A stretch of DNA of 43,849 nucleotides. Origin: Anaerolineae bacterium. Lineage in GTDB: Bacteria; Chloroflexota; Anaerolineae; JAAYZQ01. This document shows positions 1 through 43,849 of this stretch, piece after piece (the stretch's first letter is position 1; the number at the start of each line of letters is the position of its first letter). A model generated the notes under the pieces. The model worked only from the letters and a program-made list of their open reading frames with translations, searched no databases and was not told the origin of the DNA. The stretch spans positions 1 through 43,849 of the forward strand of contig JAMJFU010000007.1 of NCBI GenBank assembly GCA_023544525.1. Direction: 5' to 3'. Position numbers and translations under genes: made by a program.

Positions 1-229
1 AGACCGCGCGCCGTCCCTCTTTGTCCACCAAAAAGATGCCGGCGTAGCAGAGGTCGAATCGATCGCGGATCAATTCCGCCGCCACGGGTAACAGCTGCTG
101 CAGATCGAGGATCGAGCTGGCAGCCCCGGATATCTCGGCCACTGCCTCCAACTGCAACGCCCGGCGCCGGGCATGCTCCAATACACGCCAATCGTGGGCG
201 GTGCCCTGGCCTGCTGCCTGCTCAGTCAT
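1..229 (-). CDS. GAF-domain sensor protein, N-terminal part (cut by window start)
   Basis: The reading frame starts with ATG at 229 and runs off the left edge, so only about 76 residues are visible. The start overlaps the end of the preceding gene: the ATG and that gene's TGA lie within eight bases (222-229), typical of translational coupling. The visible part has a hydrophilic N-terminus with a basic patch and a helix ending in a Leu-rich segment. It then enters a GAF fold, seen in residues DRFDLCYAGIFLVDKEG, which match the first GAF strands of the three upstream proteins. No membrane segment is visible. It is the last visible gene of the minus-strand signalling operon. Whether it ends as a histidine kinase or as another GAF-only protein cannot be seen. 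Confidence 0.8.
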   Translation of the reverse strand, partial: MTEQAAGQGTAHDWRVLEHARRRALQLEAVAEISGAASSILDLQQLLPVAAELIRDRFDLCYAGIFLVDKEGRRAV

Positions 230-2024
230 CGGCCTTGCTTCCATCCGAGTCAGGCGACCCACCGCCGGGGTGCTGCGGAGTATCCTCCGTCGCCGGCTCC
301 GGTGCCACTACAGGGGCTCGGCCGCGCAACTGCTCCTCGGTCCCCAGGCGAACATAGGCACGCGGCGCGCCAAGTGCCTTCGCCAGTTCAGTTACGGTGC
401 TCTGCAGGATCGTCTCGATATCCACCGAGCGCCGCATGTTCTCGGTAATCTGCCGGATGGCCTGCTCCCGGGATGCGCGTCGCTGTGTCTCCTGGTACAG
501 CCGCGCGCTCTCCAGGGCGATGCCCAGTTGGTCCACCAGGGTCTGCAACAGGGCAACCTCGTCGCCGGTCCAACCCCCTGCATCCTTCGGCTTGTATGCA
601 TCCAGCACGCCGATCACCTGGCCACGCACCTGGAGGGGCATCGCCAGGGTAGACATCCCGTCCAGCTCGCCGGAAACGGGGGTGCCATGCTGGACGGCGC
701 TATCCATTTCCTCCCGCCATTCGCCGTCGCCTGCCAGTATGCCCTGGGGGTCGTAGCGCTGTGCCAGTTGGTGCCGTGCTCGGCTGAGCCGCTGCCAGTC
801 CGCCAGGCTTAGCCGGCCGTACGCCCGCCGCTCGGCCTCGAGGCTCTGTTGGAGCTGCTCGAAGAGGCGAGCGTTGGCAATGGCGACTGCAATCTGATCG
901 GCCAGGACCTGGAGTACGACCACGTCCTCCTGGCCAAAGGCACCTGCTTCGCGGCTCTGCACATCCAGGACGCCAATGATCTCTCCTCTCGCCTGCAGCG
1001 GTAGCGCGATTTCAGATCGCGTCTCTGGCAGATCGGGGTTATCAAAGTACACGCTGTCTGTGCCCACGTCCAGAGCGATGCGGTGCTCCCCATGGGCAGC
1101 CACGTGGCCAACCAACCCAACCCCAAGCTTTAGCTTATGGGCACGGGCCAGCATCCGCTGCCCCCCCTCCGACGAGGCAGCACACAATACGGCGAAGCCG
1201 CTCTGCTTGTCCAGCAGAAAGATGCCGCTATGATAGAAGCCAAAGCGGTCCGATACGAGATGCGCTACTTCGTCCAGCAGCGTATCAACGTCCTGCAAGA
1301 CCACTGCCTCGCGGGCTACCTGGGCTGCCGTCCTGAGCTGGATATTTCGCTGAGCAAGGTCGGCCGTCCGCTTGATTACCTCTGCCTCCAGATGGCGGCG
1401 TTGCTCCTCCAATTGGGTGGCCAGCGACCGCGTCTCGCCGAGGGCACCGACCAGGCGTGGCACAATCTCGTTCTGGGCCACCACGATGAAGGCGCTCACC
1501 ATGGTCATGACCACAGCATCCGTCACCCAGCCGATCACGTTGGTGGAGCCCGCTGGCTGAGCGGTGGGAATCCTGCCAGTAGACAGGGCCCAACCCATGC
1601 CCAACATGGTCACCGGCACAAGGGTCACCGATAGAATCGCCTCCTGCAGCCCAAGAAAGACGCTGGCCATGAACGGCAGGACCAGAAGGAAGACTCGGCC
1701 ATTCCCCTGGCGCCCATCCGACACAAAGTCCATAATGGCCAGGCCATAGACAAGGCACATGATCACCGCTACCTGCCATGAATACGGCACCCGCCGCCAA
1801 AAGGCGATCACGGCCATGATCCCGTAAGCCAGCCAGTAGAGAGGAATAGACCAATACACACCCTGCGAAAAGTCGTAGACAGAGCCGGCGATCGCCGCCA
1901 GCGGACCGGCGACCACCAAGATGCGCAGGGCAGCCCGGATCAGCCGGTCCTGCCAAACACGCACATCCTCAAGCGGAGAGATGAGGGGTTGGAAGTCCCT
2001 CAAATCCTGGTCTGTCTTGTCCAC
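222..2024 (-). CDS. Membrane protein with two GAF domains, no output domain
   Basis: 600 residues from a GTG start preceded by an AAAAGGAA ribosome site. About six hydrophobic segments fill residues 32-185. A coiled coil (about 195-235) leads into a first GAF domain (about 245-388, with the helix LADQIAVAIANARL) and a second, shorter GAF-like domain (about 405-510). The tail (515-562) resembles the opening of a third GAF domain and then becomes a Pro/Gly-rich end. There is no HisKA, HATPase, GGDEF or other output module. GAF domains bind small ligands or mediate protein contacts; the ligand here is unknown. It probably feeds signals by contact to the kinase at 5319-7673, which is inference. 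It is closely similar in plan to its two upstream neighbours, suggesting tandem duplication. Confidence 0.85.
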   Translation of the reverse strand: MDKTDQDLRDFQPLISPLEDVRVWQDRLIRAALRILVVAGPLAAIAGSVYDFSQGVYWSIPLYWLAYGIMAVIAFWRRVPYSWQVAVIMCLVYGLAIMDFVSDGRQGNGRVFLLVLPFMASVFLGLQEAILSVTLVPVTMLGMGWALSTGRIPTAQPAGSTNVIGWVTDAVVMTMVSAFIVVAQNEIVPRLVGALGETRSLATQLEEQRRHLEAEVIKRTADLAQRNIQLRTAAQVAREAVVLQDVDTLLDEVAHLVSDRFGFYHSGIFLLDKQSGFAVLCAASSEGGQRMLARAHKLKLGVGLVGHVAAHGEHRIALDVGTDSVYFDNPDLPETRSEIALPLQARGEIIGVLDVQSREAGAFGQEDVVVLQVLADQIAVAIANARLFEQLQQSLEAERRAYGRLSLADWQRLSRARHQLAQRYDPQGILAGDGEWREEMDSAVQHGTPVSGELDGMSTLAMPLQVRGQVIGVLDAYKPKDAGGWTGDEVALLQTLVDQLGIALESARLYQETQRRASREQAIRQITENMRRSVDIETILQSTVTELAKALGAPRAYVRLGTEEQLRGRAPVVAPEPATEDTPQHPGGGSPDSDGSKADD

Positions 2025-2059
2025 TCGTCAGTTCCTTTTCTCAAGAGCGCTCCAGACAT

Positions 2060-3808
2060 TCACTCCATGCCACGCGAGGGCATGCTATCTGGTGAGCCCC
2101 CAGAGCCCTCGTTCTCAGACCCATCTGTATCGACCAGCCGCAGGTCGAGGGCCACCAGCCCGAGCACGCCGGCAATCTCGCCAACCGCTGTGCTTAGCAC
2201 GGTTTCCACGTCCAGGGACGCCCGCATCCGGCCTGTCGCCTGACTGGTGAGTCGCTCCCGGGCCGCCCTTCTCTGCGTCTCGTCCAGGAGCCGCAGGTTG
2301 TCGCTGACGAGGGCCAACCGGGCAACTACAGCTTCGACGGCTGCCATGTCAGCCGGCTGCCACGGCCCTGAAGCCTCCGGCCGGTGAAAGCCCAGAACAC
2401 CGATCGTGGCACCGCGCAACCTGATGGGAAACGCAAGCAGATGATGCCCCGTCTCTGCTTGGACGCCGGTCACGGGACTGCCTGAAGCTCGAGCCTCCTC
2501 GAACAGAGGCTGCCACCATTCCTCTCCCATCTCACCTGAACCCCAGCGCTGCGCCGGCTTGGGGTGCTCGGCCAGGAAACGCTGCCAGCTCTCGGTGGCA
2601 TAGTGGCGATACAGCGCATCAATTTCGCGCAGGCTGCTCTGAGCGTCGGCATAGAGCCGGGCGTTCTCCAAGGCGATCGCTATCTGATCCGCCACTGCCT
2701 GCAGGACCACCAGTTCATCCCGGTCGGAAACCAGCGGCTTGCTCGAACGGAGATAGAGGACGCCAGCCACCTGCCCACCAGCCTCGAGGGGCAGCGCCAG
2801 CTCCCCGGCAAAGTCCCTGCCGTCGGGCAGAAGGCTGCCGTCCCGGAGCGGGAGCCGTGCTGCTTGCACAACAGCAGCGGGGATAACCTGGCCTGTTGAG
2901 ACAGGTACCCTGCGGGCAGTGGCAGCCGCTACCAACACCGGCTCGTCACCATGCTCGTCCGTCAAATAGATCTCGGCTCCCTCAAGGCCCAACTGCTCCG
3001 CGATCAGCTCCGCGGCACGAGCCAGCAACGCCTCGGGCTCAAGCAGACCCGTGACCTCGTGGGTGATGCGCGTCGACACCTCCAGGAGACGCGCGTAGCG
3101 GTCCAGCTCCTCTGAGCGGAACTGCAGCTGGTCGCGCGCGGTTCCAAGCTCCTCGGCACTCTCGCGGGCCGCTTGTAGCGCCTCCCGCTGAGCTTTCGCA
3201 AACAAGGTCTGCACAACGATCAGCATGATCAGCAACAGGCCAAAGAGCAACCCCTGGCCCAGCCATTGCGACAGCTCGAGGGAAGCCGCCCCGGCGATCC
3301 CAGCACCCTGCATCCAGCCAGCAGCCACTGCAACGGCCACGGCGCCATAGACCGTCACGCTTAGCAGAGCCATGACCAGGCCTGGACGGATGCCCAGCAC
3401 GATCACACCCAGGGCAGGCAAGGCCAGCAGCAGGACCATACCGCTGCCCACCAGGCCGGCATTTACCATGAACGTAGCGGCTATCATATAGCCCAGGAAG
3501 AACAGGCCCCATGCTCGCAGCCGAGAGTCAAGCTGCCGGAGCAAGGCCAAGCTGACGATGAACGCACTTATCGCCAGCGCGAGCACTGGCTGGGATGCCC
3601 TCTGTGGCTCGCGCGCTGCCTGCAGGATGCTGTTCCCAGCCACCAGCAGCGCGGCGCCCGAGGCTATGACGAGCAGGATGTTGAGTATGCGCCTCCGCCA
3701 GTTCTGAACGTCAGCCTCGATCTCTGCTGCGACACGCTCGGAGGCCGGTTCTACATGCAGTCTTGTTCTGTCCTGCGACACTTCCGTCACCCTTTGTCCA
3801 GGCCGCAT
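2060..3808 (-). CDS. Membrane protein with tandem GAF domains
   Basis: 582 residues when started at ATG 3808. The frame is open further upstream to 4006, but that would overlap the previous gene by about 200 bases, so the start just after that gene's stop (five-base gap) is preferred. Hydrophobic segments occupy about residues 41-200 in five or six passes. A coiled coil (about 203-245) is followed by a GAF domain (about 255-385, helix VADQIAIALENARLY), a linker, a second GAF-like domain (about 410-515), and a truncated third-GAF-like tail. There is no catalytic output domain. It sits 35 bases upstream of the next GAF gene in the same operon. Function is unknown beyond a sensory or scaffold role inferred from domains. 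Confidence 0.83.
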   Translation of the reverse strand: MRPGQRVTEVSQDRTRLHVEPASERVAAEIEADVQNWRRRILNILLVIASGAALLVAGNSILQAAREPQRASQPVLALAISAFIVSLALLRQLDSRLRAWGLFFLGYMIAATFMVNAGLVGSGMVLLLALPALGVIVLGIRPGLVMALLSVTVYGAVAVAVAAGWMQGAGIAGAASLELSQWLGQGLLFGLLLIMLIVVQTLFAKAQREALQAARESAEELGTARDQLQFRSEELDRYARLLEVSTRITHEVTGLLEPEALLARAAELIAEQLGLEGAEIYLTDEHGDEPVLVAAATARRVPVSTGQVIPAAVVQAARLPLRDGSLLPDGRDFAGELALPLEAGGQVAGVLYLRSSKPLVSDRDELVVLQAVADQIAIALENARLYADAQSSLREIDALYRHYATESWQRFLAEHPKPAQRWGSGEMGEEWWQPLFEEARASGSPVTGVQAETGHHLLAFPIRLRGATIGVLGFHRPEASGPWQPADMAAVEAVVARLALVSDNLRLLDETQRRAARERLTSQATGRMRASLDVETVLSTAVGEIAGVLGLVALDLRLVDTDGSENEGSGGSPDSMPSRGME

Positions 3809-3812
3809 GTCT

Positions 3813-5312
3813 TCACTGGATCTCGCGGTCCTCCGCTGTACCGAGTTCGACATAGCCGCCCGCAGCGCCCACCAACCGTCCGGTCTGTTCCAGTGCCTCG
3901 CGGAGCAGCGAGTCCAGGTCGAAAGAAGCTGTGATCCGGTCGCTGATGCTCCGCAGGGCATGCTCCCGCCATGCCTGCCCTTGGGACTCTTCCAGCAACC
4001 GGGCACGGTCGAGGGCCGCCGCAGATTGCTCGGCGAGGATCTCGTAAAGCCGCAACGTCACCGGCGAGAACGGCCCGGGCTTGCCCCGATCGATGGCGAC
4101 GAACCCGAGGCTGCGCCCACCCAGCCGCAGCGGCAAGATGACCAGCGCCTGGGTCCCTGTCTCCAGAAGCATGCTGCGGGAGCTTTCCGGCAGCTGTTCA
4201 CTCTGCGCCATGTCCTCGATGACCATCATGCTCCTGGGCACCGAACGGGGAAACGCCGCCGGCGCGGGGCGGTGGCGATCCTCCCTGCGCCAATCGGCCA
4301 GGAAGGCCATCGCTTCCGCGCTGCCAGCCAGGCCTGTCTCCACGCGAGCCACCGCGCAGCCATCTGCCTCCGTCTCGCGGACAGAGGCTACGATGGCCTC
4401 AGCCACCTCCGCAGTGCTCGTCGCGGTTGAGAGACGACGGCTGATCCGAAACAGAGGGCTGGTGGCCTCCAGGAGCTCGGACTCTTCTGACAGCCTGCGC
4501 GCATTATCCACGGCCACCGCAACTTGATCGGCCACCAATTGCAGCAGGGCAATGCCTTCCGTCTCGAATGCTGCGGGTTGTGTCGACTGAACATCCAGAG
4601 CACCCAGGACCCGTTCACCGACGATCAGCGGCAAGGCTGCCTCGGAGCGGGTCCTGGGCAGGTGCGGGTTGTCAAAACGCACCGGTTCATTGCCGACATC
4701 CAGGGCGACGCGGGCCGCCCGCCCGGCGCACGCAGCACCCACCATCGACCGGCCGCCGACCTTCAGCCTGTGCCCTTGCTCCTTCATGATGCGCCCCGGC
4801 TCGCCAGTCCCAGCCTCCAGGAGGGCGTACTCCCCTGCCGGGTCCAGCAGGAAAAGGCCAGTGTAATACAGATCGAAGCGTTCGCGCACCAACGCCACGA
4901 CCTCCCGGCACAGCCTGCCCAATTCCAGAATTGAGGCACTCGCCCGGCCCACCTCGATCACGGTCGTCAGGTCGGCGCTACGCTCTGCAACCCGCTCCTC
5001 CAGGTCCCTGCGTAACGACTCCAACTCGTGCAGCACCTGGCCGCGCTCCCTATCGCGCTCCTCCAGCTGCTCATTCAGGCGAGCCAGGGCGTCCTGGCGT
5101 CTGCCAGCCAGCGCTGCAAAGAGGCCCAGGAACAGAGGAGCGGTATCGATCACCCAATGCAGTGGGCTGGCCCGCTGCACCGAGAGCAAGCTCTCCAAGG
5201 TCAAGGGCAATCCCTGGAAGAGCAGGTCGAGGATCGTCGAGAAGGCAGGAAAGAGCAGGCCAAACAGGGCCCCATACACGGTGTAGCGCAGGGTCGCGCT
5301 CGGTCTCTGCAC
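3813..5312 (-). CDS. Membrane-anchored tandem-GAF protein
   Basis: 499 residues from a GTG start six bases after the kinase stop. A GAGGGGG ribosome site lies within the kinase's last codons, so the two are probably translationally coupled. Two hydrophobic segments (about 10-28 and 52-68) are followed by a long charged coiled coil (70-118). GAF domain 1 spans about 120-270 (LVADQVAVAVDNARR) and GAF domain 2 about 290-440 (LAEQSAAALDRARLL). The C-terminus again stops after the opening of a third GAF-like unit. No histidine, receiver or cyclase motif was seen. It is the GAF protein nearest the operon's only visible kinase, so it is the most likely direct partner, by position only. Confidence 0.83.
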   Translation of the reverse strand: MQRPSATLRYTVYGALFGLLFPAFSTILDLLFQGLPLTLESLLSVQRASPLHWVIDTAPLFLGLFAALAGRRQDALARLNEQLEERDRERGQVLHELESLRRDLEERVAERSADLTTVIEVGRASASILELGRLCREVVALVRERFDLYYTGLFLLDPAGEYALLEAGTGEPGRIMKEQGHRLKVGGRSMVGAACAGRAARVALDVGNEPVRFDNPHLPRTRSEAALPLIVGERVLGALDVQSTQPAAFETEGIALLQLVADQVAVAVDNARRLSEESELLEATSPLFRISRRLSTATSTAEVAEAIVASVRETEADGCAVARVETGLAGSAEAMAFLADWRREDRHRPAPAAFPRSVPRSMMVIEDMAQSEQLPESSRSMLLETGTQALVILPLRLGGRSLGFVAIDRGKPGPFSPVTLRLYEILAEQSAAALDRARLLEESQGQAWREHALRSISDRITASFDLDSLLREALEQTGRLVGAAGGYVELGTAEDREIQ

Positions 5313-5318
5313 GCTCTT

Positions 5319-7673
5319 TTACCCCCTCGCCGGAAGGCCAGCGGCCGGATCGCACGGCAGCGTGAACGTAAAGGTCGAACCCACACCCTCTTCGCTTTCG
5401 ACCCATATCTCCCCGCCAAGCCTCTCCACGACCCGCTTGCTTATGGCCAGGCCAAAACCGCCTCCACCAGCCCCATCGCCCCCCTCCTCCTGCCCACCAT
5501 TGGCAAAGATCCGCTCCCGCTCGACGCGAGGGATCCCCGCCCCGGTGTCGCTGACGCTGATTTTCACGGCGCCGTCTGTTTCGGCGATCTGCAGGCGGAT
5601 GCTTCCCTCATCGGTGTATTTGACCGCGTTCGACATCAGTGCCAGGATAACCTGCCGGAGTCGCTGGCCATCGGTGAAAAGGCTCGGCGCAGGCACAGGG
5701 ACATCCATTGTAAGCCGGACTCTTTTGTTGCGGACCAGTGCCTGGGTCGTGGCCATCACTCCTTCCAGGATCTCCTCCAGATCTACCTCTGACGCTGAGA
5801 AAGGGGCTACCCCCAGCTCCAGCTGTGAGAGCTCTAACATGTCGTTGATCAATCCCAATAGTTGCCGTCCACTGTCGTGGATCGTCTCCAGGTCGGCACG
5901 CTGTAGATCGGATAGCGGTCCATCCAACTCCTTGAGCATGACGCGGGAAAAGCCGATGATCGAGTTCAGAGGCGTTCGCAGAGCGTGAGACATGTTGACC
6001 AGGAACTCGGCCTGGATCTCGTCCAGCTCTCGTAGCCTGTGGATCGTCTCCCGCTCCAGGCCATAGACCCTTGCATTCTCGATCGCGATGGCGATCTGAT
6101 CTGCAAGAGAACGATATACCAACTGATCATCGTCGCCAAAATCCTCCGGGCGTTCGCTCTGGAGGTAGAGCACGCCCAGGATCTGTTCCCGAAGGCAGAG
6201 CGGGACGGCCATCTCGCAGGCGACCGGCGCCGCAGAGCCTTCCTGGTGAAGATCCTGGCGCAGAACGCGCCGGTCGCCGTGCGCCGCGACCTGGCCCACC
6301 AGCGAGGGCCCGTCCACTTGGAGCTCACGGTCCGTCAAAGGCACGCCAGCGCTGCCTGCCTGCCACACCGCCCTGCGACCGGTCTCGTCCAGCAGGTAGA
6401 TGGATGCCGACTTGAGTTCAAACGCCCTGCCGATCAGAGTAGCCACCGTGTCGAGGAGCTGGTCGAGTTCCCGGATCGAAGAGGCCACCCGTGCCACCTC
6501 GGCGCTGATGCTCAGCTGCATGATATAGTAACGCGAGTTCCGGTTGGCCTCCTCCAACTGGGCGGTTCGCTCCGCCACCTTGGCCTCGAGGCTGCCGTAC
6601 AGAACCCTGAGCTCAGCCGCCATGTGGTTGAATACCCGGGCCAGGACACCGATCTCGTCCTTGCGGACAATCGGCACCCGCTGGTTCAGATCGCCCCGTG
6701 CCATCCACGCCGCCGTTTCAGTCAGCTGGATGATGGGCCGCGTGATCCGCCGTGTGACCACGGCTGCAATGGCTGCGGTCATCAACGCCACAACCAGGGT
6801 GGCACCGATGACGAGCGCAGTCAGGTTCTCGGCGGGCGCTGCAAGCGCGTTCCGCGGCTGTTCGACGATGATACCAACGCCCAGCCTTGGACTCCAGAGG
6901 TAGGCGCCCATGACCGGGATGCCGTCCTCACCCGGGTAGCGGGCGACCCCCTGCCCGTGCGGCCCAGAAAGGAACCCCGGGGCCCAGCCGGCTTCGGCGC
7001 TCGGCAGAAACTGGCCCGCCTGTGAGACTATCTGGCCTTCCTCTGTAACGAGGCGAGTCGTGGCTCCTTCACCCAACCCTGGCGAGGCGCTGATAGCCCG
7101 CTCCAGCAGATCCCAGCTCAGTAGGCCAACCAGCAGTCGATCGTCCCAGCGGTAACCTATCGCCGGAAGCAACTCCCCAGGGCCCCCCGGCGCCCGGACA
7201 AAGACCAGCTTGCCATGGTTGTCCCCAACCGATCGCCAGTCCACAGCGCCTGTCGCAGGCACGCCAGTGCTGGCAATCGTTGTCCCCTGCGAAAGGCCTA
7301 CCAGGGTCAAGCCCACAAAGGCCGGCTCCAGAGCCTGTGTCTGCACCAGCATCTGCCCACTGTCCACTCCCTCTTCCAGAGCGACAGCGGCCAGAGAAAG
7401 GGCCCGCTCCCGGGCCTCGAACCAAGCCCTCAGGTCCCCTTCCTTCAAGACGACGACATCTTCCAGCAAGGACCCCAGCCTGGCCTGGCTGTCGCGCTCG
7501 ATCTGGTGGTAGGTGAAGAAGGCCAGCAGGCTGAGTGGAACTATGGCCAGGAGCAGGAAAGCGATAAGGAGGGTCTTGCCCAGACCACCCCGCATACCCA
7601 GGGGAGCAAAGGCTTGGGGCGAAGACTGGGAGAAGAGATAGGTCTTGATCGCTCTTATGGCCCGCTCTGCCAT
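5319..7673 (-). CDS. Sensor histidine kinase (extracytoplasmic sensor, HAMP, GAF, HisKA, HATPase)
   Basis: 784 residues. A first membrane helix (about 34-55) and a second (about 285-308) bracket a roughly 230-residue extracytoplasmic sensor that looks Cache-like. A HAMP linker (about 308-362), a coiled coil, and a GAF domain (about 400-540) follow. The dimerization box carries the phospho-acceptor His563 in NMSHALRTPLNS, where the usual SHELRTPL Glu is Ala. The ATP-binding domain has an N-box (Asn682), the DTGAGIP box (about 709) and a glycine-rich G2 box near 736-741. AGGAAATCG before ATG 7673 supports the start. It follows the two receivers by 7 bases and is the only complete kinase in the operon, so it probably phosphorylates them. 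The signal is unknown. Confidence 0.93.
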   Translation of the reverse strand: MAERAIRAIKTYLFSQSSPQAFAPLGMRGGLGKTLLIAFLLLAIVPLSLLAFFTYHQIERDSQARLGSLLEDVVVLKEGDLRAWFEARERALSLAAVALEEGVDSGQMLVQTQALEPAFVGLTLVGLSQGTTIASTGVPATGAVDWRSVGDNHGKLVFVRAPGGPGELLPAIGYRWDDRLLVGLLSWDLLERAISASPGLGEGATTRLVTEEGQIVSQAGQFLPSAEAGWAPGFLSGPHGQGVARYPGEDGIPVMGAYLWSPRLGVGIIVEQPRNALAAPAENLTALVIGATLVVALMTAAIAAVVTRRITRPIIQLTETAAWMARGDLNQRVPIVRKDEIGVLARVFNHMAAELRVLYGSLEAKVAERTAQLEEANRNSRYYIMQLSISAEVARVASSIRELDQLLDTVATLIGRAFELKSASIYLLDETGRRAVWQAGSAGVPLTDRELQVDGPSLVGQVAAHGDRRVLRQDLHQEGSAAPVACEMAVPLCLREQILGVLYLQSERPEDFGDDDQLVYRSLADQIAIAIENARVYGLERETIHRLRELDEIQAEFLVNMSHALRTPLNSIIGFSRVMLKELDGPLSDLQRADLETIHDSGRQLLGLINDMLELSQLELGVAPFSASEVDLEEILEGVMATTQALVRNKRVRLTMDVPVPAPSLFTDGQRLRQVILALMSNAVKYTDEGSIRLQIAETDGAVKISVSDTGAGIPRVERERIFANGGQEEGGDGAGGGGFGLAISKRVVERLGGEIWVESEEGVGSTFTFTLPCDPAAGLPARG

Positions 7674-7680
7674 CGATTTC

Positions 7681-8094
7681 CTAACCTAGATCCCATACCA
7701 GTTCTCCGCTGAGGATGCGCCGGATTTGGTCAGGAAAGAGATCGACGTTGATAGGCTTGGCCAAAAAGCCATCGAACCCCACCGCCTTGGCGCGAGATAG
7801 GTTCACATCGCTGACATCAGCCGTAACCGCCACGACCCGCGTATCGCGAAAACGCCCATCCTCCCGGAGACGAGCCAGCACCTTGTAGCCATCTTCCTCA
7901 GGCAAGTGTATGTCCAGCAGGATCAGGTCGACCTGTGGCAAGACATCCCGGGCAAACTCCAGCACCTGCCAGCCAGACCGGCGCCATTCGGTCTGCTTTA
8001 CACCCATGAAAGAGAGCAGCCGGGCCAGCAGGGCATAGTTCCTTACGCTGTCCTCGACGATCAGCACGTTGACGTCACCCAGGTTCTGAGCCAT
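7681..8094 (-). CDS. Stand-alone response-regulator receiver domain
   Basis: 137 residues, a single CheY-like receiver with no output domain. Acidic residues Glu14-Asp15, phospho-acceptor Asp61 (in DLILLDIHLPEEDG), Thr91 and Lys113 are all in place. The chosen start is ATG 8094, eight or more bases after AGGAAGG. A GTG four codons upstream (8106) is possible but lies too close to that ribosome site. It lies seven bases before the kinase gene and 38 bases after another single receiver. Both probably accept phosphate from the kinase at 5319-7673 and act through protein contacts. This is a family-based inference; the target is not visible. Confidence 0.9.
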   Translation of the reverse strand: MAQNLGDVNVLIVEDSVRNYALLARLLSFMGVKQTEWRRSGWQVLEFARDVLPQVDLILLDIHLPEEDGYKVLARLREDGRFRDTRVVAVTADVSDVNLSRAKAVGFDGFLAKPINVDLFPDQIRRILSGELVWDLG

Positions 8095-8132
8095 GCCGCT
8101 GATCACCCTTCCTCGTCCAGGCAGCCAACTGG

Positions 8133-8516
8133 TCAGAGCCCCAACAAGTCTGCAACCTTGACCGGCAGAAGATCCACGTCCAGGGGCTTCTGAATATAGT
8201 CCGTACAGCCAGCCGCCAGCGATTTCTCACGATCACCCTTCATGACATTGGCCGTCAAAGCAACGATGGGAGCACCGCGGACCTCGTCCATCTGCCTGAG
8301 CTGCGTCGCGACCTGGTACCCGTCCATGTCGGGCATGCTGATATCCACAAAGATGAGGGCCGGTCGCTCTCTGCGAGCGAGTTCCAGGCCCTCAATCCCA
8401 TTGTCCGCCTCAAGAACCCGATACCCTTCGGCCTCTAGTATGCGCTTGACCAACGTGCGGTTCGCCAGATCGTCCTCAATATACAGGACAGCCGGGGGGT
8501 CGACCTGCTCGTTCAT
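8133..8516 (-). CDS. Stand-alone response-regulator receiver domain (first gene of operon)
   Basis: 127 residues forming one complete receiver domain. The metal-binding acids are Glu14, Asp15 and Asp16, the phospho-acceptor is Asp58 (FVDISMPDMDG), and Thr88 and Lys110 complete the active site. AGAAAGG upstream of ATG 8516 is the ribosome site. It is the promoter-proximal gene of the minus-strand signalling operon, with a strong promoter about 60 bases upstream. Sequence differences from the second receiver (for example LTANVMKGD against VTADVSDVN) suggest different partners rather than simple redundancy. No DNA-binding or enzymatic output is attached. Confidence 0.92.
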   Translation of the reverse strand: MNEQVDPPAVLYIEDDLANRTLVKRILEAEGYRVLEADNGIEGLELARRERPALIFVDISMPDMDGYQVATQLRQMDEVRGAPIVALTANVMKGDREKSLAAGCTDYIQKPLDVDLLPVKVADLLGL

Positions 8517-8551
8517 TCTAGCGCCTTTCTGCCGTTTTGCATGCTGCAGAG

Positions 8552-8570
8552 CCCATACGCTCGCTATGGG
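8552..8570 (-). other. Short stem-loop at the predicted 5' end of the signalling-operon mRNA
   Basis: CCCATA at 8552-8557 pairs with TATGGG at 8565-8570 across a seven-base loop. The predicted transcription start from the promoter at 8579-8607 falls at about 8572, so the mRNA would begin almost directly with this stem. A 5' stem can slow mRNA decay; that role is inference. A six-pair stem is short enough to occur by chance. Confidence 0.35.
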
Positions 8571-8578
8571 TAGACCAC

Positions 8579-8607
8579 ATTATAGCAGATAAGGTGGGGC
8601 CTGTCTA
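8579..8607 (-). promoter_or_regulatory. Sigma-70-type promoter of the minus-strand signalling operon
   Basis: Read on the minus strand, TAGACA (8602-8607) and TATAAT (8579-8584) are separated by exactly 17 bases. The first gene starts about 60 bases downstream. The match is five of six and six of six to the housekeeping consensus. Confidence 0.8.
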
Positions 8608-8769
8608 TAGGACCAGAGTCATAGCCAGAGTGGGCCCTGAGTACTAGGCTAAGGTCACGGTGGGTGCCGGGAGCTGGATGGACGCCTCTGAAGGCAAGGC
8701 GCCGGACATACCCCGGCCTTGCCGCTGGCCAGAGCTGGTTGCCAGGGACAGACCTTGCCCAGAAGGCTT

Positions 8770-8798
8770 TTGCCATTCACTTCTCCTTGGGGTATAAT
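8770..8798 (+). promoter_or_regulatory. Sigma-70-type promoter of the S9 peptidase / ABC ATPase operon
   Basis: TTGCCA (8770-8775), a 17-base spacer and TATAAT (8793-8798). The gene starts at GTG 8922, giving a leader of about 115 bases in which no structure was recognised. It is arranged back-to-back with the signalling-operon promoter; the roughly 160 bases between the two hold nothing else I can identify. Confidence 0.75.
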
Positions 8799-8921
8799 CT
8801 CGTACTGGTGGTCAGCAAGACCAGCCCCCGCGGTTGGTCCTTACCCCAGCCCGCCGGCTCGGCGGCTTTGCCCTAGCTTGGCCGGTTCGCTCCATACAGA
8901 TTCTGATCGGAGGAGACTGCC

Positions 8922-10952
8922 GTGGAAGCCCTGGTGACAGCACAGGATCTCTACCGGGTCGTGACACTCTCCGACCCTCAATTCAGCCCGGATGGGCAGT
9001 GGATCGCCCATGTCCGCACCTGGATCAACCAAGCCCGCGACGAATATCAGAGCGCGATTTGGCTCGCACCAGCCGGTGACGGGCGCCCTCGCCAGTTTAC
9101 CAGCGGCGAGAGGCGGGATAGCAGCCCTCGCTGGTCGCCGGATGGCCGCTGGCTGGCCTTTACCTCTAACCGGGCGGGCGAAAAGAAGAAACCGCAGCTG
9201 TATGTCATGCCTACGGACGGCGGCGAAGCACTGCAGTTGACCGATCTGGAAAACGGGGTGGGTGCGCCCGCATGGGCGCCCGACGGACGTCGCATCGCCT
9301 TCACCTCCCGCGTCAATGCCAAAGAGATGGCCGCAGAGCAAGAGCCCGAGGCCGGTGCCGGCCAGCAGCATGACGAGGAGGACAAAGACGGGGAGAAGGA
9401 CACCCCGGATCCGCGGGTCATCGAGCGCTTTGCCTACCGGGCCGAGACCAGCTATTTCGACGACCGGACTGCCCACCTGTATATGATTGAATTCGATCCG
9501 GAAAGCGGCCTGGCCCAGGGCAAGCCACAACGCCTGACCGAGGAGGAGCGCAACTATGCCGATCCGCGCTGGATGCCTGATGGAGGTGCCCTGCTAGCCA
9601 GGGTCGATCGCAAGCCTGGCGAGGACGACCTATTCTATTATTCCGACGTGGTGCGTGTTCCCCTGGATGGGGGCCCGGTGGAGCTGCTGACAGGGCCAGC
9701 TACGGCCGACGCCGGGGGGCGGCCCTCACCCGATGGCCGGTGGATCGCCCTTAATAGCGTGCCTGTCGCCGACTATACCACCGCCAACGAGCAGATCAAA
9801 TGCATCCCGGCCAGTGGGGGAGAGCCCCGGGCACTGACCGCTGAACTCGACGCTCACGCTTTCGACCTCCTATGGACGCCCGACAGCAGGTATATCTGTT
9901 TCCTGGTTCCAGAACACGGCCGCGTCGATCTACGCCGGGTATCGATCGACGGCGGCCCAGTGGAGACCATAATCAGCGCCGATCGCGAGATCCTGGGCTA
10001 TGACCTGGCGCCGGATGCGGGCAAGATCGCCTTTGTTGCCAGCACCGACCGAGCGCCATGGGACCTCTACATCGCCGACGTGGATGTGGCCGCTGAGGAG
10101 CCAGGTCATTCGCCAGAGCAACGCCTGACTGAGGTTAATGGCGAGTGGTTGGCGGCCAAGACATTAGGCGCTGTGGAGGATCTCTGGTTTGAAAGCACAG
10201 ACGGTACCCCTATCCAGGGCTGGATCGTGCAACCGCCCGGCTTTGATCCGGAAAAGAAATATCCCCTTGTCCTCTCTATCCACGGCGGGCCCCACGCGAT
10301 GTGGAGCCGCCACGAGTCGACCATGTGGCACGAGTGGCAGATGCTGGCAGCGCGAGGCTACGTTGTCTTGGCCTGCAACCCGCGGGGCTCTGATGGTTAC
10401 GGACGGGAATTCCGCGCTGCCCTGCACAAGCGCTGGGGCGAGGTGGACCTGCCGGACCTTCTGGCCGGTGTGGAGGCGGTGCTGGCCCGCGGCTATGTGG
10501 ACTCGGAGCGTTTGGTCGTCACAGGCGGCTCCTACGGGGGCTTTATGACCGCCTGGGTCATTGGACACGAGGACCGTTTCAAGGCAGCCGCGGCCCAACG
10601 GGGGGTATACGATCTGATCAGCTTCTACAGCACCAGCGACATCCCACGCCTTACGGAGTGGGAGTTCGATGCCGCACCCTGGCAAGACCCGGAGCTGCTG
10701 TGGAAATACTCACCTCTCTCCCACGTGGAGGACATCCATACACCCCTTCTCTTGATCCACTCGGAGAATGACTTCCGTGCCCCGATCCCGTCAGCCGAGG
10801 GGCTCTTTGTGGCCCTGCGCCGCCTCAAGCGCCCGGTACAGCTGGTCCGTTATCCGCGCGATGGCCACGAGCTCTCGCGCAGTGGCGAACCCAAGCACCG
10901 CGTAGACCGCCTGGAACGCATTGCCGATTGGTTCGACAAGTACACCAAATGA
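8922..10952 (+). CDS. S9-family serine peptidase (prolyl-oligopeptidase / acylaminoacyl-peptidase type)
   Basis: 676 residues. The N-terminal two thirds is a beta-propeller made of PD40-like blades (WSPDGRWLAFTSN and similar). The C-terminal alpha/beta-hydrolase carries the triad Ser537 (GGSYGGFM), Asp617 (SENDFRAPI) and His649 (DGHELS). The GTG start at 8922 follows a GGAGGAG ribosome site. Family members cleave short peptides or remove acylated N-terminal residues. No clear signal peptide is present, so a cytoplasmic location is likely. A strongly acidic Glu/Asp/Gln insert sits at about residues 142-165 within the propeller. The stop overlaps the next gene's ATG (ATGA), so peptidase and ABC ATPase are co-translated. 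Substrate unknown. Confidence 0.95.
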   Translation: MEALVTAQDLYRVVTLSDPQFSPDGQWIAHVRTWINQARDEYQSAIWLAPAGDGRPRQFTSGERRDSSPRWSPDGRWLAFTSNRAGEKKKPQLYVMPTDGGEALQLTDLENGVGAPAWAPDGRRIAFTSRVNAKEMAAEQEPEAGAGQQHDEEDKDGEKDTPDPRVIERFAYRAETSYFDDRTAHLYMIEFDPESGLAQGKPQRLTEEERNYADPRWMPDGGALLARVDRKPGEDDLFYYSDVVRVPLDGGPVELLTGPATADAGGRPSPDGRWIALNSVPVADYTTANEQIKCIPASGGEPRALTAELDAHAFDLLWTPDSRYICFLVPEHGRVDLRRVSIDGGPVETIISADREILGYDLAPDAGKIAFVASTDRAPWDLYIADVDVAAEEPGHSPEQRLTEVNGEWLAAKTLGAVEDLWFESTDGTPIQGWIVQPPGFDPEKKYPLVLSIHGGPHAMWSRHESTMWHEWQMLAARGYVVLACNPRGSDGYGREFRAALHKRWGEVDLPDLLAGVEAVLARGYVDSERLVVTGGSYGGFMTAWVIGHEDRFKAAAAQRGVYDLISFYSTSDIPRLTEWEFDAAPWQDPELLWKYSPLSHVEDIHTPLLLIHSENDFRAPIPSAEGLFVALRRLKRPVQLVRYPRDGHELSRSGEPKHRVDRLERIADWFDKYTK

Positions 10953-12007
10953 ACGCCAAGCGCCAGCTAGCCATCAGGACTGAGAACCTGGTCCGGATCT
11001 ACAAACTGAAGCCCGGCCGGAAAGAGAAAAGGGAAGCGCGTAAGAAGGGCGGCGAGGCACCCGAGCTCAAGGAACTGGTTGCCCTTGACCACGTGGACAT
11101 GGAGGTTCATCAAGGCGAGATCTTTGGCCTTTTGGGTCCCAACGGAGCCGGCAAGACCACGCTGATCAAAATCCTGACCACCCTGCTATCACCTACGTCT
11201 GGACAGGCATGGGTAGACGGCCTGGACGTGGAGACTCGGGCAGCCGAGATACGGCGGCGCATCAACATGGTGGCTGGCGGGGAGACCTCGGGCTACGGCT
11301 TGCTCACTGTCCAGGAAAACCTGTGGATGTTCGCCCAGTTCTATGGCCTGGACAACAAGACCACCAACGAGCGCATCCACGAGCTGCTGGAACTCGTAGG
11401 CCTGGCAGATCGCAAGAACACCAAGATCTCGGATCTGTCCACGGGCCTCCGCCAGAAGATGAACTTTGTCCGCGGCTTTATCACCGATCCGCAGATCGTC
11501 TTTCTCGACGAGCCCACACTGGGCCTGGACGTTGGCTCGTCGCGAGAAGTGCGCAATTATGTCAACACCTGGGTCATGGACAGGCCGGAAAAGACGGTGT
11601 TGCTCACCACCCACTACATGGCAGAGGCCGACGAGCTGTGCGATCGCGTGGCCATCATAGACCAGGGCAAGATCCTCGCCTGTGATACCCCGTCCACTCT
11701 GAAGCACACCCTGCAACGCGATGCGGTCTTTCGGCTACAGGTCACCTACCTCCCGGAGGCTGCTGACCTGGTGTGCCACATCGAGGGAGTACGGCAGTGC
11801 GTCCATCGCCATGACGATGAGTGCACCGAACTCAGCCTGATCCTGGAAGGGGAGGATGTGTTGGCCCCGGTGATCGCCCGCCTCAGCGAGAACGAGGCGC
11901 GTCTACTCTCGCTGGAGAAGCGCGAACCCACGTTGGAGGACGTCTTTATGGCGCTCGTGGGCCGCAGGCTCGATGAGGACACCAGCCACCTGGCTGACGA
12001 GGCGTAG
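10949..12007 (+). CDS. ABC transporter ATP-binding protein (DrrA/ABC-2 type)
   Basis: 352 residues from the ATG overlapping the peptidase stop. An upstream in-frame GTG at 10928 is less likely. Walker A is GPNGAGKTT (residues 63-71), the signature is LSTGLRQK, Walker B is IVFLDEPTLGLD, and the switch His lies in TTHYM. A very basic insert, rich in Lys/Arg, separates the first strand from the rest at about residues 18-40. The C-terminal 90 residues are the extension common in drug or polysaccharide ABC-2 exporters. No permease follows; the next gene is an FHA protein about 230 bases away. The only ABC-2 permeases in the window are on the other strand at 42248-43849, so this ATPase is an orphan here. 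Confidence 0.93.
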   Translation: MNAKRQLAIRTENLVRIYKLKPGRKEKREARKKGGEAPELKELVALDHVDMEVHQGEIFGLLGPNGAGKTTLIKILTTLLSPTSGQAWVDGLDVETRAAEIRRRINMVAGGETSGYGLLTVQENLWMFAQFYGLDNKTTNERIHELLELVGLADRKNTKISDLSTGLRQKMNFVRGFITDPQIVFLDEPTLGLDVGSSREVRNYVNTWVMDRPEKTVLLTTHYMAEADELCDRVAIIDQGKILACDTPSTLKHTLQRDAVFRLQVTYLPEAADLVCHIEGVRQCVHRHDDECTELSLILEGEDVLAPVIARLSENEARLLSLEKREPTLEDVFMALVGRRLDEDTSHLADEA

Positions 12008-12107
12008 AACGGAAGATCTTGGCTCCGACCGCCAGGCCTGACCCGCGACGATAGCCTGATCAGACCGCTTGGCGCCCCCCGCCGGCAGAGAATGCTCGCG
12101 GGCTTAT

Positions 12108-12136
12108 TTGCCGATTTATGCGGAAGCTGCTATACT
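12108..12136 (+). promoter_or_regulatory. Sigma-70-type promoter of the FHA/CARDB gene
   Basis: TTGCCG (12108-12113), a 17-base spacer, TATACT (12131-12136). The gene starts about 100 bases downstream. No obvious terminator for the preceding operon lies between 12008 and 12107. Confidence 0.7.
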
Positions 12137-12237
12137 TGAGCTCCAACTAGGCGCCAGGCTGGCGCCATCTCTGCCATGACGGCCCTACCCAAGACAGTTC
12201 ATCGCTTGCACGCTCCCACCATACCAAAGGAGGGGAC

Positions 12238-14241
12238 ATGAGCTACGAAGACATACCCGGTCCTGCCCTCATCGTCCAGCACACAGGACAGGTTTTCCCA
12301 CTCACAGCTCAGGTGGTCACCCTGGGCACGGCTGAGGACAATACCATCGTCCTCGCCGATCCCGAGGTCTCGGTCTACCACGCTCGGGTCAGCTGGGATC
12401 CCGACTCTGGCGCTTACTTTCTCGAGGATCTGGGCAGCGTAGAAGGGACTTACATCAATGAGCGCGCCATCGTTGGACCCCGGATGCTGAACGACGGCGA
12501 CCTGCTCCGCCTGGGCAATACCACCATGGAAGTATACCTCGGGCCCGGAGGCCTCTTTGGCGAGGAGGAACGCAGGAGCCCCTTGAAGAGCCCTCTGGTC
12601 GCGGGGCTCGTCGTTGCCTTTCTGGCCGGCGTCACCATCTTGTGTGTGCTGCTCTTCTCTCTGTTGTTCTTTAGCAGCAGGCGGGGAACTCCTACCGTCA
12701 CGATCCAATCGCCCGCCGAAAATTCGCGCATTGCCGCCGGCAGCCAGGTCCCCTTGCAAGTGAGCGCGAGCGGGGCCAGCGACATCACTCTGTTGGAGGT
12801 CAGTGTCGATGGCGTCCTGGTTGCTACCGGCTCGAGCCCCGACAGTGCAGGGACTTCACTGCTTACGGTGGTCAAATCATGGGTCTTTGATACACCGGGA
12901 GAGCACCAGATCTCGGCCCAAGCGTTTACTGCCCGCGGCCGGGTCAGCGAGCTTGCCACGGTCGAGGTGACGGTCTTGGGTGCCGAAGCGACCCCTACGC
13001 CTGAACCTTCAGCCACGCTGACACCTACGCCTACCGAAACGCCAGAGCCGACACCCACTTTCACGGCCACACCGGAGCCGCCGACACCGGAACCCACCAT
13101 CCCTCCGCCACCAAGGATCGAGTACTTCCAGGCGAGTCCCGCGACGATCAGCGCTGGAGACTGCACGAATCTACAGTGGGGGCGCGTGGACTATGCAACC
13201 GATTTGAGCATCGAGCCCGAGATCGGCGCCATCACCGCGCCAGGTTCTCGAGAAGTCTGCCCTTCCGAGACTACGACCTACCTTCTCACCGCCTCTGGGC
13301 CTGGCGGCACAAGCACCGCGTCGACGACGGTCACGGTCGTCGGAGGACTGGCCGATCTGGTCATCGAGGGCATCAGTTTCGAGCCAAGCCCGCCCGTCCA
13401 AGATCAGGAAACCGACGTCCGGATCACCATCCGCAACTCCGGTGACGGTACGGCCCGGGCCTTTGACTGGGAGTGGCAGGCAGGCTCCGATGCCTTCTTT
13501 GATGGGCGCGTTAGCGGCCTGGAGCCAGGCCGCACAACTGTGGTAGCTATCACGTGGACGCCCGTCAGAGCCTACGCAGAACTCGGCACCCAGGCCCGCG
13601 TGGACACGGCAAACGAGGTGGTCGAAGACGACGAGACGAACAACCAGTTCACGGCTGTTGTGCAAGTGCTCGAAGCTCCTGCTGGACCTGAGGTCACGGT
13701 GGTGCGCAGCGATGCCGCCCTGGATGGCTTCCTGCTGAATGACGGCACCGGCAGCGATATCCAGGATATCATTGTCGGCAACGGGCGAATCGTCGAGCCC
13801 ACGGGCGAACTGGTGTCGCGGGGCTTTTTGAGTTTCGATCTGGCAGACATCCCCTCTGGGGCTACCATCGAAGGCGTCGAGCTCCGCTTCTACCAGAAAG
13901 CCATCCAGGGTGCGCCGTACGACAAGCTGGGCAACTTGATGTTGGAACAGATCGATTACGGCTCCAGCCTGGAGCCCGGGGCCTACGACCTGCCGGCCCT
14001 TGACTCGGCAGGCTTGGCTCAACTGCCAGCGCCTAAAAGCTGGTACATCCTCTCCGACCCGACCATCACCTCTTGGGTGCAGAGAGCACTCAATGACGGC
14101 CTGAACCGCTTCCAGTTGCGTCTCAGGTTCACGCAGGAAACTGATGATGATGGCGAGGAGGACTGGATTTCGATCCAGCCGGGCGGCCCCGTACTCAGCA
14201 GCCCGAATGCGCCAGCGCTGACCATCACATACAGGCCATAG
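12238..14241 (+). CDS. Membrane-anchored FHA protein with Ig-like, CARDB and DNRLRE-like extracellular modules
   Basis: 667 residues, start supported by AGGAGGGGAC before ATG. Residues 10-105 are an FHA-like fold facing the cytoplasm. One membrane helix (about 119-145) follows. Outside the cell are an Ig-like domain (152-250), a Thr/Pro-rich linker (255-295), another beta domain (300-370), a CARDB domain (372-470, ending in NEVVEDDETNNQ), and a C-terminal jelly-roll-like region (480-667) resembling the DNRLRE/CBM family. FHA domains usually bind phosphothreonine, but the conserved Arg after Gly30 is Thr31 and the conserved Asn is Glu69; Ser45 and His48 remain. Phosphopeptide binding is therefore doubtful. 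It probably links an intracellular contact to a surface carbohydrate or protein. It has its own promoter and terminator. Confidence 0.85.
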   Translation: MSYEDIPGPALIVQHTGQVFPLTAQVVTLGTAEDNTIVLADPEVSVYHARVSWDPDSGAYFLEDLGSVEGTYINERAIVGPRMLNDGDLLRLGNTTMEVYLGPGGLFGEEERRSPLKSPLVAGLVVAFLAGVTILCVLLFSLLFFSSRRGTPTVTIQSPAENSRIAAGSQVPLQVSASGASDITLLEVSVDGVLVATGSSPDSAGTSLLTVVKSWVFDTPGEHQISAQAFTARGRVSELATVEVTVLGAEATPTPEPSATLTPTPTETPEPTPTFTATPEPPTPEPTIPPPPRIEYFQASPATISAGDCTNLQWGRVDYATDLSIEPEIGAITAPGSREVCPSETTTYLLTASGPGGTSTASTTVTVVGGLADLVIEGISFEPSPPVQDQETDVRITIRNSGDGTARAFDWEWQAGSDAFFDGRVSGLEPGRTTVVAITWTPVRAYAELGTQARVDTANEVVEDDETNNQFTAVVQVLEAPAGPEVTVVRSDAALDGFLLNDGTGSDIQDIIVGNGRIVEPTGELVSRGFLSFDLADIPSGATIEGVELRFYQKAIQGAPYDKLGNLMLEQIDYGSSLEPGAYDLPALDSAGLAQLPAPKSWYILSDPTITSWVQRALNDGLNRFQLRLRFTQETDDDGEEDWISIQPGGPVLSSPNAPALTITYRP

Positions 14242-14264
14242 GCAGCAACGCATCGCCAAACCTT

Positions 14265-14301
14265 GAGCTCCGGCTGGCTCGTTCGCCGGAGCTCTTGTTC
14301 T
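14265..14301 (+). terminator. Rho-independent terminator after the FHA gene
   Basis: A perfect ten-pair stem, GAGCTCCGGC (14265-14274) with GCCGGAGCTC (14285-14294), has a ten-base loop and is followed by TTGTTCT. It lies 24 bases after the stop codon. The bases from here to 14425 hold nothing I can recognise. Confidence 0.8.
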
Positions 14302-14425
14302 GCCTGGTCCGCGGTGCCCCGGCCATAGGGAGAGCCTGAGGGCCACGAGGCAGAGGCTGGACGAACCTCGCTGGCGACCTTTGACCATAGATCTCTGAGC
14401 TCTCCAGAAGGGCAAGCAGTCTTCT

Positions 14426-14454
14426 TTGACAGGACGGCCCGAACGTTGTATAAT
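14426..14454 (+). promoter_or_regulatory. Perfect-consensus sigma-70 promoter ahead of a broken gene
   Basis: TTGACA (14426-14431), exactly 17 bases, TATAAT (14449-14454): both hexamers match consensus in all positions. What follows is the protease remnant at 14455-14975, with no intact coding sequence until 15061. Confidence 0.75.
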
Positions 14455-14975
14455 TCTTCCTGCAATGGCCTGCTTCTGGGGCCTCTTGCCGGAGCGGCCA
14501 GTGACGTCAAGAGCGCAGTCATTCGGATCGAAGCTCAGGGCAGTTTTGTCGAACCCGGCGTTGGGCTCCAGATGAACGTGGCGGGCAGCGGTTCGGGCTT
14601 TATCTCGGGGCAACCCTCTCTGCTTCTCCCGACTTGGCGGGCTTCAACGACAGCTATGACACACCCGGCCTGTTTTTCGGTGCCTCCAACGTACTGGTCG
14701 CGGAATACGACCCAACCAGCTTCCTCGACGATATGAACTTTGCCGATGCATGCCTGCTCGATGGGCGATACGAATACGACGATGGCTACTATGTGGGCTT
14801 CTATGATCTGTACACCGACTGCGGCGACTCGCTGAGCTCCATCGTCAACATAGCCGCAGAGCCCGAAGACGGGTCTTTCCTCGTCTGGGTTATCGGCCAG
14901 CTTCTCAGCGATGCCGACGTGGACGCATTCAGCCGCATCATCGACACCTTCCAGGTGGTGGGTAACCTGCCATGA
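14455..14975 (+). pseudogene. Trypsin-like serine protease remnant: both ends joined, middle deleted
   Basis: One frame (about 14482-14607) encodes the start of a trypsin/DegP-like domain, SDVKSAVIRIEAQGSF followed by an SGSGFI strand. A different frame (about 14610-14975) encodes LSASPDLAGFNDSYDTP and about 110 further residues to a stop. From memory of the family, I recall these as opposite ends of one Chloroflexota secreted protease: an S1C domain, often a PDZ domain, and a C-terminal domain with a SASPDLAGFND-like segment. The catalytic His-Asp-Ser region is absent, and the junction near 14604-14612 shifts frame. The signal-peptide region is also missing or out of frame. It is called a deletion-derived pseudogene. 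The C-terminal piece alone could conceivably be translated from TTG 14634 (113 residues), but no ribosome site supports this. Confidence 0.65.
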
Positions 14976-15014
14976 TCCCGGCCAGCGCCTGCTGGCCTGT
15001 ACCCAAGGTGGAAA

Positions 15015-15054
15015 ACCACGTTTGGTTTGCGTTGCATCCCAAACGTGGTATAAT
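15015..15054 (+). promoter_or_regulatory. Extended -10 promoter with overlapping inverted repeat (possible operator)
   Basis: TGGTATAAT (TATAAT at 15049-15054, with the TG of an extended -10) lies only six bases before the ATG at 15061. An 11-base perfect inverted repeat, ACCACGTTTGG (15015-15025) and CCAAACGTGGT (15039-15049), with 13 bases between arms, covers the -35 region and touches the -10. This is a natural position for a repressor, or for an activator-independent switch. A good -35 hexamer is not visible, consistent with an extended -10 promoter. Confidence 0.6.
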
Positions 15055-15060
15055 GGCGCC

Positions 15061-17256
15061 ATGAACAGCGCCGAGGAAAAGAACCGGTCCAGCCCTGTCC
15101 GAAAGCTGGGTGCTGGGCTGCGGCTTTTGGCCACATTCGCCCTCCTGTTGTTGCTGGTGGCCATAAGCCGGTGCGCCGCGACCGACTTGCCGGGCACTGC
15201 GACTCCGACAGTGGTGGCAGAGAACGCCTTCTTGCAGGTAGCGGTTACGCCTCAGGGGGCCCAAGTTTATGTAGACGGGCTGCGCAGCGGTACCACCCCT
15301 GTTTCGCTCGAGTTGCCTGCAGGGCAACACACCGTCCGTGTCGAGCACGAGGGCTTTGAGCCCTTGCTCGAGACGGTCGAGCTGTCTCCGGGACACGAAG
15401 TTGTGCTTGACGGTGAGCTCACGCCCCTGTCCACCACGCGTGTCCCCACGGTCACCTCCACCCCAGCGGAGCCACCGGCGCCAACGCGGTTGCCAGATCT
15501 TGTTATCCAAAGCGTGCGGATCGAGCTGGAGACGGGGGGCAGTTGCGACTATGAATCCACCGAGCTCGGCGTCCGCCTCTCGATCCAGAACACTGGCCAG
15601 GCCGATGCTGGTCCCTTTGTCGTTGAGGTCAACGACGCTCAGCAAGAGGTCCCAGGGCTTCCCAGCGGCCAGGCAGTGTCCCTCTGGAGCTCTGGCTACG
15701 TCACCGGTGGTGAGAACACGGTCCTGGTAGACGCTACCATGCAGGTCGACGAAGGGGACGAGGACAACAACTACTTCTCCCAGATGGTGCCCATCCCCAC
15801 ACTACCGCCTACTTGCACACCCCCGCCTGCCGCCGCTGCCACGTCCCCACCTGCGCGAGCTACAGCCACCCCTATCCCTAACCAGGGCGCGAGCTCCAAC
15901 CCTACACCCGTGCCCTCGAGCACACCAGTGCCTGACAGGGTGGTGGTCCATGAGGGGGAGGTGACGATACCCACCCTATCCTATAAGCCGTTCCTGCAGC
16001 CGGCCTGGAGTGAGACCTTTCGCATGCCCTTTCTGGTCCTGGACCGGGCGGCTTACGAGGCATCCGATCCTCGTCCTGTGGACGTGAGCTACCACACGTT
16101 GACGGTGGAAAACGAGTACCTGCGCTTGGTCTTTTTGTCCGAGCTGGGCGGACGGCTCTACGAAGTCGTCTACAAGCCCACCGGCCATCGCCAGACCTAT
16201 CGCAATCCGGTACTCAAGCCGAGCCCATGGGGGCCGCCGGAGCAGGGCTGGTGGTTGGCTGCGGGTGGTTTTGAATGGTGCCTGCCGGTGGAGGAACACG
16301 GCTACGAGTGGGGGATCCCCTGGCAAGTCTCGACCCGGCGGGATCCGGCCGGCGTGACTGTATTCCTGCGCGACAGCGATGCACCCGACCGGGTGCGGGC
16401 CGAGATTGCCGTCCGGCTGGAGGCAGGACAGGCCAGCTTTACCATCCGGCCCCGCATCGAGAATCCTACGGGCAGCGCCGTGGCCGTGAGATATTGGACG
16501 AATGCCATGTTGGCGCCCGGGGGCCGCAACGCACCTTCCGCCGGCCTGCGTTTCGTCCTGCCTAAGGCGGTGACTTCGATCACTGTCCATAGCCGGGGGG
16601 ACGACGCCTTACCAGGTTACAACGAGCGCATGCCCTGGCCCATCGTGGACGGCATCGACCTCAGCCGCCTGGGCACTTGGAACCGCTGGTTGGGCTTTTT
16701 TGAGGATCCTGCCCAGGGCGGGTTCATGGCCGTATACGACGAGGGATACGACGAAGGCATGGTCCGCGTCTTCCCTCCAGACGCCAGTCCGGGCGCCAAG
16801 GTCTTTGCCTTCGGCTGGCAGGATCCCATCTCAGCGGATAACTGGACGACCGATGGCTCCGGCTATGTCGAGATCCACGGTGGGCTGGGCTCCACCTTTG
16901 ACGACAGCGTCGCCATTCCTGCAGGCGGTCACCGGCAGTGGACTGAAACCTGGTACCCGGTCGGCGGGCTGGGAGGGCTGAGCTATGCCAACGGAATTGC
17001 TGCACTGAACCTCTCAGCGGGAGATGGCCTGGCACACATCGCGGTCGCAGTGACCCAGCCCCGCTCTGGCGAGTTGGTGCTGTCCTTAGACGGCATCGAT
17101 CGCTGGCACGAACAGGTCAACGTACAGCCCGGCAAGCCCCTCCGGCGGGAGATCCCTCTTGACGATGCCCCCCAGCGCGGCCGGCTGGCAGTTCGTTTCG
17201 TGGACTCTGACGGTGCCGTCGTAGCCGAGTATGGTGCCGACTTGGGACTGAAATGA
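15061..17256 (+). CDS. Secreted/anchored protein with PEGA, CARDB and DUF5107-like domains
   Basis: 731 residues from ATG 15061. The frame is open further upstream, but that stretch only shadows the protease remnant. A hydrophobic segment (about 17-36) ends at Cys38 in a poor lipobox (ISRC), so it is either a signal peptide or an anchor. A PEGA domain (about 57-120), a CARDB domain (145-245) and a Thr/Pro/Ala linker (246-300) follow, then a large beta-rich domain (about 310-720) with features of DUF5107/aldose-epimerase-like folds (SELGGRLYEVVYKPTGH, WVN-type core). This suggests carbohydrate binding or processing outside the cell; no catalytic residues can be assigned. There is no ribosome site, and the -10 box is six bases from the ATG, implying a leaderless mRNA. 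The stop overlaps the next start by ATGA. Confidence 0.85.
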   Translation: MNSAEEKNRSSPVRKLGAGLRLLATFALLLLLVAISRCAATDLPGTATPTVVAENAFLQVAVTPQGAQVYVDGLRSGTTPVSLELPAGQHTVRVEHEGFEPLLETVELSPGHEVVLDGELTPLSTTRVPTVTSTPAEPPAPTRLPDLVIQSVRIELETGGSCDYESTELGVRLSIQNTGQADAGPFVVEVNDAQQEVPGLPSGQAVSLWSSGYVTGGENTVLVDATMQVDEGDEDNNYFSQMVPIPTLPPTCTPPPAAAATSPPARATATPIPNQGASSNPTPVPSSTPVPDRVVVHEGEVTIPTLSYKPFLQPAWSETFRMPFLVLDRAAYEASDPRPVDVSYHTLTVENEYLRLVFLSELGGRLYEVVYKPTGHRQTYRNPVLKPSPWGPPEQGWWLAAGGFEWCLPVEEHGYEWGIPWQVSTRRDPAGVTVFLRDSDAPDRVRAEIAVRLEAGQASFTIRPRIENPTGSAVAVRYWTNAMLAPGGRNAPSAGLRFVLPKAVTSITVHSRGDDALPGYNERMPWPIVDGIDLSRLGTWNRWLGFFEDPAQGGFMAVYDEGYDEGMVRVFPPDASPGAKVFAFGWQDPISADNWTTDGSGYVEIHGGLGSTFDDSVAIPAGGHRQWTETWYPVGGLGGLSYANGIAALNLSAGDGLAHIAVAVTQPRSGELVLSLDGIDRWHEQVNVQPGKPLRREIPLDDAPQRGRLAVRFVDSDGAVVAEYGADLGLK

Positions 17257-19133
17257 TCAAACTGCTGCGCAAGCGACGAGAACAAGAAGAAGAGCCGGCA
17301 CCGATCCCTGTGCCGGCCGAATTGCCTCCTCTGGAAGGCCTGGTCGAGGATCTCGAGCCCGAGCCTCGACGCATGCGGCGGACATGGCTGTGGACACTTG
17401 CCGCCGCCATAGCCGTGCTTCTCCTGATGCTCTATGTCGCGGTCCTGGGAGGGTTGGCCATCTATGATGGCCTGAAGGACCGTTCTGTCGTAAACCAGCA
17501 GATCGCGCAGGAGCATTATGCGCTGGGATTGCAGCACTTTGAGGCACAGGACTTTGAACTTGCCGTGGCCGAGTTCGATCTTGCCCTGCGTTACGACGCG
17601 AGCCTCCGCGATGCGCGAGACTACCTGCAAGAAGCCAAAGATAAGGTCAAAGCAGAGGCTACACCCACCTCCGAGACCCGCCGCGAAGCCGCGGTGGCGC
17701 TCTACCGGCAGGCTGTCACCCATTACGAAAACGGCGTGCTGGAACAGGCTTTGGCTGCGCTTGAGAACCTACGCGGGCTGGATCCCGAGTATCAGGCCGA
17801 GAACGTACAGACGATGCTGGTGACAGCCCACCAGCGACTCGGTCTTGACGCGGCAGCCGAAGGAGAGATCGCCGAGGCCACCAGCCACTTTGAGACGGTA
17901 TTGGCCATGGTACCCGGCGACCAGCACGCGCAGGATCAGCTGAATCTGATCCAGCTCTACACCGCGGCCTTGAGCTACTGGGACCGCGACTGGACAGCGA
18001 CGATCCAGGCACTCAAAGGTCTCCGTGCCCTGGCTCCGGACTATGCAGACGTCGAGATCCGCCTGCATAACGCCTATGTACTGAGTGGTGACGACCTGGG
18101 TGAACAGGGAGACTGGTGCCGGGCCGCCGACCAATACGCCGCGGCTGTCGAGGTACTACCCCTGGAGCGAAGCGTCGACCGCCGAGATGACGCACGCATC
18201 ACGTGCCAGGCCACCGCCGAGGCACCCACCCCGAGGCCTACCTCACGGGCGACAGCCTCGGCAGGGGTGGACTCGACCCCAGGGGTCCAGTCTACGCCCA
18301 CGGCTGCGGCTGGGCTCAGCTTCCAGAGTTCGGGCCGTATTGCGTTTAGCAGCTACGATGCCATGCGCCGCCAGCACGACATCTATGTCGTGGATCTGCC
18401 CCAGCGGGATGCCCAACTCCTTCGGGCAGAGGCCAACCAGCCGGCATTCCGGCCGGGCGGCGGGCGCCTGGCCTACCGGAGCCTGCACCCCCAGCACCTA
18501 GGACTCTCGATCTTGGATCTGCGTGGTGGCGATCCTCTCGAGATCACGGTCCACAGTGAGGACTCGGCACCGACCTGGTCACCCGACGGCAACCAGATTG
18601 TCTTTGCTTCGAACAAGCACGGGGACCGCCGGTGGCGACTGTATTCGATCTCGCCGGGGGCGGTCCGGGGGGAGGGGGAGGAGTGGGCCTACGGCCAGAT
18701 GCCCGCCTGGGCACCAGATGGCAGTCGCATCGCCTATCAGGGTTGTGACGAACGGGGAGGAGACTGCGGTATATGGGTCATGCAACCCGGTGGCACTCGC
18801 CCCGCACGGCTGACAACCGGTGCTAGCGATACCGCACCCGCTTGGTCCCCGGACAGCAGCCAGATCGCGTTCATCTCGTCGCGCGCTGGCAACTGGGAGA
18901 TCTACCTGGTCGACATTGCCACGGGCCGGGAGCAGCGGCTGACCGACCACGCCAGCGTCGACGCAGCCCCGACTTGGTCACCCAACGGGCGCCAACTCGC
19001 GTTCCTATCCAACCGCCAGGGTGGCTGGGCGATCTATATCATAGACATCAGGTCCGGAGCGACCCAGAAGGTGATCGCAGCCGGCAACGCCTATCCCAAC
19101 CCTTTGAACGAACGCATGTCCTGGATCCCTTAA
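17253..19133 (+). CDS. Membrane-anchored TPR and PD40/TolB-like propeller protein
   Basis: 626 residues, starting inside the previous gene's stop (ATGA). A charged N-terminus (1-42) precedes one membrane helix (about 44-70). Residues 85-310 are tetratricopeptide-like helical repeats (for example HYALGLQHFEAQDFELAVAEF). A Thr/Pro/Ala linker (325-355) leads to a C-terminal beta-propeller (360-620) with PD40 blades such as APTWSPDGNQIVFASN and APAWSPDSSQIAFISS. TPR domains and propellers are protein-contact scaffolds. With the FHA and CARDB proteins it suggests a surface assembly; no enzymatic motif was seen. It is probably co-transcribed with the genes on both sides. Confidence 0.87.
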   Translation: MIKLLRKRREQEEEPAPIPVPAELPPLEGLVEDLEPEPRRMRRTWLWTLAAAIAVLLLMLYVAVLGGLAIYDGLKDRSVVNQQIAQEHYALGLQHFEAQDFELAVAEFDLALRYDASLRDARDYLQEAKDKVKAEATPTSETRREAAVALYRQAVTHYENGVLEQALAALENLRGLDPEYQAENVQTMLVTAHQRLGLDAAAEGEIAEATSHFETVLAMVPGDQHAQDQLNLIQLYTAALSYWDRDWTATIQALKGLRALAPDYADVEIRLHNAYVLSGDDLGEQGDWCRAADQYAAAVEVLPLERSVDRRDDARITCQATAEAPTPRPTSRATASAGVDSTPGVQSTPTAAAGLSFQSSGRIAFSSYDAMRRQHDIYVVDLPQRDAQLLRAEANQPAFRPGGGRLAYRSLHPQHLGLSILDLRGGDPLEITVHSEDSAPTWSPDGNQIVFASNKHGDRRWRLYSISPGAVRGEGEEWAYGQMPAWAPDGSRIAYQGCDERGGDCGIWVMQPGGTRPARLTTGASDTAPAWSPDSSQIAFISSRAGNWEIYLVDIATGREQRLTDHASVDAAPTWSPNGRQLAFLSNRQGGWAIYIIDIRSGATQKVIAAGNAYPNPLNERMSWIP

Positions 19134-19182
19134 GTTGCCCGCCTGGACTTGAAGGCCCAAAACCCTCCCAAGGAGGTCGCCG

Positions 19183-20013
19183 ATGCGCATTGCAATCACG
19201 GGGCACAAAGGTCAGTTGGGAACAGTCCTGCAGCAGGTCCTGGTTGCTGAGGAAATTGTGGGCCTCGACCTGCCTGAGCACGATATTACCGACCCGGTCT
19301 CTATTGTCGAAACCGTGACCGCCCTGGAACCTGACGTGGTAGTCCACACCGCGGCCATGACCAACGTAGATGGCTGCGAGCAGAACCCTGACCTGGCCTT
19401 CCGTGTCAATACCCTGGGATCGCAGAACATCGCCCTCGCCTGCAGCCGTTGTGGCGCGGCCATGGTGCACGTCAGCACGAACGATGTATTTGATGGGCGC
19501 CTGGACCGGCCCTACTACGAGTGGGACACGCCGAGCCCCCGCAGCACCTACGCACGCTCCAAGGCTGCTGCCGAGTTTTACGTCCGCACGCTCCTCAACC
19601 GGTTCTACATTGTGCGCACCGCCTGGCTCTATGGTCGTGGCGGCGATAACTTTGTGACCAAGATCATGGCCGCCGCCGACAAGCACGGTGCCATCCGCGT
19701 CGTCACCGACGAGGTCAGTGCCCCAACCTACGCGCCTGACCTCGCGGAGGCCATCGGCCAGCTGATCAAGACCCGGCACTATGGCATCTATCACTTTACG
19801 AACGGCGGCATCTGCTCTCGCTTTGATTGGGCCAAAAAGATCCTCGAGCTATCGGGCCGGGCTGACGTTCCGGTTGAGGCTATCACCACGGCCGAATGGA
19901 CCCGCTCCGCCGCACCACCGCTCTACGCACCTATCCTCAACTTCGCAGGCGCTGAACTGGGCATCACCCTTCGCCCATGGCAGGACGCGCTCCAGGCCTA
20001 CTTTGATGGATAG
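19183..20013 (+). CDS. rfbD: dTDP-4-dehydrorhamnose reductase (RmlD/RfbD type)
   Basis: 276 residues, start supported by AAGGAGGT before ATG. It is a short-chain/extended Rossmann enzyme: the NAD(P)-binding motif is TGHKGQLG at residues 6-13, VSTNDVFDG matches the family's STDYVFDG region, and the catalytic Tyr123 and Lys127 form YARSK. The family reduces dTDP-4-keto-L-rhamnose to dTDP-L-rhamnose, the last step of the nucleotide-sugar pathway, in the cytoplasm. RmlA, B and C are not in the window. Length is close to the usual 285-300. Position between surface-protein genes and a glycosyltransferase fits cell-envelope sugar synthesis. A related sugar-nucleotide reductase activity cannot be excluded. 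Confidence 0.88.
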   Translation: MRIAITGHKGQLGTVLQQVLVAEEIVGLDLPEHDITDPVSIVETVTALEPDVVVHTAAMTNVDGCEQNPDLAFRVNTLGSQNIALACSRCGAAMVHVSTNDVFDGRLDRPYYEWDTPSPRSTYARSKAAAEFYVRTLLNRFYIVRTAWLYGRGGDNFVTKIMAAADKHGAIRVVTDEVSAPTYAPDLAEAIGQLIKTRHYGIYHFTNGGICSRFDWAKKILELSGRADVPVEAITTAEWTRSAAPPLYAPILNFAGAELGITLRPWQDALQAYFDG

Positions 20014-20030
20014 TCCCTGAGGCTCTGGCT

Positions 20031-21050
20031 ATGGATCCCCGATCGACGGACCCGGCTCCCAACCGTTCCGGCACACCACCGGCACCCACCCGTGGTGCCA
20101 CTCCCCTGGTTTCCATCATCATCCCCAACTGGAATGGGATCCAACACCTGCCGGTCTGCCTGGATGCCCTGCGGACCCAGACCTACAGGCCCTTGGAGGT
20201 AATCCTCGTCGACAACGCCTCCACCGATGGATCCCAGCAGCTGGTGATCGACCGCTATCCAGAGGTACGACTCCTGGCACTTCAGCGCAATCTGGGACTG
20301 ACCGGGGGCAACAACATGGGGTTCCGCGCTGCAGAGGGTGAGGTCCTGATCTCCCTGAACAACGACACAGAGGCGGATCCGGCTTTCGTCGAGGCCCTGG
20401 TCACCGCCCTGGCGGAACATCCTGAAGCCGGCATGGCTGCCGCCAAGATGCTGCTCTTTGACCGCCGCGACGTCATTCACTCGGCCGGCGACGGATATGG
20501 GCTGGACGGCATCCCCTTCAACCGCGGCGTCTGGCAGCAGGACCAGGGCCAATTCGACCGGCCGGACTGGGTCTTTGGCGGCTGCGGTGGGGCCGTCGCC
20601 TATCGCCGGGCACTGCTGGACGACGTGGGACAGTTCGACGAATCCTTCTTCATGTATTGCGAGGACGTGGACCTCAACTGGCGCGCCCAATTGGCCGGCT
20701 GGCGCTGTTGGTATACGCCCGAGGCTATCGTCTATCACAAGCTCAGCGCCACCGGCGGCGGCCCTATTGCCAGTTTCTACACTGGCCGCAACACCCTGTG
20801 GGTGATCGCCAAGGACTACCCGGGCACACTCCTGCGCAGATACTGGCCTCGCATCGTGAAGGCACAGTGGCAGGTGAGTCGCGAGGCCCTCCGTGCCTGG
20901 CGTGGTGCCTCGGCCCGGGCCCGGATGCGGGGCCAGCTCGCCGGCTTGCTCGGATGGCCCAAAATGCTCGGCCAGCGTAGGGCTATCCAGTCGAGCCGGC
21001 GAGTGACGGACGAGTACCTCGAGGCACTACTGCGCCCAAGGGCAAGTTAA
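20031..21050 (+). CDS. Family-2 glycosyltransferase (rhamnosyltransferase-like)
   Basis: 339 residues, 17 bases after the reductase stop. After a Pro-rich N-terminus, a GT-A fold begins at about residue 26 (VSIIIPNWNG) with VDNASTDGS, a metal/nucleotide region SLNNDTEAD, and EDVDLNWR as the likely acceptor/base region. The C-terminal 80 residues are basic and amphipathic and may touch the membrane. GT2 enzymes move a sugar from a nucleotide donor to a glycan or lipid. Coupling to the rhamnose reductase suggests dTDP-rhamnose as donor, an inference from context. The ribosome site is weak (GAGG about ten bases upstream of ATG). It is the last gene of this operon. Confidence 0.9.
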   Translation: MDPRSTDPAPNRSGTPPAPTRGATPLVSIIIPNWNGIQHLPVCLDALRTQTYRPLEVILVDNASTDGSQQLVIDRYPEVRLLALQRNLGLTGGNNMGFRAAEGEVLISLNNDTEADPAFVEALVTALAEHPEAGMAAAKMLLFDRRDVIHSAGDGYGLDGIPFNRGVWQQDQGQFDRPDWVFGGCGGAVAYRRALLDDVGQFDESFFMYCEDVDLNWRAQLAGWRCWYTPEAIVYHKLSATGGGPIASFYTGRNTLWVIAKDYPGTLLRRYWPRIVKAQWQVSREALRAWRGASARARMRGQLAGLLGWPKMLGQRRAIQSSRRVTDEYLEALLRPRAS

Positions 21051-21065
21051 GCCCCGTCTTGAGCT

Positions 21066-21083
21066 CTGGCCTCCCCAAGCCAG
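21066..21083. terminator. Weak hairpin between convergent genes
   Basis: CTGGC (21066-21070) pairs with GCCAG (21079-21083) across eight bases, in the 59 bases between the glycosyltransferase and kinase stops. It is short, and no T-run follows on either strand, so termination here is only a guess. Confidence 0.25.
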
Positions 21084-21109
21084 GGGTCGGATTGTGGATG
21101 CCCCTGTGA

Positions 21110-22636
21110 TCAGACAGGCACATCTACGACAACGATCGTTCCCCTTTCGGCGCTGGTCAGTACCTTGAAATAGCCGCCCAGACGCTGAGCGCGCTCCTCC
21201 ATGCCAATCAGGCCGAACTGGCCCATCAAGCCGAAATCTCCCGGCCGTCCAATGACCGCAAAGCCGTTGCCGTCATCGTGGACCGTGACCCGGATCCTGG
21301 CACCACGAAACTCTACACCCACGACAACTTCGGATGCTCCCGAGTGCCGGCGGGTATTGTTCAATGCTTCCTGGACGATCCGGTATAATTCCAGTTCCGT
21401 CTCAGGTCGTAGACGGCGCTTCTCACCAGTGACCTCTAACCTTGCCTCGACGCCCCTCGACCCCAGATCCGATATCAGTGCCTCAAGCGCTGCCAGAAGG
21501 CCCAAGTCATCCAGGATCGGCGGACGCAGATCCCGGCTGAACCTGCGCACGCCCCGCACCATTTCTTCAACCCGTGCCTGGAATTGCTCCACGCGTTCCG
21601 CTGCCGATCCCGATAGCCCCTCGTCGACAGCCAGTGTGTCTATGCGGCGTGACAGGTCGATCAACCCCTGGATCGTGTCGTCGTGCAGCTCCCGGGCGAT
21701 CCGCTTTCTCTCCTCTTCCTGAGCCTCCGTGATCTTGCGCACATAGTGGCGCATACTCTCGCACAGTCGCGCGTTCTCGACGGCCACGCCAACCTGGTGT
21801 CCGATGGCCGCAAACATCTCGCGGTCGATGGCATCAACCAGGTGAATGTCACGCAGGTAAAAGTCCATCACGCCCAATAGATTGCCCTTTGAGGTCAGCG
21901 GCACACACACATGTGAGTGGGGTTCATGATACGGGCAGCGGGTGTGGTTTGGATGTGCCAGTGCGTCGCGCACGATCAATACCTCGTTCACCTCCGCCGT
22001 CATACCACACAAACACTCACCTATAGGGACCTTCCTCTCGCGCTCCAGGACCTCGGGGGGCATGCCCCGGTGCGCACGAAGGTGCAGCATCTGACCCCGA
22101 GGATCGACCAAAAAGATCGCACCCCGCGGCTCAAGGCTCCCGACCACCTCCAGCACTCGATCCAGCGCCTTGTTGAGCATGGAATCCAGGTCGTAAGGTC
22201 GCGTCAGGGTGAGGGCAACAGCATTGACCGTCGCCAATTGCTCGACCGCTTTCTGGCGCAGCCGTTTCTCCCTTTCCTGAACCTCGATCAACCACACTAA
22301 GACCAGGCCCACTACGGCGACGCCAATGGTCTCGAACAGGGCATCTGCTGGCAGCTCGGAGATCCAAATGACCCGGGGCAACATCACGGCCACGGCCAGA
22401 CCTAGGGTCACCACGCCGCCCAGGTATCCAAAGGCCAGTGAACCCGCCACGACCGGCAGCAAGAAGATGATACGGACCACTGCTTGTCTGGTCATGGGAA
22501 ACGTCGTCGTAGGAGCCGCCGGGATCGCATAGTGGAAGAAGCTGCAGATCGCCAGCATGACCAGCACAATCCAGAAGTATCGGTTTGCCAAGATGTCTTT
22601 CAATCTATCCACTGTGCCTCTGCTATGCGGTTTCAT
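21110..22636 (-). CDS. NarL-family sensor histidine kinase with Cys/His-rich GAF domain
   Basis: 508 residues from ATG 22636, which overlaps the regulator's last codons by 14 bases. GTG 22612, with AGAGG just upstream, is an alternative start. Four hydrophobic segments (about 17-120) form a small membrane domain. A short coiled coil leads to a GAF domain (about 145-300). HisKA_3 has phospho-acceptor His318 in RELHDDTIQ, and the HATPase has NNTRRH and DDGNGF boxes and a C-terminal GMEERAQRLGG. The GAF holds Cys208, Cys210, Cys234 and Cys244 with His228, His231, His237, His240 and His242, which could bind a metal, Fe-S cluster or heme. It is paired with the regulator at 22623-23288, with which it shares the promoter. 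It faces the Fe-S/NrfD/cytochrome operon, a plausible target. Confidence 0.92.
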   Translation of the reverse strand: MKPHSRGTVDRLKDILANRYFWIVLVMLAICSFFHYAIPAAPTTTFPMTRQAVVRIIFLLPVVAGSLAFGYLGGVVTLGLAVAVMLPRVIWISELPADALFETIGVAVVGLVLVWLIEVQEREKRLRQKAVEQLATVNAVALTLTRPYDLDSMLNKALDRVLEVVGSLEPRGAIFLVDPRGQMLHLRAHRGMPPEVLERERKVPIGECLCGMTAEVNEVLIVRDALAHPNHTRCPYHEPHSHVCVPLTSKGNLLGVMDFYLRDIHLVDAIDREMFAAIGHQVGVAVENARLCESMRHYVRKITEAQEEERKRIARELHDDTIQGLIDLSRRIDTLAVDEGLSGSAAERVEQFQARVEEMVRGVRRFSRDLRPPILDDLGLLAALEALISDLGSRGVEARLEVTGEKRRLRPETELELYRIVQEALNNTRRHSGASEVVVGVEFRGARIRVTVHDDGNGFAVIGRPGDFGLMGQFGLIGMEERAQRLGGYFKVLTSAERGTIVVVDVPV

Positions 22637-23288
22637 CCAGATCGATCCAGCCTTCCCGCAGCGCCCGCACGACCGCCTCAGTGCGTGAGCCTGCGTCGAG
22701 TTTGCCAAAGATGGCACTCAGATGGGCTTGGATGGTCCGCGTACTCAAGTCCAAGTGGTGGGCGATGTCCCTATTGCTCATTCCCTTTGCCGCCAGCTTG
22801 AGTACATCAAGCTCCCGCTCGGTAAGGGGCTGTGGCTCATCCAGCCCCTGCGGCTTGTCCGCAGACCGGGTGAAATGATCGATTACCTTGCGGGCGATCA
22901 CGGGATGCAGGACAGACTCGCCGGCATGGACGGCCCTCACTGCCTCGACAAGGTTGCGCCCTCGGACGTTCTTCAGCAGATAGCCAGCAGCCCCTGCCTC
23001 CAGCAGGGCAAAGACGTACTGGTCGTCATCGTACGCCGTGAGGATCAGAACGGCAGTGGACGGGCAGAGTTCTTTGATCTTTCGAGTTGCTTCGATCCCG
23101 TTAAGTTTGGGCATGGCGATATCCACCAACGCCACGTCGGGGCAGGCCTGGACCGCGAGCGCCACGGTCTCTTGCCCATCGCTGGCCTCGGCCACCACTT
23201 CCAGGTCGCTCTCCCTCTCGAGCAGTTCGCGTGTACCCTCCCGGACCAGGGCGTGGTCGTCCGCCAGGAGAATCCGTATCCTCTGCAT
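22623..23288 (-). CDS. NarL/LuxR-family response regulator
   Basis: 221 residues. The receiver domain (1-120) has Asp10-Asp11, phospho-acceptor Asp56 and the usual Thr and Lys. The LuxR-type helix-turn-helix (about 150-215) contains LTERELDVLKLAAKGMSNRDIA. GGAGG sits five bases before ATG 23288. It is the first gene of the pair and is transcribed from the strong promoter at 23307-23334. Family members bind DNA as dimers when phosphorylated. Divergent placement opposite the electron-transfer operon suggests it controls the shared intergenic region; no NarL-type heptamer pair was identified by eye. Confidence 0.95.
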   Translation of the reverse strand: MQRIRILLADDHALVREGTRELLERESDLEVVAEASDGQETVALAVQACPDVALVDIAMPKLNGIEATRKIKELCPSTAVLILTAYDDDQYVFALLEAGAAGYLLKNVRGRNLVEAVRAVHAGESVLHPVIARKVIDHFTRSADKPQGLDEPQPLTERELDVLKLAAKGMSNRDIAHHLDLSTRTIQAHLSAIFGKLDAGSRTEAVVRALREGWIDLDETA

Positions 23289-23306
23289 GTGTGTCCTCCG
23301 TCCCGC

Positions 23307-23334
23307 ATTATACCACCAGATGGAAAGCTGTCAA
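23307..23334 (-). promoter_or_regulatory. Consensus promoter of the NarL-type two-component pair
   Basis: On the minus strand TTGACA (23329-23334), a 16-base spacer ending in TGG, and TATAAT (23307-23312): both hexamers are perfect and the -10 is extended. The leader is only about 12 bases and includes the GGAGG at 23295-23299. Confidence 0.85.
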
Positions 23335-23551
23335 CCGGCGACACGGACCCGGGCGAAGATGCTGGAATATGCACTCCTCCAGGGCACGCCCTCAAGGCCC
23401 ATCAGCATTTCGGCCAATCCCCGGTTGTGCGAATTGCCTAGGCCGGCACCTACGGATACTGCGTGGTCGATCCAGGCTGTGGGCCAGTTGACCAAGGGAA
23501 GCCATCGAGTGTTTACGCGGAACTGCCAGACAAAGTCTACGGCCTTGGCGG

Positions 23552-23580
23552 ATGACGCGCTCGGCACACCATGCTATAGT
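23552..23580 (+). promoter_or_regulatory. Possible promoter of the electron-transfer operon
   Basis: ATGACG (23552-23557), a 17-base spacer and TATAGT (23575-23580). Both boxes are imperfect, as expected for a promoter needing an activator such as the divergent NarL-type regulator. The interval 23335-23551 between the two promoters holds no gene I can support. It is the natural place for regulator sites. Confidence 0.45.
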
Positions 23581-23614
23581 AGGAGCAGATCCTGCAGTTC
23601 ATGTTTGGCTGTCG

Positions 23615-23671
23615 CCCCGTGAGGAGGGGAAGAGAGAGTCGTAGGGTGGGCAGGTTCTGAGGAGTCTGCCC
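23615..23671 (+). other. Two small hairpins in the predicted leader of the electron-transfer operon
   Basis: CCCC (23615-23618) can pair with GGGG (23626-23629), and GGGCAG (23648-23653) with CTGCCC (23666-23671). They lie between the putative promoter and the first small gene. No known riboswitch class was recognised. Confidence 0.3.
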
Positions 23672-23696
23672 CCGGCGTTGTCTGTGGGAGCCTACT

Positions 23697-23960
23697 ATGG
23701 GAGTGCAAGAGTCAGGGTTACAGGGGTTCTTGGGGTTGCTGATCAACCTGGGCCTGCCGGCATTGGTCTGGGCCACCGTCACGACGGGGCTGATCCTCAT
23801 CGTCCGCGAGAAGGCGGAGGAAGCCCCGACCAGGCACAGCACCGCGGGGGCGGAGGGCATCAGGGCTGGCTGCGTCAGCAGAGAGGAGTATCAGCCCTGC
23901 GAGGTCCCCGGGGAAGCCGAGCAAATGATTTCCATACCCCAGTTCCTTTGTCAGGGTTGA
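23697..23960 (+). CDS. Small membrane protein (87 residues), first of three
   Basis: Starts at ATG with GGGAG six bases upstream. One hydrophobic segment (about 10-36, FLGLLINLGLPALVWATV and onward) is followed by a polar tail with two Cys and an acidic patch. I do not recognise a family. Support comes from the ribosome site, the clean membrane helix, and position at the head of an operon with two more small membrane genes ahead of the Fe-S and NrfD-cytochrome genes. It may be an accessory subunit or assembly factor; this is inference. It may instead be unrelated noncoding leader, since the polar tail has no recognisable features. Confidence 0.5.
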   Translation: MGVQESGLQGFLGLLINLGLPALVWATVTTGLILIVREKAEEAPTRHSTAGAEGIRAGCVSREEYQPCEVPGEAEQMISIPQFLCQG

Positions 23961-24092
23961 CAGTTGTATGAAGGATAGGTTGGCCCGCTCAGAAGGGGCT
24001 CTTCAAGCAAATGGGACAGCCTCGCCCAGAGCAGGTAGCCAGGTCCCGATAGACGCAGGCCAACACAAAACAAGAGCGAAGGAGTGAATCTA

Positions 24093-24221
24093 ATGGTTGC
24101 ACAGTCTGTCATCGCCCTTATCGTCGGCACCATGGTCGTGCTCTTCACACCGGCCCTGGTCCTATCGCCAGAGATCTCGAACCGAATCCGCCGGTTCCTG
24201 AACCGGACTCCGAAACGGTAG
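24093..24221 (+). CDS. Very small membrane protein (42 residues)
   Basis: ATG 24093 follows GAAGGAGTGAATCTA, a good ribosome site. The product has one hydrophobic helix (about 4-25) and a basic tail rich in Arg and Lys (residues 31-42), consistent with an inside C-terminus. It is far below the length usually annotated. No family was recognised. Spacing to the next small gene is 55 bases, and the three small genes and two large ones all point the same way. Confidence 0.55.
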   Translation: MVAQSVIALIVGTMVVLFTPALVLSPEISNRIRRFLNRTPKR

Positions 24222-24276
24222 AGTAGCTGGCAGCCACTCGTCTGCCCAACAAAACGATGCCCGGAGGGAGGCAAAC

Positions 24277-24471
24277 ATGGAACAACTGCTGTTTTGGACA
24301 GGGACGGCTCTGCGGGTGCTGTTAGCGGGAGTCATTGCCCTATTGCCTGGAACCACTGTCTGGCTAACGATGATCGGCATTGGCCTGGCCATCCGCCAGT
24401 TTGCGCGTGGCAGCCTCTATAGACGCCAGGAGCAGAAGAGCGCTGTGACGCCTGGCACCCTGCCCAACTGA
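24277..24471 (+). CDS. Small membrane protein (64 residues)
   Basis: ATG preceded by GGAGGGAGGCAAAC. Residues 5-42 are hydrophobic, enough for one long or two short helices (LLFWTGTALRVLLAGVIALL and onward), followed by a basic, polar tail. No family was recognised. It lies 50 bases before the Fe-S subunit gene. It may be a structural subunit of the membrane complex encoded downstream, in the manner of small helices in other respiratory complexes; this is inference from location. Confidence 0.65.
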   Translation: MEQLLFWTGTALRVLLAGVIALLPGTTVWLTMIGIGLAIRQFARGSLYRRQEQKSAVTPGTLPN

Positions 24472-24521
24472 TATCGCATACCGATCGCCCCAAAGAGTGG
24501 AGGCCGACGAGGAGAAACAGG

Positions 24522-25427
24522 ATGGAACTGGATCGAAGGAAGTTTCTTAGAGTCTGTGGAGCCACTGCGGGAACCCTAATGCTCCCACGCGGGCTTGTCT
24601 ATGCAGGCACCCAGCCGGAACTGCCCCCCGGTGCAGGAATGCTTTGTGATCTCACCCGGTGTATCGGTTGTGGCTATTGCCAACGAGCCTGCTGCGAATG
24701 GAATCAGCTCAACCCCTCGGAGGCCAGCGCGACAGCCAAAGAGCTCGACTGCGGTCTTTCAGCGGAACTCTGGACCTTTCCCGAGCTGCGAGAGATCGAA
24801 GAAGATGGGAAGCAGTTCCGGGTGTTTGTCAAACGGCAATGCATGCATTGTCTCGAGCCAGCCTGCGTATCCGCCTGTCCGGTTGGAGCCCTGAGCAGAC
24901 TAGAGAACGGCGCTGTTACATACGACGAGTCGAAGTGCATAGGCTGCCGCTACTGCATGGTCGCCTGTCCCTACTCAGTACCCAAGTTCGAGTGGGACGA
25001 GCGATTGCCCCGCATCCGCAAGTGCACCTTCTGCGCGGACCGCCAGGCACAGGGTATGGAACCCGCCTGCAGTGCCGCCTGTCCCACGGGGACGCTCACG
25101 TTTGGCAAGCGCGACGAGTTGATCGCAGAGGCCAAGGCACGCATCCAGGCCGATCCTGCTAACTATGTATCCCACATCTATGGCCAGGACGAGCTTGGTG
25201 GATCCTCGTGGTTGTACCTCTCACCCGTCCCCTTCGAGAAGCTGGGTTTCCCCGAGTTCAAGACCGAACCGGTTACAGGTCTCAGCGAAGCCGTCGCCAC
25301 CTATGGGACGGCCGGCGTCGCTGCCAGTGTAGCCGCCATGCTGGGTGGGTTTTACTGGCTCAACCACCGCAAGAGCGAGCCGGAACTCCAGGAACCAGCG
25401 TCCAAAGGCGAGGGTGCCGAACAATGA
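24522..25427 (+). CDS. Tat-exported ferredoxin-type Fe-S protein (HybA/NrfC-like, four clusters)
   Basis: 301 residues with AGGAG before ATG. The N-terminus carries a twin-arginine motif (DRRKFLRVCGATAG) and a hydrophobic stretch, so the protein should be folded and exported. Four CxxCxxC-type sets, 16 Cys in all, fit four [4Fe-4S] clusters: CIGCGYCQRAC, CMHCLEPACVSAC, CIGCRYCMVAC and a split set CTFC ... CSAAC. A C-terminal helix (about 262-282) would anchor it to the membrane. HybA/NrfC-type proteins pass electrons between a NrfD/HybB quinone site and a redox partner. Its stop overlaps the next start (ATGA), so it is co-translated with the NrfD-cytochrome fusion. No catalytic subunit is adjacent. 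Confidence 0.95.
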   Translation: MELDRRKFLRVCGATAGTLMLPRGLVYAGTQPELPPGAGMLCDLTRCIGCGYCQRACCEWNQLNPSEASATAKELDCGLSAELWTFPELREIEEDGKQFRVFVKRQCMHCLEPACVSACPVGALSRLENGAVTYDESKCIGCRYCMVACPYSVPKFEWDERLPRIRKCTFCADRQAQGMEPACSAACPTGTLTFGKRDELIAEAKARIQADPANYVSHIYGQDELGGSSWLYLSPVPFEKLGFPEFKTEPVTGLSEAVATYGTAGVAASVAAMLGGFYWLNHRKSEPELQEPASKGEGAEQ

Positions 25428-27781
25428 ACACCAACACCCACAGAACAAAGTCGACTCTGTTTTACCTCTTGCTGGCCGCCATCGTAGCCGTGGGTGCGGG
25501 CCTGGGTATCGTCCGCCTCCTGAACGGATTGGGGACAACCACGGCCTTGAGCGATGGTTATCCCTGGGGGTTGTGGATCGTATACGACGTGTTCTTTGTA
25601 CCCTTCTCTGGCGGCGCCTTTATGATCCTGGCCGTTACCCACATCTACAACCGGAAGGAGTACCATGCCCTTGCCCGCCCGGTGGTCCTGGCCGGCTTCC
25701 TGGGTGAGATCATGGTTGTCCTGGTCCTTCTCATGGACCTTGGCCGGTGGCACCAGTTCTACAACGTCCTTTTTCCCTGGCACTGGAATATTAACTCGTT
25801 CATGTTCCAGGTCAGCATCTGCCTGACCATCTACATCGGGGTCATGGTCCTGGAGGTGGCACCTGCCATCCTGGAGCGCCTCAACTGGCAGCGACCACTC
25901 AGGCTCATCAAGGTGGCCACCTTGGCCATCGCTGGACTCGGGATCTTGCTTTCCTGTCTGCACCAGTCATCGCTTGGGGCGCTGTTCTTGCTGATGCCGT
26001 ACAAGCTCGACCCCCTGTGGTGGACCGGCCTCCTGCCCTTGCTGTTCTTCACCTCGGCAGTGTTCGCCGGGTTGTCCATGGCCATCCTCGTTGGCACGCT
26101 GAGCTTCAGAGCCGTCGGCCGACGGCTGCAGACCGACCTCCTCGCCAACTTGGCCCGTGCTGCGGCAGTGCTCCTGGGGGCCTACCTCGTGCTCAAGATC
26201 GCCGATCTGCTCATGGCCGGTGAGGCGAGCCTTCTCTTCAGCGGTGGATGGCTGACGGCCCTCTTCTGGGCCGAGATCCTCGTCGGAGTCCTGGTCCCCC
26301 TGGTCCTGTTTGGATGGCGGCGATTCCGGCAGACGAGTGCAGGCTTGACGTGGGGCTCCCTGAGCGTCTTGGGCGGCGTAGCCCTCAACCGGACCAATGT
26401 CGCCCTGCTCGCCTATCAGCCGCCTTCGGGGTCTCACTACTTTCCCAATTGGATGGAGATCGTCATCTCTGTGTCCGCAGTCGCGGCCGGGGTCCTCCTT
26501 TTTGCCATAGCCTTGCGCTTATTGCCTATCCTGCCCAAGGACGAACAAGCCTCGCTGCCTCCCCTGGGTTGGTCTCGCCGCGGATTGGCCTTTGCCCTGG
26601 GCGTCCTGGCGCTGTTGACCGTCGCGGTCGTCCTTTTGGTCCAGCCAGCCACAAGCGTTGAGGCATACAAGGCTCATATTGCCTCACCGGACGAGGCTGC
26701 CAAGAGTCCTGAATCGGGACTCTGCCTTAGCTGTCATGAGGATGCCCAGGTCCTGACCGGCGCGGGGGCCAGCTCAGAGATGCTGAGCCAGTTGACGATC
26801 GAGCCGCAGCCGCTCGAGACCCCACACGGCCGTCTGTCCTGCGTGGTGTGCCACTACGGTGACTCGGAGACAGAGGACATGGATCTCGCCCATGATGGCG
26901 TGTTGGTCGATCCCACGGTTGCCGAGGCAGAGCTGTGTGTCGCCTGCCATTCGGACCTCCCCGAAGAATTCCCGGAGGACAGGCTGCGGACCCCCCATGA
27001 CGAGGTGACGCACGGCGAGGTCGTCGACGTTGCCTGCAGCGACTGTCACGGTGCCGTTGGGCACGGCTTTGACCCTGTGAGCGGCAATTTCGTCTGCCCC
27101 ATGAGCGTCTGCCTCGACTGCCACATCGATAGAGAGCTGGAAAGCGAGCTCGTGGACTGCAGCGCCTGTCACATCGAACCCCATGCCGTGCCCCTGGCCA
27201 TGAGCTGTAGCGACTGCCATCAGGGCACGACAGAGTGGGCGCAGGTAGCAGCGGTCGACCACGAATTCCCACTAGAGGCAGCGCACGCTGAGTTGGAGTG
27301 CAGCACCTGCCACCAGGACATGGTCTGGACCGAGTATGCTGCTGGCGCGACCTGCGCCACCTGCCACCAGCCGCCCAGCGAACCACACTACGGCCCTGTG
27401 TGTGAGGACTGCCACACACCGGCGAGTTTCGCCGCGGCGACACCCCTGGTGGAGACGCACCCCGTTGAACTCACCGGAGCCCACCGGCAGGTGGCGTGCG
27501 GCCAGTGCCATCCTGGGGGGCAAGCCACACCCGAATATGTCTGTGCCGAGTGCCACCAGCCACCCACGGACCACCTGCCTGGAGACTGCAAGGTCTGCCA
27601 CGATCCTGAGGGTTGGGCGGGATCCGCCTCCTTCTGGACAGAACTGGCCCCTGCTATCACCCACGATGTAGACAGCCAAGGAAAATGTCTAATCTGCCAT
27701 GATCCAACGGACGGGATCCAGCCGTCCCCGGCCAACCACAGCCTCTACAGCAACGAGCAGTGTGGCCTGTGTCACAAGTGA
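25424..27781 (+). CDS. Fusion of NrfD/HybB-like quinone-reactive membrane domain and 15-heme c-type cytochrome
   Basis: 785 residues. Residues 1-415 hold ten or eleven membrane helices of the NrfD/HybB family, with HybB-like features (GYPWGLWIVYDVFFVPFSGG and MDLGRWHQFYN). The last helix (about 389-412) leads to an extracytoplasmic region with 15 CxxCH motifs between Cys434 and the penultimate residues; the final motif, CGLCH, is one residue from the end. NrfD proteins oxidise or reduce menaquinone. The fused heme chain would carry electrons to or from periplasmic or extracellular partners. Related modules exist as separate subunits (for example the Geobacter Cbc4-type complex, Qrc, alternative complex III). 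A single-chain form is unusual. No Mo/W, hydrogenase or nitrite reductase gene lies nearby. Confidence 0.93.
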   Translation: MNTNTHRTKSTLFYLLLAAIVAVGAGLGIVRLLNGLGTTTALSDGYPWGLWIVYDVFFVPFSGGAFMILAVTHIYNRKEYHALARPVVLAGFLGEIMVVLVLLMDLGRWHQFYNVLFPWHWNINSFMFQVSICLTIYIGVMVLEVAPAILERLNWQRPLRLIKVATLAIAGLGILLSCLHQSSLGALFLLMPYKLDPLWWTGLLPLLFFTSAVFAGLSMAILVGTLSFRAVGRRLQTDLLANLARAAAVLLGAYLVLKIADLLMAGEASLLFSGGWLTALFWAEILVGVLVPLVLFGWRRFRQTSAGLTWGSLSVLGGVALNRTNVALLAYQPPSGSHYFPNWMEIVISVSAVAAGVLLFAIALRLLPILPKDEQASLPPLGWSRRGLAFALGVLALLTVAVVLLVQPATSVEAYKAHIASPDEAAKSPESGLCLSCHEDAQVLTGAGASSEMLSQLTIEPQPLETPHGRLSCVVCHYGDSETEDMDLAHDGVLVDPTVAEAELCVACHSDLPEEFPEDRLRTPHDEVTHGEVVDVACSDCHGAVGHGFDPVSGNFVCPMSVCLDCHIDRELESELVDCSACHIEPHAVPLAMSCSDCHQGTTEWAQVAAVDHEFPLEAAHAELECSTCHQDMVWTEYAAGATCATCHQPPSEPHYGPVCEDCHTPASFAAATPLVETHPVELTGAHRQVACGQCHPGGQATPEYVCAECHQPPTDHLPGDCKVCHDPEGWAGSASFWTELAPAITHDVDSQGKCLICHDPTDGIQPSPANHSLYSNEQCGLCHK

Positions 27782-27839
27782 GGGTCAACCGTAACTGACG
27801 GCCCGGGACACACCCCGGGGCCATTCGTCTCCAACCTCT

Positions 27840-27878
27840 TGCCAGGAGGTGGGATCTGCCCAATCCCACCTCCTGGCA
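27840..27878 (+). terminator. Very strong 16-pair hairpin after the cytochrome gene
   Basis: TGCCAGGAGGTGGGAT (27840-27855) pairs perfectly with ATCCCACCTCCTGGCA (27863-27878) across seven bases. It is followed by TTAGTATGG rather than a T-run, so it may end transcription imperfectly or protect the mRNA 3' end. It separates the electron-transfer operon from the tpiA promoter. Confidence 0.6.
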
Positions 27879-27896
27879 TTAGTATGGCATCACTGC

Positions 27897-27925
27897 TTGC
27901 CGGCCCCTCCCTTTTGCAGTATAAT
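27897..27925 (+). promoter_or_regulatory. Sigma-70-type promoter of tpiA
   Basis: TTGCCG (27897-27902), a 17-base spacer, TATAAT (27920-27925). The roughly 75-base leader contains GCCTGCC (27945-27951) paired with GGCAGGC (27970-27976), a possible small hairpin ahead of the ribosome site. Confidence 0.75.
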
Positions 27926-28003
27926 GAACCGGTCCGACCAGGCCGCCTGCCCGGGTACAAGAATCGCCAGGCAGGCCGCTTATACCATGCAGGAGGTGCA
28001 GAC

Positions 28004-28771
28004 TTGCGAAAACCCATTCTAGCTGGAAACTGGAAAATGCACATGACCATCGCCGAGGCGACCGACTTTGTGCGCAACATCCGCCGCGGGCTCAACGACA
28101 TACGCGGCGTTGACCGCGTGTTGTGCCCTCCCTTCACCAGCCTACCCATCGTCAAAGAGCTCCTCTCGGCCACGCAGATCGAGCTGGGTGCCCAGAACAT
28201 GCATTGGGAGGAGAAAGGCGCCTACACCGGGGAGATCTCGCCCCAGATGGTCCAGGAGCTCTGCCAATACGTGATCCTGGGCCACTCGGAGCGACGGGCC
28301 TATTTTGGCGAAACCGACGAGGGCGTGAACCGCAAGATCAAGGCTGCCCTGGCCCACGGCCTGAAACCCATCGTCTGTGTCGGCGAAACTGAAGAACAGC
28401 ACGACGCTGACCAGACAGAGCAGGTAGTCGGTGGGCAGCTTCGCGACTGCCTGGCCGGGCTGAACGCCCACGAGGTAACCCAGCTGGTCATCGCCTACGA
28501 ACCGATCTGGGCCATTGGCACGGGCAAGGCAGCCACTTCCGCGGGGGCCGGGTCGGTGATCGGACTGACCATTCGCGGCACCATCTCCACGCTCTATGAC
28601 GAAGCCACCGCTCAGGCGGTCCGCGTCCAGTACGGCGGTAGCGTCAAGCCGGACAACATCGCCGAGTTCATGGCCCATCCCGACATTGACGGCGCACTGG
28701 TCGGCGGAGCGAGCCTCAAGCCCGATTTCGTTGAGCTGGTGCGCATCGCGGCAGAGACCAGCGGCGTCTAG
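28004..28771 (+). CDS. tpiA: Triose-phosphate isomerase
   Basis: 255 residues from a TTG start at 28004, five bases after AGGAGGTG. The frame extends upstream, but only the TTG gives the family's N-terminus (RKPILAGNWKMH) directly after a ribosome site; a nearby ATG at 27987 is out of frame. Catalytic residues are Lys11, His94 (GHSERR) and Glu166 (AYEPIWAIGTG). It interconverts dihydroxyacetone phosphate and glyceraldehyde 3-phosphate in glycolysis/gluconeogenesis. The gene stands alone between its own promoter and a clear terminator, not in a gap-pgk operon. Confidence 0.97.
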   Translation: MRKPILAGNWKMHMTIAEATDFVRNIRRGLNDIRGVDRVLCPPFTSLPIVKELLSATQIELGAQNMHWEEKGAYTGEISPQMVQELCQYVILGHSERRAYFGETDEGVNRKIKAALAHGLKPIVCVGETEEQHDADQTEQVVGGQLRDCLAGLNAHEVTQLVIAYEPIWAIGTGKAATSAGAGSVIGLTIRGTISTLYDEATAQAVRVQYGGSVKPDNIAEFMAHPDIDGALVGGASLKPDFVELVRIAAETSGV

Positions 28772-28806
28772 CTGGCAACGAACACGCGCCAGGCGCCCAG
28801 ACGTCA

Positions 28807-28837
28807 AGAGAGCCAGTGCTGACTGGCTCTCTTTTTC
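28807..28837 (+). terminator. Rho-independent terminator of tpiA
   Basis: AGAGAGCCAG (28807-28816) pairs perfectly with CTGGCTCTCT (28823-28832) across six bases and is followed directly by TTTTTC. Classic form. Confidence 0.92.
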
Positions 28838-28977
28838 TTGTGCCCATCGCCGCCAGAGAAGTGGCACCCGGACCGGTCGCGGCCGGCTGGGACACAGCAT
28901 GTGCCCGTGCACTTGCTCACGCGCCCAGGTCAGGGCCCTGTCAAAGTCGTCCAGCCGCCTCGCTCTGCCCGCTGTCC

Positions 28978-29047
28978 TGTCACCCTGAGCGAAGCGAAGG
29001 GTCTCCACTGGGCTGGGGCGAGATGCTTCGCTACGCTCAGCATGACA
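28978..29047. repeat. Imperfect palindromic repeat element (about 70 bases)
   Basis: Arms 28978-29005 and 29020-29047 are inverted copies matching at 23 of 28 positions, with a 14-base centre. The arms carry the CTGAGCGAAGCGAAGG type of sequence that I recall from dispersed intergenic repeats in many environmental bacterial genomes. Only this one copy is in the window. It sits between the tpiA terminator and the next promoter. Confidence 0.65.
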
Positions 29048-29091
29048 AGTTCGCTGACTTTGACGCGGCCCTACGCCCAGGTTCTGTGCTG

Positions 29092-29120
29092 TTGTCAAGC
29101 CCAAGGCCTTGTGCTATACT
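29092..29120 (+). promoter_or_regulatory. Sigma-70-type promoter of the carboxyltransferase operon
   Basis: TTGTCA (29092-29097), a 17-base spacer, TATACT (29115-29120). The first gene starts at 29153 with GGAGGTGAAAG before the ATG. Confidence 0.75.
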
Positions 29121-29152
29121 ACTCCCGTCATTCCAGCCCGGGGAGGTGAAAG

Positions 29153-30703
29153 ATGACCGCCGATCACAAGATCCAGAAGCTGCGGCAGATGCGCGAGCAG
29201 GCCCGGCAAGGTGGCGGAGAGACGCGGGTCGAACGCCAACACGCCAAAGGCAAGCTTACAGCGCGCGAGCGGGTCGAAAGACTGCTAGATCCAGGCACCT
29301 TCCGCGAGATGGACCCCTTCGTCACCCACCGCACCGTAGGCTTTGGCATCGAGGAGCAGAGATACCTGGGCGACAGCGTAGTCACTGGCTGGGGCACGGT
29401 CGAGGGGCGCCTCGTCTATGTCTTTAGCCAGGACTTTACCGTCTTTGGTGGCTCGCTGGGTGAGGTCCATGCCGAAAAGGTCTGCAAGGTGATGGATCTG
29501 GCCATGAAGAACGGAGCCCCGGTCATCGGCATCAACGATTCGGGTGGGGCGCGCATTCAGGAAGGGGTCGTCAGCCTGGCGGCCTACGCCTATGTCTTTT
29601 TGCGCAACGTGCTGGCCTCCGGCGTCGTGCCCCAGATCAGCGCCATCATGGGCCCCTGCGCTGGCGGCGCTGTCTATTCACCGGCCATGACCGACTTTAT
29701 CCTCATGGTCAAAGAGACCAGCTTCATGCACATCACCGGGCCGGACGTCATCAAGACCGTCACCCGCGAGGAGGTCACGTCTGAGGATCTCGGCGGGGCC
29801 ATGGTCCACAATACCAAGAGTGGCGTGGCCCATTTCGCGGCCGAGGATGAAGAAGATGCATTCTACCAGCTACGCAAGCTGCTGGGCTATCTGCCCCAAA
29901 ACAACATGGAGGATCCGCCCTTTGTGCCTACCGAGGATCCCGCGAACCGGATGGATGAGGCCCTGGACACGCTCGTGCCAGACAGCCCCAACAAGCCCTA
30001 CAACATGAAGGATATCATCCGGCGCGTGGTCGACGACGGCGACTTTTTTGAGGTACAGGCTCACTGGGCCCAGAACATCATCATCGGCTTTGCCCGGATC
30101 GGCGGCTTCTCGGTGGGCATCGTAGCCCAACAGCCGATGATCCTCGCCGGCGTGCTGGACATCGACTCCAGCACCAAGGCTGCCCGTTTTGTCCGCTTCT
30201 GCGACTGCTTCAACATCCCCATCATCACCTTCGAGGATGTACCTGGTTTCCTGCCCGGCGTGGCCCAGGAGCATGGCGGCATCATCCGCAACGGGGCCAA
30301 GCTGCTGTACGCCTACTGCGAAGCCACAGTACCAAAGATCACCATCATCACCCGCAAGGCCTATGGCGGCGCCTACGACGTGATGAGCTCCAAGCACATC
30401 CGCGGTGACATCAACTACGCCTGGCCCTCGGCCGAGATTGCCGTCATGGGACCCGAAGGGGCTGTCAGCATCATCTTTCGCAAGCAGATTGCCGATGCCG
30501 AGGACCCTGAGGCAGAACAGGCACGGCTGGTCGAGGAATATCGCGACACCTTTGCCAATCCATTTGTGGCAGCGTCGCGGGGCTACATCGACGACGTGAT
30601 CGAGCCGCGCGAGACCCGGCCCCGCCTCATCGAGGCCCTGCAGATGCTGCGCAACAAGCGGGACACGAACCCGCCCAAAAAACATGGCAACATCCCCCTG
30701 TAG
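29153..30703 (+). CDS. Acyl-CoA carboxyltransferase, 12S/PccB/MmdA type
   Basis: 516 residues, usual length for the family. It has the two crotonase-like halves with oxyanion-hole glycines ([10 protein letters not shown] in the first half, GGAYDVMSS in the second) and the acyl-CoA pocket region [12 protein letters not shown]. Such subunits move a carboxyl group between carboxybiotin and an acyl-CoA, here most likely propionyl-CoA/methylmalonyl-CoA. Downstream genes supply a 5S-like subunit and a biotin carrier but no biotin carboxylase, so it may belong to a transcarboxylase (EC 2.1.3.1) rather than an ATP-using propionyl-CoA carboxylase. First gene of the operon. Confidence 0.95.
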
Positions 30704-30755
30704 CGTGGCTGCATTGGGGTTGTCTCCACAGGCCGGGGCGAAGGAGGAAAAGCAG

Positions 30756-31076
30756 GTGGCTGAGCGCAAGACGAGCATTTCCGAGGCGGCTGAGGCCCTG
30801 ACCCAGCCTTTCACCCACACCGTGCTGGGCCAGGTGGATGATTACTGTGCCTATCTCAGCCGGTTCATGGGGGCCTATCGGTTTCACGAGCACGCCAAAG
30901 ACGAGATGTACATTGTGCTGGAGGGCGAGATCTTTATCGACTACTTTGACGGCCCCAGTGTACCCGTTCGTCAAGGTGAAGTCCTGGTGGTCAAGGCTGG
31001 GGAACGCCATCGCTCGCGTGCCGAGCAAGAGTCCCTGGTGCTGATCTTCAAAGCCGCCCACCTCTTTGCCGAGTAG
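30756..31076 (+). CDS. Small cupin-domain protein
   Basis: 106 residues from GTG 30756, eight bases after AAGGAGG; a longer in-frame start at 30684 lacks this and overlaps the previous gene. A single cupin barrel has the metal-site pattern His-x-His (FHEHAKDEMY), a following Glu, and a later His (GERHRS). The protein could be a small isomerase, dioxygenase or ligand-binding regulator; the substrate cannot be told. It lies between carboxyltransferase subunit genes with short gaps (52 and 9 bases), so it is co-expressed with them. Confidence 0.8.
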   Translation: MAERKTSISEAAEALTQPFTHTVLGQVDDYCAYLSRFMGAYRFHEHAKDEMYIVLEGEIFIDYFDGPSVPVRQGEVLVVKAGERHRSRAEQESLVLIFKAAHLFAE

Positions 31077-31085
31077 GAGATGACT

Positions 31086-32603
31086 ATGGGAGAGAATCCA
31101 GTCCGCATCTGTGATACCATCCTGCGCGACGCACACCAGAGTCTGCTCGCCACACGGATGCGCACCGACGACATGCTGCCCATCGCCGAGAAACTGGACC
31201 AGGCCGGGTATTGGTCGGTCGAGATGTGGGGCGGCGCGACCTTTGACTCGGCCATGCGCTTCCTGAACGAAGATCCCTGGGAGCGGATCCGCAAGCTGAA
31301 AGCACGGATGCCCAACACCCCCTTCCAGATGCTCCTACGGGGCCAGAACGTGGTGGGTTACAAGCATTACCCTGACGACGTCTTGGAGCGGTTCGTGGTC
31401 AATGCCTACCAGAACGGTATCCAGGTTTTTCGCGTGTTCGATGCACTGAACGACGTGCGCAATATGCGCCGGGCCATGGAGGTGGTCAAGCGCGAGGGGG
31501 CACACGTCCAGGGCGCCATCTGCTACACCATCAGCCCTGTCCACAGCGTCGACAGTTTCGTCGAGATGGCCCACATCCTGGAAGATATGGGCGCTGACAC
31601 GGTCTGCGTCAAGGACATGGCCGGGCTGCTCTCACCCTACGTGGCCCACGAACTGGTGAGCCGCTTGAAGGACGAGATCCAGGCACCGATCCACCTGCAT
31701 ACCCATTATACCAGCGGCATGGCCATGGCCGCCGTGCTGAAAGCGATCGAGGCCGGCGTGGACATTGTGGATACCGCTATCTCGGCCCTGGCCATGGTTA
31801 CCTCTCAGCCACCCACCGAGACGCTGGTGCGCATCCTGCAAGAGTCGCCGCGCGATACGGGGCTCGACCTGGGCTTGCTGGCCGAGATCAGCCAGTACTT
31901 TTCCGAGGTGCGCAAGCGCTACGCCGCCTTTGAGAGTGGCATGCAGGGCGTGGACGTCAACGTCCTGCAGTTCCAGATCCCGGGGGGGATGTTGTCCAAC
32001 CTGGTCTCCCAGTTGCGGGAGCAGGGCGCCGAGCACCGCTACGCAGAGGTGCTGGAGGAAGTGCCCCGGGTCCGCGAAGAGCTGGGCTACCCGCCCCTGG
32101 TCACACCCAGCAGCCAGATCGTGGGCACACAGGCCACGCTCAACGTGGTCCTGGGCGAGCGTTACAAAGTGATCCCGGGCGAGGTCAAGAACTATGTGCG
32201 GGGCTACTATGGCCGGCCGCCCGCGCCCATCGACGAGGAGGTCAAGCGCAAGGCCATCGGCGACGAGGAGCCGATCGACTGCCGGCCAGCCGACCTGATC
32301 CCGCCCGGCATGGAGGCCGCAAAGGCCGAGATCGGGGACCTGGCCGAGAGTGAAGAAGACATCATCAGTTACGCCCTGTTTCCCCAGGTAGCGCGGCCTT
32401 TCCTGGAGAGACGCCAGCGTGGGACGGGGGGCAGGGAGGCGTTGGTCGCCGCCATAGCTGCCCTGGTCGTCCAGCGGATGGAGTGCCGGCCTGCAGCCAT
32501 TGCCGAGAAGGCAGCGGCCTCGACCTCACCCTGGAAGATGGCCTGGCGTCCGCAAAGGGGGCGATGGGCCAGCCTGCTCGAGGGCGCCGGAGGCACACGA
32601 TGA
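31086..32603 (+). CDS. Pyruvate/oxaloacetate carboxyltransferase, 5S/OadA/PycB type
   Basis: 505 residues from ATG 31086, six bases after AGGAG; an ATG at 31080 sits too close to that site. A TIM-barrel carboxyltransferase has the metal Asp in CDTILRDAHQ, HLHTHYTSG for the metal His pair, and the lysine expected to be carbamylated in VCVKDMAGLL. The C-terminal PYC_OADA helical domain follows (about 300-450). No biotin domain is attached; the carrier is the next gene, overlapped by ATGA. The family moves CO2 between oxaloacetate/pyruvate and biotin. The last 40 residues are Arg/Ala-rich and unlike the core. Confidence 0.94.
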   Translation: MGENPVRICDTILRDAHQSLLATRMRTDDMLPIAEKLDQAGYWSVEMWGGATFDSAMRFLNEDPWERIRKLKARMPNTPFQMLLRGQNVVGYKHYPDDVLERFVVNAYQNGIQVFRVFDALNDVRNMRRAMEVVKREGAHVQGAICYTISPVHSVDSFVEMAHILEDMGADTVCVKDMAGLLSPYVAHELVSRLKDEIQAPIHLHTHYTSGMAMAAVLKAIEAGVDIVDTAISALAMVTSQPPTETLVRILQESPRDTGLDLGLLAEISQYFSEVRKRYAAFESGMQGVDVNVLQFQIPGGMLSNLVSQLREQGAEHRYAEVLEEVPRVREELGYPPLVTPSSQIVGTQATLNVVLGERYKVIPGEVKNYVRGYYGRPPAPIDEEVKRKAIGDEEPIDCRPADLIPPGMEAAKAEIGDLAESEEDIISYALFPQVARPFLERRQRGTGGREALVAAIAALVVQRMECRPAAIAEKAAASTSPWKMAWRPQRGRWASLLEGAGGTR

Positions 32604-33079
32604 GCAGAGAGTTCTCGCTCACCCTGGAGGGCACGACGTACAAGGTCGTGGTGGATGGCAACTCGGTCCTGGTAAATGGCCTCCCCTTCGTCGTCGGTTT
32701 CGAGCCCGAGGGGAACCGGGTCCTGGTGGATGGTGTCTCCTACGACCTGGAGCTCAGTGAAGAGGGCCATCGTGTGCTGGTCGGTGGCATTGCCTACGAC
32801 CTGGGCATCGAGGGGTTAGAGGAGGCCAGAGCGGGTCCCAGAAAGGACTCTGCCGCTGTCGCTGGCGAGGGAGCCGTGACGGCCATTATGCCCGGCAAGA
32901 TCATCCGCCTGCTGGTCGCCGAAGGTGACCAGGTGGAGGAAGGTGACGTCATCTGCATCCTGGAAGCGATGAAGATGGAAAATGAGCTCAAAGCCCCCAG
33001 GGCCGGGTCGGTAAAAGCGCTCTACGTCCAGGCTGGACAGGACGTCGAGATGGGGGCGGCATTGGCCGAGATCGACTAG
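32600..33079 (+). CDS. Biotin carboxyl carrier protein (1.3S-like)
   Basis: 159 residues, starting in the previous gene's stop (ATGA). The C-terminal half (about 90-159) is a biotinyl domain with Lys125 in EAMKMEN as the biotin site. The N-terminal 70 residues hold three short repeats of the form VLV-x-G-x-x-(Y/F), at about 23, 41 and 59 ([27 protein letters not shown]). These may dock the carrier to its carboxyltransferases. It should shuttle carboxyl groups between the 12S-like and 5S-like subunits. It is longer than the roughly 120-residue Propionibacterium 1.3S subunit because of the repeats. Confidence 0.93.
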
Positions 33080-33087
33080 GAGTACGG

Positions 33088-34749
33088 ATGACCCAGGACA
33101 TAGAACGACGAAAACAGGAGTGGGAAGCGACGACGCTTCAGGATACCCTGAGCCGCTATCCAGAACGCCGGCCAACCTTCAAGACAGGCTCGGGGATCCC
33201 GGTCGAGCGGCTGTATACCCCTGCCGACATCGAGATCGATTACGCCCGCGACCTGGGGTTCCCCGGAGAGTATCCCTTCACCCGCGGCGTGCAGCCGACG
33301 ATGTACCGCGGTCGCTTCTGGACGATGCGCCAATATGCGGGTTTTGGGACAGCCCAGGAAACCAACGACCGCTACAAGTATCTCCTGGAGCAGGGCCAGA
33401 CCGGCCTGTCGGTGGCCTTTGACCTGCCGACTCAGATCGGATACGACGCAGACGATCCGATCGCAGCCGGCGAGGTCGGCAAGGTAGGCGTCTCCATCTC
33501 CTCCCTGGAGGATATGGAGACGCTCTTCGATGGTATCCCGCTGGACAAGGTCTCCACCTCCATGACCATCAACGCCCCGGCGACGGTACTCCTGGCCATG
33601 TACATCGCGGTCGGGAAGAAGCAAGGGGTGCCTTCGGAGCAGCTCCGCGGTACGGTCCAGAACGACATCCTCAAGGAATACGTCGCTCGCGGCACCTATA
33701 TCTATCCACCCCGCCCTTCCATGCGCCTCATCACGGACCTGATCCAGTACTGCCACGAGCACGTACCGAGATGGAATACCATCAGCATCAGTGGCTATCA
33801 CATCCGCGAAGCTGGCTCAACAGCCGTCCAGGAAGTAGCCTTCACCCTGGCCAACGCCATTGCCTACGTGGAGGCTGCCCTCGCGGCAGGGCTGGATGTG
33901 GAGGACTTTGCCCCGCGCCTCTCTTTCTTTTTCAACGCGCACAACAACCTGCTGGAGGAAATTGCCAAGTACCGGGCCGCGCGGCGGCTCTGGGCCCGGA
34001 TCATGCACGAGCGCTTCCAGACGCAGGATCCCAAGTCCTGCACCCTGCGCTTTCATACCCAGACGGCAGGCTCGATGCTGACCGCCCAACAGCCCGAGAA
34101 CAACGTCGTGCGGGTCACACTACAGGCGCTGGCCGCCGTACTGGGCGGCACGCAGAGCCTGCACACCAACTCCCGGGACGAGGCGCTGAGCCTGCCGACA
34201 GAGAGTGCGGTCGAGATTGCCCTACGCACGCAGCAGATCATCGCCCACGAGAGCGGGGTGGCCGATTCGGTCGATCCCCTGGCGGGCAGCTATCTCATCG
34301 AGCGGTGGACCGACGAGATCGAGCGCCGCGCCCAGGATTATATCCAAAAGATCGACGACCTGGGTGGCGCGCTCAGGGCGATCGAAGTCGGCTACGTTCA
34401 ACGCGAGATCCAGGAAAGCGCCTATCGCTGGCAGCGCGCCGTGGACCAGGTCGAACAAGTCATCGTCGGCGTCAACCGCTACGCGGCCGAGGAAGACCTG
34501 GAACTTGACCTGTTGCACGTCGATCCCGCGGTCGGCGAGAGCCAGGCGGCCAGGCTTCAGGCACTGAGGCAGACGAGAAGTCCGGAGGCCGTTTCTGGCG
34601 CCCTTTCAAGGCTGAGGGCCGCCGCCCGAGACGGTGACAACGTGATGCCGCCGATCGTCGAGGCGGTGGAGACCTATGCCACGTTGGGCGAGATCTGCGG
34701 GGTCCTGCGCGAGGTTTTTGGAGAGTACGAAGCCGAAACCTGGTTCTAG
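33088..34749 (+). CDS. mcmA: Methylmalonyl-CoA mutase, large (catalytic) subunit
   Basis: 553 residues with AGGAG before ATG. It is the TIM-barrel half only, without a B12 domain; the B12 subunit is at 39887. Residues matching Propionibacterium mutase Tyr89, Arg207, Tyr243 and His244 are all kept: Tyr83 (RQYAGF), Arg201 ([12 protein letters not shown]), Tyr237 and His238 ([10 protein letters not shown]). The spacing between them is identical to the reference. This supports true methylmalonyl-CoA/succinyl-CoA interconversion. It follows the carboxyltransferase genes by eight bases, so the same operon makes and isomerises methylmalonyl-CoA. Confidence 0.95.
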
Positions 34750-34777
34750 GCCCCCTTGCACGAGGAGTGTATACGAA

Positions 34778-35200
34778 ATGTTGTCAGAACTCGAGGTCTT
34801 GTTCTCTTCAGGCGCAAGGGTCCAGATACTGCGCCTCTTTTTGCTCCATCCGGATCGTCAATTCTACCAAAGGGAGCTCGAGCGGGAGACGGAGCAGCCC
34901 ATCCGAGCGGTGCAGCGCGAGGTCGCACGCCTGTCAGAGATCGACTTGCTTCTCCGCTCAGAAGAGGGCAACCGTGTCTATTATCAGGTCAATCCTGACT
35001 TTCCACTGCTGGACGAGTTGACTGCACTGCTCGAGAAAGCAACGGATTCAGAGCCGGAGGAGAAGCCGGGGCAGCACCTGCCTCCGGAGCCTTCGTCCAT
35101 CCAACAGCCTTTCACCTGGATGGAATCTCCGTCCGGGACCGCCTTGCCGCCGGCGCTGCGACAGCGCCAGGTCGAAGGTGAGTGGGATCACGCATACTAG
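34778..35200 (+). CDS. Winged-helix transcriptional regulator (ArsR/MarR-like)
   Basis: 140 residues from ATG 34778, ten bases after GAGGAG. Residues 1-85 form a winged helix: LFSSGARVQILRLFLLHP, then the recognition helix region QPIRAVQREVARLSEIDLL, then the wing (EGNRVYYQVNP). No cysteine metal site of classic ArsR repressors was seen. The C-terminal 50 residues are Pro/Glu-rich and probably disordered. It sits inside the operon between the mutase and the epimerase, so it may be a local regulator. A candidate control point is the promoter at 35937-35942. Confidence 0.85.
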   Translation: MLSELEVLFSSGARVQILRLFLLHPDRQFYQRELERETEQPIRAVQREVARLSEIDLLLRSEEGNRVYYQVNPDFPLLDELTALLEKATDSEPEEKPGQHLPPEPSSIQQPFTWMESPSGTALPPALRQRQVEGEWDHAY

Positions 35201-35360
35201 GCTGGCGGCTTGTGCGGGAACCTGGCCGGAGCCGGACTGCCCTGATGAACCTCGGGCCCAATGAGACCGCCGGGACTTGCCAGGCTTTCGCGGCACGGCT
35301 GGCTTATGATCCACCGCCCAACCTCCCATCCCGGGCCCTCGTGCTCTTCAAGGAGCAAGG

Positions 35361-35759
35361 ATGAAGATAGATCATATTGGCATCGTCGTCCAGAACCTAG
35401 AGGCTGCCCTGCGCGTTTATGAGACGGCATTGGGCCTGCCCCTCGCCGAGATAGCCGAGGTAGACGATCAGAAGGTGAGGGTTGCCTTCCTGCCCGTGGG
35501 CGAAAGTAACATCGAACTGGTCCAGCCCACCAGTGGTGAGACAGGCATCGCCCGGTACCTGGAAAAGCGAGGCGAAGGCATCCATCATATATGCCTCGAA
35601 GTTGAGGCCATCGAGGAAGCGCTCGCCAGGCTCAAGGCTCATAGAGTGCCGCTCATCGATGAGGAACCACGCCCGGGCGCCCACGGTCGCGTCGCCTTCA
35701 TCCACCCTAAAGGCATGCATGGCGTCTTGATCGAATTGGTCGAATACGACCGTTCGTGA
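35361..35759 (+). CDS. mce: Methylmalonyl-CoA epimerase
   Basis: 132 residues, typical length, with AAGGAG before ATG. Glyoxalase/VOC fold with metal ligands His5 (DHIGIVV), a His in GIHHICLEV and a Glu in LIELVEY, and the GEGIHH segment typical of the epimerase. It converts (S)- to (R)-methylmalonyl-CoA, connecting the carboxyltransferase product with the mutase substrate. It lies 160 bases after the regulator, in the same direction; no separate promoter was recognised. Confidence 0.93.
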
Positions 35760-35933
35760 CCCTGCTGCGGGGCTTGGTCCAGGTCGACTGCGGCGACGAC
35801 AAAGGCAAGACAATAGCCGGCCTCGTCACCGGCATGGTCGCCATCAAGCATCCCTACGATCAGCGCGTGGGAGTAAAAAGGGGGATCGTGTTCCAAGAGA
35901 GGAAGGGTCCGCGAACGCGACGGGCAGTAACTG

Positions 35934-35942
35934 TGGTATAAT
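35934..35942 (+). promoter_or_regulatory. Extended -10 promoter ahead of the isobutyryl-CoA mutase-like gene
   Basis: TGGTATAAT with TATAAT at 35937-35942. No good -35 is visible at the expected place (AACGCG), consistent with an extended -10 promoter. GGGAGGT precedes ATG 35971. The interval 35760-35933 has no gene I can support. Confidence 0.55.
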
Positions 35943-35970
35943 AGGCCCAAGAGCCAAGTGGGAGGTAGTC

Positions 35971-37650
35971 ATGTTTGATCCTAAGAAGCTGGAGGCATTG
36001 GCAGAACGGCAAAAGGACTGGGAGGAGGCGACCCTGGGGGACGCCCTGGACAAGCACCCGGAGCGCAGCGACGAATTCATGACCACTTCCAGCGAACCGG
36101 TGGGGCGGCTCTACACCCCCCTGGACGTGGCTGACCTGGACTATGAACGAGATCTGGGCTTCCCCGGCGAATACCCCTTCACCCGGGGGGTCCACGCTAC
36201 TATGCATCGCGGCCGGTTGTGGACCATGCGCATGTTCGCTGGCTTTGGTACGGCAGAAGAGACCAACGCGCGCTACAAGTACCTCCTGGACCACGGCGAG
36301 ACCGGCCTGTCGGTGGCCTTTGACATGCCCACACTCTACGGCTATGACACCGACGCCCCCGAAGCCCTGGGCGAGTTTGGCAAGTGTGGCGTGGCCATCG
36401 CGAGCCTGGCTGATATGGAGATCCTCTTCGACGGCATCCCGGTGGACGAAGTCACCACCTCCATGACCATCAACGGCCCGGCGGCAGTGATCTGGGCCAT
36501 GTACATCGTCATGGCCGAAAAGCGCGGGATCCCGCCCGAGGCCCTCGGCGGCACGATCCAGAACGACATTCTAAAAGAGTATATTGCCCAGAAGGAGTTC
36601 ATCTTTCCTCCAGAGCCCTCGATGCGGCTCGTGGTCGACACATTTGAGTACGGCAGCAGGCACCTTCCTCGCTGGAACACCATCAGCATCAGTGGCTACC
36701 ATATCCGGGAGGCGGGCTCCACGGCAGCTCAGGAACTGGCCTTTACCCTCGCCGATGGCCTGGAGTATGTGCGTTGGGGCATCGAGCGTGGCATGGACGT
36801 GGACGAGTTTGCGCCCCGCCTGTCCTTCTTTTTCAATGCCCACAACGACTTTTTCGAAGAGATTGCCAAATACCGCGCCGCCCGCCGTATCTGGGCGCGG
36901 GAGATGAAGGAGACATTCGGCGCCCAGAACCCGCGAAGCTGGTTGCTGCGGTTCCATACCCAGACCGCAGGTTGCAGCCTGACAGCGCAGCAGCCTGAGA
37001 ACAACATCGTGCGTACGACCTGGCAGGCCCTGGCAGCCGTGTTGGGCGGCACCCAGAGCCTCCACACCAACAGCATGGACGAGGCCTTGGCTCTGCCTAG
37101 CGAGTACGCCGTCAAGGTGGCCCTGCGTACCCAACAGCTCATTGCCCACGAGAGCGGTGTGGCGAACACGGTGGACCCTCTGGCCGGTTCTTACTTTGTC
37201 GAGGCAATGACGAATCGGATCGAGGAAGAAGCATACGCGTACTTTCACAAAGTCGAGGCGTTGGGTGGCGTCATCCCCGCCATCGAAAAGGGCTTCTTCC
37301 AGCGCGAGATCGCCGAAGCTGCCTATCGCTACCAGACAGAGATCGATAGTCACCGGCGAGTGATCGTCGGGATCAACGAGTTCGAGGAGGACGAGCCGGT
37401 CCGCATCCCGCTGCTAGAGATGGATCCAGAAGGTTACGAGCGCCAGGTGGCCCGTCTGGAGAGGGTTCGGCGTGACCGGGATGGACAGCGGCTGGAGGCC
37501 ACGTTGCAAGCCCTGAGGGCTGCGGCCAGGGGCAGCGAAAACACCATGCCCTATATCCTCGACTGCGTGCGGGCCTACGCCACCCTGAGCGAGATCATGG
37601 GCGTCTTTCGCGAGGTATTCGGGGAATACCGCGAACCGACGATCATCTGA
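35971..37650 (+). CDS. icmA: B12-dependent acyl-CoA mutase large subunit, isobutyryl-CoA mutase type
   Basis: 559 residues, a clear paralogue of the mutase at 33088, also lacking a B12 domain. Its numbering coincides with Propionibacterium methylmalonyl-CoA mutase: Tyr243 and His244 are kept, but position 89 is Phe (RMFAGF) and position 207 is Gln ([12 protein letters not shown]). Tyr89 and Arg207 bind the free carboxylate of methylmalonyl-CoA. Phe plus Gln is the known pattern of isobutyryl-CoA mutase, which interconverts isobutyryl- and n-butyryl-CoA; 2-hydroxyisobutyryl-CoA mutase has Ile there instead. A pivalyl-CoA or other branched substrate remains possible. It must borrow the B12 subunit at 39887. 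Confidence 0.9.
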
Positions 37651-37685
37651 GGGCGCGAGACAGGCTACCAACGGGAGGTACTGCA

Positions 37686-39782
37686 ATGTCCAACTCGATA
37701 TACGTGGCTGCGACAGAGCCTCGCTGTGGCAAATCTCTTATCTCCCTGGGCATAACCGACCTCTTGCTCCGGAAGACAAGCCGGGTAGGCGTATTCCGGC
37801 CGGTAATCGCGGCCCGATCGGCTGAGGAAAGGGACAAGAACATCGATCTGCTCCTCGCCCACTTTGACCTGGACCTGAACTATGAGGACACCTTTGCCTT
37901 TCTCAGGTCAGAGGCCCGGAGCCTCCTGGCTCAGGGCAAGTACGACGACCTCATGAATGGGATCATCGAGAAATACAAGGCCCTGCAAGAGCATTGCGAC
38001 TTTATACTGTGTATTGGCTCCGACCTGGAGGGTGAAGGAGGTGCCCTCGAGTTCGACTTTAACGCCGATGTGGCCAGGAACCTCGGCTGCCCGGTCCTCA
38101 TCCTGAGTAGCGCAGACAAACGGGACATCCCAACCGTGGTCAGTGCGGTGCGAGGCACCCTTGATGCCTTTGCCGAAAGGGGTACCCAGGTACTGGGGAT
38201 GGTCGTGAACCGGGCCGCTCTGGATATGGTATCGGACTTGCGCGTCGCGCTCAGGGAGGAGCTCCCTGGCGACGCCGTGCTGTTCTCGGTCATACCCCAC
38301 CACGACACGCTGGCCAGCCCCATGATCAGGGAGGTTGTCGAGCAGCTTGGTGCAGAGATCCTCTATGGCGGCAGCCAGCTGGACAGGTTGGCCTACGATT
38401 ATCTGATCATCGCCATGCACCTCGAAAACTATCTCTCCTATCTTAGCGATAACGCCCTGCTAATCACGCCCGGAGACCGCAGTGAGGTCATCCTGAGTGC
38501 GTTGCAGGCTCACCAATCACAACACTATCCCCAGATATCGGGCATCCTGTTGAGTGGCGGACTCAAGCCAGCACCGGCTGTCGCCCGCCTGCTTGACGGG
38601 CTGAGCGCTATGGTGCCCATCCTCTCGGTCAAGACCGACACCTATGACACAGCGGCCAATGTAGGGCGGGTGCGCTCCTACATCACGGCCGACAACCAGG
38701 CCAAGATCGACCTCAGCCTGGAGCTCTTTGAGGAATTCATCGATACCGAGCTGCTTCTGGGACAGCTGAGCAGTGTCCAGGTGCGAGGCGTAACGCCCAG
38801 GATGTTCATCTACAGCCTGGTACAGCAAGCCAAGTCGGATAAGCGCCATATTGTGCTCGCCGAGGGCAGCGACGAACGGATCTTGACGGCGGCCGAGTAC
38901 CTGCTTGGTCACGATATCGTGGACCTGACGCTGTTGGGCAACCCGGCCGAGATACGGGAGCAGATACAGAGGCTGGGCCTGGAACTCGATCCGGACAGCA
39001 TTCCTATTATCGAACCCCGCCAGTCGAGCCGATGTCAGGACTATGCCGAGACGCTCGTTGAGCTGCGGAAACACAAAGGCATGAACCTGGATACGGCAAC
39101 CGACCTCATGTCGGACGTATCCTACTATGGGACCATGATGGTCTACAGAGGTGACGCAGACGGCATGGTGTCCGGCGCCGTCCATACCACAATGCACACC
39201 ATCCGGCCCGCCTTGCAGTTTGTCAAGACCAAGCCCGGCTTCTCTGTGGTGTCGTCGGTGTTCTTTATGTGCCTGGAGGACCGCGTGCTCGTCTACGGCG
39301 ACTGCGCGGTGAATCCCGACCCGACTGCCGAGGAGCTGTCGGAAATCGCCGTTTCATCTGCCGACACGGCAAAGGCCTTTGGCATTGAGCCCAAGATCGC
39401 CATGCTATCCTATTCCTCGGGCGAGTCCGGGAAGGGTGAAGACGTTGAGAAGGTGCGCAAAGCGACCCGGCTGGTCCAGGACAGGAGGCCAGAGCTCAAA
39501 GTCGTGGGACCTATCCAGTATGACGCAGCCGTTGACCCGGGGGTTGCTGCCCAAAAGATGCCCGGGTCAGAGGTTGCCGGGCAGGCGACCGTCTTTATCT
39601 TTCCCGACCTGAACACCGGCAACAATACCTACAAGGCAGTCCAGCGGGAGACGGGTGCCATCGCCATCGGGCCTGTCCTACAAGGCCTGAAAAAGCCCGT
39701 CAACGACCTGAGTCGGGGCTGCACCGTCAAAGATATCATCAACACCGTCGCCATCACGGCGATCCAGGCACAGAATTCCTAG
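37686..39782 (+). CDS. pta: Phosphate acetyltransferase (long form)
   Basis: 698 residues with GGGAGGT before ATG. The domain order matches the long bacterial Pta: an N-terminal BioD-like P-loop domain (1-220, ATEPRCGKSLIS), a DRTGG domain (about 220-335), and the C-terminal PTA/PTB catalytic domain (about 365-698, including VLAEGSDERI and SYSSGESGKG). It moves acyl groups between CoA and phosphate, usually acetyl-CoA to acetyl phosphate. No acetate kinase is adjacent. Placed 35 bases after the isobutyryl-CoA mutase-like gene, it may also serve propionyl- or butyryl-CoA; this is inference. Confidence 0.95.
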   Translation: MSNSIYVAATEPRCGKSLISLGITDLLLRKTSRVGVFRPVIAARSAEERDKNIDLLLAHFDLDLNYEDTFAFLRSEARSLLAQGKYDDLMNGIIEKYKALQEHCDFILCIGSDLEGEGGALEFDFNADVARNLGCPVLILSSADKRDIPTVVSAVRGTLDAFAERGTQVLGMVVNRAALDMVSDLRVALREELPGDAVLFSVIPHHDTLASPMIREVVEQLGAEILYGGSQLDRLAYDYLIIAMHLENYLSYLSDNALLITPGDRSEVILSALQAHQSQHYPQISGILLSGGLKPAPAVARLLDGLSAMVPILSVKTDTYDTAANVGRVRSYITADNQAKIDLSLELFEEFIDTELLLGQLSSVQVRGVTPRMFIYSLVQQAKSDKRHIVLAEGSDERILTAAEYLLGHDIVDLTLLGNPAEIREQIQRLGLELDPDSIPIIEPRQSSRCQDYAETLVELRKHKGMNLDTATDLMSDVSYYGTMMVYRGDADGMVSGAVHTTMHTIRPALQFVKTKPGFSVVSSVFFMCLEDRVLVYGDCAVNPDPTAEELSEIAVSSADTAKAFGIEPKIAMLSYSSGESGKGEDVEKVRKATRLVQDRRPELKVVGPIQYDAAVDPGVAAQKMPGSEVAGQATVFIFPDLNTGNNTYKAVQRETGAIAIGPVLQGLKKPVNDLSRGCTVKDIINTVAITAIQAQNS

Positions 39783-39886
39783 CCGGCACTCTGTGCCGCC
39801 GCCAGGAAGGGCGTTGCCTGGACCTGGTTCTGTTACGAAGCAGATCTTGACAGCTCAAAGCCCGAGCCTGAGGTGGGAGGACCTAC

Positions 39887-40282
39887 ATGACAGAGAGGAC
39901 GATCCGCGTATTGGTGGCCAAGCCCGGCCTCGACGGTCACGACCGGGGCGCCAAGGTTATCGCCCGTGCCCTGCGCGACGCCGGCATGGAGGTAGTGTAT
40001 ACCGGCATCCGCCAGACGCCGGAGATGATCGCTGAAGCAGCTCTACAGGAGGACGTAGACGTCGTAGGCATGTCGATCCTATCAGGGGCTCACATGGCGC
40101 TGTTTCCCAAGATTATGGAGTTGCTGGGCGAGTACGGCATGGACGATGTCTTGGTCGTTGCGGGGGGGATCATCCCCGACGAGGACGTGCCAACCCTGAA
40201 TGCACTGGGTATCCAGGGCATCTTTGGCCCTGGCACACCCACCGACAGGATCGTCGAGTTCATTCGGGAGCACGCACGGTGA
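39887..40282 (+). CDS. Cobalamin-binding small subunit of acyl-CoA mutase
   Basis: 131 residues with GGGAGG before ATG. It is a complete B12-binding Rossmann domain: DGHDRG with His18 as the lower cobalt ligand, the GMSILSGAH nucleotide-loop region, and VVAGGIIP. It is the only B12 domain in the window, while two mutase large subunits are present, so it is probably shared by both. Its stop overlaps the GTG start of meaB, coupling B12 subunit and chaperone. No cobalamin riboswitch was recognised upstream. Confidence 0.95.
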
Positions 40283-41424
40283 TCGAGGACCTGGTCGAGG
40301 GCGTCCTTGCCGGCCGGCGGCGGGCCATTGCCCGGACCATCAGTCTCGTCGAGAACGACGGGCCGGAGGCGCAGGGGACTTTGGCCGCCCTGCATCCCCA
40401 TACCGGCCGGGCTCACATCGTGGGGGTTACCGGGCCGCCAGGCAGCGGTAAGAGCACGCTGGTCAACGCCCTGGCCCTCCATTTCCGAAAAGCCAAGACC
40501 AGCCTCCTGTTACCGGAGTCAGACGTAGCAGACACCCCGCCCAGGATAGGCATCATCGCCGTCGATCCCACCAGCCCGTTCTCGGGGGGCGCCATCCTGG
40601 GTGACCGCATCCGGATGCGGGATCTGGCCGGAGACCGCGGCATCTTTATCCGTAGCATGGCCAGCCGCGGCAACCTGGGTGGGCTGGCCTGGGCCACGGC
40701 GGACGCCGTCAAGGTCTTGGACGCCGCTGGGTTCGACCTGGTGATCGTCGAGACGGTTGGTGCAGGCCAGGCCGAAGTGGACATTGCCCGCACCGCGCAC
40801 ACGACCGTCGTGGTCGAGGTTCCGGGGCTGGGTGACGATGTGCAGGCCATCAAGGCTGGGATCCTGGAGATCGCGGATGTCTTTGCCGTCAACAAGGCAG
40901 ACCTCGAGGGTGCCGACCACGCAGTGATGGCCCTGCGCATGATGCTCGACCTGGACAAGGACGGTGCCCAGCGTACCATGCACCATGGCCGGCTGATGGA
41001 GGTAGTCGCCCGGACCGGTCGCGGGGCCGACGCCACCTCGGGCAGCCCTGAGCGCTCGCTGGCTCCACCGGGTGCAGGCCAGGCATCGGCTGTCACCGGC
41101 TGGCACCCTCCGATCCACAAGACCGTCGCCACCCGCCGCGAGGGCATCGTCGAGCTGGCCGATGCCATTCTGGCCCACCGCGAATACCTCCAGCAGAGCG
41201 GCCGCCTGGTCTGGCGGGAGCGGGAGCGGGCCGCCGCTGAGCTCGAGACCATTATCCAGCACGAATCGTTGCGGCGGGTACTGGCACGCATCGATGGCGC
41301 CCAGCTCCGTGAGCTCGTCGAGCGCGTCGTCCAGCGTGAGGTGGATCCCTACACCGCTAGCCAGCAGTTGCTGACCAGCCTCGGCCTTCAGGGGCGGAAG
41401 GGGCAGACGCCAGCCCCTGAATGA
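40279..41424 (+). CDS. meaB: MeaB/ArgK-type GTPase chaperone of B12 mutases
   Basis: 381 residues from GTG overlapping the previous stop (GTGA). Walker A is GPPGSGKS at about residue 53, followed by [18 protein letters not shown], an ETVGAGQ-type switch region and the NKAD guanine motif. It is longer than typical MeaB (about 330) because of a roughly 40-residue Pro/Ser/Ala-rich stretch at about 250-275 and a 15-residue polar tail. MeaB protects the mutase radical cofactor and gates cobalamin loading with GTP hydrolysis. It probably serves both mutases here. Confidence 0.95.
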
Positions 41425-41436
41425 GACCGGTCTCAT
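41421..41436. repeat. Perfect 16-base palindrome at the meaB stop codon
   Basis: ATGAGACCGGTCTCAT reads the same on both strands and includes the meaB TGA. It has no loop, so as DNA it could be a dimeric protein site; as RNA it would form only a poor hairpin. Confidence 0.4.
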
Positions 41437-41526
41437 CGCGTCAGGCCACTGTGAACCCTGCCACGTATCTGGCCATGTGCCCTGTGAGCCAGGGCCAAGA
41501 CTCCGCTTAAGAGCAGGAGGTGCAAG

Positions 41527-42162
41527 ATGCCAACTTCTAAAATCCTGGATGGGATCAATCGCTTCCAGGATTACTACCTGGAGAACGCGGACCTTTTCCA
41601 GCAGCTGGCGGAACAGGGCCAGTCTCCCGAGGTCCTATTCATCGGCTGTTCTGACTCGCGGGTGCCCCTCGAGGTCATCACCGGTGCCGGCCCCGGCGAC
41701 CTATTCATCCTCCGTAATGTAGCCAACATCGTGCCACCCTACGGAACCGGCCATATGTCCGTCGGCGCAGTGCTAGAGTACGCCCTGCTACACTTGCCGC
41801 TGCGGCACATTGTGATCTGTGGCCACACCCGGTGCGGGGGCATCGAGGCCCTCGATCGAGATCCGGATTGGGTCCGAGCTTCCCACATTGCCCGTTGGAT
41901 CGAACATGCCCGGCCGGCCAAGACCAAAATCGAAGCCGCTGGCCTGGAAGCATCCGCTCGCCACCTGGCGACGGTTCGGGAGAACGTGCTCCTGCAGCTG
42001 GAGCACCTCCGCTCCTATGATGTGGTGCGCGAGCGGGAAAAAGCGGGCAGCCTGGCCCTCCATGGCTGGGTCTACCACCTGGAGACCGGCCGAATCGAGG
42101 CCTACAATTCAGGAACCGGTGCCTGGGAAGCCGTGGGGACACAGACTGAGCCCGGACGGTGA
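41527..42162 (+). CDS. Beta-class carbonic anhydrase
   Basis: 211 residues with AGGAGGTGCAAG before ATG. Zinc ligands are Cys41 (GCSDSRV), His100 and Cys103 (GHTRCGG), with the Asp43-Arg45 pair that gates the active site. It interconverts CO2 and bicarbonate in the cytoplasm. It lies 100 bases after meaB in the same direction. It may supply bicarbonate for biotin-dependent carboxylation, but if the cluster encodes a transcarboxylase no bicarbonate is needed there, so the link is uncertain. No separate promoter was recognised. Confidence 0.95.
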   Translation: MPTSKILDGINRFQDYYLENADLFQQLAEQGQSPEVLFIGCSDSRVPLEVITGAGPGDLFILRNVANIVPPYGTGHMSVGAVLEYALLHLPLRHIVICGHTRCGGIEALDRDPDWVRASHIARWIEHARPAKTKIEAAGLEASARHLATVRENVLLQLEHLRSYDVVREREKAGSLALHGWVYHLETGRIEAYNSGTGAWEAVGTQTEPGR

Positions 42163-42247
42163 GCCCGGGGCCAGGACTGTGCCCGTGCCCTGATCCGCTC
42201 GCCAACCGGAGATACTGCCGGCTGCGAGCGGCCACCAGAGAGGGCGC

Positions 42248-43357
42248 TTATCCCAGCCGCCGCAACCGGCGGGCGGCTAACCCCAAGCCGGCAGCCATGC
42301 TGAGGGCTGCAAAGGCGGCCAAGATCGACAAAGTGGGCCACCAATCGGCGGGCCAGGTACGGAAGAGCACCAGGTCGCGCAGCGGATCCACCGCATAGGT
42401 GTTGGGGAACAACCAGGAGAACCACGGAACCGCATCCCGGCTGTACCGGACAAGGCTCAGTCCACCTCCGATAAAGAACACAGTCAGGCCCGTCAGGATC
42501 GTGGCGATCGCGCCAGCGAAATACTGGGCGCGCATCCCAAACAGTAGCGTCGGCGGCACCCAGAACAAGATGACCAGGCCGGCGACCAGCCAGACGGCCC
42601 AAAGATACGGGCCGGGCCAGACACCCAGCCACAGATACACAATCGCCAGGAGGCCAGTGCCGGTTGCCAGGCCCATCACCACGGCTAGCAGGACTTTGGG
42701 CAGCAGCACCCAGGCCAGGGACCGGGGTGCCAACCCAAACTCCAGGACGACCCGGGATACTTGCTCCTTGCGCGTGAGCATGAAGGCATTGATCATGCCC
42801 CCGAGCATAAAGCTCAGCAGGGCCACCCCAACGGCGATGACAGGGAACCAGTCGATCATGTCGCTGCGGGGATAGGACTCAGCGAGGTCGAGGGGCGGCC
42901 CGGGCAGGCCGATCTCCCCGTAGAAATGCCACAGGATCTCGGCAGAATAGATACGGTGGTTCTTGGCTCGGTCGTCGTTGTAGTTGCTGAAGTACATGTC
43001 GACGCTTGGCCTCTCGCCTGCTTCCAGGCGCTCAGAGAAATCCTGGGGCAGCACCCATATGCCATCGATCCGATGCGCATGGTACGCCTCCCACGCCTGC
43101 TCTTGCGGCAGCTCGACCACGTCATAGTATGGCGTGCCAAAGGGCGAGAGCACTTCGTCGAACGCTTGGCGTAATAAGGCGCCATACTGCCCGCCGTCCT
43201 GGTTGAGCACTGCGACCTTGAACGTAAGCCGGCCGCCAAACAGCAGCCCAAACGCGAGTAGGATGAATACCGGCGGGATGAAACCGCCCAGAGCGCTGAT
43301 CGGATCGTGGCGCCAGGCTTTCAGTTCCGTCAGGAGCAGGATCGCGAGTCTCCTCAT
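42248..43357 (-). CDS. ABC-2 type transporter permease
   Basis: 369 residues from ATG 43357, just after the upstream permease's stop; a GTG two codons earlier would overlap that stop. One helix near the N-terminus (about 20-40) is followed by a large extracytoplasmic domain (about 45-185) and five or six helices in the second half. This is the YhgE/ABC-2 (DrrB, NatB-like) plan. It is paired with a second permease directly upstream. The matching ATPase is not visible on this strand and probably lies beyond the window end. It converges with the carbonic anhydrase gene, 85 bases away; that gap holds nothing I recognise. Confidence 0.9.
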   Translation of the reverse strand: MRRLAILLLTELKAWRHDPISALGGFIPPVFILLAFGLLFGGRLTFKVAVLNQDGGQYGALLRQAFDEVLSPFGTPYYDVVELPQEQAWEAYHAHRIDGIWVLPQDFSERLEAGERPSVDMYFSNYNDDRAKNHRIYSAEILWHFYGEIGLPGPPLDLAESYPRSDMIDWFPVIAVGVALLSFMLGGMINAFMLTRKEQVSRVVLEFGLAPRSLAWVLLPKVLLAVVMGLATGTGLLAIVYLWLGVWPGPYLWAVWLVAGLVILFWVPPTLLFGMRAQYFAGAIATILTGLTVFFIGGGLSLVRYSRDAVPWFSWLFPNTYAVDPLRDLVLFRTWPADWWPTLSILAAFAALSMAAGLGLAARRLRRLG

Positions 43358-43359
43358 AA

Positions 43360-43848
43360 TCACGCCCGCCTTGTGACCCGCCACCGGTAAGCCGCCATCG
43401 TCAGGCCCAGCATGGCGCCGGAAACGAGCACCAGATAGGCTGTCGAGACCAGCGGCCTGCCCACGACTGTGCCAAAGAAGCACGGGAAGAGCAGTTCCAC
43501 GGCATGGGTGAAAGGGGTCAGAGCGCTTAGCCGCTCGTACCAGCCGCCGAACCCGGCTGCCAGGCCAAAACCACTGCCCATGACCCAGCCGGCGAAAGAA
43601 GCCACCAACCCCACGAGGAAGGCGGGGATGGTCCTGCGCAGCAGCAGCCCGGCGAGTGTCCCCAGACAGCCGGCGATGATACCCACCGGAAGTAGTATCA
43701 AGAGCACACGCCAGGGGAGGTCGGGCCAGACACCGCTGCGCAGCCCAAGCGCGATCGCCAGGATGGTGGTGGCGACAAGGGCCGAAAGCAGTAACCGTAC
43801 CAGCCGCGCGCTCAGGATCCAGGCTGGGGATAAGGGGGCGAGGCGATA
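43360..43848 (-). CDS. ABC-2 type transporter permease, C-terminal part (cut by window end)
   Basis: The frame is open from the right edge for 162 residues to a TGA two bases before the next gene's ATG. The visible portion begins with LAPLSPAWILSARLVRLLL, a signature of ABC-2 permeases just before their core helices, and has five hydrophobic segments. A GTG at 43707 is in frame, but the homologous sequence clearly continues upstream, so this is the end of a longer gene. With the gene at 42248 it would form a heterodimeric membrane channel. Confidence 0.88.
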   Translation of the reverse strand, partial: YRLAPLSPAWILSARLVRLLLSALVATTILAIALGLRSGVWPDLPWRVLLILLPVGIIAGCLGTLAGLLLRRTIPAFLVGLVASFAGWVMGSGFGLAAGFGGWYERLSALTPFTHAVELLFPCFFGTVVGRPLVSTAYLVLVSGAMLGLTMAAYRWRVTRRA

Positions 43849-43849
43849 C

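Follow-up and report, generated by a model that had tools for sequence, protein, structure and literature searches.

A HybB-type quinone subunit fused in frame to a 15-heme cytochrome in an Anaerolineae genome

Related complexes and the composition of the locus

In the Hmc complex of Desulfovibrio (HmcABCDEF), a multiheme cytochrome, an HmcB-type Fe-S protein and an HmcC-type membrane subunit form one unit, as at the locus described here; however, HmcA is a separate 16-heme protein. The Nhc complex (NhcABCD) also combines a cytochrome, a four-cluster protein and an NrfD-like subunit without a Mo enzyme (PMC8076601), although its cytochrome is separate and has 9 hemes, and the likeness is one of composition. 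HybA and HybB of E. coli hydrogenase-2 resemble the locus in the Fe-S partner, which has a Tat leader and a tail anchor, and in the 10-helix membrane subunit, whereas the locus has no hydrogenase genes, shows replacements of HybB Y99 and E133, and has the cytochrome fused on. In alternative complex III (ActABCDEF), a quinone-reactive NrfD-like subunit is likewise found with Fe-S and heme c subunits, but the locus has no ActB-, D-, E- or F-type genes. In the FeS-NrfD-cytochrome sets of MBNT15, Melioribacter and Methanoperedenaceae, which have no catalytic subunit and have been proposed as quinol-oxidising exits, a multiheme cytochrome replaces the catalytic Mo subunit, as here; unlike at this locus, the cytochrome is described as a separate, adjacent gene. 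The initial annotation had stated that known analogues keep the cytochrome separate. This holds for the characterised ones, yet the closest relatives (Hmc, Nhc, HybAB and the HybB-type formate dehydrogenase subunits) had been overlooked, as had a HybB fusion with 6 hemes in five other genomes. The fused gene is a rare variant of a known respiratory machine, the parts of which are separate in every related complex characterised.

The locus lies within a 43,849-nucleotide stretch of DNA, hereafter the window. The relevant features are as follows.

21110..22717, minus strand: histidine kinase (HisKA_3) with a GAF domain, paired with the response regulator; 45% identity to the kinase next to the formate dehydrogenase operon in L036
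22623..23288, minus strand: divergent response regulator of the NarL/LuxR type; 65% identity to the regulators next to formate dehydrogenase operons in L036 and L073
23697..23960, plus strand: possible small subunit of 87 aa with one transmembrane helix and a ribosome-binding site; unproven
24093..24221, plus strand: possible small membrane ORF of 42 aa, ribosome-binding site AGGAG; unproven
24277..24471, plus strand: possible small membrane ORF of 64 aa with two hydrophobic stretches, ribosome-binding site GGAGG; unproven
24522..25427, plus strand: HybA/HmcB-type periplasmic ferredoxin subunit with Tat leader RRKFLR, four [4Fe-4S] motifs and a C-terminal tail-anchor helix
25424..27781, plus strand: fused protein, HybB-type quinone subunit and 15-heme cytochrome, 785 aa in one frame
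25424..26554, plus strand: HybB-type NrfD domain, residues 1-377; 10 transmembrane helices, N-in/C-in
25706..25708, plus strand: Glu95 codon GAG at the HybB Tyr99/QrcD Tyr110 position; Tyr in 44/44 other aligned subunits
25808..25810, plus strand: Gln129 codon CAG at the position of HybB Glu133, a listed quinone-site residue; Glu in 44/44 others
26555..26641, plus strand: site of the fusion with the eleventh helix, residues 378-406; corresponds to what was the start and signal anchor of a stand-alone cytochrome
26555..27343, plus strand: anchor and cytochrome part with 8 CxxCH motifs, residues 378-640; homology to stand-alone cytochromes
27344..27778, plus strand: 7-heme part, residues 641-785; homology to C-termini of 17-heme cytochromes

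The single-frame fusion of NrfD/HybB helices to 15 CxxCH motifs, which had been claimed initially, was borne out: matches to Pfam NrfD (PF03916; 1.8e-21, residues 42-324) and Cytochrome_C7 (1.5e-22) lie on the same chain, and all 15 motifs fall within residues 434-784, compared with a mean of 0.2 and a maximum of 3 in composition shuffles of the heme part. The heme part contains exactly 15 further His, so that one distal ligand per heme is possible, and 7 of the distal candidates are invariant across 7 homologues in the alignment of the cytochrome part; the protein thus combines CxxCH motifs with sufficient distal His for a multiheme c-type cytochrome. Cytochrome c assembly genes are present in the genome. 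Two earlier figures had to be corrected. The membrane part, given as about 415 residues, ends near residue 377, the helix at 386-406 being that of the cytochrome; and the protein band, expected near 85 kDa, was recalculated as about 94 kDa for the holoprotein with 15 hemes (apoprotein, 84.7 kDa).

The Fe-S gene overlaps the fused gene by 4 bp (ATGA), which, together with its four Fe-S motifs, agrees with the co-translated four-cluster partner proposed previously. Its product matched HmcB (264 bits) and HybA (234 bits) best among the NCBIfam models, both under the equivalog cut-offs. The locus is related to Hmc, with scores below the cut-offs (HmcB, 264 of 420 bits; HmcC, 246 of 550 bits), and genes for HmcE (cytochrome b) or HmcF (CCG protein) were not found beside 24522-27781. 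Neither HybO nor HybC, the Group-2 (Hyd-2) hydrogenase subunits, is encoded beside the locus. The membrane domain reached 130 of 570 bits for QrcD, which is not a Qrc assignment, and the flanking genes scanned included no QrcB-like (cofactor-less Mo-type) gene. No catalytic gene was detected in the window, FdhA included, in accordance with the initial annotation. The region 23291-24521, upstream of the Fe-S gene, was searched for the remains of a degenerate fdhA but yielded only small ORFs. No convincing homologue of the three small upstream ORFs was found in the loci compared or in families. The 87-aa ORF (23697..23960) is similar in layout to small membrane proteins near related complexes.

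The membrane domain and the direction of electron flow

The best NCBIfam match of the membrane domain was HybB (1.5e-88, residues 13-372), followed by HmcC. The NrfD profile match is accompanied by a 10-helix HybB-type topology, with all ten helices preceding residue 370. The PF14589 (NrfD_2) profile gave no match in the genome itself, and the controls were likewise silent, so this result carries no information. The domain was modelled mostly at pLDDT 80-98, and its fold was closest to ActC of alternative complex III, with a weaker match to PsrC; a separate cluster similar to alternative complex III occurs in the genome on contig C259 (L049). The positive-inside count (11 vs 4) indicated an N-in/C-in orientation, and the topology is consistent with the heme part lying outside.

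On the phylogenetic tree, the domain branches among formate dehydrogenase membrane subunits (support 100/98). Its closest relatives are the HybB-type formate dehydrogenase subunits L040, L041 and L042 of the same class (48-53%), which, unlike the fused protein, follow an FdhA-like gene, come without a cytochrome, and retain Tyr and Glu at both changed positions. The fused protein retains the HybB-equivalent residues D55, D105, S125, Y137, E144, H180, E284 and R323. In the quinone-site/proton-path set (HybB D58, D109, S129, E133, Y99, Y141, E148, H184), six of the eight are kept, whereas Y99 is replaced by Glu and E133 by Gln, a combination present in only the fused protein among 45 aligned subunits. 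HybB Y99/QrcD Y110 is a proton-path Tyr (function according to PMC13059093 and PMC8076601). The two replacements suggest that the proton path could have been retuned for the reaction of this complex. The locus may be useful for testing the roles of the nearly invariant Tyr and Glu because both have already been replaced in nature.

We propose with moderate confidence that the locus encodes a membrane-bound quinone:multiheme-cytochrome oxidoreductase that links the (mena)quinone pool with the outside of the cell. Domain identities, fold match, topology, conserved residues, the tree, the identity of the regulator and cytochrome homology all point to this role, and the direction of electron flow is probably outward. 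The four-cluster protein, Tat-exported and tail-anchored, would sit at the outer side of the HybB-type domain, trading electrons with a quinone bound close to it, and the 15-heme chain would be held there by forming the C-terminal end of the HybB-type polypeptide itself. Electrons of (mena)quinol would then pass via the Fe-S clusters to the hemes and, presumably, to cell-surface or extracellular acceptors. An MtrC-like decaheme lipoprotein is a possible onward route; it is encoded elsewhere in the genome, has an MtrC/MtrF-like domain (PF22113), and its gene adjoins a paralogous NrfCD complex. The fusion would set a 1:1 stoichiometry and keep the first heme near the membrane. No Omp85 was detected in the genome by a search that was positive in 7 control genomes; therefore, the membrane-anchored cytochrome may face the outside directly, and the locus may provide a possible account of electron exit from Chloroflexota cells lacking an outer membrane. 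The earlier description of a quinone-to-periplasm wire in two polypeptides was upheld only in part. The idea of a wire leading from the quinone to the exterior was retained; however, three small membrane ORFs, each with a ribosome-binding site, are located upstream and may add further polypeptides to the complex.

The opposite direction is a tentative alternative that we regard as rather unlikely: donors outside the cell or in the periplasm would feed electrons into the 15-heme chain, and menaquinone would be reduced by the HybB domain with cytoplasmic protons, as in Qrc and hydrogenase-2. By analogy, quinone reduction is the usual direction for HybB, QrcD and the sister formate dehydrogenases, and inward flow may accordingly be considered here; the domain is of the HybB/HmcC/QrcD kind, for which quinone reduction was demonstrated or argued, its nearest relatives are formate dehydrogenase subunits, and most proton-path residues are retained. 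However, Glu here stands in for the Tyr that QrcD requires for this direction (Y110) and that also matters in HybB (Y99), the quinone-site Glu is Gln, and the analogous FeS-NrfD-cytochrome sets are the proposed quinol-oxidising exits mentioned above. The locus is a simple two-gene system suited to asking if quinol oxidation is within the reach of a HybB-type subunit.

The cytochrome part and its junction with the membrane domain

Residues 378-640 shared 49-50% identity with the stand-alone cytochromes L045 and L068, which belong to NrfC-NrfD complexes, and residues 641-785 shared 54-56% identity with the C-termini of 17-heme cytochromes encoded in this genome (L047) and elsewhere in its family (L050). 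Judging by this homology, the cytochrome is a mosaic of an NrfCD-linked cytochrome and a 17-heme cytochrome C-terminus. A profile built on the cytochrome part also matched nonaheme cytochromes. The heme part was modelled at pLDDT < 50, and this model was unusable. In the alignment, Leu378 (CTG) corresponds to the initiator Met of the stand-alone relatives, and the helix at residues 386-406 corresponds to their signal anchor. The joint sits at the ends of both parent genes, and neither the stop codon nor the Met codon remains. These comparisons show, as read from homology, that two gene types found apart in relatives were joined in frame; the membrane part is assignable to the formate dehydrogenase branch of HybB-like subunits and the cytochrome to those linked to NrfC-NrfD.

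The origin of the anchor helix as the former signal of the cytochrome also raises the possibility, to which we attach limited weight, that the product is a precursor. Signal peptidase would cut behind this internal helix (VEA|YK, after residue 414) to release a HybB subunit and a free cytochrome, and the fused gene would merely secure equal synthesis. The cytochrome b-c1 precursor of Bradyrhizobium (fbcH) is cut in the same way. The fused protein still has a (-3,-1)-type site, and similar sites occur in the stand-alone relatives (AQA, ALA, GYA), as located by a scan that is a rule of thumb and not a trained predictor; however, the hydrophobic stretch of 19 residues is more anchor-like than a cleaved signal.

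Extending the proposal of an outward-directed oxidoreductase, we suggest as a speculative possibility that a single uncleaved polypeptide combines the handling of quinone with an outward-reaching set of 15 hemes. A HybB module of the formate dehydrogenase type would have lost its catalytic subunit and joined a cytochrome, and with the proton path rewired (Tyr-to-Glu, Glu-to-Gln), quinol oxidation at the outer face would drive electrons to the surface of a bacterium devoid of an outer membrane.

Genome context and distribution of the fusion

Genes for FDH-N and additional Mo-enzyme homologues are present in the genome, and the nearest relatives of the membrane domain and those of the regulator are formate dehydrogenase-linked; the module could thus still work for a Mo enzyme encoded elsewhere, be it a formate dehydrogenase or a different one, with the cytochrome as an extra exit. 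We consider this improbable. The FDH-N gene, on another contig, is followed by its own Fe-S gene and a gene for a short membrane subunit, which has four helices and is of another type than HybB; therefore, the HybB-type module would be free for another job. Furthermore, the Fe-S protein of the locus has its own Tat leader, which the formate dehydrogenase-linked Fe-S proteins lack.

The same fusion was found in none of 199 relatives with the full protein as the query, none of a 400-genome phylum sample with the junction piece as the query, and none of three genomes from the order of the nearest formate dehydrogenase relative, all of these searches covering class and phylum genomes and thus being nearly confined to the phylum of the window. 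A scan of the genome contigs for the same fusion returned a distant cytochrome only. The absence of an orthologue of the full fusion from the genomes searched weighs against the proposal, as the fused state is not seen to be conserved there.

The junction DNA has a single occurrence in the 4.5 Mb assembly, and a repeat-mediated misjoin was rejected on this ground. That two ordinary genes were joined artificially, through a chimeric assembly or the loss of a stop codon in what is a draft metagenome bin, is very improbable in spite of the 515 contigs of the assembly and the lack of a second genome with the 15-heme fusion, given the uniqueness of the junction, the exactly maintained frame with the start Met of the cytochrome gone along with the stop, the continuous coding signal across the junction (third-position GC of 0.81 and 0.74 on either side) and the evolution of a comparable fusion elsewhere.

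Among the genomes searched, the 15-heme fusion was found only here; that comparable type, HybB::6-heme, occurs in five genomes (L037, L038, L039, L069, L121) with Hmc-like partners. Such fusion thus occurred independently at least twice in one phylum, and the covalent joining of a modular quinone unit to a long heme wire is possible in respiratory complexes. Like the locus, the 6-heme forms have a HybB-type domain fused to a multiheme cytochrome and adjoin a four-cluster protein; however, they form a separate clade (100/100, four in the tree), their 6 hemes belong to another cytochrome family, and they have extra cytochrome b and CCG-type subunits (HmcE- and DsrK/HmcF-like partners).

Structure and origin of the fused protein

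The gene at 25424-27781 proved to be one uninterrupted frame of 785 residues containing both an NrfD domain and a multiheme cytochrome, as the initial annotation had proposed, and the co-translated four-cluster Fe-S partner was likewise confirmed.

24522-25427, + strand: ferredoxin with four clusters, a Tat leader, and a hydrophobic C-terminal tail, overlapping the downstream fused gene by ATGA
25424-27781, + strand: fused protein, HybB-type membrane part and cytochrome

The Fe-S partner resembles HybA, which also has four clusters, a Tat leader, and a hydrophobic tail. All 15 CxxCH motifs of the fused protein lie within residues 434-784 (a shuffled sequence averages 0.2), and the heme part contains exactly 15 further histidines. 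The membrane part matched the NCBIfam models HybB (1.5e-88), HmcC (8.9e-73), and QrcD (1e-37), each with a score below its equivalog cut-off; it is HybB-like. The AlphaFold2 model showed ten confident helices and an eleventh at 385-406, with low confidence in the heme part. The best Foldseek match of the membrane part was ActC of alternative complex III, followed by PsrC at lower significance. The distribution of positive charges favoured an N-in, C-in ten-helix core, so that the cytochrome would be carried to the outside by helix 11.

Stand-alone cytochromes encoded after NrfC-NrfD pairs, both in other genomes and on contig C495 of the same genome, aligned to residues 378-785 from their first residues (MIPSRWPRW... 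against LPPLGWSRR...), with Leu378 (CTG) opposite the initiator Met. Since the HybB-like relatives stop near residue 377, the fusion joins the two parent genes end to end. The membrane part is therefore shorter than the approximately 415 residues first assigned to it, and helix 11 is the old signal anchor of the cytochrome. The junction DNA occurs once in the assembly.

On the tree of 45 HybB-type subunits, the fused protein grouped with three membrane subunits of formate-dehydrogenase-type operons (100/98); the tree of Fe-S proteins did not resolve the position of its partner. The cytochrome part is itself a mosaic of two cytochrome kinds: residues 378-640 were 49-50% identical to NrfCD-linked cytochromes, and residues 641-785 were 54-56% identical to the ends of 17-heme cytochromes from the same genome (L047, 3071-5140) and from one genome of the same family (L050, 7083-9179). 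The last 145 residues of these match the end of the fused protein, and the three proteins have a C-terminal 7-heme module in common.

Distribution of related complexes

In relatives, the HybA-HybB pair either stands alone or accompanies formate dehydrogenase, hydrogenase, or a separate cytochrome with 7-8 or 12 hemes. The initial annotation had regarded the fused architecture as unlike its known analogues. This held for the characterised analogues. A second 15-heme fusion was not found in three overlapping sets of genomes: 199 relatives, 400 genomes sampled from the phylum, and 396 sampled from the class, the last queried with the junction of a 6-heme fusion type. That other HybB-cytochrome fusion was present in five genomes, adjoining HmcE-like and DsrK/HmcF-like genes.

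Four-gene sets with the 6-heme fusion (HmcC/HybB-like domain and 6 hemes in one chain, DsrK/HmcF-like, HmcE-like, and HmcB-like genes)
L037, 5534-10399
L038, 3056-7812
L039, 1774-6453
L069, 2648-7513
L121, 4950-9748

The set looks like an Hmc/Tmc-type complex with a built-in cytochrome. Four of the five 6-heme fusions were placed on the tree, where they formed their own separate clade (100/100), which indicates that HybB-cytochrome fusion arose at least twice. The 15-heme system is real and rare, and it belongs to the known FeS-NrfD-multiheme cytochrome complexes rather than being categorically new. A recurring trio of a 7-8-heme cytochrome, a Tat Fe-S protein, and a HybB-like subunit was also observed at L075, L076, L079, L080, L081, L086, and L087, often alongside a LuxR-type regulator and a kinase; it seems to be an Nhc-like complex, uncharacterised and common in the class.

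Quinone site and direction of electron flow

Calisto and Pereira (PMC8076601) listed functional residues of HybB. Of these, D58, D109, S129, Y141, E148, H184, E291, and R329 are kept in the fused protein, and Y99 and E133 are replaced by Glu and Gln, respectively. Tyr and Glu occupy these two positions in all 44 other aligned subunits. The QrcD counterpart of Y99, Y110, is essential for menaquinone reduction (PMC13059093). The change from Tyr to Glu (codon GAG) requires at least two base changes and cannot be explained by one sequencing error. Of 43 nearly invariant positions, the fused protein deviates at 5, which is more than in any other aligned subunit apart from the distant E. coli HybB.

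The best reading, which we consider somewhat probable, is that the locus encodes a quinone:cytochrome oxidoreductase, in which electrons would pass between the quinone pool, the Fe-S clusters, the 15 hemes, and the cell outside. Quinol oxidation is the probable direction, which is the weakest step of the proposal; inward electron flow is a serious, if less likely, rival. It is also possible, though less likely than not, that the fusion is a precursor cut by signal peptidase between VEA and YK behind helix 11, as is known for Bradyrhizobium and its cytochrome b-c1 precursor. These likelihoods are not mutually exclusive, cleavage being a question separate from direction.

Genomic context

The oxidoreductase would operate in a genome encoding complex I-like genes, an ACIII-like cluster, two heme-copper oxidase subunit I genes, cytochrome c assembly genes, FDH-N, which has a short membrane subunit of its own, and further NrfD complexes. 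Omp85 was undetected by a search that was positive in seven control genomes.

L046 (contig C495), 7088-11379: NrfC-NrfD-type complex with 13-heme and 10-heme cytochromes

The 10-heme cytochrome adjoining this paralogous complex combines a lipoprotein-like signal with an MtrC/MtrF-like domain and is a candidate cell-surface terminal reductase. Another locus (L048, contig C67, 3110-8916) encodes a Mo-bisPGD enzyme of the PhsA/ArrA/QrcB kind with 13-heme cytochrome, Fe-S, and NrfD subunits.

As noted initially, the flanking genes scanned included none for a catalytic Mo/W enzyme, a hydrogenase, or a nitrite reductase; they encode sugar and glycan functions, a two-component pair, triosephosphate isomerase, and proteins of propionate metabolism. 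With regulators adjoining formate dehydrogenase operons at L036 and L073, the divergent response regulator shares 65% identity. Three short ORFs at 23697-24471, each hydrophobic and preceded by a ribosome-binding site, separate this regulator from the Fe-S gene; a search found no homologues of them, and they are possible extra small subunits. Unlinked to the fusion, four consecutive minus-strand genes at 222-7673 encode GAF sensor domains; one of the four is a histidine kinase, and two have a MASE11 membrane sensor domain.
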